From: Acidobacteriota bacterium
GTDB lineage: Bacteria > Acidobacteriota > Terriglobia > Terriglobales > Acidobacteriaceae
Reading direction: 5' to 3'
NCBI GenBank assembly: GCA_013289795.1
Contig: JABCZH010000013.1
Coordinates: 62,001-126,000, forward strand
Length of the DNA stretch: 64,000 bases
Under the pieces are notes generated by a model. It was not told where the DNA came from, made no database searches, and saw only the letters and a program-made list of their open reading frames with translations. Positions 1-64,000 of this stretch are shown here, in pieces. A program made the position numbers and the translations under genes. How positions within the stretch are numbered: position 1 is the stretch's first letter; the number at the start of each line of letters is the position of its first letter.

Positions 1-229
1 ACCGTGCTCCAGGATAGGTAGGCAAGCCGAGTTCCCGCTGGTCAACATCCGACCCAACATGCACGTCGCCCACGGTGCTCTTGAGGTCGAAGTTTTTGTC
101 TTGGCCTGTATCGTCCGCAGCCTGTGCACTTACGCCGGTGGACGAGAATGCAAGCACCACGGCCAGCGCCAATCCAAATAACGGGGAATAGGAGCGTTCT
201 TTTCTGCGGGTCAAACTGTTCAAAGTCAT
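1..229 (-). CDS. Exported protein, truncated by window edge; paralogue of the next gene
   Basis: About 76 N-terminal residues are visible; the rest lies off the left edge. The start is the ATG at 229, with a strong GGAGGA ribosome site 4 nt upstream. A positively charged N-terminus (several Arg/Lys) is followed by a hydrophobic stretch (LFGLALAVVLAF) and a small-residue cleavage region (VSAQA), so a Sec signal peptide is likely. After it, the segment with VGDVHV, then LGLPTYPGAR, matches VGGIHV and LAVYPGAR in the neighbouring gene, so the two are tandem paralogues. No function can be assigned. Confidence 0.75.
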   Translation of the reverse strand, partial: MTLNSLTRRKERSYSPLFGLALAVVLAFSSTGVSAQAADDTGQDKNFDLKSTVGDVHVGSDVDQRELGLPTYPGAR

Positions 230-261
230 ATGTCCTCCAAAAGAATTACAGCGCGCGAATA

Positions 262-858
262 CTAAATGGTGCCTTCCTTGCCTCTGGTTTGGATGAACAC
301 CAACGCAAAATCCGATCCGTTGCCCTGAGGTTCAACCGATACCAGGTGCTGATTGTCTTCCGTTCCGACCTTGAGCTCGACTACGCTTCCATTGTTGTCG
401 CCCTCGCACCGGACCTCGCGCGAACTGGAATTGTGGCCAGCCTTCACCGTGAGGTCACCACCGTGCTTGTCGGTCAGGCACTGAATGACCTTACCGAACT
501 TCTTCAACTGGTCCTGATAGAACGCCTGTACTTTGCTCGGCGAATCGTCCGACTCATATTCGAGCGCCACCACCTTCACGCCAAAGAAACTGCTGGAGAT
601 GTTGACGTTTGCGCTCTTGCTGTCGTTTCCCGTCTTCTCTTTCTTTCGCGCGCCGGGATAGACCGCCAGCCCCGTATCCTTGACATTGGCGTCTTCGTCA
701 ACGTGGATGCCTCCCACGGGGGTCTGGATGTCGACCTTGCTATTGTTGCCGTCGCGATCTTTCACATCAACCGTGCAACCCAGCACGGTCAGCCACCCCG
801 CGAACGCCACCGCAATCAGGGCCTTGGTCCTATTGTCGAGAGCTTTGGGTATGAGCAT
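262..858 (-). CDS. Putative lipoprotein of unknown function
   Basis: 198 aa. The N-terminus has a hydrophobic segment ending in a lipobox (VLGC, Cys28), so the mature protein is probably lipid-anchored on the periplasmic side. A conserved-looking block (LAVYPGARKKEK, then ALEYESDDSPSKVQAFYQDQL) resembles proteins that carry a PGA motif followed by a helix of the 'spectrin-like' YxDxL type. I know no function for the family. The ATG at 858 has AAGGAG 8 nt upstream and lies 29 nt inside the end of the GH3 gene, so the two are probably co-transcribed and coupled. The next gene downstream is a paralogue, which indicates a local duplication. Confidence 0.8.
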   Translation of the reverse strand: MLIPKALDNRTKALIAVAFAGWLTVLGCTVDVKDRDGNNSKVDIQTPVGGIHVDEDANVKDTGLAVYPGARKKEKTGNDSKSANVNISSSFFGVKVVALEYESDDSPSKVQAFYQDQLKKFGKVIQCLTDKHGGDLTVKAGHNSSSREVRCEGDNNGSVVELKVGTEDNQHLVSVEPQGNGSDFALVFIQTRGKEGTI

Positions 859-2734
859 GTTGAGAATCTCCTTCTGCGATATGCGCCGGGCGCTCTATCC
901 CAGCGCCGCGCGCGGCGACCCCTGGAATCGTAACCGGGAGATGGCCGCGAATCGCGATCTCCCCGAACAACGCCTTCACCGCACTCACGTCCGCAATCGA
1001 CACATTAGAGAAAGCGCAAAGGTAATTCTGAATCGATGGGAAGCTTTGCGCCAAATACGGGCTTCCCATCGCCAAGACCACGGTCTTCTCAGCTCCCCGG
1101 TCCAGGATATTCTGCAACAGCGCCCCGCTTGCATCTGCGACGGTGACAGAGTTGACCAATCGGTTAGCCCCCTGGGCAGTGCTGCCGGGCGTTGGAACCC
1201 CGTACACCGCGGCGATCACGGCCTGCGCCTCATCCACCGCTCTCAACACGCCAGCCGACATGCCATCGATGATTTTGGAATCGACATACAGACCGTTGGC
1301 ATCCGGCACGCGTTCGCGAATCTGGCGCTCCATCGTCCGTCCCGCGTCCATGCGCACATCGTCCACAAGAATCACAACCACCAGGCGATTGCGTACTTCC
1401 TCCACTTTCTGATACGGCAGGCCGGGCGCAGCAGTTCCCATTTCTTTGAGAGGCAGGAGTCTGCCATTGTCGCGTACCAGTGTGACCGCATCATCTGCAA
1501 CGTGTTGGCCAATGGCCACATCGGCGGGTTTACCGACCAACTCTGAAAGGTTACCCAAGTTGACCAGTCGTACTTTGTTCAGACCGACGGAGGCCTTTGC
1601 TTTCAGTATCTTGAGCACTGACGCGTCGAGCTGCGAAGAGGAAATCTCGCCGCTCCGAACCGCCGCCAGCATCGCCCTATACGAGGCGTCCAAATCCGCC
1701 GGAATGAGCAACAGGTCATTTCCCGCTTTGAAAGCATCGACAGCCGCGCGGCCGATGTGGCCGGCATAGAGCCGCGTGAGCCCCGCCATGTCTAACGCGT
1801 CAGTTACCACAATTCCTTTGAATCCAAGCTGCTCCTTAAGCAGGCCCGTAACAATTACGGGCGATGTTGAAGCTACCCGATCCGCTTGCGCATCCAGCGC
1901 CGGAACCGTGACGTGCGCCACCATGATCGAGTCCACCCCCGCCTCGATAGCCCTGCGAAACGGCGGTAACTCGACCGATTGCAGTCGCGCGATGTCGCCC
2001 GTGACTTGTGTCAAACCTAGGTGAGAATCCGTCGCTGTGTCCCCGTGCCCTGGAAAATGTTTGGCCGTGGTCATCATCCCGTTGGCCCGTGCGCCACGAA
2101 TATAGGCGGCCACGAGATCGCTGACTTGCTGCGGGTCTTCGCCAAACGAACGCGTGTTGATGATGGGATTCGCGGGGTTCGAATTGACATCGGCGACCGG
2201 AAAGAAATTCCAATGTACGCCGATGGCCCGGGCTTCTTGCGCCGTAATCCGTCCAAAAGCCTCGGCGTATTCCTGCTTGCCGGCTGCACCGAACGCCATG
2301 GCGTGAGGAAATTCGGTCGTTCCATGAAGCCGCATGGATAGGCCGCGCTCGAAATCCGCTGCCACGAGCAGAGGCAGCTTCGAATCCTGCTGAAATCGAT
2401 TGAGCAGCACTGCGGCCTCGTAAGGCTCATTGCGATAAAGAAAAGGTGGCTCCCAGCGCACCGTCATGGCAAACCCGCCCAGGTGATACTTGCGCATGGT
2501 GTCCCGCAGTTGCAGATAATCTGGGCTGGCGACGTTCAGAAACTCAGCCCGCACCCAGATCATGAACAGCTGCCCGACTTTCTCCTCAGGCGAGAGTCTG
2601 CGCAAAGTCTTCTGCGCCCACTTTTCGCCGTCCCGGTCAAGGTGGACCGGGCCGGCAGGCGGGTACTTGTCCTGGGCCAAAGCCGGACAGGCCAGGACCA
2701 AAGCCAGCAAAACAAACACAAGTCTCCGTGGCAT
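830..2734 (-). CDS. nagZ: Glycoside hydrolase family 3 beta-N-acetylhexosaminidase, NagZ-like
   Basis: 634 aa with an N-terminal signal peptide (residues 1-20, ending PALAQ), so it is exported. The GH3 TIM-barrel domain covers roughly residues 45-380. The loop KHFPGHGDT (225-233) followed by DSH (236-238) is the NagZ-type His/Asp general acid-base loop, and the nucleophile is Asp312 in VVTDALDM. The C-terminal ~230 residues form a second, non-catalytic domain, which makes the protein longer than the ~340 aa cytosolic NagZ of enterobacteria. Expected activity is removal of beta-1,4-linked GlcNAc from peptidoglycan fragments or chitooligosaccharides. It is the first gene of a set with two small exported proteins. 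The specificity is inferred. Confidence 0.88.
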   Translation of the reverse strand: MPRRLVFVLLALVLACPALAQDKYPPAGPVHLDRDGEKWAQKTLRRLSPEEKVGQLFMIWVRAEFLNVASPDYLQLRDTMRKYHLGGFAMTVRWEPPFLYRNEPYEAAVLLNRFQQDSKLPLLVAADFERGLSMRLHGTTEFPHAMAFGAAGKQEYAEAFGRITAQEARAIGVHWNFFPVADVNSNPANPIINTRSFGEDPQQVSDLVAAYIRGARANGMMTTAKHFPGHGDTATDSHLGLTQVTGDIARLQSVELPPFRRAIEAGVDSIMVAHVTVPALDAQADRVASTSPVIVTGLLKEQLGFKGIVVTDALDMAGLTRLYAGHIGRAAVDAFKAGNDLLLIPADLDASYRAMLAAVRSGEISSSQLDASVLKILKAKASVGLNKVRLVNLGNLSELVGKPADVAIGQHVADDAVTLVRDNGRLLPLKEMGTAAPGLPYQKVEEVRNRLVVVILVDDVRMDAGRTMERQIRERVPDANGLYVDSKIIDGMSAGVLRAVDEAQAVIAAVYGVPTPGSTAQGANRLVNSVTVADASGALLQNILDRGAEKTVVLAMGSPYLAQSFPSIQNYLCAFSNVSIADVSAVKALFGEIAIRGHLPVTIPGVAARGAGIERPAHIAEGDSQHAHTQSSRQ

Positions 2735-2869
2735 AATAAGTCAGAAGATAGCACGCCGGGAGTGTGGTCTTTGCATTCTTACCACTGGCCCGATTGGGCC
2801 ATTCACAGAAGCACCTGAAATAGGTACTTTGTATGTGAGCAGTTTTCGGGGGAGGGCTGTTCGACCTAA

Positions 2870-2907
2870 CGTCCCAAGACTCCTATGAGGCTGGGGCGTT
2901 TTGTTTT
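2870..2907 (+). terminator. Intrinsic-terminator-like hairpin on the + strand without a + strand gene
   Basis: A 7-bp outer stem (CGTCCCA / TGGGGCG with one G-T pair), an internal loop, a 3-bp inner stem with a 4-nt loop, then TTTTGTTTT. Flanking genes on both sides (nagZ and miaA) lie on the minus strand, so no annotated + gene ends here. Weak promoter-like elements lie upstream (TTCACA at about 2802, TACTTT 17 nt on). Confidence 0.4.
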
Positions 2908-2934
2908 GTGCCTGACATACGAGAGAGATATTGA

Positions 2935-3876
2935 CTAGCCTTTTCCGATGCTGAGTGAATTCTGCACCAGATCAGTTGCCTGTTGCTGAATTGCCCCCTC
3001 GTCCCCAAATCCCGCCAGCCACTTGACCTCCGGTTCCCGCCGGAACCACGTCATCTGCCGCTTGGCGTAATTACGATGGGCCTGCTGCGCCGCCTGCACC
3101 GCACACGCTTCATCGATCTCGCCACGAATTAGTTGTACTGGCTGCTTGTACCCGAGCGAAGCCAGCGGCCGCGCCGCTTCTTCATATTTGAGCAGCTGCC
3201 GAGTCTCTTCGACCAGTCCCGTCTCGAACATGCGCCGCGCGCGCTCGTTGATGCGGCCATAGAGTGCTTCCCGCTCGGGAGTTAACCCAATCCGTAAAAG
3301 GCGAAATCCCCGCAACGGATCCCGCCCCTGCTTCCACATGTCGGTCATCTTCTGCCGCGAACCCAGGCAAACTTCGATGGCCCGAATCAGCTTTGGCAAA
3401 TCGTTGGCATGGATCTTGGCCGCCGCATCCCGATCCATACGGTTCAAGATCCGATGCAAATGGCTCGTGCCTCGGCTCTCTGCTTTCTCGCGCAGTCTTT
3501 CCCGCAACGCTTCTGATCGTTGTGGCCCCGGCGAGAGGCCATCGAGCAACGCCCTCAGATACAACCCGCTGCCGCCAACCACCACCGGCAAGCGCTTGCG
3601 CTGCTTGATCTCCTCAAGAACCTGCCGCGCCCTCCGCGCATATTCCCCGGCCGTGACGTAGCCAGTCGGCTCCACAAAATCGAGTAAGTGGTGTGGCGCC
3701 CGCGCCCGTTCCTCAGCATGCGGCTTGGCCGTGCCAATCTCGAATTCGCGATACATGGCGAGCGAGTCGCAATTCACAATCTCGCCCTCAAAGCGCTCCG
3801 CCAGCGCCAAAGAGAGCGCAGTCTTCCCGCTCGCGGTGGGACCCAGCACCACTACCAGCAGCGGTTCCAGCGGCAC
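2935..3876 (-). CDS. miaA: tRNA dimethylallyltransferase (IPP transferase)
   Basis: 313 aa, normal for the family. It transfers a dimethylallyl group to N6 of A37 in tRNAs that read UNN codons. The P-loop GPTASGKT is at residues 12-19, the DS catalytic/binding pair at 37-38, followed by the MYREFEIGTAKP motif. The HHLLDF and GGSGLYLRALLDGL motifs and the C-terminal YAKRQMTWFRRE tail are all present. The start is a GTG at 3876, only 2 nt after the stop of the small membrane-protein gene, suggesting translational coupling. Cytoplasmic enzyme; no hfq is adjacent, unlike in enterobacteria. Confidence 0.96.
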   Translation of the reverse strand: MPLEPLLVVVLGPTASGKTALSLALAERFEGEIVNCDSLAMYREFEIGTAKPHAEERARAPHHLLDFVEPTGYVTAGEYARRARQVLEEIKQRKRLPVVVGGSGLYLRALLDGLSPGPQRSEALRERLREKAESRGTSHLHRILNRMDRDAAAKIHANDLPKLIRAIEVCLGSRQKMTDMWKQGRDPLRGFRLLRIGLTPEREALYGRINERARRMFETGLVEETRQLLKYEEAARPLASLGYKQPVQLIRGEIDEACAVQAAQQAHRNYAKRQMTWFRREPEVKWLAGFGDEGAIQQQATDLVQNSLSIGKG

Positions 3877-3878
3877 GG

Positions 3879-4046
3879 TTAGCGCGCACTCCAGGGGATA
3901 TGGTGCCAGTAGCGAGTGAGCGTAAGGACGAGGATTAGCAAAGCTATGACCAGCAGGCCAGTAGCTTCCAGCGTGTAAACCTGCGGCGTGCGATGATGTT
4001 CGGCCGGGGATGGCTCCGGCTGCCGTTTTGTTCCAGCGGCGGGCAC
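3879..4046 (-). CDS. Small single-pass membrane protein upstream of miaA
   Basis: 55 aa if it starts at the GTG at 4046. The N-terminal half is hydrophilic, then a transmembrane helix (GLLVIALLILVLTLT) and a short tail (RYWHHIPWSAR). Its TAA stop is 2 nt before the miaA GTG, so the pair is tightly linked. The start has only a weak AAGGG 13 nt upstream, and a longer frame reaches further up with poor composition. The function is unknown. I keep it because of the clear helix, the coupling to miaA and the sensible codon use. Confidence 0.55.
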   Translation of the reverse strand: MPAAGTKRQPEPSPAEHHRTPQVYTLEATGLLVIALLILVLTLTRYWHHIPWSAR

Positions 4047-4170
4047 GGCACTATTGTAGCCCTTGCAACCGTCACCCACTCCAAAAGTTCCTTGGAACCG
4101 CGTTGACCAAGGTCCCGTATCATCGTCTAAAGCCCGGGGCGGATGTGTGCCCCTCGCGGAGGAGCAACTT

Positions 4171-4962
4171 ATGCAACGCCTCACATTCGCAGTACTCGGC
4201 CTGATTCTGGCAGTCACGCCCCTGGCCCGGGCCGATGATTGGTCGAAAACTTACACCATCTCAGGCAGGCCCGACCTGCGGGTCGAGACCTCCGACGCCA
4301 ACCTCCGCGTGGACACCTGGGACAAGAACACCATCGACGTCCACATCACCAGCAATCGCTACAAGTTCGGCGACAACGGCCTGCGCGTCATCGAGCACCA
4401 GAACGGCGACGCAGTGGAAATCGAGCTGCGCTTCCCGCATCACGCATTCACCGTCCAGTTTGGCAGCTACAAGGTGGATGTCGAGATCCATATGCCTCGC
4501 CAGGGCCGGGTGAATCTCCGCACCGGTGACGGCTCCATTGAGCTGGTGAATTTCAAGGGAGACATGGACTTGGAAAGCGGCGATGGCCACGAGCGCATCG
4601 ATTCGGTTGACGGCAACCTGCGGGCCCGCACCGGCGATGGACACATCCGCGTTGCCGGCCGCTTTGATGCGCTCGACCTCAACACCGGCGACGGCCGCAT
4701 CGAAGCCCGCGTTTTGACCGGCTCAACCATGGCGTCAAGCTGGAACGTTCGCACTGGCGATGGCGGCGTCACCGTGGAATTGCCGGAAAGCTTTGCTGCC
4801 GACGTGGATCTTCATACCAAAGACGGTCACATCAACGTCGAAATGCCGGTCACGGTCGACGGGCGACTCGGCGAAAAGAGCATACACGGCAAGATCAACG
4901 GGGGCGGAAACCTGCTGACCATCCACACCGGGGACGGCTCGATTCGTCTGGAAAAGTCTTAA
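4171..4962 (+). CDS. Exported DUF4097-type beta-repeat protein
   Basis: 263 aa. The ATG at 4171 follows GGAGGAG 5 nt upstream. An upstream in-frame start at 4063 has no ribosome site and would bury the signal peptide (residues 1-20, ending ARAD), so I reject it. The mature part is a ladder of short repeats with the pattern x-TGDGxIx or SGDGx, typical of DUF4097/adhesin-like beta-solenoid proteins: RTGDGSIELV, ESGDGHERI, RTGDGHIRV, NTGDGRIEA, RTGDGGVTV, HTKDGHINV and HTGDGSIRL. It is probably periplasmic or surface exposed. It is divergent from the small protein and miaA, and its role is unknown. Confidence 0.85.
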   Translation: MQRLTFAVLGLILAVTPLARADDWSKTYTISGRPDLRVETSDANLRVDTWDKNTIDVHITSNRYKFGDNGLRVIEHQNGDAVEIELRFPHHAFTVQFGSYKVDVEIHMPRQGRVNLRTGDGSIELVNFKGDMDLESGDGHERIDSVDGNLRARTGDGHIRVAGRFDALDLNTGDGRIEARVLTGSTMASSWNVRTGDGGVTVELPESFAADVDLHTKDGHINVEMPVTVDGRLGEKSIHGKINGGGNLLTIHTGDGSIRLEKS

Positions 4963-4963
4963 G

Positions 4964-6067
4964 CTACTGCATCTCGTCCTTGCTTGGGTTGTAGAGGAAC
5001 TTAAAACGCAACGCCAGGTACTGGCCGCCGAACTCAGGAGGCAATGGCGGAAACGGATTGGAAGCGGTAATGCCACCCCATGCCCCGCGGTCGAGGGCGG
5101 TATCACCCGAGGTGTACACCAGTTTCATTCCTGCCACGCTGCCGTCCTTGAGGATGGCAAACTCGATGGAGACATTCCCCTTCTTCAATAACGGCGCCTT
5201 CGCTGACTCTGGAATCAAGTTGTACCAATTCATTTTTACATCGTGCAGGACCCGCGCCAGGTAGGGTCCAAAGTCAACCCCCATGGTGTCGCTGAGGACA
5301 TCCAGCGCGCCGTACGCTGCACCTTGCTTCCCCAGGCCCAGACCGAAATCACCGTTCTGGCCACCACCGGAGCCGCCGCGGGCGGATGCCACTGCTCTCG
5401 CTGCCTGGTCAGTGGCTGATCCCACATACCTTGGACCGGTAGCGAATGCGTCTTTCGCTGACAGCGCCGGCGTCTGCAGCTTGGCGCTGAGATTCTGATC
5501 CGGTGGCGGCGGTGGCGCCTGCTGTTGCGGCTGCGGCGCAGGCGCGGCCTGGGCCTGTGACGGAGCCGGAGGTTGCTGCGGTGCACCGCCTTGGCCGGGC
5601 GCACCGGGACGGCTGCTGTCCAGAATTTTCTTCAGTTCTTTGCGATCTATTTGCGGCGCTCTCGATGTCGCTACGCGATTCTTGTCCGAAATAATGTTCG
5701 TCTCCGGAGGCTTCGCCGGCGGCTTTTGCTGGTCCGGGGGAAGCTCAAGAAACGTGAGATCCTTGTCCTTCGGCAGAGCATTTGCATTCAAGACCGTGGT
5801 TTGCCGCGGTATGAGGCCGGCGATTCTCGACGAGTTCACAATCAGCAGCACAACCAGCAAGTGGACTACGACTGAAATCCAAAATGATTCTCGCCGTCGC
5901 GAGTGAGTAAGATCATCCTGAAGCTGAATTATTAATGTAGGAGCCTCGTCAATGTCCCGGTATGCCGACTCCCAGTACCGGGCATCGTACAAGTCTCCGC
6001 CGTCAGATTTCCGTGGCGTAGGTGTTGTAGAAGTCGGCGTGGTCGGCGGGATTTGCGTGGTTGACAT
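4964..6067 (-). CDS. TonB-like protein with C-terminal TonB domain
   Basis: 367 aa from the ATG at 6067. A GTG at 6094 would add nine residues, and neither has a clear ribosome site. A cytoplasmic N-terminus rich in Thr/Pro precedes one transmembrane helix (about residues 62-80, FWISVVVHLLVVLLIVNSS). A periplasmic linker rich in Pro, Gln and Ala follows. The C-terminal ~90 residues (KKGNVSIEFAILKDGSVAGMKLVY, then FPPLPPEFGGQYLALRFKF) fit the TonB C-terminal fold. It should couple inner-membrane proton-motive force to an outer-membrane receptor, or act as a TonB-type periplasm-spanning protein. No exbB/exbD is nearby. Its stop is 2 nt from that of the convergent DUF4097 gene. Confidence 0.82.
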   Translation of the reverse strand: MSTTQIPPTTPTSTTPTPRKSDGGDLYDARYWESAYRDIDEAPTLIIQLQDDLTHSRRRESFWISVVVHLLVVLLIVNSSRIAGLIPRQTTVLNANALPKDKDLTFLELPPDQQKPPAKPPETNIISDKNRVATSRAPQIDRKELKKILDSSRPGAPGQGGAPQQPPAPSQAQAAPAPQPQQQAPPPPPDQNLSAKLQTPALSAKDAFATGPRYVGSATDQAARAVASARGGSGGGQNGDFGLGLGKQGAAYGALDVLSDTMGVDFGPYLARVLHDVKMNWYNLIPESAKAPLLKKGNVSIEFAILKDGSVAGMKLVYTSGDTALDRGAWGGITASNPFPPLPPEFGGQYLALRFKFLYNPSKDEMQ

Positions 6068-6400
6068 CGAACGGCTTACCCGTTGGTTAGACACGAGCCG
6101 CAGGATATTAGTTGTAGCAACAGCTATCCTGCCGGGTTACCGTGACTGTCGGTCTCACCCTGTACATTCGCAGCGTCTGCGGCCCAATGGTTTATTTTCG
6201 CACCTTTCTCGGGAATCCGCGACGGCCTGGAAGGGTAGGTACTTCAGACATCACTTGGGGGAGAGTTGACAATACTTTACACAAAGCACGGCAATCGCCG
6301 GAGGAGTCCGAGTCTGGCTCTCCCGGGCGTCTCCGCGCACTCTGCAGCTGTTCTCAGCGATCTCTGCGTTTTAAGGTTTGACGGACCTCGACAGGCCCAG
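6068..6400. other. Intergenic region with an imperfect palindrome
   Basis: No convincing gene. At 6101-6131 the arms CAGGATA (6101-6107) and TATCCTG (6125-6131) enclose GTTG and CAAC (6111-6114, 6118-6121). Together they form an interrupted dyad about 35 nt upstream of the TonB-type gene. It could be an operator or a 5' UTR hairpin. Confidence 0.4.
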
Positions 6401-7408
6401 TCAGCGATGGAGTTGCTCCAGCTTGATCTTGCTGCCGTGATCGCGGATCGCTGCCACGATATCGAGGGCCACAGCCAGTGCGCGGCGGCCATCTTCCAGA
6501 TCAACCAGCGGCCGGGAGCGCCGTTGCACCGAACCCAGAAAACTCTTCAATTCTGCATGCAAGGGTTCTTCCTGCACGGTGGGAAGCTTAGCCACCTGGA
6601 TTTGGGGGTTCACCGACGGCGCTCCCCCACCATCTCCCCCTACAGAAAAGACCAACGCATCCTGCCGTCCGTAGTCGAGTGAGACATATTGCTTGGGCTG
6701 AAAGAAGCGCAACTTGCGCACCAGTTCGGTCGAGACCCTGCTGGCCGTGAAGTTAGCCACGCAGCCGGAGTCGAACTCAATCCGTGCGTTGGCAATATCC
6801 ACTTTGCTCGAAAGTATGGGAAGGCCGACCGCGCCGATTTCCCTCACCGGAGAATTCACAAACGACAACACAATGTCGAGATCGTGAATCATCAGGTCCA
6901 GCACCACGTCGATATCGAGCGACCGGGGCGTGAACACGCTGAGCCGGTGGACCTCGAAAAACATCGGCCGGGTAATTACCGGAAGCGTCGCACGCACGGC
7001 CGGATTGAAGCGCTCCAAATGGCCGGCCTGCGCGATGCGAACACGCTCCCGCGCAATGCGAATCAGCTCATCGGCTTCAGCTAGCGACCCCGCCAGCGGT
7101 TTCTCGATCAGAACATCGACCCCGCCTTCCATCAAGTGTCGTGCCGTGTTGAGATGATGAACGGTGGGAACGGCGACCGAAGCCGCCTCGACTTCACTGT
7201 GGGTGGTGAGTAACTGGTCGACCGATCCAAATCCCCGGCAGCCGAACTCTCGTGCCACAGCGTCCGCCCGGCTGGTGTCGGAATCGACCACCCCGACCAA
7301 CCGTACCGGCGCTCCTTCTTTCGCCAGTTGCTGATAGACGCGCGCGTGGTTGCGCCCGAATGCGCCGACGCCGACCACCGCGACGTGAATGAGATGATCA
7401 GGCTCCAC
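6401..7408 (-). CDS. Gfo/Idh/MocA family NAD(P)-dependent oxidoreductase
   Basis: 335 aa. The Rossmann motif GVGAFGRNHARVY is at the N-terminus. The family's EKPLA motif (residues ~101-105) supplies the catalytic-site Lys, followed by a C-terminal alpha/beta substrate domain (LMIHDLDIVLSFV). It oxidises or reduces a sugar or sugar-nucleotide carbonyl. It begins with a GTG 3 nt after the DinB gene's stop, in a run with lpxI, lpxA and fabZ. The lipid A context recalls GnnA, the UDP-GlcNAc 3-dehydrogenase of the same superfamily, which makes the precursor of 3-amino lipid A. No GnnB-type aminotransferase is in the window, so this stays a hypothesis. Confidence 0.85.
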   Translation of the reverse strand: MEPDHLIHVAVVGVGAFGRNHARVYQQLAKEGAPVRLVGVVDSDTSRADAVAREFGCRGFGSVDQLLTTHSEVEAASVAVPTVHHLNTARHLMEGGVDVLIEKPLAGSLAEADELIRIARERVRIAQAGHLERFNPAVRATLPVITRPMFFEVHRLSVFTPRSLDIDVVLDLMIHDLDIVLSFVNSPVREIGAVGLPILSSKVDIANARIEFDSGCVANFTASRVSTELVRKLRFFQPKQYVSLDYGRQDALVFSVGGDGGGAPSVNPQIQVAKLPTVQEEPLHAELKSFLGSVQRRSRPLVDLEDGRRALAVALDIVAAIRDHGSKIKLEQLHR

Positions 7409-7411
7409 AGC

Positions 7412-7885
7412 CTACTTGGCCTGCGCCTTCTTCAGCAGTGCGATCTGTCCCGCGTGATAAAGCTCGTGTTGCACGATGCCGCTGAACATATAGAAATGGT
7501 CGTAATATTTCTCCGGCTTGCCGGGCACCGGATCGAGCAAACGCGAATCGGGAAAAGCCGCCACTGCTTTCACCAGCGCGTCGTGCTTTTGTTTGACTTG
7601 CTCCACCGTTTTTCGCCACGCCGTTTCGCTGCTGTCATTCACCGGCGGAAAATTCTCTTCGTCGCTGAGCTTCACGGCTGTGCCCCCGGTCCGGCGCAGC
7701 ACCGCGCCGTCCCAGGCCGCAATGTGTAGCAGCAATTCCCAGATGCTGTGAGCGCCCTTGATGGGATGCGCCGCCGCAGTCTTGGCATCGACGTTAGCGA
7801 GCAACTCGAGCACGGAATCGCCATGCCAAGCATCACCATCAAATGCCCTGCGGATCTGGTCAGCCAGTCGCGCGCTTTCAGACAT
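7412..7885 (-). CDS. DinB/YfiT-like four-helix metalloprotein
   Basis: 157 aa. The ATG at 7885 has AAAGGAG 7 nt upstream; a longer reading from 7930 lacks a ribosome site. It shows the DinB pattern of three metal-ligand histidines: HSIWELLLHIAAWD (first), the central HDALV helix, and HELYHAGQIALLKKA near the C-terminus. Members include thiol (mycothiol/bacillithiol) S-transferases and uncharacterised metal-dependent hydrolases, but the substrate cannot be read from the sequence. It sits between lpxI and the Gfo/Idh gene in the same operon-like run, with a 48-nt gap upstream and 3 nt downstream. Confidence 0.88.
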   Translation of the reverse strand: MSESARLADQIRRAFDGDAWHGDSVLELLANVDAKTAAAHPIKGAHSIWELLLHIAAWDGAVLRRTGGTAVKLSDEENFPPVNDSSETAWRKTVEQVKQKHDALVKAVAAFPDSRLLDPVPGKPEKYYDHFYMFSGIVQHELYHAGQIALLKKAQAK

Positions 7886-7933
7886 GCAAATACTCCTTTC
7901 GTTCTCGGAAATACCGACCCACCTCTCCACCGG

Positions 7934-8797
7934 TCAGTCTAGATCTTGAAACGCCGTCGCCACCATCGCGATTCCCGCCGCATCTGCCGCCGTCACAATC
8001 TCATTTCCGTCCAACAGCAGGCACTTCCCGGCGTCCAGAGCCAGACACGTCGCTCCTGCCTTTCGCATCACCTCTATGGTCTTCACGCCGATGACCGGAA
8101 CGTCGAACCGCATGTCCTGATTCGGTTTCGCTGCCTTGATCACAGTCAACGCCCGGCTCAACGTTGAAGCGCCGGATTCCAGAGATCCCATAATCTGTCC
8201 AGCGCGTTCGATGGTCGCATCCGTCCCTTCCATCGCTTCGACGGCCACACAGGCGGCTTCCGCGACCACAACCGTCTGCCCGATATCAAACTGCGCTAAT
8301 TGCCGGGCAACACCACGGCCATATTCGACATTCTTCTGTTCCTGTTCCGTCGGCAAGCGTCGAGTAACCACGCCCGGCTTGGCTAAGAGTGGATCGAGCA
8401 GACCAGTCGAACTCTCCAGTGTGATGCCCTCATCCCCCAACACCTTGGCTACAGCTCCCAGCAAGGCGTCTGTGTTATGTGTGCGCAGGTTCAACAATAG
8501 CTTTGCCAGCCGCCAATCCGGCCGGATGCTGGAGAAAATCTGTTTGTGTTTCACCTGGCCGGCCATGACCGCTTTCGTTACACCCTCGCGCTTGAAGGTC
8601 TCAATCAGCTTCGACAGTTCCCCCAACGAGAGCCAGTGAACCGCCGTCGCCCCGTGCGAGTCGATCTCGGGAAAGGTCTCCTCTTTGATGGCAGCAACCA
8701 CCACCTCAAACCCCTGTGCCCGCGCCGCGTCTAATACTAGGAAAGGGAAACGCCCATTGCCGGCAATAAGGCCGAGTTTCTGTTTGGCAGGGGACAC
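7934..8797 (-). CDS. lpxI: UDP-2,3-diacylglucosamine pyrophosphatase LpxI
   Basis: 287 aa, typical of LpxI (formerly DUF1009). It hydrolyses UDP-2,3-diacyl-GlcN to lipid X plus UMP, the step done by LpxH in many Proteobacteria. The N-terminal domain has LGLIAGNGRFPFLVLDAARAQG. The C-terminal catalytic domain has DIGQTVVVAEAACVAVEAMEGTD, and near the end DVPVIGVKTIEVMRKAGATCLALDAGKCLLLD with the metal-binding acidic residues. It acts at the inner face of the cytoplasmic membrane. It follows lpxA, separated by the long inverted repeat at 8817-8906. Confidence 0.94.
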   Translation of the reverse strand: MSPAKQKLGLIAGNGRFPFLVLDAARAQGFEVVVAAIKEETFPEIDSHGATAVHWLSLGELSKLIETFKREGVTKAVMAGQVKHKQIFSSIRPDWRLAKLLLNLRTHNTDALLGAVAKVLGDEGITLESSTGLLDPLLAKPGVVTRRLPTEQEQKNVEYGRGVARQLAQFDIGQTVVVAEAACVAVEAMEGTDATIERAGQIMGSLESGASTLSRALTVIKAAKPNQDMRFDVPVIGVKTIEVMRKAGATCLALDAGKCLLLDGNEIVTAADAAGIAMVATAFQDLD

Positions 8798-8816
8798 GCT
8801 TGAAAGTCTAGCACCG

Positions 8817-8906
8817 AGCTGTCAGCAATCAGCACTCAGCCAAGGTTCGTCCTAGCTAGAAGCCAGGAGCTAGAAGCTGAATGCTGAGTGCTGACAGCTG
8901 ACAGCT
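8817..8906. repeat. Long inverted repeat between lpxA and lpxI
   Basis: Two 24-nt arms (8817-8840 and 8883-8906) match as reverse complements at 22 of 24 positions, separated by a 42-nt centre that itself holds two copies of GCTAGAAGC. The right arm runs into the lpxA stop codon (8905). The arms are built from short units of the type CAGCACTCAGC / GCTGAGTGCTGA. In RNA this would be a strong hairpin inside the fabZ-lpxA-lpxI transcript. Confidence 0.8.
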
Positions 8907-9681
8907 ATTTAATTACTCCCCGCTCCGACTCTTCGATGAACTTGATCAGCCGCTCCACATCTTCGCCCCGGTCCGCTTCTGCTCTCAACTTTTCCAGCGC
9001 CTGCGAAGTATTCAACTTCGAAGCGAGCAGAACCTTGTAAGCATGATGGATCTTGGCGATCCGTTCTTTGCTGAAGCCGCGCCGCTCCAGCCCCACGGCA
9101 TTAAGTCCGTAAGCATGGGTATCGCGCGCAGCTGCCGTCTTGGAAAACGGGAGCACGTCGCGAGTGATGGTGGTGCCGCCGCCGATGAACGCATACTCCC
9201 CAATACGCACAAAGTGATGCACCGGACACAGCGCGCCCACCTGCGCCCAGTCGCCGACAATCACGTGCCCGCCAAGCGTCGCCGCATTGGCCAGGATGAC
9301 GTGGTCTCCAACTTGGCAGTCATGCGCAATATGTGTGTACGCCATAACCAGCGCGTGATTGCCCACCCGCGTCAGCCCACCACCCTTGACGGTGCCGCGG
9401 TTGATGGTGACAAATTCTCGGATGGTATTGTGATCGCCGATTTCCAGACGCGTCGGCTCACCTGCGTAGGTCAAATCCTGTGGGGCCAGCCCGATCGAGC
9501 AAAAAGGAAAGAAGCTGTTGTTCGCCCCGATCTTCGTGGGTCCCTCGATTGCCACATGCGATACGAGGCGGCAGCCCTCGCCCAACTCGACTTCCGGCCC
9601 CACTACGCAGTAAGGGCCAATCTTGCAACTGGGATGAACCTTGGCCCGGGAATCGACAGTGGCTGTGGGGTGAACTGTCAT
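8905..9681 (-). CDS. lpxA: Acyl-ACP:UDP-N-acetylglucosamine O-acyltransferase LpxA
   Basis: 258 aa from the ATG at 9681; a GTG at 9702 would add seven residues. The N-terminus (VHPTATVDSRAKVHPSCKIGPYCVVG) is the start of the left-handed beta-helix of hexapeptide repeats. The catalytic His lies in the HIAHDCQVGDHVILAN region (E. coli His125 equivalent). The helical C-terminal domain (AYKVLLASKLNTSQAL) completes the fold. It performs the first lipid A step, acylation of UDP-GlcNAc O3. It lies 36 nt downstream of fabZ, as in many Gram-negative lpx clusters. No lpxD or lpxB is visible here. Confidence 0.95.
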   Translation of the reverse strand: MTVHPTATVDSRAKVHPSCKIGPYCVVGPEVELGEGCRLVSHVAIEGPTKIGANNSFFPFCSIGLAPQDLTYAGEPTRLEIGDHNTIREFVTINRGTVKGGGLTRVGNHALVMAYTHIAHDCQVGDHVILANAATLGGHVIVGDWAQVGALCPVHHFVRIGEYAFIGGGTTITRDVLPFSKTAAARDTHAYGLNAVGLERRGFSKERIAKIHHAYKVLLASKLNTSQALEKLRAEADRGEDVERLIKFIEESERGVIK

Positions 9682-9717
9682 CTTTGTGAGGACGGTCAAC
9701 ACGCTGGCGTCGGACTA

Positions 9718-10239
9718 TTAGGATTCTGCGGTTCCGTCAGCATTGCCGCCACGAGCGCGCGCAAGGTCCACCACCCGGCAACTGATGGTTGCTTCCGCCG
9801 TGCGCTTGTCACCAACGTAGGCCGTGCCTTCCATGCGCCCGGCATTGCCCCGCCACGCGGTAACGGTCACTTCGAGGCGCAACTGATCGCCCGGAACTAC
9901 CGGCCGTCGGAACTTGGCGCGTTCAATTCCAGTGAATAAGACCAGCTTGTTCTCCCGGTCTTCAATCTCGGTGAGCAACAGCACTCCGCCGGCTTGCGCC
10001 ATGGCCTCCACGATCAGCACCCCCGGCATGACCGGTGTGCCGGGAAAATGACCGGCGAAAAATGGCTCGTTGATCGTGACATTCTTAATGGCCACGATGC
10101 GCTCTTTCCGCGTGAGCTCCAGCACCCGGTCGATCAGCAGAAACGGAAACCGGTGCGGCAAAAGGCGCATGATCGCATTGATGTCCAGGCCGGTACTTAC
10201 GCCGGGAGTTTCGCCTGCGGGATGAGCCACGTCTGTCAT
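9718..10239 (-). CDS. fabZ: 3-hydroxyacyl-[acyl-carrier-protein] dehydratase FabZ
   Basis: 173 aa from the ATG at 10239; a TTG at 10254 is an alternative. Hot-dog fold. LPHRFPFLLIDRV precedes the active-site loop GHFPGTPVMPGVLIVEAMAQ, giving catalytic His64 and Glu78. It dehydrates 3-hydroxyacyl-ACP in fatty acid elongation and competes with LpxA for the 3-hydroxyacyl-ACP pool, which fits their shared operon. The N-terminal ~20 residues are an extension relative to E. coli FabZ. The gene heads the minus-strand lipid cluster and is divergent from the M20 peptidase with ~70 nt between starts. Confidence 0.95.
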   Translation of the reverse strand: MTDVAHPAGETPGVSTGLDINAIMRLLPHRFPFLLIDRVLELTRKERIVAIKNVTINEPFFAGHFPGTPVMPGVLIVEAMAQAGGVLLLTEIEDRENKLVLFTGIERAKFRRPVVPGDQLRLEVTVTAWRGNAGRMEGTAYVGDKRTAEATISCRVVDLARARGGNADGTAES

Positions 10240-10309
10240 GCTAGGTTTCGTCAAGAGCGAAGATTATACTTGATCGGCCCAACAAATCCCCTCGCTCAAA
10301 ATATCATTC

Positions 10310-11497
10310 ATGACCAGGAACGTTAAGAAGGCAATCCCCGACCCCACCGGCGCCGAATCCGCCCGTCGGCTCCGCTACTTTGAAGAGCGCAAGCAACCGA
10401 TCACGGAAACCGTTCGGCAATTGGTTGAAGTCGAATCCCCCAGCGACAACAAGCAGGCTGTCGATCGCCTGGGTGCGTTGCTGGCCGGGCGTTTCGAAGC
10501 GCTCGGAGGCCACGCCAAGTTCCACCGCACCCTGAACTTTGGCGATCACTTGCAGGTGGATTTCTCCGGCAAGGCTTCCGGCAAACCGGTGCTGCTGCTC
10601 GGCCATCTGGACACCGTCTATCCCATGGGCACCCTGGCCACCATGCCTTGTCGCATATCCGGGCAAAAGCTTTCTGGCCCAGGCAGTTTTGATATGAAGT
10701 CGGGGATCGCAATCATGCTTCATGCCATCGAGGCCCTTCGCAACTGGCATGGCGACCAGTTGCCGTGCCCCGTAACCGTCCTGCTGGTCTCGGATGAAGA
10801 AGTTGGCAGCGACAGTTCCCGGCACATCACCGAAAATCTCGCCAGGAAGTCTAAAGCGGTGTTGGTGCTCGAGCCCTCCTATGGTCCAAAGGGAGCCGTC
10901 AAGACGGCCAGAAAGGGAGTCGGTGAATACCTCCTCAAAGTCAGCGGCAAAGCTGCTCACTCGGGACTGGATTTCGAAAAGGGCGAAAACGCGATCGTCG
11001 AGCTTGCCCGGCAAATCATCGAGGTTTCAAAACTTGTCGATTTGAAACGCGGCATCACGCTCAACGCCGGAACCGTGCAAGGTGGCGCGCGCTCGAACGT
11101 GATTCCTGCCGAAGCCAGTACCGTGCTCGAGGTGCGGGTTGCCCACGCTAAAGATGCCGCTGTCATCGATCGAAAGCTGCGTTCGCTCAAGCCCTTCAAT
11201 CGCAAGTGCAAGCTGCAAATCACCGGCGGCGTGAATCGTCCACCCATGGAGCGCACTCCGGCAGTGGCAGCGCTGTACCAGAAGGCCTGCGCGATCGCGA
11301 AACAGTTGGGCTGGAAACTCGAGGAAGCCGCCGTCGGCGGTGGCTCGGATGGCAACTTCACCGCCGGGCTCGGAATTCCCACCCTGGATGGACTCGGCGG
11401 AGTGGGCGACGGCGCGCATGCCAGCCACGAGTCCGTCTCGATCTCCGAGTTACCCCGCCGAACTGCGCTGCTGGCGGGGCTTGTCGAGACCCTCTAG
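10310..11497 (+). CDS. M20 family metallopeptidase, carboxypeptidase G2-like
   Basis: 395 aa. Two-zinc peptidase of the M20 clan. GHLDTVYP holds the first metal His and catalytic Asp, GSFDMKSG the bridging Asp, SDEEVGS the catalytic Glu pair, and the late DGLGGVGDGAHASHE the last metal His. The dimerisation (lid) domain lies between about residues 205 and 315 (KAAHSGLDFEKGENAIVELA). No signal peptide is seen, so it is cytoplasmic. The layout matches the glutamate carboxypeptidase (CPG2) branch, which cleaves C-terminal Glu from folates or acyl-amino acids. Substrate is inferred only from the branch. Confidence 0.9.
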   Translation: MTRNVKKAIPDPTGAESARRLRYFEERKQPITETVRQLVEVESPSDNKQAVDRLGALLAGRFEALGGHAKFHRTLNFGDHLQVDFSGKASGKPVLLLGHLDTVYPMGTLATMPCRISGQKLSGPGSFDMKSGIAIMLHAIEALRNWHGDQLPCPVTVLLVSDEEVGSDSSRHITENLARKSKAVLVLEPSYGPKGAVKTARKGVGEYLLKVSGKAAHSGLDFEKGENAIVELARQIIEVSKLVDLKRGITLNAGTVQGGARSNVIPAEASTVLEVRVAHAKDAAVIDRKLRSLKPFNRKCKLQITGGVNRPPMERTPAVAALYQKACAIAKQLGWKLEEAAVGGGSDGNFTAGLGIPTLDGLGGVGDGAHASHESVSISELPRRTALLAGLVETL

Positions 11498-11583
11498 GGC
11501 CGAACGGCTCACGAAACCGTCTTGCATCTCGTGCTAGAATCCTTTCCCGCGCCCATGCGCACTTTTATTGGAGGGCACCCCCA

Positions 11584-12747
11584 GTGAAGATTACAAGGTT
11601 CCATGCGATTCTCCCGGTAGTCGTTTTCGGTCTGGCGTTATCCGCTCCGGCTGCCGACGATGTACGCCACGTTTCGCACCGTGTTCCCGTAGTTGGCGAT
11701 TCCAACGAGATGGCGGCCGAACGGCCAGCCGTCTTGTCTTCCGCTCGCCGGCCTGATTCGGTCGATCCTGCCGCCAACCCGTGGCAGCTTCTGGCCACGC
11801 TGCCAGGCGCGGTCATCCATGACATTTCTTTTGCCACGCCCCAAATCGGCTATGCTGCCGCCGAACTAGGCCAGGTATGGAAAACCACCAACGGGGGCGC
11901 CAGTTGGACCGAGATCATGAACCTCGGCTTCCCCTACTATTGGTATGGAGTGCAGGCGTCTGGCGCCAATGATGTCGTCATCTCCGGATTTAACGACTCC
12001 AATTTCGAGGGCATGATTCGCTTCAGTCACGATGGCGGCCAAACTTGGACTTCGGACATTGTTCTCACCACCAACGGCTGGGGTGATCGCATTCGCTACG
12101 TCAATCTTCAGGACGGCCTGGAGATGGATCAGCTGAATCTCTCCGCCGCGAACGCCGCCCACTACACCACCGACGGCGGCGCGACTGCGACCGACTGGAC
12201 CGCCGTGGTTCCCGACCCGAACGGCGGCTGGTTCGGCGACCAGTTCAGCCTACTGTCCAATCAGCACGCTCGCGCTTCTGGCATCACCTATTGCACCAGC
12301 CTCAACCTCGGTGCGAACTGGAGTTGCGGACCCTCCATCGATTCGGTTTTCGACGGGCCAACTTTCTTCTTAAACGACACCTTCGGCTGGGTGGGTGGTG
12401 GCGAAATCTCACCTAATGTTGAAGGCTGGGTACATCGCACCACCGACGGCGGCGCCACCTGGAGCGCTCGTACCCTGGACATCGGATGGCCGATTCGTGA
12501 GATTTACTTTCTCACCCCGAACATCGGTTGGGCTGTAGGTGGAAACTATTCCTCCGGTGTCGGTGGAATGTATTTCAGTAAGGATGGCGGCCAGATCTGG
12601 TCGCTCGATGCCACCACCGGGGCCGAGATGAAATCTTGTGATAGCAAGCGTCACGGCGATCACGTGCAGGTATGGTGCGGCGGCTTCGACCTGGTCAACA
12701 ACTCATTCAACGGCGTGATCTACAGCGTGCAGGGCACGCTGCCCTAA
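11584..12747 (+). CDS. Exported YCF48/BNR-repeat beta-propeller protein
   Basis: 387 aa. The GTG at 11584 follows GGAGG; in-frame sequence upstream belongs to the shadow of the M20 gene and is rejected. A signal peptide (residues 1-~20) ends in ALSAPAA. The mature protein has repeated Asp-box-like units (TTNGGASW, SHDGGQTW, TTDGGAT, TTDGGATWSA, SKDGGQIW) typical of the YCF48/HCF136 photosystem-stability and sialidase propeller folds. Such exported propellers are common in Acidobacteriota with no assigned role. It is followed after 66 nt by tatA, whose product is for folded-protein export. Confidence 0.85.
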   Translation: MKITRFHAILPVVVFGLALSAPAADDVRHVSHRVPVVGDSNEMAAERPAVLSSARRPDSVDPAANPWQLLATLPGAVIHDISFATPQIGYAAAELGQVWKTTNGGASWTEIMNLGFPYYWYGVQASGANDVVISGFNDSNFEGMIRFSHDGGQTWTSDIVLTTNGWGDRIRYVNLQDGLEMDQLNLSAANAAHYTTDGGATATDWTAVVPDPNGGWFGDQFSLLSNQHARASGITYCTSLNLGANWSCGPSIDSVFDGPTFFLNDTFGWVGGGEISPNVEGWVHRTTDGGATWSARTLDIGWPIREIYFLTPNIGWAVGGNYSSGVGGMYFSKDGGQIWSLDATTGAEMKSCDSKRHGDHVQVWCGGFDLVNNSFNGVIYSVQGTLP

Positions 12748-12813
12748 GCCGCAGATGGTCCAAGCTTTGACTCGGAGCACAGCGAAGCCTAAACTTTTCT
12801 AAGGAGGGCTCCA

Positions 12814-12981
12814 ATGGGCGGAAAACTAGGCTTGCCCGAGGTTCTGGTCATCCTGGCCATCGCTCTGCTGCTCTTTGGCCCCGGCAAGCTGGCCGACCTG
12901 GGCAAGGGTCTGGGTGAAGGCATCAAGAACTTCAAGTCAGCCATCAAAGACGGCGAAGAAGGCCCAGAAAAGAAGTCATAG
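12814..12981 (+). CDS. tatA: Sec-independent translocase subunit TatA/E
   Basis: 55 aa, short for TatA. The ATG at 12814 follows AAGGAGG. One N-terminal membrane helix ([20 protein letters not shown]) contains the family's FGPGKL hinge. An amphipathic helix follows ([21 protein letters not shown]) and a charged tail (EEGPEKKS). It forms the pore-like oligomer that exports folded, twin-arginine proteins. TatC is not in the window. The stop is 13 nt from the convergent maf stop. Confidence 0.95.
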
Positions 12982-12993
12982 GGACGCAACTTG

Positions 12994-13560
12994 CTACGCC
13001 TGACCGCTGGCCTCTCTGAGCATTCTCCACACCAGCGCTACCGGCAATCCCACCACATTGAAGTAATCTCCCTCAATGCGGGAAATCCACCGTGAAGCTC
13101 TCCCCTGAATCGCGTACCCTCCTGCTTTATCCATCGGCTCACCGCTCGCCACATAATCGCGAATATCGTCGTCGCTAAGCGTGTTCATGACGACCAAAGT
13201 AGTTTCCGATCTGGTGTTCTCGGTCCTCAGTTTCGGGCCCGCGAGGCAGACTCCTGTTACCACTTCATGCTTCCTTCCTGACAGCAAGCGCAACATACGG
13301 ACGGCATCCGCGGCATCGCGAGGTTTCCCCAGAATCTCACCCTCCACCACGACCACCGTGTCGGCACCGAGAATCAAATCATTCGGACGCAACACGAACA
13401 CGGCAAGAGCTTTCTCCCGCGCCATGCGCTCGGCAAACGAACGCGGCGCTTCCCTCTCCCGGGGAACCTCAGCGACGTCCGCCGGATGCACCACAAACTC
13501 AATGCCCGTGTTGCGCAGCAGTTCCTGTCGGCGGGGCGAAGCAGAAGCCAGGACTAGCAT
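12994..13560 (-). CDS. maf: Maf family nucleoside triphosphate pyrophosphatase
   Basis: 188 aa. N-terminal LASASPRRQELL is the Maf substrate-binding motif. It continues with the ADVAE, ERMAREKA, ILGADTVV and GKPRDAADAVRMLRLLSGRKHEVVTG motifs, and then GEPMDKAGGYAIQG. The family hydrolyses non-canonical or modified NTPs (dTTP/UTP or m7GTP) to NMP plus PPi, and some members affect septum formation. The ATG at 13560 abuts the TAA of the amidohydrolase gene with zero gap, so the two are co-translated. Cytoplasmic. Confidence 0.94.
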   Translation of the reverse strand: MLVLASASPRRQELLRNTGIEFVVHPADVAEVPREREAPRSFAERMAREKALAVFVLRPNDLILGADTVVVVEGEILGKPRDAADAVRMLRLLSGRKHEVVTGVCLAGPKLRTENTRSETTLVVMNTLSDDDIRDYVASGEPMDKAGGYAIQGRASRWISRIEGDYFNVVGLPVALVWRMLREASGQA

Positions 13561-14973
13561 TTATCTGGACCCCACCAAACCCCGCACTGACTCAATCAGT
13601 TTAGCCGAGTCGTAGCCAACCCCGTCCTTGAAAACAATCTCCACATTCTCGATATCGCTGATCTTCTGCGAGGGATCGCCTTTGATCACGACCAGATCAG
13701 CCTGTTTGCCGGTCGCAATCGTCCCAATCCGGTCGTCCTCCCCCAGATACTTCGCATCGTTCAAAGTTGCGATATGGATGGCTTCGAGCGGGCTGAATCC
13801 GGCTTCGACCAGCAGTTCCACTTCGCGCTGGTCGCCGAATCCAGCAATCACCCCTCCCATGCCCGTCGGATCAAGACCAGCCAGCAACCTGCCTCCGGCT
13901 TTCGCGAAAGCATATTCAAATTCCATCTCTTTCTTGAACGCAGCCGGCAAGGGTGAGGTGTCCGTGCCGTAAGCGGCACGAAGCGATTCTGCATCTCCGG
14001 CGCGAACTTTATCGAGAAGCAGCGCGCTGCGCGCATCCGGACTCAGAGCGTCCAGCACGCGTTGCTGAATGGTAGGCCTTCCCGGCACGAACATTTCAAA
14101 CACCGGCAGAGTAGAGGTCACCGCCACATGGTGAGCCACGAGATCGACGATCATGTCGTGCACCGATCCCGTCTGAACATCGAGCTTGGAAATAAACTCG
14201 TAGTCCAGCTTGTTCGGGCACTCACCCGGTTTTTTCCAGGGAAAGAATTCCGTGTCCACCAGCAAACCATGTTCCAGATCGTCGATCCCCAAGGCTGCCG
14301 CTTCGCGAAATCCGATGGAGCAAAGATGTCCGGTAATCTTGGCGCCCCGCTTATGGGCCGCTGCCACCGCCGCGGAAAGTTCCGCTGGCGTGATGAACAT
14401 ATACGCCTTGAAGTTATCCACGCCTTCGTCCAGCCAGTAGTTCACAGTGGCGGTTGTTTCCTCGGGGCCGTGTAGTTGGTGCATCTGCAAAGCCCAGCTA
14501 CCCGCGCCTTCCAGGTAAGGGCCGGTGACGTGCATCTTCGGCCCTGGCATCGCTCCTGTATCGATCTTTTCCTTCACTCCGAGATCGGTATATGGCTCGA
14601 GCGAACCAGTCGTACGGATCGTCGTCACCCCGCCCGCAAGGTAGAGACGCGGAAAACTGATCGCCATCTCGTGAAAAATCGCATCTCCCGCGGGATAAAA
14701 CATGTGGTCGTGCATGCCCACCAGGCCAGGTATCACGCTGTAGCCGTGCAGGTCGAGCACCTGGGCATCTTTAGGAGCTTCAACCAATCCAACCGCTTGA
14801 ATCTTGCCCTTGGAAAGAATCAAAGTTTGATCATCGCGGGCGGGCGCTCCCGTGCCGTCAATCACTCGCACGTGTGTCAGCGCAACCACCGGCGCATCCA
14901 CTTTGACAAACTGTTTCGCCTGTCCCCAGGCCCACCCGCACAAAACCAGGCTAACAACCAGATATCTGCGCAT
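13561..14973 (-). CDS. Exported amidohydrolase family protein
   Basis: 470 aa from the ATG at 14973, chosen because it starts directly at a signal peptide (MRRYLVVSLVLCGWAWGQA). Upstream frame is repeat sequence. The metal-dependent amidohydrolase barrel begins with VIPGLVGMHDHMFYP (HxH-type metal ligands). Later metal/active-site segments are ITGHLCSIGF, LEHGLLVD, and the C-terminal Asp in LAGLDPTGMG. The closing beta-sandwich ends GTIATGKQADLVVIKGDP, as in imidazolonepropionase/prolidase-like enzymes. It is periplasmic and the substrate is unknown. It is the first gene of a two-gene unit with maf. Confidence 0.88.
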   Translation of the reverse strand: MRRYLVVSLVLCGWAWGQAKQFVKVDAPVVALTHVRVIDGTGAPARDDQTLILSKGKIQAVGLVEAPKDAQVLDLHGYSVIPGLVGMHDHMFYPAGDAIFHEMAISFPRLYLAGGVTTIRTTGSLEPYTDLGVKEKIDTGAMPGPKMHVTGPYLEGAGSWALQMHQLHGPEETTATVNYWLDEGVDNFKAYMFITPAELSAAVAAAHKRGAKITGHLCSIGFREAAALGIDDLEHGLLVDTEFFPWKKPGECPNKLDYEFISKLDVQTGSVHDMIVDLVAHHVAVTSTLPVFEMFVPGRPTIQQRVLDALSPDARSALLLDKVRAGDAESLRAAYGTDTSPLPAAFKKEMEFEYAFAKAGGRLLAGLDPTGMGGVIAGFGDQREVELLVEAGFSPLEAIHIATLNDAKYLGEDDRIGTIATGKQADLVVIKGDPSQKISDIENVEIVFKDGVGYDSAKLIESVRGLVGSR

Positions 14974-14999
14974 AGCCCGAAATTGTACCGGAAAGCCTG

Positions 15000-15042
15000 A
15001 CTGAGAACTGAGAACCGGGAACTGAGAACTGTCGTCTAACCC
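15000..15042. repeat. Short tandem repeat upstream of lepA
   Basis: Three near-copies of a GGGAACTGAGAACT-like unit lie in the ~100-nt gap between the divergent amidohydrolase and lepA genes. It is similar in style to the repeat between lpxA and lpxI. Confidence 0.5.
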
Positions 15043-15072
15043 TGTTAAAATCAAATCTTAACCACTCATCTC

Positions 15073-16881
15073 ATGGACGCCGCCTTTCTTCGCAATTTTG
15101 CCATCATCGCGCACATCGACCACGGGAAATCCACGCTGGCCGACCGTCTCCTGGAGTTGACGGGATCGGTGACCGCGCGCGAGATGCAAGCCCAGGTACT
15201 CGATTCCATGGACCTGGAACGCGAGCGCGGCATCACCATCAAGGCCCACGCCGTCCGCATGCTGTACAACGCCCTGGACGGCCAAACCTACCAGCTCAAT
15301 TTGATCGACACTCCCGGCCACGTCGATTTCTCCTATGAAGTTTCGCGCTCCCTGGCGTCGTGCGAAGGCGCTCTGCTGATCGTCGACGCTTCGCAGGGCG
15401 TCGAGGCCCAGACCCTCGCGAATTCCTATTTAGCCATTAACAACGGCCTCGAAATCATTCCCGTCATCAACAAAATCGACCTGCCCAGCGCCGACATTCC
15501 GCGCACCAAGGAAATGATCGAAGGCGCTGTCGGTCTCGACGCGTCGAACGCGGTTCTCATCAGCGCCAAAACCGGCCAGGGCGTGCCCGACGTGCTCGAA
15601 GCCATCGTCAAACGCATTCCGCCGCCCAAAGGCGATCCCGAAAAGCGGCTCCAGGCACTGATCTTCGACTCCTGGTTTGATTCCTATCGCGGAGTGATCG
15701 TGCTCGTCCGTGTCTTCCAGGGCACGCTGCGCAAGGGACAAAAGATCCGCTTGATGTGGAACGGAAAGGTTCTGGATGTGGAAGCGCTCGGCATCCAGTG
15801 TCCCAAGCCTGTCGAAATCGAGGAATTAAAGGCGGGCGAGGTAGGCTTCCTCGTCGCCAATATCAAGACCGTGTCCGACGCAAAAATCGGCGACACCATC
15901 ACCGATGACACCAATCCCGCCATCGAGCCTCTGCCCGGCTTCGAAGAAATCAAGCCCATGGTCTTCGCTGGCCTGTATACGGTCGACGCCCACGAGCACA
16001 CTCAGCTTCGCGAAGCACTAGAGAAGTTGCGCCTCAACGATTCTTCGTTCTTCTTCGAGCCAGAAAGCTCCGTCGCCCTGGGTTTCGGCTTCCGCTGCGG
16101 CTTTCTCGGCCTGCTGCACATGGAAATCATTCAGGAGCGGCTGGAGCGTGAGTTCAACCTCTCGCTGATCACCACCGCGCCCGGCGTCCGCTACAAAATC
16201 TACAAGACCGATGGTGAAATGGTCGAAGTCGATAATCCCTCGCGCTGGCTGAATCCGAGTGAGATTGCCAAGATCGAGGAGCCGGTGATTCTGGCCACCA
16301 TCCTCACTCAGCCGGAATACGTTGGCGGAATTCTGGCTCTGGTGGAAGAGAAGCGTGGCCGCCAGAAGACTTTCGAGTACGTGACTTCGAATCGTGTCAT
16401 GCTCCACTACGAGCTGCCGCTGAATGAAATCGTGCTCGACTTTTACGATCGTCTCAAGTCCGTCTCTCGCGGCTACGCCTCACTCGACTACCATCTAGCC
16501 GACTACTGGGAATCGCCCATGGTCAAGCTGGACATCCTGGTCGCCGGTGAGCCGGTCGATGCGCTCTCCATCATCGTCCACCGCGACTTCGCCTACGAAC
16601 GCGGCAAGGCCCTCGTCTCCAAAATGCGAGAGCTGATTCCACGGCAGATGTTTGAAGTGGCGATTCAAGCCTCAATCGGTGCCAAGATCATCGCTCGCGA
16701 GACCGTTCACGCGATCCGCAAGAATGTTCTGGCCAAGTGCTACGGCGGCGACATCACCCGCAAACGCAAATTGCTTGAGAAGCAAAAGGAAGGCAAACGC
16801 CGCATGAAGCGCATAGGCCGCGTCGATATTCCCCAGGAGGCGTTCCTGGCGGTGCTGAAAGTCGGCGAAGACAGCAACTAA
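15073..16881 (+). CDS. lepA: Elongation factor 4 (LepA), ribosomal back-translocase GTPase
   Basis: 602 aa, full length. The GTPase domain begins with [14 protein letters not shown] (G1). It continues with [10 protein letters not shown] (G2), DTPGHVDF (G3), NKIDLPSAD (G4) and SAKTGQGV (G5). Domains II, III and V are EF-G-like. The LepA-specific C-terminal domain includes [24 protein letters not shown]4 binds stalled ribosomes, promotes back-translocation and affects 30S biogenesis. It is a single gene with its own promoter region, convergent with nothing close. Confidence 0.97.
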
Positions 16882-17025
16882 CTATCGTGCGTAATTACGG
16901 AAGGACGTACGGCAAACCGAAACTGCTTGTTTCCACTGTTAATAAAGTGAGAACCATGGTGGAAAAGAATCGGCTATACTAAGAGAAGAAAAAGCGTATG
17001 ATTGACCTCCCGGAGGAGGTGCTTT

Positions 17026-17238
17026 ATGGCTGACAGACAACAGTTTTTTCGCACCATTCCCACGGACCCAGAACTAACCAGAGTATTGGATGAATCTCGG
17101 AACATCCCTGTCACGGAAGATGAGTTGCGTGAACAGCGAATCAGTTTCGCCTTTGGCAATGCTCCCCAGGGTTCGGAACATCGGATAACCAAGGATAGCG
17201 TTCGGTCGGCCTCAGAACACATAAAACTGCTGCCGTAA
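17026..17238 (+). CDS. Small protein upstream of fic, antitoxin candidate
   Basis: 70 aa. The ATG at 17026 has an excellent GGAGGAGGTG site. TATACT near 16974 may be the -10 element. The protein is charged, with VTEDELREQRISFAFGNAP and ITKDSVRSA, ending HIKLLP. Small genes directly before fic often encode the inhibitor (class I Fic antitoxins), but I do not see their usual S/T-x-x-x-E-G/N motif. Its last codons form one arm of a terminator hairpin (17223-17250), so its message probably ends here for most transcripts. Confidence 0.72.
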   Translation: MADRQQFFRTIPTDPELTRVLDESRNIPVTEDELREQRISFAFGNAPQGSEHRITKDSVRSASEHIKLLP

Positions 17239-17254
17239 GGCAGCAGTTTTATTC
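17223..17254 (+). terminator. Perfect intrinsic terminator between the small gene and fic
   Basis: A 12-bp perfect stem (AAAACTGCTGCC / GGCAGCAGTTTT) with a GTAA loop is followed by TTTTATT. It overlaps the stop codon of the 70-aa gene and ends 4-8 nt before the fic ATG, so fic has little leader and no ribosome site. It probably attenuates fic transcription. Confidence 0.85.
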
Positions 17255-17257
17255 CCA

Positions 17258-17872
17258 ATGTCTGTCAGAGAAAAAGACGATCCTGCTCTGTACACCAAAA
17301 TTCAGGAACAGAACCTGCTGCGTCAGTACGACCTGCTGTCGAATTGCGTTGAAATCGGCCTCAAGAAAGGTATTGAGGCGTTTGACAAATACACCCTCTG
17401 GGCGCTGAACTATGCCGCAGTTTCCAATATCTGTCAATTAGGTGGACGTTATCGCGAAGGCCCGATTAGGGTTGGCAATCATGTTCCGCCCCACTTCAAA
17501 GATGTACCGAGGCTTATGGACGCATTTTTTTCGGTCATCCATGAAAATTGAACAATTGTAGAGCACCCGACCGCGCTTGCCGCGTTCGCTCTCTGGAATC
17601 TGAACTGGATTCACCCCTTCATCGAGGGCAATGGAAGAACTGCCAGGGCCGCTTGCTACTACCTAATCTGCATGAAGCAGGGAAGGATCCTGGGCGGCAG
17701 GAAAACGGTGCCAGAGCTAATTCGTGAAAACAGAGATGCGTACATTGCTGGATTGCGTTCGGCAGATCGTGCATACGAGGGCGGCCAATATGACATCACC
17801 GAACTGGCTGCGTATCTGGAAGGTCTGCTCAAAGTTCAGGTGGAAGAAACGATTAGGCAGCCAGCCCCTTAG
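17258..17872 (+). pseudogene. fic: Fic family AMP-transferase gene interrupted by an in-frame TGA
   Basis: A single open frame of ~204 codons broken by TGA at 17549-17551. Upstream of it lie 97 residues (YTLWALNYAAVSNICQLGGRYREGPIRVGNHV). In the same frame after it come HPTALAAFALWNLNWIHP and FIEGNGRTAR, the Fic HPFx(D/E)GNGRxxR motif with catalytic His. Fic domains usually have Trp where the stop sits (an ENW pattern), so TGG to TGA is the simplest explanation. The motif half has no good start of its own, so the product is probably inactive. There is no ribosome site before the ATG at 17258. Alternatives are a sequencing error or readthrough. Confidence 0.82.
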
Positions 17873-18194
17873 CACCTGCAATCTTCATATATTCGTGAGC
17901 AACGATCTCGCCGACTAGTGCTTCTCCCCGCAGTTTGTTCCACCTTCGCGAAGCTGGTCCGCTAAGAGGACATGCCCCCCGAAATGTGCAAATCTCTCCG
18001 GTTGCCCGAAGGTTAAGATTATGTTAACGCCCCTTCTAACACATCTTTACAAACCAGTAACGGCTGTCATTGGTAGAAGTTGGAGGACAGTGGCACGGGC
18101 TACTAAAACGACCGAATGGTCGGCGGGATGCCTTGCTCCAACCCAGCAACTTTACTTCCACAAGGTTTTCCACAGGGCAAAAGCCGCCAAACCC
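17873..18194. other. Intergenic region downstream of fic and dnaB
   Basis: 322 nt between the convergent fic remnant and dnaB. I see no gene, strong hairpin or repeat here. Confidence 0.5.
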
Positions 18195-19562
18195 TCACCC
18201 TTCCTGCTCAATTCCGCCTTCCATTAACGACTCAAACCGGGTCGAGTTCTTGATGAATGCCAGCTTGACCTTGCCCGTCGGGCCATTGCGCTGCTTGGCA
18301 ATAATGAGTTCGGCTTTGCCCTGCAAGTCGGGATCGTCCTGCTTGTAAACCTCTTCGCGGAAAATGAAAGCCACCACGTCGGCGTCTTGCTCAATCGACC
18401 CGGACTCACGCAGATCCGCCAGTTGCGGACGATGATCTCCACCGCGGCTCTCCGGTGCGCGGCTCAACTGCGAAAGCGCAATCACCGGCACGCTCAATTC
18501 CTTGGCCAGTCCCTTCAAGCCACGCGAGATCGCCGAAACTTCCTGAGTGCGGTTCTCAAACCTTTTACCACCGCCCGACATCAGTTGCAGGTAATCGACG
18601 ATCAGCAAATCGAGTTTCCCTTGCGACTGTTTCAGCCGCCGCGCCTTGGCCCGCATCTCGCTCAGCACAATGCCGGGAGTGTCATCGATGAAGATGGGAG
18701 CATGCGCCAGTTCATCCATTGCTCGCACGACCTTCGTCATGTCGTCACGCCACAGAGATCCCGTTCGCATCTTGTGCGAGTCCACTCGCGCCCGCGAACA
18801 CAGCAGACGCAGCAGCAAAGCCTCGCGCGACATTTCCAGCGAAAACATGCCCACAACTTTCTGATCTTCAATGGCGGCGTTCTCCGCGATGTTCATAGCG
18901 AACGCCGTTTTGCCCATCGAAGGCCGGCCGGCAATGATGATCAAGTCCGCACGCTGGAACCCGCTGGTCATCTCGTCGAGATCGGTGTAGTGGGTCGCAA
19001 GTCCGGTGATGCGCTGGCCGCGCTGCAACAGCGCGTCCACCGAACCGAACGACTCTTTGACAATCTCCTGCACCCCCATAAAGCCGCGCCCAATGCGCTT
19101 TTCCGAGAGCTGCATGATGGCAGCCTCGGCATCATTGAGGACTTCCTCCGCCGGATCACTCTGCTCCGCGGCACGCGCGATCGCAACATTCGCCGCATGG
19201 ATCAATCCACGCAACAGCGCCTTGTCGCGCACGATCTTGATGTAGTGCTCGATACTCGGCCGGTCGGGCACTCCGTCCAGCAGCCCGGAGACATAGCCAA
19301 CGTCGCCAATCGCCTCGAGTTCCTTGCGCAGGTCCAGTTCCTCGACCAACGTGATCATGTCAATCGGCCGCGAAGACTCCGCCAGATCGACCATGCGGTT
19401 GTAAATGCGGCGGTGGGAATCGAGCGAGAAATCTTCCGGCTTCAGATGCTCGGCGGCCTGGTTATAAGCGAAGTTATCCAGCAGAATCGCGCCCAGAATT
19501 GAGCGCTCGGCCTCTACGTTGGCCGGCAAAGTGTGCGCGAGACTGTAGTCAGTAGTCGCCAA
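18195..19562 (-). CDS. dnaB: Replicative DNA helicase DnaB
   Basis: 455 aa. The N-terminal primase/loader-interaction domain spans ~residues 10-115 (LPANVEAERSILGAILLDN). The RecA-like motor follows with Walker A GRPSMGKTAF (Lys218), the FSLEMSREALLLRL segment, Walker B-type LLIVDYLQLMSGG, and C-terminal QLSRAPESRGGDHRPQLADLRESGSIEQDADVVAFI. No intein. It unwinds DNA ahead of the replication fork. The start is a TTG at 19562 without a good ribosome site, overlapped by the end of a short upstream frame (19549-19671). Translation may therefore depend on coupling. Confidence 0.96.
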   Translation of the reverse strand: MATTDYSLAHTLPANVEAERSILGAILLDNFAYNQAAEHLKPEDFSLDSHRRIYNRMVDLAESSRPIDMITLVEELDLRKELEAIGDVGYVSGLLDGVPDRPSIEHYIKIVRDKALLRGLIHAANVAIARAAEQSDPAEEVLNDAEAAIMQLSEKRIGRGFMGVQEIVKESFGSVDALLQRGQRITGLATHYTDLDEMTSGFQRADLIIIAGRPSMGKTAFAMNIAENAAIEDQKVVGMFSLEMSREALLLRLLCSRARVDSHKMRTGSLWRDDMTKVVRAMDELAHAPIFIDDTPGIVLSEMRAKARRLKQSQGKLDLLIVDYLQLMSGGGKRFENRTQEVSAISRGLKGLAKELSVPVIALSQLSRAPESRGGDHRPQLADLRESGSIEQDADVVAFIFREEVYKQDDPDLQGKAELIIAKQRNGPTGKVKLAFIKNSTRFESLMEGGIEQEG

Positions 19563-19671
19563 AGTTCTTCTTCTGTGTTTGAGAATCCAACTGGAGTGCG
19601 AACGCGATACTACTCACTAATCGCTTGTGGATGGCGCGCAGCTCCTTCGGAAAACGCGGATTAATAATCAT
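19549..19671 (-). CDS. Short open frame overlapping the dnaB start
   Basis: 40 codons: ATG at 19671 with AGGAG 2-3 nt upstream, ending in a TGA 14 nt inside dnaB. The peptide is basic in its first half (NPRFPKELRAIHKRLVSS) and would be translated just before the dnaB TTG. It could be a leader peptide for coupled dnaB translation or a small protein. No homologue is known to me. Confidence 0.4.
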   Translation of the reverse strand: MIINPRFPKELRAIHKRLVSSIAFALQLDSQTQKKNFGDY

Positions 19672-20437
19672 TTCTCCTGGCTGCATACTTGCTGAGCCAA
19701 GTGTAGGGGAATAAAAAGCGAATAATCAAGAGAGAACTTGCAGGTTAAGATTTTCTCTGTGTCTCTGTGGTGGGGTGTTGATCTATCTGAGTTGATCTGC
19801 GGAGATCTGCGGCTGAAAATAGATGCGGTCCAGGCCCAGCCAGCCCAGACCGCATTGCTTGTAAGACGTCACCGCTTTCTCGCCGCGCAAAGCGGCCAGT
19901 CGCACGAGTCAGAACCGCGCCCACGAGGGGTGCTCATTCCTTCTCGTACTTTGCGAACCATCGACCCGGGTTTGATCCCGCGCCCACAACTCGCATCGAT
20001 CGCCCGAGTTGACGACTCAGTCCTTCTCTGGTGAGGAGGACTCCGAGGAGGCCGCAACGCCTGGGCCCAGAAACGCGCCATGACACGCTTGAGAACCCTC
20101 CAGCGGTTCACCCTCGAGAACCGCCGGAAACTCGTCAACTCTTCAGCAATCCGCAGCGTGAAAACGTCTCACGTAAGCACTGGCGCATACAATGCTTGAG
20201 CCGCCGATTCACGGCAACAAAAAAATCGCAGCAGGTTGTGCAGAAACTGTGCAGGACCAAACTTCTCTGTGGAAAGCAACGGAAAACCCAGAAAAAATCA
20301 GCCACCGATCCTCACGGATGAACGCGGATTAGGTAAAGGTAAAGAGAAGAGGCACCGCCCAAGCCGCGCCTTTTAAGATCAGCGTTGCTCTGCGAAAATC
20401 AGCGGCGAAAACAGAAGGCGGCGGGTGGGATAGCTCC
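19672..20437. other. Long intergenic zone upstream of dnaB with dispersed repeats
   Basis: No gene with convincing codon use and start. Short repeat-like text occurs at 19779-19821 (a TTGATCTGCGGAGATCTGCGGC-type segment) and around 20310-20335. The middle (about 19860-20180) has several interrupted frames on the minus strand and may be a decayed gene, but I cannot name it. Confidence 0.4.
20351..20411. repeat. Dispersed repeat, copy 1 (GC-rich dyad plus GATCAGCG-type tail)
   Basis: A GGCACCGCC...GCGCC dyad is followed by TTTTAAGATCAGCGTTG, then TCTGCGAAAATCAGCGGCGAAAA. The same string with few changes occurs at 24281-24341 next to rpoD. Shorter relatives lie at 35343-35383 and 38779-38811. 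Confidence 0.7.
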
Positions 20438-20640
20438 TCAGAGCTCCAACCGCCCCTTCATGAATCTGAACGACGCTTCCATCCGCTCCAGCGTGTTGCG
20501 CGGAGGTCCTTCCGGTTCCGCCGGCTCCTCGGCGTCGCACGTATCTACATTCATCTCTTCCTTCGCCGCAATCGCCTCCCGCAGCAGGTGCCACGCTTCA
20601 CGGTAGGGCTCGTATTTCGAGTTCGGCGAATCATTTTGCC
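20438..20640 (-). pseudogene. Fragment of a small acidic-protein gene cut by a repeat
   Basis: The minus-strand frame ending at 20438 reads NSKYEPYREAWHLLREAIAAKEE, then CDAEEPAEPEGPPRNTLERMEASF and RFMKGRLEL. Codon use looks genuine. Upstream it runs into a GGGGACAGGC-type repeat at 20640-20672 with no start in frame except an internal ATG. I take it as a truncated gene; a 38-aa product from the internal ATG is possible. Confidence 0.4.
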
Positions 20641-20773
20641 TGTCCCCAGTTCTCCCGTCCCCGTTTCCCCAGGATGGGAATCGCGGGCTCTACGATGCTG
20701 AGGGGAGGGAGACACGCACGGAACAATGGGAGGAAATCAGGTGGAACCGGGCGACAGACGCTTCAATTCTCCG

Positions 20774-21430
20774 TCACGATAGTCGCTGCCCCACCTGGAA
20801 TCTCGTGCAAAATGCTTGAGTCTTGCCCCACCTCGGGAGCGCGAAGTCTGGATCGGAAAACTGGGCTTTGCTAACTACCCACTCGTAAACCTCTTTCATC
20901 GTCGCGAGTACGTTCTCAAGATCGACGATCGTATTCTTAACACGGTACTGATACCTAGCTACCCACCGTTGATTAGCCAAATCGTAAACCATCGAATAAG
21001 TATTTGTCTGAGTGGGCTGGCTCAAGAAAATCGTGTATGCCCAATCCCCATTGCTCCACATGAGTGATCCCAGAATTGGATAGTCGATTTCCTCGTTGGA
21101 GGACAGATCGCCCCGCATGTGTTGCAGATGGTTGCGCACGTTTTCTACATTAACGAGGGCCGATTTGAGCTGGCGCATCTGCGATTCTCGTTTGTTTAAA
21201 AGCGGTAATGCGTCTATCAACGAGCCGAACCGATGGGCGAAGTCGATGAATGTAACTGCCGAAAGAAGCGGTGAAATAGCCCGACTCTCAATGTCAACAC
21301 TGCGCGTGATATCACCTTCCAACAGGGCCAGTTCCGCCGATAATCTCCCGAGCAATTCTTCACTGGCCAGCATTGCACGCTTCGCTGCCTCAAACAGTAA
21401 GACAAACTTCTCTTGCGGAGTTCGCGTCAT
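20774..21430 (-). CDS. Hypothetical protein, mostly helical
   Basis: 218 aa from the ATG at 21430; a TTG three codons upstream is an alternative. I do not recognise the family. The first ~110 residues look like an amphipathic helical bundle (EKFVLLFEAAKRAMLASEELLG, then LKSALVNVENVRNHLQHMRGD). The second half is richer in aromatic residues and beta-prone segments (WSNGDWAYTIFLSQPTQ, then RWVARYQYRVKNT). No signal peptide or membrane helix. It stands alone among repeats in a region with accessory character. Confidence 0.65.
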   Translation of the reverse strand: MTRTPQEKFVLLFEAAKRAMLASEELLGRLSAELALLEGDITRSVDIESRAISPLLSAVTFIDFAHRFGSLIDALPLLNKRESQMRQLKSALVNVENVRNHLQHMRGDLSSNEEIDYPILGSLMWSNGDWAYTIFLSQPTQTNTYSMVYDLANQRWVARYQYRVKNTIVDLENVLATMKEVYEWVVSKAQFSDPDFALPRWGKTQAFCTRFQVGQRLS

Positions 21431-21648
21431 GTGATCCAACCCATCGGATTATAGGACCGTTCACAGGTTCGCGCCGAACTCCCTATATCACCGATCCCGC
21501 TCGCCGAGCAATACCGGCCTGTAATTTGTAGACAGCCATCCGATTTTCCCCTCGCCCACGCCATAACCAGGCGTAAAACTCAATCTCAAGCGAAATCTAA
21601 TTTACACGGCCAAAAGTCAGCGTACAATGGCTGGCACGATGGCGCTCG

Positions 21649-22317
21649 TTGCCCACAACAACGCTGCTCGACGGCCTGAACTACTACAAGATTTGCACGC
21701 CTTCTGACTGGCAGCGCACGCTGCGTGTCGAGACTTCTGCGGTCGCGGTTGTCAAACTCATTTCTCAGTACGGCACCAACCCCACACCACCTGCTCTGCG
21801 GGCAGCATATGATCTACTGCTTGACATAGAAGGGTGGAAGGCGATGTGCCTGCAACAGCGCATGGGCAACGCTGGACAGAACAACGAACAGGCGATCTGG
21901 AATGCCTTTTGTGGCGCACTCGCCGCCAAGAACGACCGCGACGCTATTCTGTCCGTTATGCAATTGAAGGGTTTCGGGTCCAGCCGTGATGACGAGACAG
22001 GTCAGCGCCGGGCCAAAGTTGCCACTTCTGCGATGCGTTTCCTGAAACCTGACACCTGGGGCGTCGTTGATTGGAGAACAGCGGCGATGCTGGCGTTTCT
22101 CGGCCAAAGCAATTGGGACATGGATCAGGCACTACTGCTGGCGAAAAAGTGGAAGGCGGACGATCTTCGCGACACGTACGATGTGATCGACGAGAATGGA
22201 GCGTGTGCGTACAACCAGATGTATCGCGATAGGCGGGCAACACCTTCCTTCCTACGCACAGTCGATGTCGAGATGGCGCTATTTGGGCTCTCGATGATGG
22301 CATGGCCGTTCCGCTGA
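21649..22317 (+). CDS. Hypothetical protein, possible helix-hairpin-helix (DNA glycosylase-like) fold
   Basis: 222 aa if the TTG at 21649 is used; ATGs just upstream are out of frame, so the start is uncertain. The segment VMQLKGFGSSRDDETGQRRAKVA followed by MRFLKPDTWGVVDWRTAAML resembles the hairpin and catalytic-Asp region of HhH-GPD glycosylases (GFG...AK...LxPxxxxVxDxR). No iron-sulfur cysteines are present. I cannot confirm activity. The gene is flanked by the 218-aa hypothetical and a small coiled-coil gene. Confidence 0.6.
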   Translation: MPTTTLLDGLNYYKICTPSDWQRTLRVETSAVAVVKLISQYGTNPTPPALRAAYDLLLDIEGWKAMCLQQRMGNAGQNNEQAIWNAFCGALAAKNDRDAILSVMQLKGFGSSRDDETGQRRAKVATSAMRFLKPDTWGVVDWRTAAMLAFLGQSNWDMDQALLLAKKWKADDLRDTYDVIDENGACAYNQMYRDRRATPSFLRTVDVEMALFGLSMMAWPFR

Positions 22318-22394
22318 TGCGACGACTCCGTTAGTCGATTCGTCAAGAAATGTTGTGGGAAGGTGCCCTCTGTTCCGCGTTTTCCCCGAGCGTC

Positions 22395-22592
22395 ATGGAC
22401 AAGGCAGGGCGAATTGCGGCGCTTCGCCAGCAGATGGCAAAGATTGAATCCGAACTGACGGCGACCGGTCGAGATCTGCCAGAAGATTCCAACTCGGCTC
22501 CCGCAGAGGTCGAGAGGTACCAAGGTCTGGAAGCGCGATACCAAGAACTCAGGGACGAACTCGCAGGGCTACGATCGCCCGACTTACAGTAA
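22395..22592 (+). CDS. Small coiled-coil protein
   Basis: 65 aa from the ATG at 22395, or 80 aa from a TTG/ATG-like start at 22350; neither has a clear ribosome site. The sequence is a charged heptad-like helix (MDKAGRIAALRQQMAKIESEL) and a second one (EVERYQGLEARYQELRDELAGL). It lies 33-78 nt after the previous gene on the same strand. The function is unknown. Confidence 0.45.
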   Translation: MDKAGRIAALRQQMAKIESELTATGRDLPEDSNSAPAEVERYQGLEARYQELRDELAGLRSPDLQ

Positions 22593-22816
22593 TACAGAAT
22601 CAGCCCACTACCGGACGTTCGTACTTTCTATCCGGGATGGCCCGGTGCCCCAGGTTCGCGCCCTAGGCACCGACTCTGAGTTCTTAACTTCTCTGCGTCA
22701 TGGGGCGCTAACCTGGGCGAAGGAAACTCGCGGGTTAATTGCGAGGACAGACGAAACTTCCTCCAAAATCCGAAAATGCGGGCAATTCGGAGACAGACGA
22801 GAGTGACCCCAACCCA

Positions 22817-23059
22817 TCAGCGCCTCGGTTTTCGTGAGCGGACGGCCTTGATGACCCGATCAATTTGGCTCGAACTGAGCGTGTCTGTTCCCTTGCGTCG
22901 CGATTCGTTTCCAATCAACCTGAGCACCTCCGGCACCGGAGTAGCCAGCCGTGAACGGGTTTTTAGCAACTTTCTTCGCATGGGATGGTCCACCACAAAA
23001 GCCAAAGCCCCGAGCATCGCCCGGGGCTTCGAGATACTAGAACACCGTTTGCCAGACAT
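22817..23059 (-). CDS. Possible leaderless small basic protein
   Basis: 80 codons from the ATG at 23059. The peptide is strongly basic (MSGKRCSSISKPRAMLG at the start, DRVIKAVRSRKPRR at the end). The ATG lies only ~5-7 nt after a good -10 box (23064-23069), so any mRNA would be leaderless. A terminator-like hairpin sits inside the frame. In the second copy of the repeat the start is GTG and a 4-nt deletion shifts the frame, which argues against a conserved protein. It may be only an accidental frame over a small RNA. Confidence 0.3.
   Translation of the reverse strand: MSGKRCSSISKPRAMLGALAFVVDHPMRRKLLKTRSRLATPVPEVLRLIGNESRRKGTDTLSSSQIDRVIKAVRSRKPRR
22997..23057 (-). ncRNA. Candidate small RNA, unit 1
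   Basis: Promoter TTGACA (23086-23091), 16-nt spacer, TATTAT (23064-23069), with predicted start near 23057. The first 16 nt (GTCTGGCAAACGGTGT, 23057 down to 23042) are perfectly complementary to the anticodon arm of the tRNA-like gene at 23121-23208. A hairpin (arms 23022-23029 and 23005-23012, 8 bp) with a T-rich tail (T, then TTTT at 22997-23000) would end it. Length ~60 nt. Confidence 0.5.
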
Positions 23060-23119
23060 CTTAATAATATGCCGGATACACCGCTTGTCAAGCACGTTCA
23101 AACAGGATCGAGTGCCGAG

Positions 23120-23208
23120 AGGAGGGCAAGGGAGTTGAACCCTAGTGGCTGCAAGAGCCACTCGACCGTCTGGCAAACGGTGTCCAGTACCCACTGGCAA
23201 TACCCTCC
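23120..23208 (-). tRNA. Non-canonical 8/4 tRNA-like gene, anticodon GCC (Gly codons)
   Basis: 5' end at 23208. The acceptor stem has 8 bp (23201-23208 with 23121-23128, one G-U). The D arm is CCAGT-GGGT-ACTGG (5 bp with 4-nt loop, like tRNASec). The anticodon stem has 5 bp (ACCGT/ACGGT) with loop TTGCCAG, anticodon GCC at 23172-23174. A 7-bp variable arm with 5-nt loop lies at 23144-23162. The T stem has only 4 bp (AGGG/CCCT) with a normal TTCAACT loop. The discriminator is U (23120) and no CCA is encoded. A canonical tRNA has 7/5 stems, and Gly tRNA has no long variable arm. The 8/4 plan matches the allo-tRNAs described from Acidobacteria; a long variable arm suggests serylation, U73 suggests glycylation. 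Confidence 0.8.
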
Positions 23209-23230
23209 TAAACGCCGTCTACCGTGCTTC

Positions 23231-23254
23231 ATTTTATGAGCGCTATCTCATAAA
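23231..23254 (-). promoter_or_regulatory. Promoter with palindromic operator for the tRNA-like gene
   Basis: Perfect 8-bp dyad TTTATGAG (23233-23240) and CTCATAAA (23247-23254) with a 6-nt centre. It overlaps a minus-strand -10 box TAAAAT (23231-23236) 22 nt before the tRNA 5' end. The -35 is weak (TTCGCT), so control by a bound protein is plausible. Confidence 0.5.
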
Positions 23255-23396
23255 GCGAACTGTTTGTGCGTAAAGATTTGGAGGAAAACTGGGGACAGAC
23301 GGGAGGTTCCCCGGTCTCCTGCGTAAATAAGATTAGGTAGACGTTCTCTCTGTCCTCGGTTTATTCCCAAGGCAAATCGGCCCGGCCATCACAAGG

Positions 23397-23813
23397 TTAC
23401 TCCGCTGCCAGCCACTCCAAGGCTTCGGCCCGGCTTTTGAAAATAGGAAATTCGCGCCCGGAAAAGGTCCTCAGACTGTGACGGGAGTCTTCAGGAAAAC
23501 TCTCGGCACCAATCCACGCAGATCTCTTGATGTAAGGTTTGTTGAAGACAGCGGCTTCCTTCATGGCACGCAGGGCCTCCTGATCAAAGGCTGCGCCGGT
23601 GAAGTCGACAAGCAGCAGGACTGAAGCTCGCGCCCGGGTGGTGACAACTTCGGGAACAGCGCGGGCGGTCCTTTCCACCTCATCAGCTGAGAGTCCTGAG
23701 AAGTCGACCAGCAGAATCTGCTTGCCCTTGAAAGCGAGGAACTGGATACGAGCCGAGGACACGCCGACGACTTCCTCCTGCACGTCATTGTACGCCGCCG
23801 CCTCCGTTGGCAC
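23397..23813 (-). CDS. SpoIIAA/STAS-like small protein
   Basis: 138 aa from a GTG at 23813. The pattern of a beta strand and helix (KQILLVDFSGLSADEVERTA, then ASVLLLVDFTGAAFDQEALRAMKE) and the late FPIFKSRAEALEWLA resembles the SpoIIAA-like/STAS-type fold found as single-domain cytoplasmic proteins in many soil bacteria. I see no phosphorylatable Ser motif that would prove an anti-anti-sigma role. The gene lies between the two copies of the duplicated element, bordered by GACAGACGGG-type repeats on both sides. Confidence 0.72.
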   Translation of the reverse strand: MPTEAAAYNDVQEEVVGVSSARIQFLAFKGKQILLVDFSGLSADEVERTARAVPEVVTTRARASVLLLVDFTGAAFDQEALRAMKEAAVFNKPYIKRSAWIGAESFPEDSRHSLRTFSGREFPIFKSRAEALEWLAAE

Positions 23814-23876
23814 GAACTACGGAGAAAACTGGGAGGGTAATCGGGGACGGGTAATCGGCGACAGACGGGACCGACC

Positions 23877-24164
23877 CCAACCCATCAGCGCCTCGGTTTT
23901 CGTGCCCGGACGGCTTTGATGACCCGATCGATTTGGCTCGAACTGAGCGTGTCCGTGCCGTTGCGTCGCGATTTCCACTCACCCTAAGCACTTCCGGCAC
24001 CGGGGCAGCCAGCCGTGAACGGGTTTTTGGTAACTTTCTTCGCATGGGATGATCCACCACAAAAGCCAAAGCCCCGAGCATCGCCCGGGGCTTCGAGATA
24101 CTAGAACACCGTTTGCCAGACACCTCAATGATATGCCGGATACACCGCTCGTCAAACACGTTTG
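23877..24164. repeat. ~290-bp duplicated element, copy 2
   Basis: Second copy of 22807-23097, same orientation, about 1.07 kb apart. Differences include a 4-nt deletion (CGAA, minus strand) and a weaker promoter (TTGACG, 16 nt, TATCAT). The hairpin and the 16-nt antisense segment are unchanged. Confidence 0.85.
24061..24121 (-). ncRNA. Candidate small RNA, unit 2
   Basis: Promoter TTGACG (24150-24155), 16-nt spacer, TATCAT (24128-24133). The predicted transcript starts near 24121 with the same 16 nt complementary to the tRNA anticodon arm (24106-24121). An 8-bp hairpin (24086-24093 with 24069-24076) and TTTT at 24061-24064 follow. Confidence 0.48.
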
Positions 24165-24174
24165 ACTGCCCGCC

Positions 24175-24232
24175 AAAAGCAAAAGCCCCGAGACTGACTC
24201 GGAGCCTGCGGTTGTACTGAACGATGCCCGTC
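24175..24232 (-). ncRNA. Candidate small RNA, unit 3 (divergent)
   Basis: Promoter TTGACA (24261-24266), 16-nt spacer, TAGCAT (24239-24244). After the -10 it shares CATTGARGTGWCKGGCA with unit 2, then a different middle. An 8-bp hairpin follows (24198-24205 with 24185-24192, one G-U), then TTTTGCTTTT. The same layout as units 1 and 2 with a changed stem sequence supports an RNA rather than a protein. Confidence 0.48.
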
Positions 24233-24278
24233 ACTTCAATGCTATCAGTCGCGACAAGCATGTCAACAAGGATTGGCA

Positions 24279-24304
24279 AAGGCACGGCCGAAGCCGTGCC
24301 CTTT
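24279..24304 (-). terminator. Terminator of the dnaG-rpoD transcript
   Basis: 8-bp GGCACGGC / GCCGTGCC stem. Read on the minus strand the loop is TTCG, a stable C(UUCG)G tetraloop, followed by TTT; on the plus strand it is followed by CTTTT. It lies 40 nt after the rpoD stop and is part of a dispersed repeat copy (24281-24341). Confidence 0.75.
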
Positions 24305-24343
24305 TAGATCAGCGTTGATCTGCGAAAATCAGCGGCGAAAAGG

Positions 24344-26035
24344 TTAGTCTCGAACCCCATCCATAAACGCCCGCAGTTTCCGCGACCGCGATGGATGCCG
24401 CAATTTCCGCAATGCCTTAGCTTCGATCTGTCGAATGCGCTCGCGAGTGACCGCAAACGACTGGCCGACCTCTTCGAGCGTATGCTCGCTGCCATCTTCC
24501 AGGCCGAAGCGCATTTTGATGACTTTCTCTTCGCGCGGAGTCAGCGTACGCAGCACCTGGCCAGTTTGGTCTTTCAAATTGACATTGATGACCGCTTCCG
24601 CCGGCGAGACGACCGCGCGGTCCTCGATGAAGTCGCCCAGATGCGAATCTTCTTCTTCGCCTATCGGAGTCTCCAGCGAAATCGGCTCCTGGGCGATCTT
24701 CAGCACCTTGCGGACTTTTGCCACCGGAATATCCATCCGCTTGGCGATTTCTTCCGACGTAGGCTCGCGCCCCAGTTCCTGCACCAGTTGTCGTGAGGTG
24801 CGGATCAGCTTATTGATGGTCTCGATCATGTGGACCGGGATGCGAATCGTACGCGCTTGATCAGCAATTGCACGAGTAATCGCCTGCCGAATCCACCACG
24901 TGGCGTAGGTCGAGAACTTATAACCGCGCCGGTATTCGAATTTGTCCACAGCTTTCATCAAGCCGATGTTGCCTTCCTGAATCAGATCCAGGAATTGCAG
25001 GCCGCGGTTGGTGTACTTCTTGGCAATCGAAACCACCAGGCGGAGGTTGGCCTCAATCAGTTCCCGCTTGGCCTGCTCCGCATCCATGTCCCCCTGGATG
25101 ATTTCGCGCTGTGTGCGCTTGAGTTCCTGAAAGGAAACCCCGGCTTCGACCTCCAGCTTTTCAAGCTCGGCACGAATCGCCCGCGACTGCCGCCGGTATT
25201 CCTTGCGCTGATCTTCGCTGCGAGTGGCGTCCGCCTTCTTCTCAAGGTTCTGCGACTGGCGGTCGAGCGAGCGCATAGTATCGACCGTCTTATTGACCCG
25301 GTCGATCAGCCGCTTGCGCTCGTTATTGGTGAACCCCAGTTTGCGAACGCACAACGAAACCGCCACAATGGCCCGCGCCAACGCGATACGGTAGCGCCGA
25401 TAGTCTTTGGGCCGCTTCTTCTGAGAGACCGTTGCGAACTTTTCAATGAGCTGGCCGGCTTTTTTGTAAGCCTTGGCCAGAGCGTCAATCTTGCCGGTGA
25501 ATTCCTTCAGGCGGTTTTGCAGGATCTCATCGGTGATTTCTTCTTCGTCGAAGGTAACCACTTCCTTGATGGAGCGGACACTCTTCTTGAGATCCTCGCC
25601 CAGCCCCAGCAGTTCATTGATCACAATCGGCGAACGCGAGAGCGCCTTCAAGACGCGGATTTGCCCACGCTCGATCCTCTTGGCGATCTCAACTTCGCCT
25701 TCGCGCGTAAGCAGTGGGACGGTGCCCATCTCGCGCAAATACATGCGGACCGGATCGTTGGTTTTTTCAAGAGCCCCAGGAGTCAGGTCGAGTTCAACAT
25801 CCTCGCCGGCCTCATCTTCGTCAAATTTCTTGTCGAGCGCCGCGGAAGGGAGCTTGGGCCCCTCGAGCACATCGATGCCCTGCGTTCCAATGGTGGTCAG
25901 CAGATCGTCCAGGTCCTCAGGAGAATGCACATCATGAGGGATAAGGTCATTGACCTGCTCATACGTCAAATATCCCTTCTCTTTGCCGGTATCGATCAGC
26001 TTTTTAATATCGTCGTACTTGTCATCAAGAGCCAA
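24344..26035 (-). CDS. rpoD: RNA polymerase primary sigma factor RpoD (sigma70)
   Basis: 563 aa. Region 1.1 opens the protein ([23 protein letters not shown]) and an acidic stretch precedes region 1.2 ([21 protein letters not shown]). The non-conserved helical insert spans about residues 150-300. Regions 2.1-2.4 include [17 protein letters not shown], then the promoter-melting and -10 recognition segment with [15 protein letters not shown]. Region 3 follows, then region 4.2 with [22 protein letters not shown] for -35 recognition. As the housekeeping sigma it should recognise the consensus-like promoters found in this window (for example 46380-46407). Downstream of dnaG, as in the classic dnaG-rpoD operon, with a 215-nt gap. 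Confidence 0.97.
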
Positions 26036-26250
26036 GACGGATTTTCCTCAAGGCGTCCCCAACGGAAGGACGCAAATAGTCGTTTTTAGCGGTGGGAACG
26101 TGGGTTGGCGGAACCTAGCGCCGACACAAACTTTCAGAGTATAGCATGAGATTGGTGAAAACCCCAGTGTTCGAGTAGTTGCCGCTGTCCTATCTCCCTC
26201 GCCGCTAATAACTTAGATGGCGGAACCGGCATTTAAGTTTCAACCCCGAT

Positions 26251-28149
26251 CTACGCCGCCGGGGGAGCGGCGCCTTCTTCCATCAGCCCGGCATCCATCA
26301 GCGCGCGCTTCAGGCGGATCTTCTCCTCCAGCAGAGCCTGTAAGCGGCCCGGTTCCTGGCTTCGTTTGGCGTTCAATTCCTGTTGAACTCCTTCGAGCTT
26401 GCGCCGAATGTGCATCCTCCGTAGGGCTTTCACTGCTCCTTCGAGGCGATCTGCGGTCAGTTCCTCGGCTTCTTTCATGAGGATGGAGGCCAGCAGATTG
26501 CGCTCGCCATCGGAAAGGGGCAATGACATTGCATCGGCAGAATCGGACGCCGACAATAGGGTCTCGATCAGTGACTCTGTAGCCAATCCGTGATGAAGGG
26601 GTTCATTCCGCAAGACGAATTGCGCCTGCCGCGCCGGGTCGAATTCTTCATCCACACCGTCTCGCGAGGAAATGTGTTGCTCGGAGGTCATTTCCCGGGC
26701 CGAAGTCAGGGCACGGACAAGAATCTTCTCCGCGTCCGTTACCTGAGATTCAGCCGGCGATTTCAGCGCGGCTGCCGAACGGTTGGTTCCCGCATGCTTC
26801 AACTCTTGCCGCAGCACGGCAGAATCAATGTTTAGCTTCTGCGCGATCTCGCGGGTCAGTTCGTCGCGCACAATCCGGCTGGGGACCTGCTGGATGTGCG
26901 GCAGAAGATAGTTCACTGCTTTGACTTTGCCCTCGCCACTGCGGATGGGGAACTGCGCGCGGGCGCGGTCGATCAGATAAGTAAAGTAGGGCTGGGAATT
27001 TCGCAGCGCTTCGGCGTAGGCGTCTTTGCCCTTGCGGCGGATGAATAGGTCGGGATCGAATCCGGTTTCGAGGGTCAGCACCTTGATCTGGAATTCCTCC
27101 TGCACCAGCAGGCCGAGCGTGCGCTCGGTGGCTTTCGCCCCGGCGGTATCAGGATCGAAATTCACGACCACATTCTTGCTGAAACGCCCCAGCAGCCGGG
27201 CCTGAAGTTCGGTGAAAGCGGTGCCCGAACTGGCAATCACGTTGTGGAACCCCACTGCGTAAACCGAAATGCAATCCATCTGGCCTTCGACGAGGATGGC
27301 GTAATCCAGTTTGCGCATGGCTTCTTTGGCGTGATCGAGGTTGAACAACACCTTCGACTTGGAGTAGACCGTCGTCTCGGGAGAATTCAGATACTTGGGG
27401 CCGGCCTTTTCGTCGGTGGCCAGTGTCCGTCCGGTGAAGGCGATCACCCGTCCGCTTTCGTTTGAGATGGGGAACATCACCCGATTGCGGAATTTGGAGT
27501 ACATAGACGCCGTCGTTGGCCGGTGAGACCCGGTCGTTGGTCGTTGGTCGTCGGTCGTTGGCTCCGGCTGAGAGCCTTCTTTCCACGAAAACAGGCCGCT
27601 TTCTCGCAACACATCTTCATCAAACTCACCCTTGAGGCGATCTTTGAGCAGGAAGCCGGAATCGGGTGCGTAGCCGATGCGGAATTCTCGGATCATCTCT
27701 TCGTTCAATCCGCGTCCTGTCAAGTATTCGCGTGCACGTGCCCCTTCGGGCCGCCGCAGGCACTCCTGGAAAAACCCGCAGGCACGCTCCTGGACTTCGA
27801 GCAGCACGGTGCGAAGCTTGGCGTCCCGGGCTTCCGCCGGACTGCTGTATTCCATCTTCGGCAGCGCGATCCCCAACTTCTGCGCTACCGCCCGGACAGC
27901 CTCCGGAAATGTCACGTTCTCGATCTTCTGCACGAAGCTGAAAACATCGCCTGAGACGCCGCACCCGAAGCAGTGAAAGAACTGCCGCGTCGCATGAACC
28001 GAAAACGACGGCGTCTTCTCGTTATGGAACGGGCAAAGCCCGGAGTAGTTCTGCGCCCCGGCTTTCTTGAGCTTGACGTAATCGCCGACGATGCGGACGA
28101 TGTCCGCTTGCTGCTTGACGGTTTCCTTGAAATCGGCGGCTTCAGTCAT
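26251..28149 (-). CDS. dnaG: DNA primase DnaG
   Basis: 632 aa. The N-terminal CHC2 zinc domain has CPFHNEKTPSFSVHATRQFF and HCFGCGVSGDVFSF (C-x2-H...C-x2-C). The Toprim core has YAILVEGQMDCISVYAVGF and VVNFDPDTAGAKATERTLGLL. The C-terminal helicase-binding region (about 440-632) ends in a helical tail (AKRSQEPGRLQALLEEKIRLKRALMDAG). A ~20-residue Ser/Thr/Pro-rich insert lies near residue 210, after which the RFRNRVMFPI motif resumes. It makes RNA primers for DNA synthesis with DnaB, which is also in this window. Upstream partner of rpoD. Confidence 0.96.
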   Translation of the reverse strand: MTEAADFKETVKQQADIVRIVGDYVKLKKAGAQNYSGLCPFHNEKTPSFSVHATRQFFHCFGCGVSGDVFSFVQKIENVTFPEAVRAVAQKLGIALPKMEYSSPAEARDAKLRTVLLEVQERACGFFQECLRRPEGARAREYLTGRGLNEEMIREFRIGYAPDSGFLLKDRLKGEFDEDVLRESGLFSWKEGSQPEPTTDDQRPTTGSHRPTTASMYSKFRNRVMFPISNESGRVIAFTGRTLATDEKAGPKYLNSPETTVYSKSKVLFNLDHAKEAMRKLDYAILVEGQMDCISVYAVGFHNVIASSGTAFTELQARLLGRFSKNVVVNFDPDTAGAKATERTLGLLVQEEFQIKVLTLETGFDPDLFIRRKGKDAYAEALRNSQPYFTYLIDRARAQFPIRSGEGKVKAVNYLLPHIQQVPSRIVRDELTREIAQKLNIDSAVLRQELKHAGTNRSAAALKSPAESQVTDAEKILVRALTSAREMTSEQHISSRDGVDEEFDPARQAQFVLRNEPLHHGLATESLIETLLSASDSADAMSLPLSDGERNLLASILMKEAEELTADRLEGAVKALRRMHIRRKLEGVQQELNAKRSQEPGRLQALLEEKIRLKRALMDAGLMEEGAAPPAA

Positions 28150-28303
28150 GAGTGGAAAGCGCTTCGCAGGAATTGTGGGCCAGAGAGTGGCTAAAGGGAA
28201 TATAGCAGGGGTGGTTTGCTGTGGAGAAGCTGTGCAAGACAGGATTTAGCAGTTAACCTGGGCGGAAAACTTGGCGGAGTATCGATTTTGTCCCATAACT
28301 TTC

Positions 28304-30748
28304 TTACACCCTTAACTCCACCACCGTAGCCCCACCTCCACCTTCATTCTGCGGAGGCTCGGTCACCGACTCCACGTGCGGATGCTTCTGTAAATACTGC
28401 CTCAGGGCTTTGCGTAGAATCCCCATGCCGCTGCCATGGACCACGCGCACGCGGGGCAATCCCGCGAGGAACGCTCGATCCACAAACTTTTCGACTTCGC
28501 GTGTGGCGTCGTCCACGTTGTGGCCGATTACGTTGATTTCCGATGGAACACTTTGATCCTCACTCTCGAGCGAAACCGAGATGCCTCGCGCCCTCGCCGA
28601 CTTCACTGGAGACTCGGCCGCCCGCGCCAGCACTTCGGCAATATCATCGCGGGCGATCTTCATTTTCATCGACCCGACTTCGACTTCGAAGTGATTGTCG
28701 TCAATGCGGCGGGCGACGACTGCGGGCCGTCCCATGGATTTCAGCTTGACGGTATCGCCTTCCGACACATGTTTGACGAGCTGTGGCGTAGCGTCAGGAT
28801 CGTCACGGTCGGCTCCTGTAGTGTGCGCCACCACCGCAGAGTCAAACTGCTCGCGGAATTCACGGCGCAACTTCGAGATTCGCCGTTCCGCCTCTTTCGA
28901 TACTTTCTGCGCGGCAGCACGGTCCTGAATAGCGCCGACCGATTCCCGCGCGTGATACTCGAAGTCGCGCAGCAGGGTGGCCAGCTTCTGCTCCATCTCT
29001 TTGATCTTGGCTTGCTGATCCCTCTTACCCTCGGCGGCCAGGCGAGATATCTCGCGTTCGAGTTCTTCTTCTCTAGTCCGCAAGCGCAAACGCTCGGCTT
29101 CGGCTTCGCGCAGTTCTGCATGCAGCTTGTCCAGGAATTGACCAACGTCGCGCGCTTGAGATCCAAGCTTTGCTCGGGCGGCATCAATGATCGAGGAATT
29201 CAATCCCAGGCGCTGAGCGATGTTGATCCCAGCCGAAGCACCGGGCACGCCGATCTTCAATTCATAGGTCGGCTGCAAGGTGGCTTCGTTGAATCCGACC
29301 GAGGCGTTCAGCACCCCTGCCGCGTTCGCGCCGAAGACTTTGAGCGACGTATGGTGGGTGGAAATGATGGCGATACATCCGAGGCTGCGGAAATGTTCCG
29401 CAATGGCTACTGCCAAGGCTGCGCCTTCCTCGGGGTCGGTGGCGGAGCCGAGTTCGTCCAGCAATACCAAAGAATCCGCGGTCGCAGTGTGCGAGATGAA
29501 GTCAATATTGGTGACATGAGCGGAGAACGTCGAAAGATTCTGCTCGATGGATTGATAGTCGCCGATATCGGCCAGCACGGCGTCGAACAGCGGCAACTCG
29601 GCACGATCGGCGGGCACGGGAAGCCCGGATTGCGCCATGAGCGCAAGCAATCCTACCGTTTTCAAGGCAACCGTCTTGCCGCCCGTGTTGGGCCCGGTGA
29701 TAACCAGTTCCCGCCTGGCGTTTTCCTCGAGACCGCCGAGTTCGAGGCTGATGGGGACAAGCCGCCCACCCTTTGCTCTGAGATTCCTCTCCAGCAACGG
29801 ATGCCGCGCTTTGTGAAGCAGAATGTTGTGAGCTTCGCTCAGCACCACGGCAACGCAGTTGTAATCCTCGGCGAAGCGAGCCTTGGCAAACTGCAGTTCC
29901 AGTTCAGCGAGCGCGTCGGACGCCGCACGGATGGAGTCCGCATGTTCGCCGATACGGCGGGTCATCTCCAACAGAATGCGATGAATCTCAGCTTGCTCTT
30001 CATCCAGCAAGCGGACCAGCTCATTGTTTTGTTCGATGGTCTCGAGCGGCTCGACAAAGACCGTTTGTCCGCTGGAACTGGCGCCGTGGACCACGCCCTG
30101 GACGCGCCGTTTCTGCTCGACCTTCACCGGGATTACGAATCGCTCGCCACGGATGGTGATGAGTTCGTCCTGGACCGTCCCTCCTTCGGCGAGCCTCCGC
30201 AAATAGCCACGCAGCGATTCCTGAATCAGACGCCGTTGTTTCTCCATCTCGCGACGGATGCGGGCGAGCTCGGGAGAAGCCTTGTCGTCGAGCGTGCCAT
30301 CGGGAAGGATTTTGTTGCGGAAGCCGCGCAGAAAGTCGGTGAAATTGGTAATTCCAGAGGAAAGGCTGGCGACTGCGCGCCATTCCCCCCTCATGGCTGC
30401 CGGCGGGTTGAGCGAAATCTCCCGCCACTCCGAAGCGCGTTCCACGACCAGGATCACGTCGCGAATTTCAGTGGTCTCAAGCGCAGCCCCGGCGATCCGC
30501 GATTTCTGCAGGTGGGTGTTGATTTCAAGCAGACCGGAGAAATCGAAACCGCCTCCGACGCGGCGGAACTCGCGAACCTCGGTGGTGAGCTGTTGTTGAT
30601 GCTGAATCCAATCTCGATCGCCCGACGGCGCCAACGCCGCAATGGCCTTGCGTCCCAGCGGGGAAGACACGTAGCCGCGCAGCATTTCCAGTAGCGAGTC
30701 GAATTCCAGCACGCGAGCGCTGCTGTGGGGGACTGATTGCGGCGGCAT
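28304..30748 (-). CDS. mutS2: Endonuclease MutS2 (MutS-family ATPase with Smr domain)
   Basis: 814 aa. It lacks the MutS mismatch-binding domain, starting with the lever/core region. Walker A GPNTGGKT is at 352-359 and the signature DEFSH-like region is present (ISHTATADSLVLLDELGSATDPEEG). Between ~530 and 640 lies a coiled-coil segment (EAERLRLRTREEELEREISRL). The C-terminal Smr nuclease domain has NVIGHNVDDATREVEKFVDR and RVVHGSGMGILRKALRQYL (HGxGxG). MutS2 acts on collided ribosomes or recombination intermediates depending on species. It lies 155 nt upstream of dnaG. Confidence 0.96.
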   Translation of the reverse strand: MPPQSVPHSSARVLEFDSLLEMLRGYVSSPLGRKAIAALAPSGDRDWIQHQQQLTTEVREFRRVGGGFDFSGLLEINTHLQKSRIAGAALETTEIRDVILVVERASEWREISLNPPAAMRGEWRAVASLSSGITNFTDFLRGFRNKILPDGTLDDKASPELARIRREMEKQRRLIQESLRGYLRRLAEGGTVQDELITIRGERFVIPVKVEQKRRVQGVVHGASSSGQTVFVEPLETIEQNNELVRLLDEEQAEIHRILLEMTRRIGEHADSIRAASDALAELELQFAKARFAEDYNCVAVVLSEAHNILLHKARHPLLERNLRAKGGRLVPISLELGGLEENARRELVITGPNTGGKTVALKTVGLLALMAQSGLPVPADRAELPLFDAVLADIGDYQSIEQNLSTFSAHVTNIDFISHTATADSLVLLDELGSATDPEEGAALAVAIAEHFRSLGCIAIISTHHTSLKVFGANAAGVLNASVGFNEATLQPTYELKIGVPGASAGINIAQRLGLNSSIIDAARAKLGSQARDVGQFLDKLHAELREAEAERLRLRTREEELEREISRLAAEGKRDQQAKIKEMEQKLATLLRDFEYHARESVGAIQDRAAAQKVSKEAERRISKLRREFREQFDSAVVAHTTGADRDDPDATPQLVKHVSEGDTVKLKSMGRPAVVARRIDDNHFEVEVGSMKMKIARDDIAEVLARAAESPVKSARARGISVSLESEDQSVPSEINVIGHNVDDATREVEKFVDRAFLAGLPRVRVVHGSGMGILRKALRQYLQKHPHVESVTEPPQNEGGGGATVVELRV

Positions 30749-30796
30749 AAGAAATTAATGTTACAGGAAGCGCGGAAAACCGCCGCCGTGACTAGA

Positions 30797-32569
30797 TCAA
30801 TTCGCCGTTGTGGGTAAGCTCGAATTGTTCTTTACCTTGCTGGCCGCCAACTCCGGCCCGGCGATGGGGAGGCGGAGAACGAATACGGCGCCGCCCTCCG
30901 GCCGATTGTGACAAGCGATCTCGCCACCATGGTCTTGCATCACGCCGTAGGTGGCGCTCAAGCCCAGTCCGGTACCCTTGCCGACAGACTTGGTGGTGTA
31001 GAAAGGATCAAACACACGCTCCGGCTCCAGGATTCCAGGTCCAGAGTCGGAGAAATTTAGGACAACTGCATTGTCTTCACATCTGGCGCTGACCCACAAG
31101 GTTCCGCCGTTGGTTTCCTGCAGTGCGTCCATCGAATTACCGATGATTTCCAGGCAACATTGCAGGAGTTGGTTGGAATTGCCCCATACGCTTGGCAGGA
31201 TGGGAGCAATCGTACTGTGCACGCGAATGCCCTTAGTTTGCATTTGCAGCATTTTCATCTGCAACGACCGTTGCAGGAGCGGGCCTACCTCAATGAGCGT
31301 CTTCTCAGCCGGCGCCTGTTGGGCAAAACTCAACAGGCCGGAGAGCAGGTCGCGAGTGCGCCGGGCTTGTTGCCCGATCTTCTGTGCCATCGTCACTTGG
31401 GAGGGATCCAGTTCCTGGTTGGCGGCGAGTAATTCTGAGTACCCCAGAATCGCCGCCACTGGGTTGTTAATCTCGTGCGCCGCCCCGGAGACCAGTTGGC
31501 CGAGCGATGCCAGCTTCTCTTTCTGCACCAACTGGGTTTGTAGTCGTCTCAGACTCTCCAGGCTCTTACCTGATTCTTCCAGCAACCGCATCAATTCGCG
31601 ATCCAGCACGTATTGCCGCAGGAACACGAAGCCACCCAGGACCAGCATCGCAGCCAAAGTCACCAGCAGCCGGAAATGGCGAATGGGCGGCGGGGATGGA
31701 TCCAAAAACTGCGACCAGAATCCAATCACCGGCAATGACAGAATCGCCAGCATCGCTAGGCGGGGTGAGAGCGCCAGCCATTTGCTGCTGGGAGGCGCCG
31801 CCGATTCCTGCACCGGCTTCAAATCGCGCGCCATCAGTCCGGCGAAGATCAACCAGCACATCGAACTTACCAGCGGAATGTCATACCAGCTGCCAGTGTA
31901 GTATTGATCGCGAGTAATTGCTGCGTTGATCTCCTCTGAGCTCCAGGTGTATAGGCCGGCAGCGATGAAAAGGTTCCAATAAACCTTCTTCCACGGACCG
32001 TGAACATTTGTGGTCAGCAGCCCCAAAGCTGTGAGCAGAACCAGGTTTTCAAAGAGGTAGAGCAAGTCATAGTTCTGGTTGTAGGCTGACGGATTCAAGA
32101 TGACATACTGGCTGGGGAAAACCGTGAAAGCATACAAGAACACCCACCAGATCAGAAGCATCAGAAAATTCAGGGTGCTGAAGTAGAGCTTTTTTTCGCC
32201 CTGCGGACGATGCGGACGCAGGGCCACCGCCGCCATGAAAGGGACGATGTGAATAAATAGAATGACGTCCCCGAAAAAAGGCTCCGGCACCTCCCGCCGG
32301 AGGATTACTTCGAAGACCGTCCAAACCCCCAGACTTGTCGCCCACAGGCAACACCCGACAGCCATGAGTAGCCAGAACCCACGGGATTCGCCGCGGCTGG
32401 AGACTGCGTTTGAGGCCATTAACCCGGTGGCGACCGCGACCAGCAGCAACTGGGTAATGTCTCCAAAGGCGGTTAGAAAGTGGCTGTGAGGGATATTGAG
32501 CGCGGCCATTGCGCAGGTCAAAATCAGACCGGCCGTCAAGACTACCCACACATGCCTCTTCCAAGTCAT
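30797..32569 (-). CDS. Membrane-bound sensor histidine kinase
   Basis: 590 aa. Residues 1-320 contain about eight or more hydrophobic helices forming an N-terminal membrane sensor of unknown ligand. A short coiled linker (LMRLLEESGKSLESLRRLQTQL) leads to the HisKA domain with phospho-acceptor His365 in SGAAHEINNPVAAILG. The HATPase domain has the N box (LEIIGNSMDAL), G1 (FSDSGPGI) and G2 (GKGTGLGLSATYG) motifs, so it is complete. No response regulator gene is adjacent, so this is an orphan kinase. It lies 49 nt after (downstream of) nothing on its own strand and diverges from hemB. Confidence 0.92.
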   Translation of the reverse strand: MTWKRHVWVVLTAGLILTCAMAALNIPHSHFLTAFGDITQLLLVAVATGLMASNAVSSRGESRGFWLLMAVGCCLWATSLGVWTVFEVILRREVPEPFFGDVILFIHIVPFMAAVALRPHRPQGEKKLYFSTLNFLMLLIWWVFLYAFTVFPSQYVILNPSAYNQNYDLLYLFENLVLLTALGLLTTNVHGPWKKVYWNLFIAAGLYTWSSEEINAAITRDQYYTGSWYDIPLVSSMCWLIFAGLMARDLKPVQESAAPPSSKWLALSPRLAMLAILSLPVIGFWSQFLDPSPPPIRHFRLLVTLAAMLVLGGFVFLRQYVLDRELMRLLEESGKSLESLRRLQTQLVQKEKLASLGQLVSGAAHEINNPVAAILGYSELLAANQELDPSQVTMAQKIGQQARRTRDLLSGLLSFAQQAPAEKTLIEVGPLLQRSLQMKMLQMQTKGIRVHSTIAPILPSVWGNSNQLLQCCLEIIGNSMDALQETNGGTLWVSARCEDNAVVLNFSDSGPGILEPERVFDPFYTTKSVGKGTGLGLSATYGVMQDHGGEIACHNRPEGGAVFVLRLPIAGPELAASKVKNNSSLPTTAN

Positions 32570-32804
32570 GGCTATGCAACATTCTATGGGGTGGCCGCCA
32601 CCTGCAGAAGACTCCAGCCGAACCCAGGGTTACGTTGGTACCGGCATCTTCTACTCCGGACGGTGAATGCGTCTCAGAGATCCGGTGCTGATGGAAAAGC
32701 GTGAAATCCCTCAGTACCAGAGATCCAGTAGCAGGCTTCGGCGAAGTGGCTCTGCTAGAATCGTGCCATACGCGACCAGCGACTGGCTGGTCGGAAGTGC
32801 CCCC

Positions 32805-33833
32805 ATGGCCTTTCCTGCAACCCGTCTCCGCCGTCTGCGCCAAAGCGAGCCGTTGCGCGCCATGGTGCGTGAAACCCGGCTTTCGCCGGCTTCCTTGGTT
32901 TACCCCATGTTCGTCTGTCCGGGAGAAGGCGTGCGAAGGGAAGTTTGCTCTATGCCTGGTGTCTTCAATCTCTCGGTGGACGAAGCCGTCAAGGAAGCGC
33001 GGCAGACGCATACGCTGGGGGTGCCGGCGATTATCCTCTTTGGCCTGCCGGAGAAGAAAGACGAGGTAGCCACCGGCGCGTGGGCCGAAGATGGCATCGT
33101 GCAGCAGGCGGCGCGCGCCATCAAGCGCGAGGTGCGCGATGTGGTCATCATGGGCGACGTCTGCCTGTGCGAATACATGTCTCACGGACATTGCGGAGTA
33201 GTTCGTGCCGCTCATCCGCAGTCCTTAGGCGCGGCGGTTGCCGTTCCAGCGGCGATTTCCGCGGATTACGAAATCGTAAACGATGCCACACTTGAGCTCT
33301 TGGCGCGAACATCGGTTTCGCTGGTTCGCGCCGGTGTGGATGTGATTGCCCCTTCCGACATGATGGATGGACGAGTGGGTGCGATCCGCAAAGCTCTCGA
33401 CCAGGCGGGGCTGATCAACACGCCGATTCTTTCCTATGCGGCCAAGTTTGCCTCCGGCTTTTACGGACCATTCCGCGAAGCCGCCGATTCCGTCCCACAG
33501 TTCGGGGACCGCCGGTCTTATCAAATGGATGGAGCCAACCTGCGTGAGGCCATTCGTGAGATCGAACTCGACATCGAAGAAGGCGCCGACATGATCATGG
33601 TGAAGCCGGCGCTGCCCTATCTCGATGTGATTGCCGCGGCCCGGGAACGTTTCGACTTGCCTCTGGCCGCCTACCACGTCTCCGGCGAATACGCGATGAT
33701 CGAAGCCGCCGCGCGCAACGGTTGGATCGATCGCGATCGCGTGATGATGGAATCGCTGACCTCGATCCGCCGCGCCGGAGCGGGGATTATCCTTACTTAT
33801 TACGCCAAGGAAGCGGCTCGGCTGCTGGGCTAG
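32805..33833 (+). CDS. hemB: Delta-aminolevulinic acid dehydratase (porphobilinogen synthase)
   Basis: 342 aa from the ATG at 32805; the frame is open upstream but lacks family residues. It condenses two 5-aminolevulinate molecules to porphobilinogen in haem synthesis. The two active-site lysines are Lys214 (SYAAKFAS) and Lys267 ([12 protein letters not shown]). The metal site is [15 protein letters not shown] with Cys120, Cys122 and Cys130, so this is a zinc-type enzyme. Cytoplasmic. It is followed after ~92 nt by the dihydrolipoyl dehydrogenase gene. Confidence 0.96.
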
Positions 33834-33925
33834 TGATGTGCTGCCAGCCGTTTTGCCAATCGTCGGCCCCCGTCTAGAATCAAAAGTTAACCCTTAATCA
33901 TCTCTTCATAGCGAGGAGTACTCCT

Positions 33926-35341
33926 TTGCCTGAAATCGTTTATGACATTGCCATCATCGGCAGCGGGCCGGCCGGATACACCGCGGCCATTCGTGCGGGA
34001 CAATACGGACTGAAAACCGCCTTGATCGAGAAAGACGGTTTCCTCGGCGGAACTTGTCTGCACGTCGGCTGCATTCCCACCAAAGCCCTGCTGTTCAACG
34101 CCGAGTTGTGGGACCACTTAAAGGAAGCCAAAGAATTCGGCATCGAAGGCGTGGACGCGCGCAAGCTGAACTGGACGGCCATTCAAGACCGCAAGGCAAA
34201 GATCGTCACCAAACACGCCAAGGGCCTTGAGTTCCTGATGCGCAAGAACAAAGTTGAAACCATCAAGGGCTATGGAAAGCTCACTGGCCCGGCGCAAAAC
34301 GGCGTTCTCACCGTCGAAGTTACCAACGACGGCAAGGCCACCCAGCTGAAAACCAAGAACGTCATTCTGGCCACCGGTTCAGAAGCCCGGATGATTCCTG
34401 GCCTCGAAGCCGGCTCCAAGGTGCTTACGAATATCGAGATTCTTGGATTAAAAGAGCTCCCCAAGTCTCTTGTGATCGTAGGCGGCGGGGCCGTGGGCGT
34501 CGAGTTTGCCTCGATCTACCGGTCGTTTGATGCAGAAGTAACAATCCTGGAAATGCTGCCACGCCTGGTTCCGATTGAAGACGAAGATGTCTCGAAGGAA
34601 CTCGCCCGCGTCTACCGCAAGCGTGGCATCAACTTCCATACCGGCGCCAAGATGGAGAAAGTTGAACAAACCAAGTCAGGAGTCGCAGTTACCTTTAGCG
34701 CAGAGGGCAAGCAACAGAAGATCGAGGCCGAGAAGATCCTGATCGCCGTCGGCCGCAGGCCGCGGACTGAAAACATCGGCCTGGAGAAGACCCGTATCAA
34801 GCCCGACCGCGAATTCATCAAGACCGATAGCTGGATGCAGACTGCCGAACCCGGAGTCTATGCCATCGGCGACATTGTGCTGGGGACGCCGCAACTGGCA
34901 CACGTCGGCGCAATGGAGGGCATTGTGGCGGTGACGAAGATTGCCGGCAAGAAGGGCAAGCCAATCAATCCCGAGCACATCCCCAACGCGACCTATTGCC
35001 ACCCCGAAATCGGCAGCGTGGGTCTCACCGAGTCCAAGGCCCGGGAAGCGGGATACAACCTCAAAGTTGGCAAGTTTCCCTTTACTGCCAACTCGCGGGC
35101 ATCGATTGTCGGCCAGCACGAGGGCTTCATTAAGATCGTTTCCGACGCCGACTACGGCGAGATTCTCGGCGTCCACATCATCGGCCCGCAGGCGACAGAA
35201 CTAATTGCCGAAGCCGTGACTGCCATGGAAGCCGAAGCCACGGTCGAAGATCTGATGTGGACGATTCATGCCCATCCCACCCTGGCCGAGGCCATGCTCG
35301 ACGCATCGAACAGCGTGTACGGAATGGCGATCAACGCATGA
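33926..35341 (+). CDS. lpdA: Dihydrolipoyl dehydrogenase (E3)
   Basis: 471 aa. The start is a TTG at 33926, supported by GAGGAG 7 nt upstream. FAD-binding GSGPAGYTAAIRAG is at the N-terminus. The redox disulfide GGTCLHVGCIPTK has the C-x4-C pair, and the NAD-binding GGGAVGVEFASIYRS lies near residue 190. The second FAD motif YAIGDIVLG and the C-terminal catalytic HAHPTLAEA (His-Glu pair) complete the enzyme. It reoxidises dihydrolipoamide on the E2 subunits of 2-oxoacid dehydrogenases. It opens the lpd-lipB-pdh gene block. Confidence 0.97.
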   Translation: MPEIVYDIAIIGSGPAGYTAAIRAGQYGLKTALIEKDGFLGGTCLHVGCIPTKALLFNAELWDHLKEAKEFGIEGVDARKLNWTAIQDRKAKIVTKHAKGLEFLMRKNKVETIKGYGKLTGPAQNGVLTVEVTNDGKATQLKTKNVILATGSEARMIPGLEAGSKVLTNIEILGLKELPKSLVIVGGGAVGVEFASIYRSFDAEVTILEMLPRLVPIEDEDVSKELARVYRKRGINFHTGAKMEKVEQTKSGVAVTFSAEGKQQKIEAEKILIAVGRRPRTENIGLEKTRIKPDREFIKTDSWMQTAEPGVYAIGDIVLGTPQLAHVGAMEGIVAVTKIAGKKGKPINPEHIPNATYCHPEIGSVGLTESKAREAGYNLKVGKFPFTANSRASIVGQHEGFIKIVSDADYGEILGVHIIGPQATELIAEAVTAMEAEATVEDLMWTIHAHPTLAEAMLDASNSVYGMAINA

Positions 35342-35342
35342 A

Positions 35343-35383
35343 AATCAAATCTGCGTTCATCTGCGTTGATCCGCGGCGAAGGT
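35343..35383. repeat. Dispersed repeat fragment before lipB
   Basis: A CTGCGTTCATCTGCGTTGAT-type segment followed by CCGCGGCGAAGG, directly before the TTG start of lipB. Related to the tails of 20351-20411 and 24281-24341 and to 38779-38811. Confidence 0.55.
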
Positions 35384-35384
35384 T

Positions 35385-36161
35385 TTGATCTCAGTCCTTC
35401 AACTCGGCACTGTCGACTACCCGACCGGCCTGCGCTTACAGCAGCGGTTAGTCGATCTCCGCAAGGACGCCAAGATCGGCGATGCCCTCCTGCTCCTCGA
35501 ACACACCCCAGTGATCACCCTAGGCCGGAATGCGAAAACCGACAACATCATCGCCTCGCGTGAAGAACTCGCACGACGTGGTGTCGAAGTCTTTGAGTGC
35601 GATCGCGGCGGCGACGTTACTTTTCACGGCCCGGGACAGTTGGTCGCATACCCCATCTTTGACTTGCGAGGCATGACCTCTTCCGACGGCAAACGCAAGA
35701 CGCTGGGCGCGATCGAATATGTTCGGCGTTTGGAAGAAGTCCTTATCCGTACCTGCGCCGATTTCAAGATTCCCACGAAGCGTGTGCCCGGTCTTACCGG
35801 CGTGTGGACCAGTGAAGGCGAAGAAGCTAAAATCGCAGCCCTCGGCGTCCATATTTCTCGCGCCGTAACTTCGCACGGCGTCGCGTTGAATGTGAATACG
35901 AATCTCGATTACTTCAACCTCATCATCCCCTGTGGAATCACCGCCAAACCCGTCACCTCAATGTCAAAGGAACTGGGGAAGGAACTGTCCTTGCTGGAAG
36001 TCGGGCATTCGGTCTCTCGTCACTTCGGTGCAGTGTTTCAGTCGCAAATGCTCTGGCTGGAGAGTCTCGACGACCTCTTGGGGCCTTCGGTCGGAGTTCC
36101 ATTACTCACGCCCCGGGAGCTTCGCGAACTTCACGGAGAAAAAGACACGACCTGGGCTTGA
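35385..36161 (+). CDS. lipB: Lipoyl(octanoyl) transferase LipB
   Basis: 258 aa. It transfers octanoate from ACP to lipoyl domains, the first step of protein lipoylation. The family motif HTPVITLGR is near residue 40, RGGDVTFHGPGQLVAYPIFDL at 74-94, and the catalytic pair is Lys149 (AKIAALGVHISR) with Cys183 (LIIPCGI). The TTG start at 35385 has no proper ribosome site because a dispersed repeat abuts it, so expression may be low or coupled to lpdA. The target is probably the E2 encoded at 40499-41797. LipA is not visible. Confidence 0.94.
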   Translation: MISVLQLGTVDYPTGLRLQQRLVDLRKDAKIGDALLLLEHTPVITLGRNAKTDNIIASREELARRGVEVFECDRGGDVTFHGPGQLVAYPIFDLRGMTSSDGKRKTLGAIEYVRRLEEVLIRTCADFKIPTKRVPGLTGVWTSEGEEAKIAALGVHISRAVTSHGVALNVNTNLDYFNLIIPCGITAKPVTSMSKELGKELSLLEVGHSVSRHFGAVFQSQMLWLESLDDLLGPSVGVPLLTPRELRELHGEKDTTWA

Positions 36162-36212
36162 CGTAGGTTTGTTCAAATCCCCTCCGGCGGGTTACATTCT
36201 TCTCTGACCAGC

Positions 36213-37484
36213 ATGGCAAAGAAGAAACAACAGAAGGCGGCTCGATCGAAGGCCAAAGGGAAGACTTCACCTCCGAATCGCAATCAGCGCACCTACACGA
36301 TTGCCGATCACCGTCTTGAGAGGCCGCAGTTCACGCTGCGTCAGGTGCGCGGAAAGGACGGCGTTCGCTACGAAGTCGAAGGCGACCTGAGCGCTCCCGT
36401 TCCTCCCATTCGGGACTCGAAATATCTTTCCAAGCAACAGTGCATTGAGATTTATCGCTGGATGCTGCTGAATCGCAAAATGGAGACGGCGCTCGAGAAC
36501 CTGTACAAGCAGGGAAAAGTAGTCGGCGGCGTCTACTTTGGTTTGGGGCAGGAGGCCTGTTCCTGCGCTTCCGCCTATGCTCTTCATAAAGAAGACTGGC
36601 TCGGCCCCATGATTCGCAATCAGGGATCGCTTCTGGTCCGCGGCTTCTCCGCTCGCGACATCATGATGCAGTACATGGCCAAGGCAGGCTCGCCGACTAA
36701 GGGCCGCGATGCATCCTCTCACTTCGGCGACATTCAAACCCGCAACGTGGTCGCGCCGATCTCAACTCTGGGTGATCTCATCCCAGTGCTTGCCGGGGTT
36801 GCGCTCGGAGCGCGCCTGCAGGGACGCAACATCGCCGTCATGACCTACATTGGCGACGGCGGCCAGTCAACCGGCGTGACCTATGAAGGCGTGAACTTCG
36901 CCGCCGTGCAGAACCTGGGTCTCGTGTTGTTCGTCGAAAACAACCTCTGGGGATATTCCACGCCCGCCGACATGCAATTTCGTGTGAAAGACCTCGCCGA
37001 ACGAGCGATCGCCTATGGAATTCCGGGAGTGATCGTTGACGGCACCGACGCCTGCCAGATTTACGACGCCGCCCACGAAGCCTGCGAGCGCGCCCGCCGG
37101 GGTGAGGGGCCAACGTTGATAGAAGCCAAGATGATGCGCATGAAAGGACACGCCATTCACGACGCCGCCGACTATGTTCCCAAGCCGCTGTTCGAGTACT
37201 GGCGCAAGCGCGACTGCATCGCCCGCTTCGAAAACTATCTGGTGAACGTCAAGAAATGGCTGACCAGCCAGGGAAATGCCGCGCTAATCGCCGATGTCGA
37301 GCGGGTCTTGGATGAGGATCGCGAGTTTGCAGTGAATTCGCCAATGCCTACGCCCGAATCGGCGGCCGAAGGCGTGTATTGCGAAAACGGTTGCCACGAG
37401 ATTAAGCCGAAGTACGCGGCGCCGAAGGTTAGAAAGGGAAGCGGCGCGTTCAAGCAGACGGAAGCGGAGGTGCATTTCAAGTGA
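36213..37484 (+). CDS. pdhA: Pyruvate/2-oxoacid dehydrogenase E1 component, alpha subunit
   Basis: 423 aa. An N-terminal basic extension (KKKQQKAARSKAKGK) is followed by the alpha-subunit fold. The thiamine diphosphate motif starts GDGGQSTG at 214 and ends near VENNLWGYST (~241-250), and the EGVNFAAVQNLGLVLF segment sits between. The phosphorylation-loop region lies at 270-310. With E1 beta (38814-39788) it decarboxylates pyruvate or branched-chain 2-oxoacids. The substrate is not decided by sequence. The stop overlaps the GTG of the next gene by 4 nt. Confidence 0.94.
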   Translation: MAKKKQQKAARSKAKGKTSPPNRNQRTYTIADHRLERPQFTLRQVRGKDGVRYEVEGDLSAPVPPIRDSKYLSKQQCIEIYRWMLLNRKMETALENLYKQGKVVGGVYFGLGQEACSCASAYALHKEDWLGPMIRNQGSLLVRGFSARDIMMQYMAKAGSPTKGRDASSHFGDIQTRNVVAPISTLGDLIPVLAGVALGARLQGRNIAVMTYIGDGGQSTGVTYEGVNFAAVQNLGLVLFVENNLWGYSTPADMQFRVKDLAERAIAYGIPGVIVDGTDACQIYDAAHEACERARRGEGPTLIEAKMMRMKGHAIHDAADYVPKPLFEYWRKRDCIARFENYLVNVKKWLTSQGNAALIADVERVLDEDREFAVNSPMPTPESAAEGVYCENGCHEIKPKYAAPKVRKGSGAFKQTEAEVHFK

Positions 37485-38089
37485 GAGCCGAAAGAGCCAT
37501 CACTTTGTTGATTTCATTGTGGCTAATGTCGACGGCCGTTACTGCCCAATCGCCGAAGGATTGTCCAACTCCTCCCCAGTATCAGAGAGTGACGATCGAG
37601 TTCGAACGGTTCGACGACGCTCGCGGAACACTTTGGCTTCGGCTGCACAACGAGACTGCATGGGACATACGAATTCCTGTCGAAGTGAATTTTCCGGGAG
37701 GCACTCCTACAACCGAAATTATGAAGTCCGCTAGAAGTCACAAAGACGGAGCAGAGGCCCCGGTGCGATACTATCTGGAAGAATATGACCCGGGACCGTG
37801 GATGCAGACGACCGACGCCGCCGGGCACAAGTCTCCACCGGATGAACTGGAGCACCCGCCCGTTCCAAAGATTCGACGTTATGATTTTCTGACCGAGTGG
37901 TGGATTCCAAAGAAACAGAGCTTAGTCTTTCAGGTCCCAAAGCAACACCTTGCCCGGAACGTAATGCTCTCGGTCTCCCTTAGGTATGAATGGGAGGATC
38001 TGGGGGCCGAGTCTCTGGATGGCCCAGTCCATATTGTGTATCTTCGCGGGATCGATTTACCGAGCGAGGTTCAAGCAAAGATTAAGTAG
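37481..38089 (+). CDS. Exported hypothetical protein coupled to pdhA
   Basis: 202 aa. The GTG start overlaps the pdhA stop (GTGA), so it is translationally coupled. A signal peptide (residues 1-22, ending AVTAQ) marks it as exported, which is odd beside a cytoplasmic enzyme complex. The mature part has beta-rich segments (YQRVTIEFERFDDARGTLWL and SVSLRYEWED) suggesting an Ig/C2-like sandwich. I do not recognise the family. It separates E1 alpha from E1 beta. Confidence 0.78.
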   Translation: MRAERAITLLISLWLMSTAVTAQSPKDCPTPPQYQRVTIEFERFDDARGTLWLRLHNETAWDIRIPVEVNFPGGTPTTEIMKSARSHKDGAEAPVRYYLEEYDPGPWMQTTDAAGHKSPPDELEHPPVPKIRRYDFLTEWWIPKKQSLVFQVPKQHLARNVMLSVSLRYEWEDLGAESLDGPVHIVYLRGIDLPSEVQAKIK

Positions 38090-38200
38090 CCTTGAGGGCG
38101 AAATGTCCGTTCCATTTAGAATCCGTTGGGGGATGAACTAGACAAAACACTATGCAACTCCACCTATCTCGAAGCCGTCCGGAGGAAGCGAAGCCGACGC

Positions 38201-38458
38201 TTACCGGTACACTTCCCGCCGATGGCCCACGGTCAGCACCAAGACCGCCAAGATCCCGCGCTGCACTTGATAGATGACCCGGTAGTCGCCCACTCGCACA
38301 CGCCAAGTGTCTGCTAACGCGGCGAGCTTTTTGCACCCCGGCGGAAAGGGATCGTCGCGGAGGGTCTCGATCTTAAGCGCGATCCGATTCCGGATCGGCC
38401 GAGGAAGTTCTTCCAACTGCCGGACGGCTGCCGGCTTGAACTGGATCGAGTAGGCCAT
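38201..38458 (-). CDS. RelE/ParE family toxin
   Basis: 85 aa. The typical fold order is AYSIQFKPAAVRQLEELPRPIR, then IETLRDDPFPPGCKKL, WRVRVGDYRVIYQV and VLTVGHRREVY. The Arg/Tyr/His residues of the RelE active side (R in RVRVGDYR and the C-terminal HRREVY) are present. Probably a ribosome-dependent mRNA endonuclease or gyrase poison. It follows its antitoxin by 6 nt and lies opposite to the pdh genes. Confidence 0.92.
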   Translation of the reverse strand: MAYSIQFKPAAVRQLEELPRPIRNRIALKIETLRDDPFPPGCKKLAALADTWRVRVGDYRVIYQVQRGILAVLVLTVGHRREVYR

Positions 38459-38464
38459 GGGCCG

Positions 38465-38716
38465 TTATCGCAGGCGTAGTTTTTTCTTCACGGTCTCCCA
38501 GGGGACGGTGCCGGGTTCCTTCAGTGCTTTGAGGGCAGCCTTGACGTCGAATTCGTCCTCAAGGCGCTCAATGAGGTCCAAGTCCTCGATCGGCACCACC
38601 GCGGCCACCGGTTTCTTCCCGCGGTGTACGATCACGCGTTCGCCGCCATATGCCGCTCGGTTTAGAATGTCAGAGAAGTGTTGGCGTGCTGCGCTGGCGG
38701 TGAGTTTGGCGGGCAT
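38465..38716 (-). CDS. Phd/YefM family antitoxin
   Basis: 83 aa. The N-terminal DNA-binding half has KLTASAARQHFSDILNRAAYGGERVIVHRGKKPVAAVVPIEDL, the Phd/YefM signature. The C-terminal tail binds the toxin (EFDVKAALKALKEPG). It is the first gene of the toxin-antitoxin unit. Its promoter region holds a perfect TTTGTACAAA palindrome, consistent with autoregulation by the complex. The pair splits the pyruvate dehydrogenase genes between pdhA and pdhB, in the opposite direction. Confidence 0.92.
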   Translation of the reverse strand: MPAKLTASAARQHFSDILNRAAYGGERVIVHRGKKPVAAVVPIEDLDLIERLEDEFDVKAALKALKEPGTVPWETVKKKLRLR

Positions 38717-38749
38717 AAAGAGACTCCGAGTACTAAACGTACATTAAGT

Positions 38750-38778
38750 ATAATAGCGCATTTTGTACAAACTGTAAA
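38750..38778 (-). promoter_or_regulatory. Promoter and operator of the toxin-antitoxin unit
   Basis: Minus strand: TTTACA (38773-38778), 17-nt spacer, TATTAT (38750-38755). The palindrome TTTGTACAAA (38762-38771) lies in the spacer, and a GTAC...GTAC pair follows in the leader. A Phd-type repressor site is likely. Confidence 0.7.
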
Positions 38779-38811
38779 TCAGGGTTTATCCGCGTTAATC
38801 AGCGGCCAAAA
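38779..38811. repeat. Dispersed repeat fragment before pdhB
   Basis: GGGTTTATCCGCGTTAATCA followed by GCGGCCAAAA, ending 3 nt before the pdhB ATG. Related in pattern to the fragment before lipB. Confidence 0.5.
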
Positions 38812-38813
38812 AT

Positions 38814-39788
38814 ATGCCACAACTCACCTATCTCGAAGCCATCCGCCAGGGAATCTGGGAGGAAATGGAACGCGACCCCACTGTCTTCTGCATCGGCGAA
38901 GACATCGGCATTTACGGCGGCGCGTTCAAAGTCACCGACGGTTTCATTGACCGCTTCGGCCCCGAGCGTGTGATTGATACGCCCATCGCCGAGTCAGCAA
39001 TTGTCGGCGCAGCTTTCGGCGCTTCGCTCACCGGAATGCGACCCGTCGCCGAATTCCAGTTTATGGACTTTATCGGCTGCGCCTTCAACCAGATCGTCAA
39101 CATGGTCGCCAAGGCACACTACCGCTGGGGAGCGCCTGCGCCTCTGGTGATCCGAGGACCGAGTGGCGGCAACGTCCATGGTGGTCCGTTTCACTCGCAA
39201 AATCCCGAGATGTGGTTTGTTCACGCGCCTGGACTGAAAGTTGTCTGCCCGGCGAGTGCCTATGACGCCAAAGGCTTGATCAAGGCCTCGATCAGGGACA
39301 ACAACCCGGTCATTTTCTTCGAGCACAAGTATTTATATCGCCGCATAAAAGAGGAAGTTCCTGAGGAAGATTACATCGTTCCCCTGGGCAAAGCGCGAAC
39401 CGCGCGCGAGGGCCGCGACCTCAGCATCATTACTTATGCGGCCATGGTGCATCTAGCGCTGGAGGCGGCCGAGATTCTGGCCAAAGAGGGAATCGAGTTG
39501 GAAGTCATCGACCTGCGCACGCTTTCACCGCTCGATCGCGAAGCCATTGCCCACACTGTGCGCAAGACCAACAAGGTGATCCTGCTGCATGAAGACGTGC
39601 GGACCGGGGGCATCGCGGGCGAGATTGCCGCCATCATCAATGAAGAAGCGTTCGACGATCTCGATGGCCCCATCGTGCGCATCACTGCGCAAGACTCTCC
39701 GGTCCCGTTTTCTCCGCCGCAGGAAGAATACTTTTTGCCCAAGGTCAGCGACGTCGTAAAAGAGGCGCGCCGCCTAAAGGCATACTAG
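38814..39788 (+). CDS. pdhB: Pyruvate/2-oxoacid dehydrogenase E1 component, beta subunit
   Basis: 324 aa. Transketolase-like pyrimidine-binding domain (FCIGEDIGIYGGAFKVTDGF, then RVIDTPIAESAIVGAAFGASLTGMRPVAEF). The central GNVHGGPFHSQNPEMWFVHAPGLKVVCP segment and the C-terminal domain (TNKVILLHEDVRTGGIAGEIAA) follow. It completes the E1 heterotetramer with pdhA. The ATG has no clear ribosome site and follows a dispersed repeat. Separated from pdhA by the exported gene and the toxin-antitoxin pair. Confidence 0.95.
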   Translation: MPQLTYLEAIRQGIWEEMERDPTVFCIGEDIGIYGGAFKVTDGFIDRFGPERVIDTPIAESAIVGAAFGASLTGMRPVAEFQFMDFIGCAFNQIVNMVAKAHYRWGAPAPLVIRGPSGGNVHGGPFHSQNPEMWFVHAPGLKVVCPASAYDAKGLIKASIRDNNPVIFFEHKYLYRRIKEEVPEEDYIVPLGKARTAREGRDLSIITYAAMVHLALEAAEILAKEGIELEVIDLRTLSPLDREAIAHTVRKTNKVILLHEDVRTGGIAGEIAAIINEEAFDDLDGPIVRITAQDSPVPFSPPQEEYFLPKVSDVVKEARRLKAY

Positions 39789-39868
39789 GGGCGGGTCTGC
39801 GCGCCCTTGTTAGAGCCTCGCTTCGCTAGGTAGACTTGATGACGGAACGTTATTGATTGGGAGGCGTA

Positions 39869-40429
39869 ATGCGCGGCTTTATTCTGGGAATCATTACCAC
39901 TTTGGCGGTGATCGCTCTAGCCGGACTGGCGGTGGCCACTTTCGGCTTAATGCCAACCAATGCCGACGCCGTTCCGCCCAGTATCGAGACACGCATCGCT
40001 AGCAGCGCGCTCGATGCTTCTATGGAGCGTCACGCTCCGCGCGTGAACAACCCGATTCCTCCCACCGACGACAACCTGATCGACGGCATGAAGGTATACA
40101 CCATGAATTGTTCCGTCTGTCACGGTACGCTCGACAACAAGCCCAGCGCGCTGGAGAAGTCCCTTTATCCGCCGGTGCCGCAACTCATCCTCGATCCGCT
40201 CGACGACCCTGAATGGCACATCTACTACGCCGTTCGCACCGGCGTTCGCTACACTGGCATGCCGGCCTGGGGTAAGGCACTCAGCGACCAGGACATCTGG
40301 AAGGTGACAGCGTTTCTTTCCCGCATCCAGAAACTGCCGCCCAAGGTGCAGGATTACTGGAAGAACGCTTATGGCGTGGGGCCGCCGGCAGCAGGGCCAG
40401 ATCAAAACCCAGGCCAACACAAAGACTAA
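39869..40429 (+). CDS. Membrane-anchored cytochrome c
   Basis: 186 aa from the ATG at 39869 with GGGAGG upstream. An uncleaved or lipid-free N-terminal helix (ILGIITTLAVIALAGLAVATF) anchors it, and the haem c domain faces the periplasm. CSVCH is at 81-85, and the axial Met is probably in YTGMPAWGKALSD. The ends are loosely structured (Pro/Gly-rich). It could pass electrons to a terminal oxidase. Its place between E1 beta and E2 is unexpected and may reflect only co-expression with respiration. Confidence 0.92.
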   Translation: MRGFILGIITTLAVIALAGLAVATFGLMPTNADAVPPSIETRIASSALDASMERHAPRVNNPIPPTDDNLIDGMKVYTMNCSVCHGTLDNKPSALEKSLYPPVPQLILDPLDDPEWHIYYAVRTGVRYTGMPAWGKALSDQDIWKVTAFLSRIQKLPPKVQDYWKNAYGVGPPAAGPDQNPGQHKD

Positions 40430-40498
40430 CCTGCCCCAGCCTTGGATATAATTAAAGGTTAGCCCGGCCCAAACTCCAGAACACCGCAAAAGGAAACT

Positions 40499-41797
40499 AT
40501 GCCGACCGATATTGTCATGCCGCAGATGGGCGAGTCCATCTTTGAAGGGACCATCACCAAGTGGCTGAAGAAGCCTGGCGACAAGGTGCAGCGCGACGAG
40601 CCGCTGTTTGAGATCTCCACTGACAAAGTGGACGCCGAGATTCCCGCTCCTGCTTCCGGTGTGCTGCGCGACATCAAAGTCGGGGAAGGAAATACGGTCC
40701 AGGTAAACACCGTGGTGGGCACAATCGCCGGTGACGGCGAAGCTGCGACTGCGGCTGCTCCGGCGCCTGCCAAGCCCGCGGCCCAATCTGCACCCGTCCC
40801 GGCCAAGCCGCAGGCAGCTCCTCCCAAGGCGCAAGCGCCCGCTCCGCCGCCGGCCGCGCCTCCGCAAGAGGAGGAAGAAGACGAACACGCCCGCTCGTCA
40901 CCGTTAGTCCGCAAGATCGCGCGTGAAAACAACGTCAACCTGTCGCAAGTGAGCGGCACCGGCCTCGGCGGCCGCATCACCAAGCAGGACATCATGGCGT
41001 TCCTGGAGCGTCCGGAAGCTGCGTCAGCCGCTCCGGCCGCCAGTGCTCCGGCGTCAGCTCGACCTTCCGCGACTCCAGCTCCGGCCGCGATTCCGGCCGA
41101 ATCTGTGCCCATGAGCAAGATGCGGCAGATCATCGCCCAGCGCATGATCGAGTCGCGTCGCACCAGCGCTCACGTGCATGCCATGTTCGAAGTGGACATC
41201 ACCAAGATTGTCCAGCTCCGCAACAAGACGAAATCAGCCTTCGAGCAGCGGCACGGTGCGCGGCTCACCTTTATGCCATTTTTCGTGAGGGCGGCGATCA
41301 TCGCGCTGCAACAGTTCCCCATCGTGAATGCTTCGATCGAAGGGGAAACCATCCGCTACCATCGCCACGTCAACGTCGGCATTGCTGTCGCTCTCGATTG
41401 GGGATTAATCGTTCCGGTGCTCAAGAATGCCGACGAGTTGAACTTTCTGGGATTACAGCGCGGGATCAGCGATCTAGGCGAACGCGCCCGCAACAAGAAA
41501 CTGAAGCCCGACGAAGTCGAAGGCTCGACTTTCACCGTCACCAACCCCGGACAGTTTGGCGCGGTGTTCGGCCTACCCATCATCAATCAGCCCAACTCGG
41601 CCATCATGGGTGTCGGCGGCATCACCAAAGCGCCGCTCGTGGTCACCGACGCCGACGGCAACGACTCCATCGCCATCCGCTCTGTCGTTCACTTGACGCT
41701 GGGCTACGATCATCGCCTGATCGACGGCGCCGTGGCGGACCAGTTCATGGCCTTTGTGAAGAAGACGCTGGAGAATTGGGGCGAGGAAGTCGGGTAG
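40499..41797 (+). CDS. pdhC: Dihydrolipoamide acyltransferase (E2)
   Basis: 432 aa. The lipoyl domain spans 1-78 with target Lys43 in STDKVDAE. A long Ala/Pro linker (81-125) precedes the E1/E3-binding domain (133-170, SSPLVRKIARENNVNLSQVSG). The catalytic domain carries His405 and Asp409 in the DHRLIDG motif. It is the core of the multi-enzyme complex with E1 (pdhA/pdhB) and E3 (lpdA), and is lipoylated after LipB. Whether it acts on acetyl, succinyl or branched acyl groups cannot be decided by eye. Confidence 0.95.
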   Translation: MPTDIVMPQMGESIFEGTITKWLKKPGDKVQRDEPLFEISTDKVDAEIPAPASGVLRDIKVGEGNTVQVNTVVGTIAGDGEAATAAAPAPAKPAAQSAPVPAKPQAAPPKAQAPAPPPAAPPQEEEEDEHARSSPLVRKIARENNVNLSQVSGTGLGGRITKQDIMAFLERPEAASAAPAASAPASARPSATPAPAAIPAESVPMSKMRQIIAQRMIESRRTSAHVHAMFEVDITKIVQLRNKTKSAFEQRHGARLTFMPFFVRAAIIALQQFPIVNASIEGETIRYHRHVNVGIAVALDWGLIVPVLKNADELNFLGLQRGISDLGERARNKKLKPDEVEGSTFTVTNPGQFGAVFGLPIINQPNSAIMGVGGITKAPLVVTDADGNDSIAIRSVVHLTLGYDHRLIDGAVADQFMAFVKKTLENWGEEVG

Positions 41798-42113
41798 GTT
41801 GGCGGAATCTAGTTGGGAGATTAACACCGAAACTTCGCCTCCGAATCCCGCATCGTCTGACGCGAGTTTGAACGACGGACGAACAGCAGTTTATAGTGTT
41901 CCCATAGGCATTGTAGGGATTTGCCCGTTGGTCGACGCTGGTCCGCTCTAAACCCTTAATTTGAGGCCACATAATGGAATCCGCGGTTCGGACCCAACTA
42001 GGTCTGCGCAACTTGCTGATTCCAGTTTTCCCCGGCAGAAAACAGACGTACGAAGCTCACGGAGCACCACCAACAGCAAGTTCGGTACCGTCTGGTATTG
42101 TGACGGTGTATGG
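41798..42113. other. Intergenic region between pdhC and the insertion sequence
   Basis: No gene seen. The left inverted repeat of the insertion sequence starts at its right edge. Confidence 0.5.
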
Positions 42114-43142
42114 TTATCCGCTTTACTCAGGTATCTCAGTATCCCCTGCAGATTGTGGTTGAGCTTTCACTGAGGTCGGGTGGAGGATGCGGTGACGGAT
42201 AACGGGATCGACGGTCACAGCTTGCTGCGCCAGACGAAAGAAGAGCTCGCCATGATTCTGGGATTGCCGGAGATTGAACCAGAAGGTGAATTCATCCAAA
42301 TAGTAGTCGAGGTGCTCACGACGGACTGCTCCCTGATGGGTTCCCATCAGCCACCGTTCGAACCTTGAGATCACGTATCGAGCCCGTGGCATCGCTTCCC
42401 AGGGAGTCTTCTTCTTCTTTTTCTTCTTTTTCTCTGGAAACGTGACCTTCTGCCGGTAGCCTTTGCTCTTCAAGGGCAAGTCTTTCCGCCAGTTGTAGGT
42501 GTGGATAACGCTACCGGGTGCAACTGAGTCCTGCACAAAGGCCACCAAGTTTGCGGTCGAAGCGCGTACAATCTGGCGGATCCGAATCCGACCGATTCCG
42601 CGCCCGTCTTCTTCCGCGGCAACGACCATCAGTCCTTTGTCCCAATGGCGGCCGGGCAGGCGCTTGTCCCGACCGCCGACATAGCATCCATCCACTTCCA
42701 CTCTGCCGGTGAGCAAATCACGCCCCGGTCTAACCATGGCGCGGCGCAACTTATGCAGCAACCTCCACGCCGTCTCATACCTTTTCAGTCCCAGAGCTCG
42801 TCGCAGTTCCAACGCGCTCGCCGCGTGCGCCTGGCCGGTCATCCACCACATGGCGCGAAACCACACGAGCAAGGGAATCCGCGTGTCCTGAAAAATCGTT
42901 CCGGCGGTGACCGAAGTCTGGTACCCACACCCGGCACACTCCCAGAGGCCTCGAACCCGCCACGCTTTCCCCAATCCGCAGCGGGCACAGCGGAAACCCG
43001 CCGGCCAACGGAGTCGCGCCAGGTACACCCGACACGCCTCTTCGGTAGGGAAGTTCGCCTCAAACTCCGTCAGATTACGCGGACACTTTCTCACTATCTC
43101 CGCACTCTTTCAGAGCGGGCCTGCCTGTGTCAAACGGATACC
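42114..43142 (-). mobile_element. Insertion sequence of the IS1595 family
   Basis: Contains one transposase gene. Imperfect terminal inverted repeats: the left starts near 42112 (GGTTATCCGCTTTACTCAGG), the right reads GGTATCCGTTTGACACAGGC on the minus strand (ends at 43142). They match at ~16 of 20 positions allowing one indel. I see no clear 8-bp target duplication. The left repeat overlaps the end of the transposase frame. Confidence 0.62.
42123..43094 (-). CDS. IS1595-type transposase, probably inactive
   Basis: 323 aa from a GTG at 43094. The N-terminal zinc ribbon has Cys36, Cys39, Cys53 and Cys56 (FRCARCG, WECAGCG). The ISXO2-like DDE domain includes VEVDGCYVGGRDK (Asp135), and the C-terminal TFWFNLR region contributes Glu268. 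Where the family has the second Asp in a TDGW-type motif, this protein reads HTYNW: Tyr200 replaces the expected Asp. Nearby is a run of eight Lys residues (residues 222-229) from an AAG/AAA microsatellite. Both suggest loss of function. Confidence 0.85.
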   Translation of the reverse strand: MRKCPRNLTEFEANFPTEEACRVYLARLRWPAGFRCARCGLGKAWRVRGLWECAGCGYQTSVTAGTIFQDTRIPLLVWFRAMWWMTGQAHAASALELRRALGLKRYETAWRLLHKLRRAMVRPGRDLLTGRVEVDGCYVGGRDKRLPGRHWDKGLMVVAAEEDGRGIGRIRIRQIVRASTANLVAFVQDSVAPGSVIHTYNWRKDLPLKSKGYRQKVTFPEKKKKKKKKTPWEAMPRARYVISRFERWLMGTHQGAVRREHLDYYLDEFTFWFNLRQSQNHGELFFRLAQQAVTVDPVIRHRILHPTSVKAQPQSAGDTEIPE

Positions 43143-43204
43143 AACTTCCCACGAAAAACTCACAAGATGTTCGGGGAGAATCAGTTAGACGCGACTGGAT
43201 TCGA

Positions 43205-43237
43205 GTTTGGTAGTTTTGCAGGTTTGGGCGGTGGGGG
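43205..43237. repeat. Direct repeat flanking the recombination cassette, left
   Basis: Core GTTTGGTAGTTTTGCAGGT (43205-43223), identical to 46791-46809, followed in both by a G-rich TTGGGCGGTGGGG-like tail. Same orientation, ~3.6 kb apart, enclosing the minus-strand recombination operon. Confidence 0.75.
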
Positions 43238-43384
43238 ACTCGGATAGCGGTCCAATGCCTTGCTGGAGGAGCAGAAACGATAGTTCCTGAGCGGCGCCTA
43301 CCTGGAAGTAGTTCTCCACCGTACAGTTTTTCCCAATCCACCGCGGTGGGAGCTTAGGTGCCGTATTCGGCCGCGTCCAACTCC

Positions 43385-43612
43385 TCAGCCATGATGCACT
43401 GTGGTGTGGCATGCAGAACATAGCGTAATTAGGTTCTGCTCAGAGTCGTCGCCTGCCTGGCTGCGGAATTCCCGGTGATGGACCTCGAGGTTGTACATCG
43501 CGCCGCAGGTTTGGCATTTCCACCCATCCCGCCTTAGAACCTGGGTGCGGAGCTGTTCGTATGGCTGGGGATCAAGCCGCAGGCGAGGTTGCTTCGGTAA
43601 GCAACAATTCAC
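43385..43612 (-). CDS. HNH endonuclease
   Basis: 75 aa. Compact HNH domain: LRRDGWKCQTCG with the first CxxC zinc pair, then NLEVHHREFRSQAGDDS with the HH of the His-Asn-His motif, then NLITLCSACHTTVHHG with the second CxxC and the last His. The GTG start overlaps the TGA of the preceding gene by 4 nt (GTGA), so it is the last gene of the phage-like operon. Such small HNH enzymes are typical of phage packaging or homing-type regions. Confidence 0.9.
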   Translation of the reverse strand: MNCCLPKQPRLRLDPQPYEQLRTQVLRRDGWKCQTCGAMYNLEVHHREFRSQAGDDSEQNLITLCSACHTTVHHG

Positions 43613-44307
43613 GATGCCTTCTCGGCAAAGTGGTCCAGGAACGTCTTTCTTTCTTCGCCCGGCAAGAACTTGAAGAAACGTACGATCGACTGTAGGAGGA
43701 CCTGCGAACTGTCGTTTTCGAGGTTTGCACCCGCCAAGAAGTCCGCACAGATCATTTCCAGGCAGTAACCGCGGGATTTGTCAGTTCCCAGCATTAGAGC
43801 AGCAGTCTCAATCGCCTGTTCCACGACCGGGATTTGGCTCTTGTAGAGCTTGAAATAGATAATCTCCGATGGTTCGGTTTCCTTGCCGGTCAGCTCTTTC
43901 TCGACCGCCTGCTTAAACTGCTCCTTGGGCATCTGGCGGGCTTTGTGCAACCAGGTTGCACAATCGAAGTGCTCCCGGTCCCTCCGGGCTACCTTGGCCA
44001 GCTCCAGCCCCTTCGTCCATCCGACTTCCTTCAGATCCCGCCGCGCCTGCGGCGGTAGGTTCTCGTGGATGGACATCAGGTAGTACGCCTTCCTTCGCGA
44101 CTCCGGAAACCGTCTCTCCAGGAACTCATCGAAGGACTTCACGTTCTCCACCCGCCAGTACTGTCCTGCCCGCACTTCACATAGGTAACGCCCGAGTTCG
44201 ACGAACCGGGTGTCCCGTTCCGCTTCCTTCTGCTTCTCCCACGCCAGAATCTCGTCGATCTTCGTGAGCACGAACACCGCTCGTCGGCGATTGAGCTTGG
44301 GCAGCAT
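43609..44307 (-). CDS. Hypothetical protein in phage-like operon
   Basis: 232 aa from the ATG at 44307, 10 nt after the nuclease stop. No ribosome site is visible and a longer TTG/GTG start at 44346 is possible. Highly charged, helical: IDEILAWEKQKEAERDTRF, then VENVKSFDEFLERRFPESRRKAYYLMSIHENL, then FKLYKSQIPVVEQAIETAALMLG. The central part resembles phage proteins with a KfrA/ParB-like helical DNA-binding region, but I do not recognise a family. It overlaps the HNH gene by 4 nt. Confidence 0.75.
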   Translation of the reverse strand: MLPKLNRRRAVFVLTKIDEILAWEKQKEAERDTRFVELGRYLCEVRAGQYWRVENVKSFDEFLERRFPESRRKAYYLMSIHENLPPQARRDLKEVGWTKGLELAKVARRDREHFDCATWLHKARQMPKEQFKQAVEKELTGKETEPSEIIYFKLYKSQIPVVEQAIETAALMLGTDKSRGYCLEMICADFLAGANLENDSSQVLLQSIVRFFKFLPGEERKTFLDHFAEKAS

Positions 44308-44317
44308 GGGCGGATTG

Positions 44318-45121
44318 TTAGTAAGCAAGCTCGTCAAGCCAACCAAGGTTTTCTGCTCCCGGTCGTCGCACCAGACGGGTGTCGACCAGCTCCTGTTTCC
44401 CTAGGCAAAGCCCAATGTACGGGCACATGCTGCATGGGTTTTGCGGGAAACGGATTCCGCTGTGGGGCAAGAACTGGGCAGACTCGATCCGGCCAATCGT
44501 ATCTGCGACCAAATGGCCGAATTCGTGGCGCTGCTCGTCGGTGATCGTGGTGCGGAGGTACTGCACTTCAACCAGCCGCTTGCGCACGAAGACAATCTGG
44601 GCGACTTCGGAAATGCCAGTCATCCACGAGTAACAGACGAGTTGCGGATCGAGGGCCAACAGCCCATCGGGCTCTTCTGGATAGCGGGCCGAGGTGGTCT
44701 TCCATTCGATCAGACAGCGCGTTCCGTCCAGTTTCCCAATGGCGTCAACGTAAGCTACGAAGTCGTTCTTCCCGGCCAGGGGCCGCTCGAACTTGATCTG
44801 CAGGTTACGGCGAGATTGGCGAATGCGAATACGGTCGTCCTGGCAGAACCGGTCCAGAAGCTGGATGCCTTGCTGCAGCATGCGGTCCCAGGTGTCGCCT
44901 TTTGAGTAGTGCAACTGTTGATCCTTGTAGGCAGACCATTCACGGAATAAAACCCCTGCAGCGTCCTCGCGAAGGAAATAGGCACTGAGAGCTTGCTCGA
45001 ATGCCCGTCCGAAGAGCATTGCGGCGCGGGTGTCTTTTTCCTGCCAGCCGTCGAGATAGCGATGGCGGTAACGGCGAGGGCAGGTCAAATAGTTGCTCAT
45101 TTGGGTATAGCTGTAGGTCAT
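44318..45121 (-). CDS. PD-(D/E)XK nuclease, Cas4/RecB-like with iron-sulfur cysteines
   Basis: 267 aa from the ATG at 45121, which overlaps the upstream stop (ATGA). The Cas4/AddB-type layout is: an N-terminal Cys in YLTCPRRYRHRYLDG (Cys14), nuclease motifs FVAYVDAIGKLDG (Asp) and CLIEWKTTS (E-x-K), and a C-terminal C-x2-C-x5-C cluster (NPCSMCPYIGLCLG). The four cysteines should hold a 4Fe-4S cluster. No CRISPR array or cas1/cas2 is in the window, so this is a phage-type recombination exonuclease, not an adaptation protein. Its likely partner is the annealing protein two genes upstream. Confidence 0.88.
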   Translation of the reverse strand: MTYSYTQMSNYLTCPRRYRHRYLDGWQEKDTRAAMLFGRAFEQALSAYFLREDAAGVLFREWSAYKDQQLHYSKGDTWDRMLQQGIQLLDRFCQDDRIRIRQSRRNLQIKFERPLAGKNDFVAYVDAIGKLDGTRCLIEWKTTSARYPEEPDGLLALDPQLVCYSWMTGISEVAQIVFVRKRLVEVQYLRTTITDEQRHEFGHLVADTIGRIESAQFLPHSGIRFPQNPCSMCPYIGLCLGKQELVDTRLVRRPGAENLGWLDELAY

Positions 45122-45558
45122 CGCATCACCTCCGTGCTGGATGTACTTGACGGCGCAAGGTTCGACGACTCTTCCCATTGGCTAGCAGGTGCGAAGCCAT
45201 CGAGGTTGAGCAGGGAAGCGCCGTCCACGACGACGTGGCTGATCTTGGCCACTCCACGCAGGCCGACCAAGCTCTTCTCATCAATTTCATCTCGCCCAAG
45301 CAGGTCGGCGTCGTAGCCGAAATCGCGCAAGAACCAGTTGAGTTTCCACAGAGCTCTGGGTGTGCAGTAGAGTCGGCCGGTAATCGGCTGTCCGCTGAGT
45401 TCTTTGGGTTCCAGAATCGAGAAGCGAAGCAGGTAAAACGGCTTTCGGGCGTGCCATCGATGCTGGGCTCGATCGACCCTGACCAGGAACAGACCATCGC
45501 GAACGTGGTCCGCCACGGACTGGTCTGCGTCATGTAAGCCTTGGATGCGGCGTCTCAT
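45118..45558 (-). CDS. Hypothetical protein of the phage-like recombination operon
   Basis: 146 aa. ATGA overlaps with both neighbours (stop of 45555-46313 and start of the nuclease), so the three are translated as a coupled unit. The middle has beta segments (DGLFLVRVDRAQHRWHARKP, then FYLLRFSILEPKELSGQPITG) and a conserved-looking RALWKLNWFLRDFGYDADLL. The position and size recall the single-strand-binding-like DUF669 proteins that travel with phage nuclease/annealase pairs, but I cannot confirm it. Confidence 0.75.
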   Translation of the reverse strand: MRRRIQGLHDADQSVADHVRDGLFLVRVDRAQHRWHARKPFYLLRFSILEPKELSGQPITGRLYCTPRALWKLNWFLRDFGYDADLLGRDEIDEKSLVGLRGVAKISHVVVDGASLLNLDGFAPASQWEESSNLAPSSTSSTEVMR

Positions 45559-46313
45559 GCTGCACCTTCCTTCTGAATCGGGTAGCTGTTGAGTTGGCAG
45601 AGCAGGGCATTGCGGTCTTTCTCGGCCCAGTCGGCCAGATGGGCAACGAAGTTTTCGATCTGTTCGCGGGTGGCTTCGCGTAGCGTCTTAACGCCACAGA
45701 AGTCGGTCGCGTAGGCCTTGACCAACGTGGCATCGAGTTGATGCTGGCGAATCAATTGGCAAAGGCGATCGCGGACGGTGCGGCCACCCCCCTTACCATT
45801 GCCGTTCGCAGGCTGCGGCAGCTTTTTGGACTCTCGAGGCGAAGCGGGCTGGCCCGCGAAGGAACCGATCTCCTCGACCGAGCAGATGCCGATTCCGTAG
45901 GCCTTGCGCAACGCGCGATTGACTGCTCTTGTTTCGGCAACGCGCATTTCAGCGCCACGCACGAGAGGCGACACATTCGAAGGATCGGCATCGCCATAAC
46001 CTACGAAACCACGACAAGTTCCTGACCTATAAACGGTGGCCTTGAATGCCCATCGAGTTGTGGACGGATTACAAAATGCCGGGACAGGGCGCACTTGAAT
46101 ACCGGCGCAACCCTCTCGTCGTGAGAGGCGCAGCAAGCCCGAATGTGTGACATACCACCGACCGTCCAGAAGAAGTAGGTCTCCCAAGCTGACGGAGAGA
46201 GAATACTTATCGACCAAGTGGGTTAACGTGTTTGCACCTGGCTTTGACAGCGGACCCCAGAGTGAATGAGCCAGCCCGATCTCTGATCTTATGGTGCTCA
46301 GTCGTTTCCTCAC
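45555..46313 (-). CDS. Putative Rad52-like single-strand annealing/recombination protein
   Basis: 252 aa. The GTG at 46313 has GGAG 6 nt upstream. The core GFVGYGDADPSNVSPLVRGAEM followed by RVAETRAVNRALRKAYGIGICSVEE resembles phage Rad52/Sak-type and related annealases (a GWGDA...AETRAxxRALRxA pattern). A Gly/Pro/Lys linker separates it from a C-terminal helical domain (DRLCQLIRQHQLDATLVKAYAT), probably a DNA- or SSB-binding tail. It is the first gene of the operon controlled by the palindromic promoter. Family assignment is from memory of the pattern only. Confidence 0.55.
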   Translation of the reverse strand: MRKRLSTIRSEIGLAHSLWGPLSKPGANTLTHLVDKYSLSVSLGDLLLLDGRWYVTHSGLLRLSRREGCAGIQVRPVPAFCNPSTTRWAFKATVYRSGTCRGFVGYGDADPSNVSPLVRGAEMRVAETRAVNRALRKAYGIGICSVEEIGSFAGQPASPRESKKLPQPANGNGKGGGRTVRDRLCQLIRQHQLDATLVKAYATDFCGVKTLREATREQIENFVAHLADWAEKDRNALLCQLNSYPIQKEGAA

Positions 46314-46359
46314 GGCGTCTCCAATGGTTGAGAAATCGTTTCCAAAGAAACTTGTCTAT

Positions 46360-46407
46360 ACTAGAGCGCTCTAGTGTCTATTATACTAGAGCGCTCTAGT
46401 ATGTCAA
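46360..46407 (-). promoter_or_regulatory. Consensus sigma70 promoter with two palindromic operators
   Basis: Minus strand: TTGACA (46402-46407), 16-nt spacer, TATAAT (46380-46385), both perfect consensus. The 16-nt spacer and flanks form a perfect palindrome (ACTAGAGCGCTCTAGT at 46385-46400, extended to 20 bp). A second identical 16-mer lies at 46360-46375 over the start site, centres 25 bp apart. A dimeric repressor binding both sites would shut the recombination operon off tightly. Confidence 0.9.
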
Positions 46408-46495
46408 GATGTCCGTTCTCGTGCCAAGAGAATCAGGAGACCGTTGATGGGATTTGCAAATTACACCCGGCTCTGGCATAACCGTGGTCAGACTC

Positions 46496-46681
46496 ATGGC
46501 GAAGAAGAAGAATCCACACGCTGTCGCCCTCGGACGTCTTGGAGGTCTAAAGGGGGGTAAGGCTCGTACTGCAAAACTCACTGCCGAGGAACGGCAAGAA
46601 TTGGCCCGCAAAGCTGTGCTCGCCAGGTGGGCCAAAGCCAGGGCAAAAGCCCAGCAGAAGAACCAACCAGACAAAACCTGA
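46496..46681 (+). CDS. Small basic protein, divergent from the recombination operon
   Basis: 61 aa from the ATG at 46496. Very basic and Ala/Gly-rich: MAKKKNPHAVALGRLGGLKG, then LTAEERQELARKAVLARWAKAR. Proteins of this pattern are frequent in Acidobacteriota and are likely nucleic-acid binding. No ribosome site is strong. It lies between the operon promoter and the right direct repeat. Confidence 0.75.
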   Translation: MAKKKNPHAVALGRLGGLKGGKARTAKLTAEERQELARKAVLARWAKARAKAQQKNQPDKT

Positions 46682-46790
46682 TGACGGGGTTTCCGTGTCC
46701 AGGCGATACAACGTGTGTTCTCAGTTCCCCTGCAGGGCTGGGCACTCCCGTGTTTCCGACCGTGTGCACGTAGCCCTTTCGCCGGATTAG

Positions 46791-46823
46791 GTTTGGTAGT
46801 TTTGCAGGTCTGGGGCGGCGGGG
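46791..46823. repeat. Direct repeat flanking the recombination cassette, right
   Basis: Second copy of the 19-nt core GTTTGGTAGTTTTGCAGGT with a similar G-rich tail; see 43205-43237. Confidence 0.75.
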
Positions 46824-46925
46824 TATTTCAATAGGGCCACCGTCGAATGTTGCCGTTCCGTCCTCAGAGTTCGCATTGTCCGGTTCCCAGTCACTACCTG
46901 CGATTTCGGATTGAGTCCGACCGTA

Positions 46926-47267
46926 TCATGGTCGGGCTTGGGGTCTTCTCTTTCTGGTGACTGGCCCGGGCCTCCCCCAAGCCGAATCTGGAATCATCAG
47001 CGAAGGGTTCAGTCGCTCCACCTCGTCAATGGTTTCAAAGGATGCAAGCTGCTTGCGGTAGATTTTGGCAAACTGCTCCAGCTCGACAAACGTGACATCC
47101 CGCGTACCCGATTCAATCCGAGTCATGAAGGTCTGGTCGCGACCGAGTTGACGGGCGACCTGAATCTGCGTGAAGCCTGCTGCGACTCGGGCTTGCCGGA
47201 GCAGGTTCCGCAAAGTCGCGCTCTGTGCTTTGGATTTTTGGTCTGCTCGTCGCCTTGCCCACCGCAT
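46926..47267 (-). CDS. XRE-family helix-turn-helix regulator
   Basis: 113 aa. The HTH lies at about residues 17-70 (TLRNLLRQARVAAGFTQIQVA, then LGRDQTFMTRIESGTRDVTFVELEQFAKIY), a standard Cro/CI-type fold. N- and C-terminal tails are Arg-rich (MRWARRRADQ and TRKRRPQARP). It could be the repressor acting on the palindromic promoter at 46360-46407, but the same palindrome is not present before its own gene, so the link is only positional. Confidence 0.82.
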   Translation of the reverse strand: MRWARRRADQKSKAQSATLRNLLRQARVAAGFTQIQVARQLGRDQTFMTRIESGTRDVTFVELEQFAKIYRKQLASFETIDEVERLNPSLMIPDSAWGRPGPVTRKRRPQARP

Positions 47268-47511
47268 TCACTACCCCACCGCTGCTTTTCCTGATTGCAG
47301 GATTTCGCCCTATTCTGACATGCATTTTCTGCATATTGCAGTACCGATTGGCGCAACAATTACAAACGCCATGGAATCAATAACTTGCGGAGTCACATAA
47401 ATCAAATAAGCCCATCCAGTTCCCATATATAGAAGGCATCAGGGAGAGACCGGCCTCGCCAGACTATCTGGACGTTGCCAAGTTTGAATCCTCCCGAAAG
47501 GAGAAGGCTGG

Positions 47512-48948
47512 ATGAAGAGGAATGGGCGTGTGTTAGATGGACGGGGAACATCTGTCGCGGAACCAGTTTCGACGCCCGCAACCGATGCGAAGAACAATCT
47601 GTTGCGGGACGCGGCGGAAAGACTGGGCAATGACGCTGGTGGAAGGCGGTCCGGGACGAACCAAGTGACACTGGAGCGTACAGTTAAACTCGAATGCGAA
47701 GCCCGCGAACTACTGGAGTCGCCGGAGTTCTTTACATTCTTGCGGCAGGCCCTTCGTCGGGAGCGATTGGTAGGAGAAGAACGCAACGCTCTGGTTCTCT
47801 ATGTTGTCGCCCTCTCAGCCCTGCTTGACCGGCCCCTGACCGCAATCGTAAAGGGATCGAGTTCAGCGGGTAAGAACCACCTCGCCAGCCGAGTCTTGCG
47901 ATTGGTCCCTGAAGAAGCGGTTCGCGACATAGGCAGCAGTTCGAAAACAGCGTGGAATTACAGCGGCGATGATTTCCGCCACAGTGTCGTGTACTTACCG
48001 GAAAGGGACCATGACCCTGGTGTCGTCCATTCCGAGCGGCTGTTGATCAGTGAAGGAAGACTTATTCGAACGGTCACGGTCGCCGAAAATGGAGTGCGAG
48101 TCGCAAAGACGTTTGTGACCGAAGGCCCAATCGCATCGATCTCGACCACGACCCGCAATCGCATTGAGGTCGATGACGAAACCCGGCATATCTCGCTGTG
48201 GGTGGATGAAAGCCGTGAGCAAACACGGCGAGTCAACGAGGGCTACGTTTCACCTGAACTCCGGTTAAGCGACGGTGAACTAGCCGTGTGGCGCCAGGCT
48301 TATACGCTGATCAAGGCACGAGCCGACGTCCCGGTTACATTGCCGGACTGGTTCACAATCATCGCTGAGAACGTGTTCGATGGCAGTGTGACCTCCCGCC
48401 GTTATTTCCCTGCCTTCATCGAGGGCTGCAAGACGATCGCACTTGTCCGGTCTTTTAAAAAGCAATCTGGCGCCCGGCGGCCCCGCAAGATAAAGGTGGA
48501 CTTTACGGATCTTGCAATCGCAGCTGTGCTTTTTGAGGATGTTTTCGTCGAAAGTCTGCATAGAGATGACGACAAGAATATGAAAACCCGGATGGCAGTT
48601 CAGGAAATCTCCGACAAGAAGGGAGGTGCTCCGGTCACCGCCGAAGAGCTGGCAGAACACATGTCAATTTCCAGCGACCGAGCCTACAGATCGATCCGGG
48701 CAGCAGTCGATGCAGGAGCGATCACGAGATCGAATGTGCCGGAGAAAGGAAACCTGAAGACGTACCTTCCGGCTGATCGGCCGCGATTCGTTCCGGACCC
48801 CGCTGACATACTGGCAAGAATTCCCCAGATCGCCAAGCCTGTCGTATTCATTCACCCATTGACCGGCGAGCAGATCATACTGCGCAGAAGGAAGAAACAG
48901 AACCCCAGCACGAGGCGCAAACGTGCGCGGAGCTCATCTGGGCGGTAA
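47512..48948 (+). CDS. Phage/plasmid-type P-loop ATPase with winged-helix tail
   Basis: 478 aa, ATG at 47512 with AGGAG upstream. The P-loop KGSSSAGKNHL (Gly115-Asn122) has Asn after the Lys in place of the usual Ser/Thr. Downstream segments include DIGSSSKTAWNYSGDDFRHS, YLPERDHDPGVVHSERLLISEG (Walker B-like acidic run) and the arginine-rich ETRHISLWVDESREQTRR. The C-terminal part (EELAEHMSISSDRAYRSIRAAVDAGAI) is a winged helix. Likely a mobile-element replication helicase or loader. It lies beside the recombination cassette. Confidence 0.75.
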   Translation: MKRNGRVLDGRGTSVAEPVSTPATDAKNNLLRDAAERLGNDAGGRRSGTNQVTLERTVKLECEARELLESPEFFTFLRQALRRERLVGEERNALVLYVVALSALLDRPLTAIVKGSSSAGKNHLASRVLRLVPEEAVRDIGSSSKTAWNYSGDDFRHSVVYLPERDHDPGVVHSERLLISEGRLIRTVTVAENGVRVAKTFVTEGPIASISTTTRNRIEVDDETRHISLWVDESREQTRRVNEGYVSPELRLSDGELAVWRQAYTLIKARADVPVTLPDWFTIIAENVFDGSVTSRRYFPAFIEGCKTIALVRSFKKQSGARRPRKIKVDFTDLAIAAVLFEDVFVESLHRDDDKNMKTRMAVQEISDKKGGAPVTAEELAEHMSISSDRAYRSIRAAVDAGAITRSNVPEKGNLKTYLPADRPRFVPDPADILARIPQIAKPVVFIHPLTGEQIILRRRKKQNPSTRRKRARSSSGR

Positions 48949-49034
48949 TGTACTCCCACGACTTGGCGGGAACCTGCTCTGCCGCTCATTTGCCACTCCC
49001 GCGGTTGCGGATAATCTAATGAGGATTCCGCATC

Positions 49035-49700
49035 GTGGAACTTACCAACAGGAAGACACTGCAACAATTGTGCGTGCCTGGGGGGCGTCTTGCTTCTGCT
49101 GGCCGCGGGGTTGCTGCAAGCCCTTCTGCTTGCCTGGCGGTTCCATTCCAGCCGCGTGATGTTCGTGCTGCTGACGCTGCTGCTGTCACATCGCTCTTCT
49201 GTTGCCGGTCAACCTGGTTCTGTTCTCACAGGCTCGTGAGCGCGCATGGTCGGTACCCGCGATCACATGGGCTCGCGCTTCTGTTCTTTGAATCGGTCTT
49301 TGTCGCCCTCATTTGCCGGCCGGGAGCAACCGTCAGCCCGTGGTTCATCCACGCCGGCATCTTGAAACGCGGTCTTTTTTCATGGACGCCAATTCCCCCA
49401 ACTTGCGCTTCTGGCTTTCGCCATCGCCTTTGTGGTTCTGTTGATCCGGTTTGTGTGATGCATCCCAAACCTCTCGAAAGCGGTTTACTGTGGTCATTGG
49501 CGCAGTATTCGCCGCCCTACAGGCAGGCGGAGTCGGGCGCATCGGGAGCGCTTATTTCGCCACCTCCGGTCTGATTCTGCGCAGCCGCGGTGGAAACGGC
49601 AGAGCACAGCCTTTTCAGGGCTGCGGAACACGGAGCAACAAGGAGTTAGGAGGAACGCGTAGTTCTTGCCGGTCACTAGCAGGAACAGTTGGGATCAGTC
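49035..49700 (+). pseudogene. Decayed multi-pass membrane protein gene (GGDEF-sensor-like)
   Basis: Coding-like segments follow one another in changing frames: MELTNRKTLQQLCVPGG, then LLLLAAGLLQALLLAWRFHSSRVMFVLL, then LVLFSQARERAWSVPAI, FFESVFVALICRPGATVSPW with HAGILKRGLF, QLALLAFAIAFVVLLIRFV, HPKPLESGLLWSL, and VFAALQAGGVGRIGSAYFAT. Together they spell a helical membrane domain of the type that precedes diguanylate cyclase domains in Acidobacteriota. At least four frameshifts are needed and the catalytic part is not recognisable. Confidence 0.55.
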
Positions 49701-50363
49701 GTTGTTCCCTTACGGTTCCCACGGCACGAAGCGTCGAGTAATCAAGAATCAAACACGCGGACGGATTGGCTACCGACGCGAACAGTTCAAATGACCGCGC
49801 AGCAACGTGCCGTTCTACGTGACCCCATAATCTCGAGATTGCGACGGAGATTGTTACGCCGTCAACCGGCGCAGCTGACTTAAAATCCCTTCGAAGGATT
49901 TGCAGCGAAACGCAGGGAGGCGCACAACATCGCAAAAACCCAGAGTTCACGCTGCTTTAGGCGTGTGTCCTATCGCAGGTTGACGCATCAGGTCGCACTC
50001 AAAACAAAATCCAACTGACACCAAAACTGACACCAAGATTCTCGCCCCAGGTGGAGTTCTCAGAGGGTGGCTACCGAAGAGGGACTCAGGTGGGACGATG
50101 GAGCTAAGCAGTTGTCCACTGAGCGATGCCAAGCCAGTCTCAAGACCCTCGCTTGGAGCGCGATCCTAGCGGATCAGTACCGAGAAGTCGGCTTGTAGGA
50201 AGTGATCTTCGCACTTTGGTTGTACGGCAATACTGTTCGCTGCCTACAGCGTGCACCGGATGGAACCTTCCTATCCTCCTTTTCTAGACTCCTCCTAAGG
50301 ACTCCGGCGCGTTTTGCGGTTCGGCGTTGGGGATCCATAACTTTTAAGAGGCCATCCGAAGTC
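49701..50363. other. Intergenic region between decayed gene and STAS gene
   Basis: No gene with support. It contains a tandem direct repeat of AACTGACACCAA near 50009-50035. The rest shows no clear structure. Confidence 0.4.
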
Positions 50364-50768
50364 ATGACCACGAAAAGGCCCATTATCGTACTTGAGCTCC
50401 CAGAGAAGTTGGTCTTGGAACGCGCTCATTTCCTCTTCCACGAAGTTGGAGAATTTCTGAAAACCGACCGGCCACGCCTCATTTTTGACTTTTCCGAAGT
50501 CGCGCAGGTGGATAGCGCTGGAGTGGAGGCTCTCTTGAACTGTATGGAAGAGGCGATGAAGCGAAACGGCGACCTGAAGCTGGCGTCGATTCCGCCCGGG
50601 CCGGCAGCGGTCTTGGAGCTGACAAAGGTGGACGGACTCTTTGAGATTTTTGACGACGTCTCCGACGCGGTGGAGAGTTTCCGTCAATTCCCGGTCCACG
50701 CGGTCAGGGAAGCTCACCAGCTGTGGAGCGAAGACCCACTACAGGGAATCGAGAGGGCGGCATCGTGA
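50364..50768 (+). CDS. STAS-domain protein (anti-sigma antagonist type)
   Basis: 134 aa from the ATG at 50364; a longer frame from 50202 has no ribosome site. The STAS fold runs from RPIIVLELPEKLVLERAHFL, through DRPRLIFDFSEVAQVDSAGVEALLNCMEEAMKR, to LKLASIPPGPAAVLELTKVDGLFEIFDD. The conserved Ser in VDSAGV corresponds to the phosphorylated Ser of SpoIIAA-type antagonists. It would bind an anti-sigma kinase to free a sigma factor; no such kinase is adjacent. Confidence 0.88.
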   Translation: MTTKRPIIVLELPEKLVLERAHFLFHEVGEFLKTDRPRLIFDFSEVAQVDSAGVEALLNCMEEAMKRNGDLKLASIPPGPAAVLELTKVDGLFEIFDDVSDAVESFRQFPVHAVREAHQLWSEDPLQGIERAAS

Positions 50769-50824
50769 GTCCCTTTTGGTCGGATAACCTGCGCAATACA
50801 CAGAGCAATACTTGAGGAAAAAGC

Positions 50825-51298
50825 ATGCGGATCACGACCGTCGGACGGATTCAGGTCTCTTGGGCACTGTGCTTGCTGGTTGCTTGTATTGCCTCGCTTC
50901 CGTCCCGGGCGCAAGACTCAACTCAGCCAGAACTGCCCGATAGTCCGGATGCGGTGATGACACAGAAGGCAGTCGAGGCGCGGCTGTTTCAGGGACAAAC
51001 TTCAACAGCAGTATCGTCTTCGCAACAACCGCAATCGCAGTCTTCTCCCCAAGCATCTCAGTCGCAATCGCAGTCCAACACGACGACGAAGCCCGTCGGC
51101 ACCGCGGCGGCGGAGACCCCAACCACGACGGGAGTCGCAGCTTCCAACCCGGCTGGAGCTGCCATCGCTCCCGCAAAGCAGAGACGTGTACGCGTGCTGC
51201 TCATCAAAGTTGGAGCCATCGCAGGGGCGGGTGTTGCGCTGGGAACGGTCGCAGCTCTGTCCAGCGCGAGCCCTAGTAAGCCGCCAGGTAGCCGCTGA
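50825..51298 (+). CDS. Exported low-complexity protein with a membrane helix
   Basis: 157 aa. A signal peptide (residues 1-30, SWALCLLVACIASLPSRAQ) precedes a Gln/Ser/Thr-rich low-complexity middle (SSSQQPQSQSSPQASQSQSQ). A C-terminal hydrophobic helix follows (VLLIKVGAIAGAGVALGTVAA) and a short Pro/Ser tail. The function is unknown; such proteins occur singly in acidobacterial genomes. Start ATG at 50825. Confidence 0.78.
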   Translation: MRITTVGRIQVSWALCLLVACIASLPSRAQDSTQPELPDSPDAVMTQKAVEARLFQGQTSTAVSSSQQPQSQSSPQASQSQSQSNTTTKPVGTAAAETPTTTGVAASNPAGAAIAPAKQRRVRVLLIKVGAIAGAGVALGTVAALSSASPSKPPGSR

Positions 51299-51339
51299 AA
51301 CCGCTAGAAACAATCCATCCTGGTAACGAGTGCACGTTC

Positions 51340-52080
51340 ATGAGCCGGAATCGCGCAAGCAGGGTTAGACCGATAGTACTTAGTTTCTCCGGTATCGACG
51401 GCTCGGGCAAAAGCACCCAAATTGAAATCCTCCGCACTCGGCTCTGCCAGCTTGGTCTTCGCGTGAGGGTACTCGCCTTTTGGGATGATGTGGCACTGCT
51501 GAAGCGCTGGCGTGAGTTCACCAGCCACGCGATATTCCAAAGTGAAAAGGGGGTAGGTTCTCCAGATCGCCCCGTGAGCCGCCGTGACAAGAACGTCCAA
51601 TCCTGGTACATGACCCCAGTACGATGGTTTGTTTATTCCATCGACGCCTTGTCGCTGTGCAACGCAGTTGTGGAAACCGAAACGGTTGGTGCCGATGTCG
51701 TCATCTTTGACCGGTATCTCTACGATGAGCTGGCGAACCTGCCGCTGAATGGTCCCATCACCCAAACCTATGTTCTGATGCTGCTGAAACTCGTTCCTCG
51801 ACCTGACATCGCCTACTGGCTTGATGCAAATCCAGACGAAGCCCGGGATCGAAAGCCGGAGTATCCTCTCGACTTCCTTTACCACAGCAGTGAGTCCTAT
51901 GCGAGGTTGAGCAGAATGGGTGGAATGACGATGATCACTCCCGGCCCGGTGGACAGTGTCGCCGACCGGATCTTACGGAGTTTCTTACAAAGATTTCCCG
52001 TCACCAGAGTGTCCGGCTTTCCGGTTGCCGGCGGCATCGCGCGCGCTTCAGATCAGGTTTTGGAAGGAGAAACATTCTGA
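51340..52080 (+). CDS. Thymidylate-kinase-like NTPase
   Basis: 246 aa. The P-loop GIDGSGKST is at 18-26 (thymidylate kinase pattern) followed by QIEILRTRLCQLGLRVRVLAFWDD. The segment VVIFDRYLYDELANLP carries the DR(Y) motif of dTMP kinases, and PDIAYWLDANPDEARDRKPEY the lid-like Arg region. It is longer than cellular Tmk (~210 aa) and has no adjacent holB, so it is probably a paralogue with another nucleotide or sugar-nucleotide substrate, as seen near polysaccharide genes. Confidence 0.82.
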   Translation: MSRNRASRVRPIVLSFSGIDGSGKSTQIEILRTRLCQLGLRVRVLAFWDDVALLKRWREFTSHAIFQSEKGVGSPDRPVSRRDKNVQSWYMTPVRWFVYSIDALSLCNAVVETETVGADVVIFDRYLYDELANLPLNGPITQTYVLMLLKLVPRPDIAYWLDANPDEARDRKPEYPLDFLYHSSESYARLSRMGGMTMITPGPVDSVADRILRSFLQRFPVTRVSGFPVAGGIARASDQVLEGETF

Positions 52081-52198
52081 TTCCAGGATCAGCGGGCCCG
52101 CGACGGCTATTCGCATCCAGCGTGACCTTTCCACCGATAACGTTCGCGGAGCGGAGAAGAGGGCACATCCATTTTGCGTGAATGTGCCCTCGATCTTT

Positions 52199-53494
52199 CT
52201 ACCAGTAGGTAAAGTTGAAATTGTCCAGATATGTACTGTAATCCGCCTGTTGATAGTTCCCATCCAACTGATAGTTGACCGTGATTCCCCACCAGCCCGA
52301 AGGCGCAGATCCCGGCGAGAAGGTGCGGTTAAGCACCGTCTGATTACCATTCAGCGTGATCGACTGGAATAGAAGCGAATTGTCCGATTCTCGCTGCACC
52401 TGAATGGTGACGTGGTTCCAGCCGTTGTTCATGGGGTAACAGGAGGCACCGGTGGGGACCCATTTCGAGTTTGCGGTGTCCCAAACATCCCACTCATTGC
52501 CGCCCGCGACTCGGCACTGCGTTCCCCAAATGAGCTTGATGCCATTGAAGTACATGCTGATGTCAAACTCCAAGGCCTGTGCCAGCGAGAGTTGCCCGGT
52601 GTAGAAATAAGCGTCGTAGGTGAAATTGTGGAGCGTTGGAAGGAGGGTATGGCCATTGTCCGGCAAACCCTGCGATGAATTCTGTCCGATCAAAGGGTTG
52701 GTGAACAAAACGTCAGCATAGGGAGTGGTCCCACCGATGTTGAATTCTGTTGAGTTGCCGCTCAGCGATGGCGACTTTATGTGCTGATACATCGACCAGG
52801 TCACGCCCCCGCCGCAATTGGTACAGATATTGTAATCTGGCGGAAGTTCGCCGTACGACGCCCATCCTCCGCTGCCTTGAATGGCGTAGAGCGTGGAACC
52901 GGTGCCGCCGCTGACGGTGATCTTGATAGGCGTATAAGCCGCTCCGCCACAATAGTCCCACTCCTCCACCACCGTGTTGTAAGTCCCTGGGTTGAAGGAT
53001 ATGTTGGTATTCAAGCTGGCCCCTTGGGTGACGTACTTCAGCACGTTGTTCACATAGATTCCCATGGAAGCTACGCCCTTCGAACAAGTCGTAGTTGCGG
53101 TCGCTACGTAGTTCACTGGCGATCCCACTGTGCTGTTGTTCGCGGGCGAGGTCACCCACACGCCGGACTGACCGCTCACCGTGATCGTGACGGTTGTATA
53201 GGTAGCCCCACCGCAGTAATCCCATTCCTCCACCACCGTGCTGTAGTTTCCTGGGCTTAAGGACAGGTCAGTGTCCAAGCTAGCGCCTTGCGTAACGTAC
53301 TTCAGCACATCGTCGACATAAATTCCCATCGACGCAACACCCCGCGAACACGTCGAAGTGCTCGCTGTTGCAACGTAATGCACCGGTGAGGTTACGGTAG
53401 ATTCATTCTGTGGGCTAGTCACATTCACTGAAGCCCGGGCGGACGCTGCCAAAGCCAAGATCAAGAAAACAAAGCGGTAGCAAAAGCTCCTCAT
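52199..53494 (-). CDS. Exported Ig-like repeat protein with lectin-like C-terminus
   Basis: 431 aa, ATG at 53494 behind GAGGAG. A signal peptide (1-22) ends ASARAS. Two tandem Ig-like repeats of ~80 residues (about 23-105 and 106-195) are nearly identical: GVASMGIYVDDVLKYVTQGA, then WDYCGGATYTTVTITVSG in each. The C-terminal half (~200-431) has concanavalin-like segments (WNHVTIQVQRESDNSLLFQSI, then WWGITVNYQLDGNYQQADYS). Probably surface bound or secreted, carbohydrate or cell binding. The role is inferred from architecture. Confidence 0.85.
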   Translation of the reverse strand: MRSFCYRFVFLILALAASARASVNVTSPQNESTVTSPVHYVATASTSTCSRGVASMGIYVDDVLKYVTQGASLDTDLSLSPGNYSTVVEEWDYCGGATYTTVTITVSGQSGVWVTSPANNSTVGSPVNYVATATTTCSKGVASMGIYVNNVLKYVTQGASLNTNISFNPGTYNTVVEEWDYCGGAAYTPIKITVSGGTGSTLYAIQGSGGWASYGELPPDYNICTNCGGGVTWSMYQHIKSPSLSGNSTEFNIGGTTPYADVLFTNPLIGQNSSQGLPDNGHTLLPTLHNFTYDAYFYTGQLSLAQALEFDISMYFNGIKLIWGTQCRVAGGNEWDVWDTANSKWVPTGASCYPMNNGWNHVTIQVQRESDNSLLFQSITLNGNQTVLNRTFSPGSAPSGWWGITVNYQLDGNYQQADYSTYLDNFNFTYW

Positions 53495-53820
53495 GCAAAA
53501 ACTCCTCTAGCGTCGGCACTAAGAACGCAATTTCTGGATTGACGAGTGGTAGTGCCTGTAAAGGGACACGCCCGTTCTGAGCGAAGGCGAACCCTGAGTT
53601 TTCGGAAGGCCAGACTCGTTTTCGGACGTCCAGCTAAGTTTACGGGAAGGTAATACAGTCTTTCCCCAGAGTCAATCAGGGAAAACCTTAGAAGCAAATA
53701 GGAAGTGCATGTTTTCGGCGGTCAAAAGGCCGAGACATGTTGAGGGTAACCGAGCCAACGCCGCGCGGTCCTACCTCATCTCAGACTCACGCGCGGTTGT
53801 CGCGGGAAGCAAGGACAAGA
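53495..53820. other. Divergent intergenic region
   Basis: 326 nt between the Ig-like gene (minus) and the phospholipase C gene (plus). No gene or strong hairpin seen; presumably both promoters lie here. Confidence 0.5.
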
Positions 53821-55299
53821 ATGCACGATCAGAAAACGACCGGGCCGATGGCCTCGATCCTGGCAACTGTGAGCCTGATCATCGCTCTCAACGGTTGCCG
53901 AGGTCTGGTCACAAGCGATCCCCAAGGCGGCCTGCAGAACATCAACCACATCGTCTTCATGGCCCAGGAAAACCGTGGTTTTGATCATTACTTGGGGGCC
54001 ATGCGTGAGTACTGGGCCTCCAACGGTTTTCCCGATCAGGCATTCGATGGATTGCCGCAATTTAATCCAGCAGCGGGAATCGCTCCACTGCGGGGGCCTG
54101 CGCCCACGAACCCCGGCTGCGATCCTGCGTTTCCTCCGCCTAGCGACTGCAAGACCGACACCAACAGTCCAGAGGTCGAATCGTTTCGCATGGTCTCCAT
54201 GTGCGAAGAGAATCCCAGTCCTTCCTGGAATGAGAGCCACGTTGACTGGAACCTCATGCACTATCCGGCCTCGCCCACACCAACTTTGGATGGCTACGTC
54301 TGGACCGCGGCCCACGATGCCCGAAATGAGGGATTTACAGATGTGACCGGAAAGCGCGCGATGAGCTACTACGATGACAGCGCGCTACCTTACTACTATT
54401 TCATGGCATCGAACTTCGCAACTTCGGATCGCTGGTTTGCTCCCACCATGTCAAGAACGCAGCCCAACCGGATGTACATGCTGGCCGCCACTTCTGCCGG
54501 CCATGTCTATCCGCTCAAGCAAGGGACGCTGAGCAACCCCACCATCTTTGATCGCCTGCAGAGTGCGGGAATTTCGTGGAGGGTTTACGTGACCGATCTT
54601 GAGTTCGCCACACCACCGATCAATGACAGTTCGCTTACTTATTTCGAGACTGCCGCGAAGTATCCACAAAACATGGCGCCCGTCTCCCAATATTTGAGCG
54701 ACGCGCAGAATGGCACTCTGCCGTCGGTGGCCTTCATCGACCCTGGTTACGACAGCGGACGGGACGAACATCCTGGCTTGGACGACGGCCAGCCCGGCGG
54801 AAGCGTGCAAGTGGGGGCGCAATACGTTTCGACCTTGATCAATTCCCTGATGCAAAGCCCCTCCTGGCAGGACTCCGCCTTCATCCTTACCTATGATGAA
54901 TTTGGGGGATTCTACGATCATGTTCCGCCGCAGCCGGCCGTCAGTCCCGACGGGATAAAGCCCCTGGACCTCTTACAAGGGCCCCCTCCGAACGGGCCGG
55001 ACGTCTGCGTGCGCACCACCGGCCCGACTTGCGATTTCGTTTACACGGGTTACCGGGTTCCGCTCATGGTCATCTCGCCATTCGCAAGAAAGAATTACGT
55101 TTCGCACACGGTTGCAGACTACACTGCATGGTTGAAGCTGGTAGAGACCCGCTTCAATCTCCCCAGCCTCACGAAACGAGATGCGGCCCAAATGGACATG
55201 ACGGAATTCTTCGATTTCGTGAACGTGCCCTGGAGTGTGCCGCCTACTCCGCCGGCTCAGCCTACCAGCGGCGCATGCTACCTCGATCATTTGCCGTAG
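53821..55299 (+). CDS. Phospholipase C/acid phosphatase family lipoprotein
   Basis: 492 aa from the ATG at 53821. A lipobox (ALNGC, Cys26) follows a hydrophobic stretch. The alkaline-phosphatase-like phosphoesterase domain starts with NHIVFMAQENRGFDHYLG (~residues 42-59), the ENRSFDHYFG signature of bacterial phospholipase C. Further motifs are TSDRWFAPTMSRTQPNRMYMLA, a DPGYDSGRDEHP segment, AFILTYDEFGGFYDHVPP and a C-terminal SPFARKNYVSHTVADYTAWLKLVE. It would cleave phospholipids or phosphate esters outside the cytoplasm. Confidence 0.92.
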   Translation: MHDQKTTGPMASILATVSLIIALNGCRGLVTSDPQGGLQNINHIVFMAQENRGFDHYLGAMREYWASNGFPDQAFDGLPQFNPAAGIAPLRGPAPTNPGCDPAFPPPSDCKTDTNSPEVESFRMVSMCEENPSPSWNESHVDWNLMHYPASPTPTLDGYVWTAAHDARNEGFTDVTGKRAMSYYDDSALPYYYFMASNFATSDRWFAPTMSRTQPNRMYMLAATSAGHVYPLKQGTLSNPTIFDRLQSAGISWRVYVTDLEFATPPINDSSLTYFETAAKYPQNMAPVSQYLSDAQNGTLPSVAFIDPGYDSGRDEHPGLDDGQPGGSVQVGAQYVSTLINSLMQSPSWQDSAFILTYDEFGGFYDHVPPQPAVSPDGIKPLDLLQGPPPNGPDVCVRTTGPTCDFVYTGYRVPLMVISPFARKNYVSHTVADYTAWLKLVETRFNLPSLTKRDAAQMDMTEFFDFVNVPWSVPPTPPAQPTSGACYLDHLP

Positions 55300-55309
55300 T
55301 GATGGCGCG

Positions 55310-56209
55310 CTAGTTCGGACTCGAATCTACTTTGATGGCGCTGGCCAGGTAGCGACCGCCGTCAAACCGGGTCACAGCTTCCACGGTCGCTCCTTCCCGC
55401 AAGCTATCGTTGATCCCAATGGTACTGGGATCGAACCTGATCTCATAATATTTCTGGTCGCGAGGATCGACCACAACTACCAGACCCAGATGCAGATCAA
55501 GATGTACAACACGACCCACGAATACAAATGAATTTCCTGGCGCCGCCAAAATCGAAATTGCGCGGGCCGCAGGTTGTCCGCTGCCATCTGGCATGAATGT
55601 TGCCGAGACCAAGGTCCCCGCCTGCAGTTCATTGGCGGACACTGCACGTCCTTCCCGCGAAATCGCGGTGCTGGGCAAGATGCGCAATCTCAGCTGCCGT
55701 GGGGCTAGGGCATCGTTCAGCACCAAGGCTCCTGCACGAGCGTCATAACTCACCACCTGACCGCTGCTTCCCCCAGTGGCATCCTTGGTACGCACACGAA
55801 TGCTCTGAGCAAAAATGTCGACCCCAGCCAGCACCGTGTCCACATAGACGCGCGCCCCGTTCTGCAGATCTCCCAAAGACGCCGCCGCACCGTCACGATA
55901 AACGTGGGTTCGGGCATCAAACAGAACTCGCGTGCTGCCTCCCCCGAAAAGTCTGACCGTCATGGCATCGCGTACCTTGTCAATCTTCAAAATCGTGCCG
56001 CCAATCAAGGTTGCTGGGCCCTTCGGCGGCGGCAGCAAGTCAGCCAATCCTTTCATATCATCCCCGACTGGGAAGGTGGCCGGCGAGGCTGTTGGCAGCA
56101 CCTCTGGAGGCGGGGGCACACGACTGCCTGTTGAAAACGCAGAGGCACTGGTTTGGGCGCTCGCCATGCCCGCCAGAAAGATCAGTACAAGCAGTCGATT
56201 CATGAACAT
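55310..56209 (-). CDS. Exported protein with DUF5666-like beta domains
   Basis: 299 aa from the ATG at 56209, preceded by GAGGAGGGG; frame upstream is noise. A signal peptide (1-~19) ends MASAQ. A Pro-rich linker precedes three repeated OB-like modules (ATLIGGTILKIDKVRDAMTVRLFGG, then GQVVSYDARAGALVLND, then FVFVGRVVHLDLHLGLVVVVD). It fits DUF5666-type proteins. Periplasmic or surface; function unknown. It converges with the phospholipase gene (10 nt between ends). Confidence 0.82.
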   Translation of the reverse strand: MFMNRLLVLIFLAGMASAQTSASAFSTGSRVPPPPEVLPTASPATFPVGDDMKGLADLLPPPKGPATLIGGTILKIDKVRDAMTVRLFGGGSTRVLFDARTHVYRDGAAASLGDLQNGARVYVDTVLAGVDIFAQSIRVRTKDATGGSSGQVVSYDARAGALVLNDALAPRQLRLRILPSTAISREGRAVSANELQAGTLVSATFMPDGSGQPAARAISILAAPGNSFVFVGRVVHLDLHLGLVVVVDPRDQKYYEIRFDPSTIGINDSLREGATVEAVTRFDGGRYLASAIKVDSSPN

Positions 56210-56351
56210 ACCACCCCTCCTCAGAGCTTCTTTTCGATGCTTTATGAGCCACATGGGTAGCCTGGGATTCGATCTGGAAGAGATACCAGATTGGGCAACA
56301 CTTAAGGAGTAGGGGCATCTAAGCCTGACGCGAGAGTGTACGGAACACAAA

Positions 56352-57554
56352 ATGAATGTGCTCAGACCAATGTACTGGCGCCAACTGCCACTGCTTGTGA
56401 CTGTTGTGTTTGGAATATTCGCCCAAACGGCATACGCCGGCGACCTGAAGATTACCCTCCCCAGGCGCAGCCGGCTAACACCAGTGCAGCGGTTGAACCA
56501 GGAAGGCGTCGAGGCCGTTCGCAAGCATCAATACGAAAAAGCCACTGCACTTTTCTATAAGGCCTACCTCTACGATCCTGATGATCCTTTTACGCTGAAC
56601 AACTTGGGATACATGGCTGAGTTGGACGGTCAGGTGGATCGTGCGCAGCATTTTTATGAGTTGGCTGCTCTAGAAACGACGGATGCGGTCATCGCCCGGA
56701 CCAGTTCGTCGAAATTGACGGGAGAGCCGTTCCGGGATGCGGTTGCCGGTGTTCATGACCAACCGGTGCAGATCAGCCGGGCCAATGTCGGTGCTGTGCA
56801 TCTGCTGTCGCAGCGTCGCAGTTTGGAAGCCGAGGCCGTGCTCGAGCCGGCCCTGGCGGAGGACCCGCACAATGCCTTCACCCTGAATAACCTCGGAGTG
56901 GCCAAAGAGGCAGAAGGTGACCTGAAGGCTGCCTTGAAATACTATACCGAGGCTGCGGAGACTCACTCTACTCAACCGGTCGTAGTCACCTACAATCGCG
57001 CGTGGCGTGGCAGATCCGTCAGCGAGATGGCTGCCGAAAGTGCCAGACGGCTGCAGCAACGTATCCAGGCCGAAACTGCCCAGGAACGGGCTTCATTGCT
57101 GAACTTGCAGGGTGTGGCGGCAATCAATCGCAATGAAGGGCGCGATGCCGATCAATACTTCCGCGCCGCTTATGCTCTGGACCCAAACAGCGCTTTTTCC
57201 CTGAACAACATCGGTTATGTAGCCGAAATCATCGGCGATCCGGAGACTGCCCAGATGTTCTATGAAAAAGCTCGGCAGGCACTCAAAGCCAGCGCACGGG
57301 TTGATCTCGCGACTCGTCAGTCTGCTGAAGGGATGAAGTTGTTTGAGGTTTCCGACGACAACGACCGGAAGGTTGCGGCAAAGATTGGGGCAGAGGCCCA
57401 AGCCAGACGGTCTGAATCGGGCCCAATCGAGCTTAAGCATCGCGACAACAGTCCGGTGATCGAACCCGCGCAACCAACAACGTTTCCAGCTTCTCAAGCC
57501 GGTCCACAAACGTCGCCATCCACGCCCGCAAGCGTCCCGCCACCGCGACTTTGA
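56352..57554 (+). CDS. Exported TPR-repeat protein
   Basis: 400 aa. A signal peptide (1-29) ends TAYAGD. Three TPR-pair blocks are seen: RLNQEGVEAVRKHQYEKATALFYKAYLYDPDDPFTLNNLGYMAE, then AVHLLSQRRSLEAEAVLEPAL with NAFTLNNLGVAKEAEGDLKAALKYY, then LLNLQGVAAINRNEGRDADQYFRAAYALDP. The C-terminus is Pro/Thr-rich. It probably scaffolds periplasmic or envelope complexes. It is followed 22 nt later by the nucleotidyltransferase gene. Confidence 0.88.
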   Translation: MNVLRPMYWRQLPLLVTVVFGIFAQTAYAGDLKITLPRRSRLTPVQRLNQEGVEAVRKHQYEKATALFYKAYLYDPDDPFTLNNLGYMAELDGQVDRAQHFYELAALETTDAVIARTSSSKLTGEPFRDAVAGVHDQPVQISRANVGAVHLLSQRRSLEAEAVLEPALAEDPHNAFTLNNLGVAKEAEGDLKAALKYYTEAAETHSTQPVVVTYNRAWRGRSVSEMAAESARRLQQRIQAETAQERASLLNLQGVAAINRNEGRDADQYFRAAYALDPNSAFSLNNIGYVAEIIGDPETAQMFYEKARQALKASARVDLATRQSAEGMKLFEVSDDNDRKVAAKIGAEAQARRSESGPIELKHRDNSPVIEPAQPTTFPASQAGPQTSPSTPASVPPPRL

Positions 57555-57575
57555 TTACCCAGGGGAATGACTTTT

Positions 57576-58649
57576 ATGACAACTGCTTATTTGGATTCCA
57601 ACGATTTGCTCGACCTGCTTTCCCGCCTTATGTTTTCAGAGGGCACGGGGAACGCACTCCCCGTTCTCAGCCGGAAGGAGTTCCAGGAGATGGTATCGCT
57701 CGCGAACTCGCATCACGTGGTCATGCGCACCATGGATAGGCTCCGCGGAATGATGGCAACTGCCCGTGACAGCGAGCGGTACGAATGGGTCACCGAGGCT
57801 ATCGAGTGCGAACGAACGCGCATCGACAACGCGCTCTCATTCTTGCGACAGGTCTGTCGAGCGCTGACATCGGAAGGGTGCGATGCAATCGTAATCAAAT
57901 CGCTGGACCATCTCCCAGACCTCGGAAGCGATTTGGATCTCTACACCAATGCTGAGCCGGCAAAGGTGATCCGCCTCATGACTCACAAACTCAATGCGCA
58001 AATCGCCGCCCGCAGCTGGGGAGACCGGTTGGCAAACAAATGGAACTTCATCCTCCCCGGGCTGCCGGAGTTCGTGGAAATCCACATGGGCCGCTTGGGC
58101 CAGACCGGGGAACTCATCGACTTTGCCAATACCCTGTCTGAGCGCTCTCGATCACTGCCGCTCGGGAATCATTCCTTTCGAGTTCCCGCTGCTGAAGATC
58201 GTCTGATGATCTGCACCTTGCAGCGAATGTACCGCCATTTCTACTTACGTCTGTGCGATATTGCGGATACCGCAGAGCTCCTGGAAACCGAAGTCGTCGA
58301 CTACGACGAACTGCAGTCCGCTGCTCGGGAAAACGGGATTTGGGAGGGCGTCGCTACCTTTCTCACGATCGTGTCGGACTATGTTCACAACTACCGCGGA
58401 AGAGACATCGTCCTTCCTTCCTCCGTAAGGTCGGCCTCGCGTTTTGGAGCGGACCAAGTCCGTTTTGGCAAAGGGTTCCTGCGGGTTCCGATTCTGCCGC
58501 ATTCGGCGCGTCTCTACGCTTCTGAGTGGACTACCCTTGTCCTGAACGGCCAACTCCGCAGCACCGCCCGGCTCAGCTTGTTACCTTGTCTGGCGACAGC
58601 GGCGGCACTGGGTCAGAAGATCACGGGAAGCGACAAGGGCATCTGGTAA
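57576..58649 (+). CDS. Nucleotidyltransferase family protein (NTP_transf_5-like)
   Basis: 357 aa from the ATG at 57576 with AGGGGA 9 nt upstream; an ATG at 57567 is a weaker option. The key segment is CDAIVIKSLDHLPDLGSDLDLYTN (~residues 108-131), the pattern of uncharacterised nucleotidyltransferases with a D-x-D metal pair, followed by FILPGLPEFVEIHMGRLGQTGEL. The rest is helical. Family members are often near polysaccharide or lipid-sugar genes. Whether activity remains cannot be judged by eye. Confidence 0.75.
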   Translation: MTTAYLDSNDLLDLLSRLMFSEGTGNALPVLSRKEFQEMVSLANSHHVVMRTMDRLRGMMATARDSERYEWVTEAIECERTRIDNALSFLRQVCRALTSEGCDAIVIKSLDHLPDLGSDLDLYTNAEPAKVIRLMTHKLNAQIAARSWGDRLANKWNFILPGLPEFVEIHMGRLGQTGELIDFANTLSERSRSLPLGNHSFRVPAAEDRLMICTLQRMYRHFYLRLCDIADTAELLETEVVDYDELQSAARENGIWEGVATFLTIVSDYVHNYRGRDIVLPSSVRSASRFGADQVRFGKGFLRVPILPHSARLYASEWTTLVLNGQLRSTARLSLLPCLATAAALGQKITGSDKGIW

Positions 58650-58820
58650 TGCTTCGCTTCGCGGAGAAATTGCCGGACATTTTCATTCGCCTGACGATCG
58701 CATCTTCTCCCAACTGTTGCGAAGAAACGACGGTAGCTACAGTATTTCCCGTATGGACGGAATCCGGCCCTCCTCGGATCATTTAGAGTCGAAAATACTC
58801 TCTCAGGAGGGTTCAAAGAT

Positions 58821-59903
58821 GTGAGCACCACCACCATGTCCAACCCAAACACTCAATCACCTTCCCCTTCCTATGCAGCTGACTATGAGCGTGACGGTCA
58901 CATCGTTCAGGTGTACACAGAGGACCGATTTCTCGTTGACGTGCTAAGCCGCTTTATAGGGGGAGCGCTTGCGATTGGCGATGGCGCTATCGTTGTTGCT
59001 ACCCCAGCCCATCACAAAGAGCTTGCGAAACGACTCTCCAATCGGGGATTGGACACAACCAGGGCAGCCGCTCATGGTCGCTACGTCGTACTGGATGCCG
59101 GCGAGACTCTGCAGCGGTTCATGGTAAACGGTGCGCTTGACCAGGCGCGGTTTAACGAGACTATCGGCGGCGTACTGACGCGGGTCCGAAACGCGATTGA
59201 TAGGGATTCGCGAATCGCGGTTTTTGGAGAGATGGTCGCGCTACTCTGGGCGGAGGGAAAGTCACAAGAGGCCATCGAACTCGAGCAACTGTGGAATGAT
59301 CTGGCAAAGGTCCAGCCCTTCTCTCTGCTTTGTGTCTACCCTACGACGGGGTTCAACAGTGAGCGCCACATTGAACCCTTTCTGAGAATGTGTGAGCAAC
59401 ACTCGAAGGTGATTCCCAGCGAGAGTTATCTGACCTTAGGCAGTGAAGAAGAGCGCATGCGAAGTATCGCCCACCTGCAACAGAAAGCCCAAGCGCTCGA
59501 AAGGGAGCTGGCACTGCGGGAAAGCGAGGCGAGATTCCGATTGCTGGTGGAAGCGGTACGCGATTATGCGATCTTCCTACTCGATGCCGGCGGCAACATC
59601 ACTAGTTGGAATCTCGGCGCAGAACGCATCAAGGGATACAAAAGCGCGGATATCATCGGGAAGCATTTCTCCTGCTTTTACTGCCCAGAGGATGTGCAGA
59701 ATGGCAAGCCGGAGATGGAGTTGAAGGAGGCAGCCAGAGTAGGACGGTTCGAAGACGAGGGTTGGCGTCTGCGCAAAGATGGATCGAGGTTCTGGGTAAA
59801 CGTGGTCATCACAGCGATTCGAGATGAGTCTGGAAAGCTGCTGGGGTTCGCGAAAGTCACGCGCGATATTACCGACAGGATGCGAGCCCAAGAAGCACTG
59901 TAG
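58821..59903 (+). CDS. MEDS-PAS sensor part of a split histidine kinase
   Basis: 360 aa, GTG at 58821 with GGAGG upstream. The N-terminal MEDS (DcmR-sensor) domain spans ~25-200: IVQVYTEDRFLVDVLSRFIGGAL, then IAVFGEMVALLWAEGKSQEAI. The PAS domain (~235-350) runs from RLLVEAVRDYAIFLLDAGGN, through WNLGAERIKGYKSADIIGKHF, to the PAC-type GSRFWVNVVITAIRDESGKLLGF. It stops at a TAG (59901-59903), after which the same frame continues as a kinase. It probably senses a small molecule and was once fused to 59910-60650. Confidence 0.88.
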   Translation: MSTTTMSNPNTQSPSPSYAADYERDGHIVQVYTEDRFLVDVLSRFIGGALAIGDGAIVVATPAHHKELAKRLSNRGLDTTRAAAHGRYVVLDAGETLQRFMVNGALDQARFNETIGGVLTRVRNAIDRDSRIAVFGEMVALLWAEGKSQEAIELEQLWNDLAKVQPFSLLCVYPTTGFNSERHIEPFLRMCEQHSKVIPSESYLTLGSEEERMRSIAHLQQKAQALERELALRESEARFRLLVEAVRDYAIFLLDAGGNITSWNLGAERIKGYKSADIIGKHFSCFYCPEDVQNGKPEMELKEAARVGRFEDEGWRLRKDGSRFWVNVVITAIRDESGKLLGFAKVTRDITDRMRAQEAL

Positions 59904-59909
59904 GATGAG

Positions 59910-60650
59910 GTGGCGGAACGACGGCAAGCGGAGAGACAGCTGCGCGATTCACAGAAGTCGATGCGGGAATTGTCTTTGCATCTGCTGCGCACGCAGGATG
60001 AGGAACGAAGACGCATCGGTCGCGACCTGCATGACAGTCTGGGACAATATCTGGCGGTGCTGAAAATGAAGTTAGACACTCTGGCCAGACTCATCGAACG
60101 AAAGGGCGATGAGGCTGCCCAGGATATCTCGTCACAGTGCCTGGCCCTGACCGAGGACTCCATCAGAGAACTTCGAACCGTCTCCTACCTTCTGTATCCT
60201 CCCATGCTGGAAGAGATGGGATTGAAATCGGCGATTCCGTGGTACCTCGACGGATTCTCCGCGCGTAGTGGCATCAAGACCACGTTTGAGATACAAGCGG
60301 ACGTTGGCCGTCTTCCCCGTGGTTCCGAACTCGCACTTTTTCGTGTCCTTCAGGAGAGCCTGACTAACGTTCACCGGCACTCGGGAAGCAAGATGGCATA
60401 CATCCGGCTTCTATCGAAGGAAGGAATGTGCTTCCTGCAAATTAGGGACGAGGGGAAGGGCATTCCGTCTCAACTGCTGGAACAGGCTGGTGAAGACTGG
60501 ATGGGTGCCCTGGGAGTCGGGTTGCGAGGCATGAATGAGCGGATGTCGCAGTTGGGTGGCCGGCTGGAAGTCGTTTCGGAGGAAAGTGGCACTGTCTTGA
60601 CTGCGATCGTCCCCACCAGTGATTCTCCACCAGCCGACGCCGGCCGATAG
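59910..60650 (+). CDS. Histidine kinase catalytic part (HisKA_3/HATPase), in frame with the preceding gene
   Basis: 246 aa from a GTG at 59910. The HisKA_3 phospho-acceptor is His41 in EERRRIGRDLHDSLGQYLAV, the NarL-type kinase motif. The HATPase domain has LFRVLQESLTNVHRHSGS (N box), IRDEGKGIP (G1) and LGVGLRGMNERMSQLGG (G2). The frame is the same as the upstream sensor, separated only by TAG, so this is one kinase gene broken by a stop (CAG or similar to TAG is simplest). The GTG has a crowded AGGATGAG site, so restart is possible. No cognate regulator in the window. Confidence 0.88.
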   Translation: MAERRQAERQLRDSQKSMRELSLHLLRTQDEERRRIGRDLHDSLGQYLAVLKMKLDTLARLIERKGDEAAQDISSQCLALTEDSIRELRTVSYLLYPPMLEEMGLKSAIPWYLDGFSARSGIKTTFEIQADVGRLPRGSELALFRVLQESLTNVHRHSGSKMAYIRLLSKEGMCFLQIRDEGKGIPSQLLEQAGEDWMGALGVGLRGMNERMSQLGGRLEVVSEESGTVLTAIVPTSDSPPADAGR

Positions 60651-60751
60651 GATCATGGCGCGGACCGGACCCGAAGGCCCGGACGCAACTCCAGCGATCT
60701 TGAACCGGAGTCGCGTTCCACCGGGCCATCGAGGGCTTCCCGCCGCCAGCC

Positions 60752-61912
60752 TTACTTCTTGGGCTCGGCCGGCCGTTCCTTTGGGTTGCTGCGGGGTTGT
60801 TGCTTTTCCTGCAACTGCTGCTGCTGTTGCGAGTGCTTCTGTTCCATTTGCTGCGTTTGTTGCTGGTGGCGTTGTTCCATCTGCTGCCGCGCGGCTTCGT
60901 TTGCATTTTGTTTCGTCATTTGTTGATGTTCCTTTTCCTGTTGGGCAGCCAGCTTTTGGTGCTCTTTCTCCTGTTCCGCAGCAAGTTTTTCTTGCTGCTG
61001 TTGGTATTTCTGGTCCTGTTTGGCGTTCCCCGTGTTTGGAGCAGCCGGTCGAGGGTGGGCTTGCAGGTCTTTAGCATCGTTCGGTGCAGCCGGTCGCGGT
61101 ACGTTATTTTCTGGGTGAGCGGCCTGCGGGTTGCCGTGCTGTTCAGCTCCGCCGCGATTCGCCGGCGGGTGATAAGGCGCTCCCGCTTCTTTGGCCGGCA
61201 CCGCTGCGCGGTCGTTAAGTGCTCCCGGCTTGGGCGTGGCCGCAATTGGCGGCTTGCCTTGGTTCACCGAGGCACGCAACTGCCGGTCAGAGCGGGCAGC
61301 CTGCACATGTTCAGTTTGAGCTGCTACTGGCGCGATGTGTTTCTCGTCTGCGTACCTCTCCTCTTCCGGCGAGGGACGCGCTGTGATCCCACCTTCGCCG
61401 CCGTTGTAGCTGACGCGGTTCACCGTGGTGTTGTTAACGACCGTGGTGTTGTAAGTGTTGTGAATGTTCGTCACATTCACGTTATTCACTGTACGGTTGT
61501 AGGAAAAATGGTCACCGTCCCAGCGCCCGCCTTCGTAGCCATTGCCGAAGTAACCAAATCCGTAAGCGACCCCGCCGTAGAAACCGACGTGGGGCCCCCA
61601 ATAGCCTTCATGGAAAAGAAATGCGCCGCCGCCCCAACCCCACCAACCGGGGGTCCACAAGAATCCAACTTGCGGGGCCAGCACCCAAGTGCCAGGCACC
61701 CAGTAATAATCGGCATCGTCGTAATCGTAAGCCCAATAGCCGGGCGTCCACAGATAACCCTCGGCGGGGCATGGTGGCTGTTCGTATACCGGCAGGGCCG
61801 GCGGGCCGATCGTGATGGATATGCCGACTTGGGCGACCGAGTTCGGAGGTATGGTCAACACTACCAATGTGAGCACTGCAACCGTGAACAACAAAAAACG
61901 AACGTTGCGCAT
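60752..61912 (-). CDS. Exported YXWXPGXW-repeat protein with Gln-rich coiled tail
   Basis: 386 aa from the ATG at 61912 with AAGGA upstream. A signal peptide (1-27) ends NSVAQ. WTPGYWAYDYDDADYYWVPG and WVLAPQVGFLWTPGWWGWGGGAFLF carry the YXWXPGXW-type repeats of outer-membrane or envelope proteins. After a Pro/Ala-rich middle, the last ~90 residues are Gln/Lys/Glu-rich and coiled-coil-like (QQQEKLAAEQEKEHQKLAAQ). Probably an envelope structural protein; common in this phylum. Confidence 0.85.
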   Translation of the reverse strand: MRNVRFLLFTVAVLTLVVLTIPPNSVAQVGISITIGPPALPVYEQPPCPAEGYLWTPGYWAYDYDDADYYWVPGTWVLAPQVGFLWTPGWWGWGGGAFLFHEGYWGPHVGFYGGVAYGFGYFGNGYEGGRWDGDHFSYNRTVNNVNVTNIHNTYNTTVVNNTTVNRVSYNGGEGGITARPSPEEERYADEKHIAPVAAQTEHVQAARSDRQLRASVNQGKPPIAATPKPGALNDRAAVPAKEAGAPYHPPANRGGAEQHGNPQAAHPENNVPRPAAPNDAKDLQAHPRPAAPNTGNAKQDQKYQQQQEKLAAEQEKEHQKLAAQQEKEHQQMTKQNANEAARQQMEQRHQQQTQQMEQKHSQQQQQLQEKQQPRSNPKERPAEPKK

Positions 61913-62258
61913 TTGTGTGTCCTTTTGTCCGATCATCTTTCGCTTGCCCGGTGTTGCTTTGCTGCTGCGGGTTGCGCGATTGAGCGGCGACCCTAGACCA
62001 AGCCTCACAGATCGTTGTTCCTCTTTTGCTTTGATTCGGAGCCCGGACTTGGCAACTTCGTTTCGATTCCACTTACCAAGGCCGTCTCTGGAGTTGGCTA
62101 TGGCCTGTATCTAGTTGTCCCCTGAAGAATAAAGTTGGCTGCAGCCGTCGCCAATCAAGTGCAATCCTTACATCGACGGCGAAAGTTATGTAGTTTTTGG
62201 CCAGCATCCCACGCCTCGGCTGGATGTGCATGCAGCTATGAAAAAGGAGGTTCTCCCG
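61913..62258. other. Divergent intergenic region
   Basis: No gene supported apart from the small frame that follows at 62259. Promoters for both directions are expected but I see no strong one. Confidence 0.4.
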
Positions 62259-62378
62259 ATGAAGTGGTCACCGAAACTGCCGGAGCGAGAGCAGAGTTGG
62301 CTGCCTCGCAGCACCAGTCGCCGAAACTCACACGCGGCCGATCCGGCTGAAGGCAGGCAGATTCTGCATCTACGGTAA
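62259..62378 (+). CDS. Short open frame with strong ribosome site
   Basis: 39 codons, ATG at 62259 behind AAAAAGGAGG at optimal spacing (GGAGG ends 8 nt before). The peptide is charged and Arg/Ser-rich (SPKLPEREQSWLPRSTSRRN). It could be a leader peptide for the zinc-ribbon gene 187 nt downstream or a small protein. No homologue known. Confidence 0.38.
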   Translation: MKWSPKLPEREQSWLPRSTSRRNSHAADPAEGRQILHLR

Positions 62379-62565
62379 TCACTGTATGCGTTCTATGCTT
62401 CTGTAGCGCCGGACTTTTGTCGTCCGGCGTGTGGAACGAGACTTGCAGCCCGGAGGCAGTGGGGAGAAACAGCAAATCCGTGCTGACGATTCTTGTTCTC
62501 CTACCGGCCCATTGGCGCAGCCGCCAGTTGTTGAGGAGAACCGTGGTTTGCCCGAGGAGGCGAGG

Positions 62566-63459
62566 ATGACTTGTCATACTTGTAATTACGATAACGATTC
62601 AGGTCGTCGTTTCTGTGGGATGTGTGGCGCTCCGCTCACTGCCGCGCCGGAACGAGTTGAGTCGAAGCTGCCATTAAGCGCAAATCCAAGTACCTCTGTG
62701 ACTGGGCCGTCGTTCTTGGGGCTGGCTGATCCCGCGAGTGAAACGGAATATCGTTACCTGCTGGAAGATGAGCCTCGGTCGACGCATTGGCTGGCATATG
62801 TGGCATTTGTCCTGATCTTGGCGACGGGAGCGAGTCTGGCTTGGCATTGGCGCAACCAAGGGTATCCATGGCGTGCCCTAATGGCTAGCCGCCGCATGCT
62901 GGGAAGTCCACCCGTTGCGAGCCAGGCCGACACCGGTGGAGTCGCGCCCGCGGCACCAAGTCCCCTGCCACCCGCCCAAACGAACGACACGCCGCCGTCG
63001 TCGTCACCAGATCATGTAGCGAGCGAGACAATTGCTAGTCCTTCCGTTGATGAACACCCGGGTTCAGTCGAAAGCGGTAAGTCGAGGCAAGCACCATCTT
63101 CAGGGCTGACCGAGGCAGCATCAAACGAACGGCTGAGCCGTGCGGCCCAACACGAAGACAGACTGACCGCCGAGGGCCAGACTTTCCTTTACGGAACTAG
63201 TGGCCAATCTAACTGCGACCGTGCTCGAAACGATCTCTTCACGGCCGCCGAGCGCGACGATCCGGAGGCACAGAGCATCGTAGGCACAATGTTTGCCACC
63301 GGCCATTGCGTAGCAATCGATCTGCCGGTTGCGTACCGCTGGCTGTCCCGGGCCAAGCGCCAGGATCCGGCAAACACCCGGGTCGCCAGGATGTTGAGAA
63401 TCGTGTGGAACGAGATGCCCCCGGAACAGCGGCTGGTAGCGTATCGCAGCTCGCAGTGA
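62566..63459 (+). CDS. Zinc-ribbon membrane protein with Sel1-like repeats
   Basis: 297 aa from the ATG at 62566 (GAGGAGG upstream); a longer frame from 62431 is not needed. The N-terminal zinc ribbon MTCHTCNYDNDSGRRFCGMCG has two CxxC pairs. A transmembrane helix (~70-92: WLAYVAFVLILATGASLAWHW) and a long Ser/Pro/Thr linker follow. The C-terminal Sel1-like part is LFTAAERDDPEAQSIVGTMFATGHCV, then DLPVAYRWLSRAKRQDPANTRV. It resembles DZANK/double-zinc-ribbon membrane proteins. Role unknown. Confidence 0.82.
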   Translation: MTCHTCNYDNDSGRRFCGMCGAPLTAAPERVESKLPLSANPSTSVTGPSFLGLADPASETEYRYLLEDEPRSTHWLAYVAFVLILATGASLAWHWRNQGYPWRALMASRRMLGSPPVASQADTGGVAPAAPSPLPPAQTNDTPPSSSPDHVASETIASPSVDEHPGSVESGKSRQAPSSGLTEAASNERLSRAAQHEDRLTAEGQTFLYGTSGQSNCDRARNDLFTAAERDDPEAQSIVGTMFATGHCVAIDLPVAYRWLSRAKRQDPANTRVARMLRIVWNEMPPEQRLVAYRSSQ

Positions 63460-63549
63460 TCCGTAACAGATGGGATTTTGATCTTACTGTCCGCACCTCA
63501 CTGAGTCGGGTCACAAGGAAACCTGCGGAGGGATTTCGACATCTTTGAT

Positions 63550-63576
63550 TGGCGGTTCGTGTGACTCGAACACACG
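63550..63576 (-). other. Fragment resembling the 3' end of a tRNA
   Basis: Minus strand: a 5-bp T stem (GTGTG/CACAC, 63559-63563 with 63571-63575) around a standard TTCGAGT loop is followed by GAACCGCC. No matching 5' acceptor or anticodon arm is found upstream. Looks like a tRNA 3' end of the sort left at element attachment sites. Confidence 0.4.
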
Positions 63577-63651
63577 GGGCAGACACCAAACAGTCTTCTC
63601 CGTCACTTCGTCCAACTGGCTCACAAATCTTAGAAACGGTTGAACCCAAGC

Positions 63652-64000
63652 ATGGCAGAGGAAAGTTTTTGGGTCGGATGGCGGGAGCGTCTCTCGGCGC
63701 TTCGAAACGTGCCGGCTGTTCTCAGGATCGTTTGGGACTCCGGGCCCACGGTTGTCCTGTTTGGACTGGGACTTCGCCTGCTCTCCTCGTTCGTACCGCT
63801 TGTGCTTTTATGGATCACCAAGCTGATTATCGACGGCATCGTGCATGCTGTCTCGACTCATCAGCCGGTGCAGCCCCGGTTCTGGTGGTTAGTCGCCACC
63901 GAATTCGCCCTGGCTGTGGTAGCTGCTGTTCTCACTCGAGCCATCGACTACTCTGACTCGTTGCTGGCAGACAAGTACACCCATCATGTCAGCATTCGAG
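63652..64000 (+). CDS. ABC exporter (fused permease-ATPase), truncated by window edge
   Basis: At least 116 residues, ATG at 63652. The start SFWVGWRERLSALRNVPAVL leads into hydrophobic segments (VVLFGLGLRLLSSFVPLVLLW and WLVATEFALAVVAAVLTRAID). DSLLADKYTHHVSIR then matches the intracellular loop region of ABC-type exporters with N-terminal membrane domains. The ATPase domain must lie off the right edge. It probably exports lipids, peptides or drugs. Confidence 0.82.
   Translation, partial: MAEESFWVGWRERLSALRNVPAVLRIVWDSGPTVVLFGLGLRLLSSFVPLVLLWITKLIIDGIVHAVSTHQPVQPRFWWLVATEFALAVVAAVLTRAIDYSDSLLADKYTHHVSIR

Follow-up and report, generated by a model that had tools for sequence, protein, structure and literature searches.

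The window, a 64,000-nt stretch from an Acidobacteriota bacterium of the Acidobacteriaceae (GCA_013289795.1, contig JABCZH010000013.1, positions 62,001 to 126,000 of the forward strand), contains an unusual tRNA gene and, close to it, three short antisense units (Table 1). ARAGORN found a single tRNA in the window, Gly (gcc) at 23208-23119 on the minus strand, and the sole Rfam match in the window was to tRNA-Sec (RF01852) at the same site, with 48.2 bits where the gathering score is 47. The 90-nt RNA has an 8-bp acceptor stem (GGAGGGUA/UGCCCUCC), a 5-bp D stem (CCAGU/ACUGG) with a 4-nt loop, an anticodon stem ACCGU/ACGGU with the loop UUGCCAG, a 7-bp variable arm (AGUGGCU/AGCCACU), a 4-bp T stem (AGGG/CCCU) with the loop UUCAACU, and a 3' end at U73 that lacks the CCA encoded in 37 of 37 ordinary tRNA genes checked. 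Its minimum free energy is -41.5 kcal/mol, and none of 200 shuffles folds equally well. An earlier note on this DNA had described the 8/4 fold, the GCC anticodon, all of the arms, U73 and the absence of CCA, and these are borne out by ARAGORN, Rfam and the fold (z = -3.0); it did not give the strand of the gene, which is minus.

The same genome, which has one serS gene, separately encodes tRNA-Sec(UCA) at G000:C8:66348, four tRNA-Ser and an ordinary tRNA-Gly(GCC), and the window allo-tRNA is therefore an extra gene. Two identities were rejected. tRNA-Sec shares the 8-bp acceptor, the long variable arm and the short D loop, and the Rfam margin is narrow, but the window RNA has a T stem of 4 rather than 5 bp and combines GCC with an 8/4 geometry instead of UCA with 8/5. 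A canonical tRNA-Gly is contradicted by the acceptor GGAGGGUA and by the lack of a 7/5 fold with a GCGGGAG-type acceptor. The earlier note had proposed counting ordinary tRNA-Gly(GCC) genes elsewhere in the genome; that gene is present and its acceptor is different. The assignment to the 8/4 allo-tRNAs of Mukai et al., also made there, agrees with the 8/4 geometry, the phylum and the common anticodons (GUC, GCG).

Table 1. Features of the allo-tRNA locus, in positions of the 64,000-nt window
Feature	Position	Strand	Basis
8/4 allo-tRNA, anticodon GCC, long variable arm, U73, no encoded CCA	23120..23208	-	ARAGORN, Rfam, fold, covariance models R1/R2
Anticodon-arm segment ACACCGTTTGCCAGAC, antisense target	23168..23183	-	Perfect 16-nt inverted repeats I3, I4
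5' leader, partly complementary to anticodon arm family-wide, weak in window member	23209..23232	-	
3' trailer CACTCGA	23108..23114	-	Complementary to TCGAGTG (23165-23159)
Promoter of antisense unit A, TTGACA-16-TATTAT	23064..23091	-	Consensus scan, 11/12
Antisense small RNA, unit A (predicted)	23002..23061	-	Repeats, promoter/terminator scan, covariation in relatives
Antisense unit B, duplicate of unit A, without tRNA	24066..24155	-	Repeats D1 + D2, 93% and 91% identity
Antisense unit C (orphan), antisense TGACGGGCATCGT at 24233-24221	24183..24266	-	Duplex energy, collinearity with L044
54-aa ORF, C-terminal remnant of Phd/YefM-like antitoxin	22817..22981	-	Homologous to antitoxin C-termini preceding PIN-like toxins

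The segment ACACCGTTTGCCAGAC spans the 5' strand of the anticodon stem, the loop and the beginning of the 3' strand. Perfect inverted copies of these 16 nt lie at 23042-23057 and 24106-24121, giving three exact matches against 0.17 expected, and their position between a near-consensus promoter and a terminator points to a short antisense RNA gene beside the allo-tRNA. In unit A, a near-consensus sigma-70 promoter about 60 nt downstream of the allo-tRNA precedes the complement of the anticodon arm (23057-23042), located at the 5' end of the predicted RNA, and then a GC-rich terminator hairpin (23032-23002). Unit B repeats this arrangement with the promoter TTGACG-16-TATCAT, an identical 16-nt antisense (24121-24106) and a terminator, and unit C with TTGACA-16-TAGCAT, the antisense TGACGGGCATCGT and a terminator; the cognate tRNA of unit C is absent from the window. 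A consensus scan of the 1.4-kb region gave exactly three promoters, one per antisense unit, against 0.4 expected, the best being that of unit A, and three terminators match them. The only other perfect copy of the 16-nt antisense in the genome is unit B, sites with two mismatches occur at chance level, and the unit A antisense has no perfect target in the window genome except its own tRNA. The cofold gain of this antisense is -16 kcal/mol with the allo-tRNA and no stronger than -0.7 kcal/mol with the best ordinary tRNAs. A 310-bp duplication (22787-23098 and 23855-24162, 91-93% identical) copied the antisense unit and the antitoxin remnant, not the tRNA.

Covariance models built on the tRNA alone were used to search 399 genomes of the class, 396 of the phylum and 398 of the family, and the antisense had no role in the selection of loci. 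After removal of duplicates, 99 distinct matches of the allo-tRNA type were retained, so that the structure does recur in related genomes; the controls were 32 other tRNAs with a long arm, among them true tRNA-Sec and 8/4 tRNAs of the UAU type. Of the 99 matches, 87 are followed on their own strand by a sequence strongly complementary to the anticodon arm; no such sequence follows any of the 32 controls. The remaining 12 comprise two with the complement further downstream (L143, L155), one at an assembly gap, one at a contig end, three decayed versions, two tRNAs with broken stems and three non-members. Across 85 distinct arms, the pairing score is 38.5 for a tRNA and its own antisense and 21.3 for swapped partners, with 0 of 5,000 permutations as good. 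Among 40 diverse combinations of arm and antisense, pairing holds in 97% of cells, double compensatory changes are found in 14 of 14 pairs, and covariation scores 0.74, compared with 0.24 when shuffled and <= 0.13 when slid; the variable anticodon positions covary fully with the antisense. An example is L044, a locus beside rpoD in another Terriglobia genome, where an 8/4 tRNA has the anticodon GUC and a very different anticodon arm, and the downstream promoter runs directly into a 13-nt perfect complement of that arm. Judged by these two loci, complementarity is retained despite the changed sequence. Twenty genomes carry two to five modules each, and the own tRNA is a better fit to the antisense than the other tRNAs of the same genome in 87 of 88 comparisons.

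The complement starts 2-8 nt past the -10 hexamer, most often 5, which is where the RNA is predicted to begin. The mean promoter score is 9.8 for the antisense, 4.9 for the best promoter before the tRNA and 3.2 for shuffled sequence; by these predicted scores the antisense promoter exceeds the tRNA promoter in 83 of 87 modules. A strict terminator hairpin follows the antisense in 73 of 87, and across the family the antisense gene lies 40-140 nt downstream of the tRNA on the same strand. The anatomy of the module, the covariation and the lock-and-key specificity within genomes can be read directly from the sequences, and we regard pairing of the antisense with the tRNA at the RNA level as strongly supported on these comparative grounds. 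The 8/4 tRNAs with a UAU anticodon have no antisense gene and no leader or trailer complementarity, and they were rejected as family members because the antisense is absent; they (L061, L190, L194) form a separate group, and the codon ATA is almost unused in the window genes. In two allo-tRNAs the variable region is enlarged by an insert of about 55 nt (L180:501-645 and L191:501-646), and both retain the antisense unit; L131 and L164 are tandem arrays of two complete modules each, 311 and 533 bases apart.

The sequences that flank the tRNA are also complementary to it. The heptamer TCGAGTG, to which the trailer is complementary in the window, consists of the last anticodon-stem base, the junction and the 5' strand of the variable arm. 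Across modules, the leader pairs with its own anticodon arm at -19.7 kcal/mol versus -14.1 kcal/mol when swapped, and the trailer pairs with the anticodon 3' strand and the variable-arm 5' strand at -18.4 versus -13.8 kcal/mol (0 of 5,000 permutations in each case); neither complementarity was found in the control tRNAs. The mean predicted probability of the acceptor stem is 0.95 in the mature RNA, 0.40 with its own flanks and 0.66 with swapped flanks, which also disturb the predicted fold, to a lesser degree; in control tRNAs it changes only from 0.95 to 0.90 when flanks are added. Many precursors with leader and trailer are predicted to form two long hairpins, with loss of the acceptor stem. 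In the window precursor the predicted pairing of leader and trailer is weak, and the cloverleaf is therefore kept. The leader resembles the 5' end of the antisense, and for that reason the antisense gene may have arisen by duplication of the promoter and leader of the tRNA.

The acceptor of the window allo-tRNA copies that of the genome's tRNA-Ser (GGAGGGA...UCCCUCCG) and not that of its tRNA-Gly (GCGGGAG...CUCCCGC). A long variable arm and a GGAG acceptor are present, and nucleotide 73 is U, versus the G73 typical of Ser tRNAs in 76 of 96 relatives. The earlier note's expectation of recognition by seryl-tRNA synthetase gains from the acceptor and from the G73 of the relatives and loses from U73 in the window member, and serine charging, as judged from these elements, is favoured but unproven. 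Its other suggestion, that U73 would favour GlyRS, fits the distribution of U73 among relatives (alignment A4), which is found in 10 of 15 GCC members versus 8 of 81 others, so that glycylation by GlyRS is possible for the GCC subclass. The link between U73 and GCC stems partly from shared descent and hints at a glycine identity of this subclass. If charged by GlyRS, GCC members would insert glycine at glycine codons and would be harmless or a relic. The anticodons of the relatives include GCG, GTC, GCC, GAG, ATC, TTC and others; serine anticodons are absent, and the codons read are nearly all common ones. Apart from G73, the relatives retain A37 (92 of 94) and U33 (70 of 94), the latter being replaced by C33 in 23 of 94. 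U73 in the window and C33 in those relatives may weaken charging or decoding.

Several observations bear on which partner is harmful. The unit C antisense forms a duplex of -41.6 kcal/mol with the GUC tRNA of L044 and of -22.6 kcal/mol with the window tRNA, and the window is collinear with L044 except for L044:2687-2931, which holds the whole tRNA gene and its promoter and is missing in the window. By this comparison the unit C antisense has outlived its tRNA, and an antitoxin that persists after loss of the toxin is the usual antitoxin signature. Stem lesions are present in 4 of 4 tRNAs with lost or decayed antisense and in 17 of 85 with antisense (p=0.002, with small n). An allo-tRNA of Silvibacterium placed Ser at Leu codons in E. 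coli, according to a review (PMC7609411). Together with the non-serine anticodons on a Ser acceptor, these observations speak for the tRNA as the harmful partner, acting by mistranslation, and we give this about an even chance. Both the toxicity and the charging of the allo-tRNA are what we infer from such features.

We propose a two-RNA module. Its first gene would encode an 8/4 allo-tRNA that joins an acceptor end of the serine type to a non-serine anticodon, and its second a short terminated RNA with a strong sigma-70 promoter and a 5' end that is the perfect or near-perfect antisense of the anticodon arm. The small RNA would bind this arm and keep the tRNA from decoding; such pairing and blocking we consider very probable. 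With its leader and trailer, the precursor would form two long hairpins in place of the cloverleaf, and tRNA activity would appear only after processing and addition of CCA, much as hok mRNA is masked until trimmed. Judging from the predicted folds, masking of this kind is probable, with less assurance than the pairing. At common codons (for example GGC, GAC, CGC), a stable tRNA would introduce serine or some other wrong residue, and an abundant and presumably short-lived antisense would neutralise it. The anticodon and the antisense would drift jointly, which would allow several modules of different specificity to coexist in a genome. Our main reading, with a probability of roughly 0.6, is a tRNA that masks itself and is controlled by antisense, most probably as the toxin of an RNA-RNA toxin-antitoxin pair. 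Taken by itself, a toxin-antitoxin or addiction function of the two RNAs stands at even odds. Most modules belong to a single family, and two further families of the class contribute a few. Plasmids and phages are frequent carriers of addiction modules; the present modules were absent from viral contigs in one exact-pattern scan and from plasmids and phages by BLAST, which counts against the addiction-module reading.

The same pairing evidence would serve a host that rewrites some codons under stress and lets the antisense set the level, so that mistranslation is useful and regulated and the pair is no addiction module. The retention of A37, U33 and G73 is in keeping with such a role, as are the varied chromosomal sites: the module of the window and that of L044 adjoin rpoD, and others an XdhC-like gene. 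The patchy presence, the many unrelated anticodons, the orphan antisense units and the decayed tRNAs instead resemble selfish turnover, and we hold useful mistranslation to be possible but doubtful. For the window copy taken separately, U73, the weak precursor pairing, the neighbouring orphan antisense units and the antitoxin remnant would suit a degenerate, silent allo-tRNA in a decaying locus; with all stems intact and a 16-nt perfect antisense behind the best promoter of the three units, this seems unlikely. It is highly improbable that the inverted repeats act in DNA, as hairpins of a non-autonomous mobile element for a single-strand transposase: transposase-like ORFs near L107 and L120 and the local duplication in the window agree with it, but DNA hairpins need neither a conserved promoter 2-8 nt before the antisense nor a terminator, and copies within a genome carry different arms and are therefore not products of recent transposition. 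The ORFs that adjoin the modules at L107 and L120 resemble, by eye, REP-associated tyrosine transposases.

A further alternative makes the tRNA-like RNA the regulator and the short RNA its target, with a T-box-like opening of the terminator for a downstream ORF. The order of promoter, anticodon-complementary segment, terminator and ORF in the window, L044 and L055 is as this would demand. However, the antitoxin-remnant ORF is missing at most loci and the downstream genes differ, an indel after the antisense breaks any reading frame between unit C and L044 (by inspection), and Rfam gives no T-box match, which leaves this alternative very unlikely. The 54-aa remnant is probably a passenger. ORFs of 50-54 aa from the C-terminal half of Phd/YefM-type proteins recur directly after the antisense unit in the window, L044:3058-3205 and L055, and intact relatives at L045, L048, L049 and L052 precede PIN-like toxin genes. 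We rejected an 80-aa ORF read from the antisense site as a leaderless mRNA, in which a GGC codon meets the GCC anticodon: in L044 the start codon and the complement are in different frames, and a comparison of unit C with L044 shows complementarity preserved but the reading frame lost. Its product has no Pfam match, and its C-terminus is an antitoxin remnant. A fixed protein partner was rejected as well, as the neighbours differ among loci. At L044:3210-3264, a second rpoD 3' end follows the module, as if insertion at the end of rpoD had rebuilt the gene.

The main feature of the locus is the co-varying antisense gene together with the self-complementary leader and trailer, both absent from the earlier note, and the central issue becomes how the allo-tRNA is silenced rather than which codon it decodes. 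The tRNA is a new member of the known allo-tRNA kind; the novelty lies in the two-RNA module, for which we found no matching described system in open-access papers, nor any literature there on antisense control of allo-tRNAs. The allo-tRNAs would be, to our knowledge, the first tRNAs under the control of their own antisense RNA, and we know of no described toxin-antitoxin type in which a tRNA itself is the toxin, as it would be here if the toxin/antidote pair is true. In these soil Acidobacteria, the antisense RNA seems to restrain the allo-tRNA to which it belongs, and the two are perhaps an all-RNA toxin and antidote. Whether they make up a new RNA-only toxin-antitoxin class, with a mistranslating serine tRNA as toxin, a precursor in which it is masked, and a lock-and-key antisense that neutralises it, is to us an evenly balanced question. 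Why Acidobacteria keep tRNAs that look set to corrupt the code, and why the anticodons reach such a range of codons, has been a question since allo-tRNAs were described, and a dedicated antisense locked to each tRNA is a direct and testable answer. Natural lock-and-key pairs would also serve as switchable orthogonal tRNAs for genetic-code work.

The 8/4 and 9/3 allo-tRNAs of Mukai et al. 2017, as reviewed (PMC7609411), share with the window RNA and its relatives a 12-bp acceptor domain split 8/4, a long variable arm, a diversity of non-serine anticodons and an origin in Acidobacteria; of their serine identity elements, the window RNA has the GGAG acceptor but U73 in place of G73. A dedicated antisense gene and a masking leader and trailer are not described there. 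Antisense and masking would explain the variable anticodons and the possible tolerance of allo-tRNAs by their hosts. In CreTA, a tRNA is sequestered by a short mRNA, CreT, whereas CreA depends on a CRISPR complex (PMC12737573). Unlike CreTA, the window module has the tRNA itself as its presumed toxin and needs no protein partner. The module also differs from T-box leaders in having no T-box structure, no conserved downstream gene and a complementarity that extends through the stem; in a T-box leader, an RNA segment complementary to the anticodon lies upstream of a terminator. In the type I system hok/sok, the full-length transcript is masked and is activated by processing, the antisense arises from a stronger promoter, and the toxin is a membrane peptide. 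The allo-tRNA module resembles it in the predicted masked precursor, the proposed activation by processing and the higher-scoring antisense promoter, but encodes no protein. In type VIII systems, of which CreTA and SdsR/RyeA are examples, both partners are RNA. Two adjacent RNA genes with specific complementarity, which mark that type, are what we find here, one RNA presumably harming translation and the other neutralising it by base pairing. By analogy, the two-RNA module would work most like a type VIII or hok/sok-like addiction pair.

Follow-up and report, generated by a model that had tools for sequence, protein, structure and literature searches.

Twin palindromes on a consensus promoter as candidate operators of a 61-residue protein encoded divergently from a recombination operon

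The question raised by this locus is which protein, if any, reads two identical palindromes that lie on a perfect consensus promoter within the 64,000-nucleotide stretch of acidobacterial DNA analysed here (the window). On the minus strand, the -35 hexamer TTGACA (46402 to 46407) and the -10 hexamer TATAAT (46380 to 46385) both match the consensus perfectly and are separated by a 16-bp spacer. This was the only 12/12 match within the 64 kb, the runner-up scoring 11, which agrees with the claim of an earlier sequence-only reading that it is the strongest promoter of the window. The same reading had placed identical palindromes in the spacer and at the start site, and both proved exact: the 16-bp palindrome ACTAGAGCGCTCTAGT occurs at 46360 to 46375 and at 46385 to 46400, 25 bp apart. 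No further copy with up to three mismatches was found elsewhere in the window (0.12 expected), and at least two matches anywhere were obtained in 2 of 100 shuffles. A lone perfect 16-bp palindrome is commonplace (2 per 64 kb observed versus 0.98 expected); what is unusual is the presence of twin identical copies, at a spacing of 25 bp, on a perfect promoter.

The true operator unit is 20 bp rather than 16 bp. Putative operator 1, ATACTAGAGCGCTCTAGTAT (46383 to 46402), is a perfect palindrome that occupies the whole promoter spacer and reaches into both hexamers, taking in the final base of the -35 at one end and the first three bases of the -10 at the other, a placement that matches that in related promoters of the group discussed below. 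Putative operator 2, ATACTAGAGCGCTCTAGTGT (46358 to 46377), carries one outer mismatch and covers the predicted transcription start, which we infer to lie at about 46373. The 14-bp core had no second occurrence in the whole genome at up to two mismatches, the 16-mer was not found in 149 other genomes of the family searched, and it had no exact match in viral contigs.

Reading away from the promoter is a conserved block of five genes, all on the minus strand. Gene A (45555 to 46313, GTG start, 252 aa) is followed by gene B (45118 to 45558, 146 aa, without family match), gene C (44318 to 45178), encoding a PD-(D/E)XK exonuclease (Pfam PF12705, PDDEXK_1, 1.4e-17; phrog_1218), gene D (43609 to 44346, 245 aa; phrog_17202, with no function assigned there) and gene E (43385 to 43612), encoding a small HNH endonuclease according to Pfam. 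The structure model of A (pLDDT 80.6) gave its best structural alignment with the N-terminal domain of lambda Red-beta (7ujl, Z 7.8, 128 aligned residues, 4.3 A); RAD52 scored Z 6 to 7, with dsRBDs nearly as high, and the C-terminal part, aligned separately with the Red-beta C-terminal domain, gave Z values of 5.9 and 5.5. Because all Z values were below 8 and Foldseek alone gave no significant match with this model, the assignment of A as a Red-beta/RAD52-like single-strand annealing protein is only suggestive. With the exonuclease and HNH matches and this fold likeness, the proposal that a strong promoter overlain by an operator precedes a recombination operon was supported. The lambda Red system (Red-beta, Exo, Gam) is comparable in that A aligns with the Red-beta domains and C is a PD-(D/E)XK exonuclease; it differs from the operon of the window, which adds genes B and D and the HNH endonuclease.

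The A-E block was found repeatedly as a unit, and DNA similarity between the window and related loci stops at the stop codon of gene E. In most full-length loci gene C stands beside A, as the paired exonuclease expected in the operon of an annealing protein. Relatives of A were detected in 31 of 298 order-level and 31 of 399 class-level genomes, two sets that overlap, in 3 viral contigs and, among plasmid and named-phage records, as one weak relative. The flanks of the loci had no element in common; two small families were shared, one among 8 loci and the other among 5. Two viral contigs (L039 and L040) carry the block next to terminase large subunit genes, neighbours that point to a phage or satellite origin.

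Divergent from the operon, on the plus strand, lies a gene for a 61-aa protein (46496 to 46681) with no obvious promoter of its own in the window. We give a probability of about 0.85 to the reading that the twin palindromes are the operators of this mini-protein, that it represses the recombination operon, and that its specificity follows a code at residues 41 and 36 together with a rule on a short insert. It belongs to a small, strongly basic type of about 60 aa with the signature GGxKGGKAR...ARW. Searches of Pfam, NCBIfam and PDB sequences yielded no family or solved relative, and Foldseek found no match for its model. In PHROGs, phrog_2384 was matched by all 13 members of the mini-protein alignment (best 6.4e-8), perhaps because this longer profile opens with the same domain; what is proposed here goes beyond that entry, for which PHROGs records no function, operator or specificity. 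The mini-protein is present in 137 of the 399 genomes of the class and in many viral contigs. No relative appeared in plasmid and named-phage records, a result for which the low-complexity filter may be responsible. The KGG repeat proteins (PF10685: YciG, YmdF and GsiB; see PMC9262955) were considered as kin and rejected, as eight mini-protein sequences gave no Pfam KGG match at E≤10, a search in which the HMMER filters may conceal weak matches. The family was absent from the literature searched, which covered few subscription journals, and is apparently undescribed so far.

The AlphaFold model, of moderate confidence (pLDDT 77, pTM 0.45), is a two-helix hairpin formed by residues 7 to 26 and 30 to 55. 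The second helix contains residues 36 and 41, and the first contains the 4-residue insert that distinguishes longer members. No helix-turn-helix match (HTH_3 or HTH_31) was found in Pfam. Ribbon-helix-helix (RHH) repressors such as Arc, CopG and MetJ are very small and control genes of mobile elements, as is proposed for the mini-protein, and RHH-type genes serve 44 of 82 related operons; the mini-protein differs from them in having no Pfam RHH match and, in its model, two helices and no strand.

Three rules were first noticed by eye on 14 loci. Residue 41 was Val or Ile with ATAC half-sites and Ala with ATGC; residue 36 was Ile or Leu when base 5 was T and Ser when it was G; and proteins with the 4-residue insert had 20-bp sites, those without it 18-bp sites. 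Val/Ile and Ala each occur in both long and short types, so that the residue 41 rule is not a mere subfamily label. Palindromes were scored blind to bases 3 and 5 in 150 bp upstream, with the cut-off set at the 99% level of shuffles that preserve dinucleotides; a site was found for 28 of the 143 distinct mini-proteins, compared with 1.4 expected. Within this set, all 19 Val/Ile proteins went with A and 7 of the 8 Ala proteins with G; L129 among these seven and the single miss, L049, resemble chance sites, and the remaining row (L266) bears Arg41 and fits the family poorly. Of the common long type, 9 of 12 proteins had a full site of 20 bp, and of the short type 10 of 11 had one of 18 bp; in types with another N-terminus the site was 21 bp (2/2) or 19 bp (3/3).

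An anchored half-site, CCGCT(1-2)xGyAT, was present upstream of 30 of 129 mini-proteins (at least 40 bits and an RW motif, identical cores collapsed to one row), with a null of 0.8% in plain shuffles. Here base 3 followed residue 41 without exception (Val with A, 18/18; Ala with G, 11/11; Gly with G, 1/1), base 5 largely followed residue 36 (Ile with T, 7/9; Ser with G, 14/16), and the half-site was 12 nt in all 20 long proteins and 11 nt in all 10 short ones. Under a broad pattern, applied to the same kind of rows with the hold-out described below added, 60 of 148 mini-proteins had a site and 88 had none; with the null at 6.7%, chance could account for some 10 of these 60. Val/Ile was paired with A in 31 of 32 rows and Ala with G in 22 of 25 (Fisher 1.3e-12, rows treated as independent), the exceptions being L048 (Val, T), L249 and L330 (Ala, A) and L067 (Ala, T). 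Insert and half-site length agreed in 57 of 60 (exceptions L067, L227 and L334), the insert lengthening each half-site by 1 bp. Residue 36 was weaker under this pattern (Ile with T, 13/22; Ser with G, 21/25).

For the hold-out, the rules were fixed in writing before two further viral scans yielded 18 new proteins (at least 35 bits, previously unseen cores), six of them with a strict half-site. In this small set the predictions were correct for residue 41 in 5 of 5, for residue 36 in 5 of 5 and for length in 6 of 6; one Ser41 and one Arg36 protein lay outside the predictions. Under the looser pattern, two rows of the hold-out contradict a rule, L330 through its base 3 and L334 through its length. 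The proteins are short and related: the best tree placed 14 changes at residue 41, and just one independent contrast fell on supported branches, too few for a sign test. With an earlier strict pattern, 26 of 141 upstream regions had a site versus 16 of 141 when reversed, which weakens that pattern; reversal is a poor control because palindromes remain palindromic when reversed, and shuffles were used instead. Taken at the level of sequence, the comparisons show co-variation of mini-protein residues and length with the putative sites.

The same type of site, obeying the same rules, was found where a mini-protein gene diverges from transposase-like genes (L199, L204, L207, L209, L214, L288 and L295) or from a serine resolvase (L260); the Pfam run covered the resolvase and one of the transposase-like proteins, the latter a weak match. 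The rules thus hold where linkage to the recombination operon is lacking. In several members with an N-terminal extension, CCGCTCAAGCAT lies about 20 bp ahead of the gene's own start, as Ile36 and Ala41 (Gly41 in one) predict, a position that suggests autoregulation.

In the mechanism that we propose, the mini-protein would bind the palindrome as a symmetric dimer, and a dimer at operator 1 would directly block RNA polymerase on the consensus promoter, operator 2 supplying a second block. Such repression would keep the Red-beta/exonuclease-type operon silent. Each half-site would run from 5'-ATRCK inwards to the GC-rich middle of the palindrome. Base 3 would be read by residue 41, Val or Ile selecting A and Ala selecting G; Val/Ile against the thymine methyl of the A:T pair would be a natural reading of this part of the code. 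Residue 36 would contribute at base 5, with Ile, Leu or Val for T and Ser or Ala for G. An insert of 4 residues, placed between the helices or inside them, would add 1 bp per half-site. The centres of the twin sites are 16, 18, 25, 27, 32 or 35 bp apart depending on the locus, a variation that argues against fixed contacts between two dimers. We lean, with clearly less assurance, towards a broader view in which these proteins represent a new minimal DNA-binding fold, a two-helix hairpin of about 45 residues that is widespread in mobile elements, with the residue 41/36 code and a helix-length ruler by which one extra helical turn (4 residues) would shift each half-site by exactly 1 bp.

The gene divergent from related operons was classified with small profiles built for this analysis at 82 distinct loci, each having 300 bp or more of upstream sequence and a match that begins within the first 70 residues. 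It was of RHH type at 44 loci, XRE type at 13 and mini-protein type at 13 (one of which, L104, resembles a fragment); four loci had two types and eight had none. Most loci had, by eye, a promoter upstream of A with repeated or palindromic sites, which varied from locus to locus. The genome of the window itself has three A copies, accompanied by two different mini-proteins and one RHH gene and by three different operators, that of the second copy being of ATGCG type. By these assignments, regulator exchange at related operons is shown among the loci compared, and the pairing of other regulators (RHH or XRE) with other operators would leave each copy separately controlled.

The sequence-only reading had looked for the regulator elsewhere, among TetR- and XRE-type proteins. 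No TetR regulator was identified, and the palindrome core, for which that reading proposed a genome search beside such genes, was found in the genome at this locus only. An XRE-type gene (46926 to 47267, minus strand, Pfam HTH_31) does lie nearby, and that it, or another host regulator of TetR or LacI type, binds the palindromes has some support: at 13 of the 82 operons the gene diverging directly from the promoter is of XRE type, and two Gulosibacter genomes have two copies of the 14-bp core next to a LacI-type gene (type judged from sequence alone). We hold this to be improbable; the XRE protein of the window was set aside because the other operon loci compared had no relative, the core is limited to this locus within its genome, and the sequence and length of the sites track the mini-protein rather than XRE genes, even far from such operons. 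Induction by DNA damage, also proposed, was not supported; a 61-aa protein is too small to hold a self-cleavage domain. Alternatively, the mini-protein might bind these sites as an activator or an architectural protein; it is small and very basic, and activators too can bind close to promoters. This is likewise improbable, as the site covers the -35 and -10 of a 12/12 consensus promoter, for which an activator should be unnecessary. That the palindromes serve as recombination or cleavage sites of the operon enzymes, which include an HNH nuclease and an annealing-type protein, or form transcript hairpins, is scarcely credible, given that their sequence varies with the regulator between operons while the enzymes stay similar and that similar sites also adjoin other genes.

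The locus has the layout of an immunity switch, in which putative operators overlap the controlled promoter and the gene of the proposed regulator is adjacent. Phage immunity regions (heteroimmunity in lambdoid and similar phages) likewise have a divergent repressor, a strong promoter overlain by operators, recombination genes downstream and specificities that differ among related elements, and the proposed separate control of each operon copy would be much like their differing immunity types. They differ in that here the repressor class itself appears to swap (RHH, XRE or mini-protein), the last without a known domain. The loci also show re-wiring of related recombination operons by three unrelated regulator classes. 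A testable function is offered for proteins to which none is assigned in the curated libraries searched. If true, the mini-protein code would be a clean case for the evolution of DNA specificity and would make the specificity of unstudied members predictable from sequence, and the two-residue code and length rule would make these proteins useful as very small orthogonal repressors.

Several further observations were made. In Gulosibacter, the twin CTAGAGCGCTCTAG adjoining the LacI-type gene lies at 2295 to 2333 of L001 and at 7774 to 7808 of L002; these two operators were the only matches of a twin-core search of genome contigs, and they were rejected as relatives, the operator shape being judged coincidental and the core apparently reached by another regulator class. 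In the window, TGCAT/ATGCA words are repeated upstream of the XRE gene (47260 to 47360), with similar words in L023, also with an XRE gene, and are perhaps that gene's own operator. Upstream of many N-terminally extended mini-protein genes (L049 to L071, L115 to L149), in genomes and viral contigs alike, a GGTAGTGGGTCAGTTTGAA-like motif is conserved, which may be the end of a transposon or serve in regulation. Compared with the copy on contig 4 (L074), the window segment from 43385 to 46681 is 88 to 96% identical in B to D, 73% in A and 72% in the mini-protein, and the 5' end of the operon may be read as mosaic or diversifying. Two loci, L090 (3176 to 3571 and 3993 to 4673) and L098 (4045 to 4785 and 5095 to 5490), have two A genes in tandem, a truncated one with a mini-protein cassette and a full one with an RHH cassette, as stacked control modules. 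Finally, a tRNA gene on the minus strand of the window (23119 to 23208) was called tRNA-Gly(gcc) by ARAGORN and tRNA-Sec by Rfam (48.2 bits, barely above threshold).
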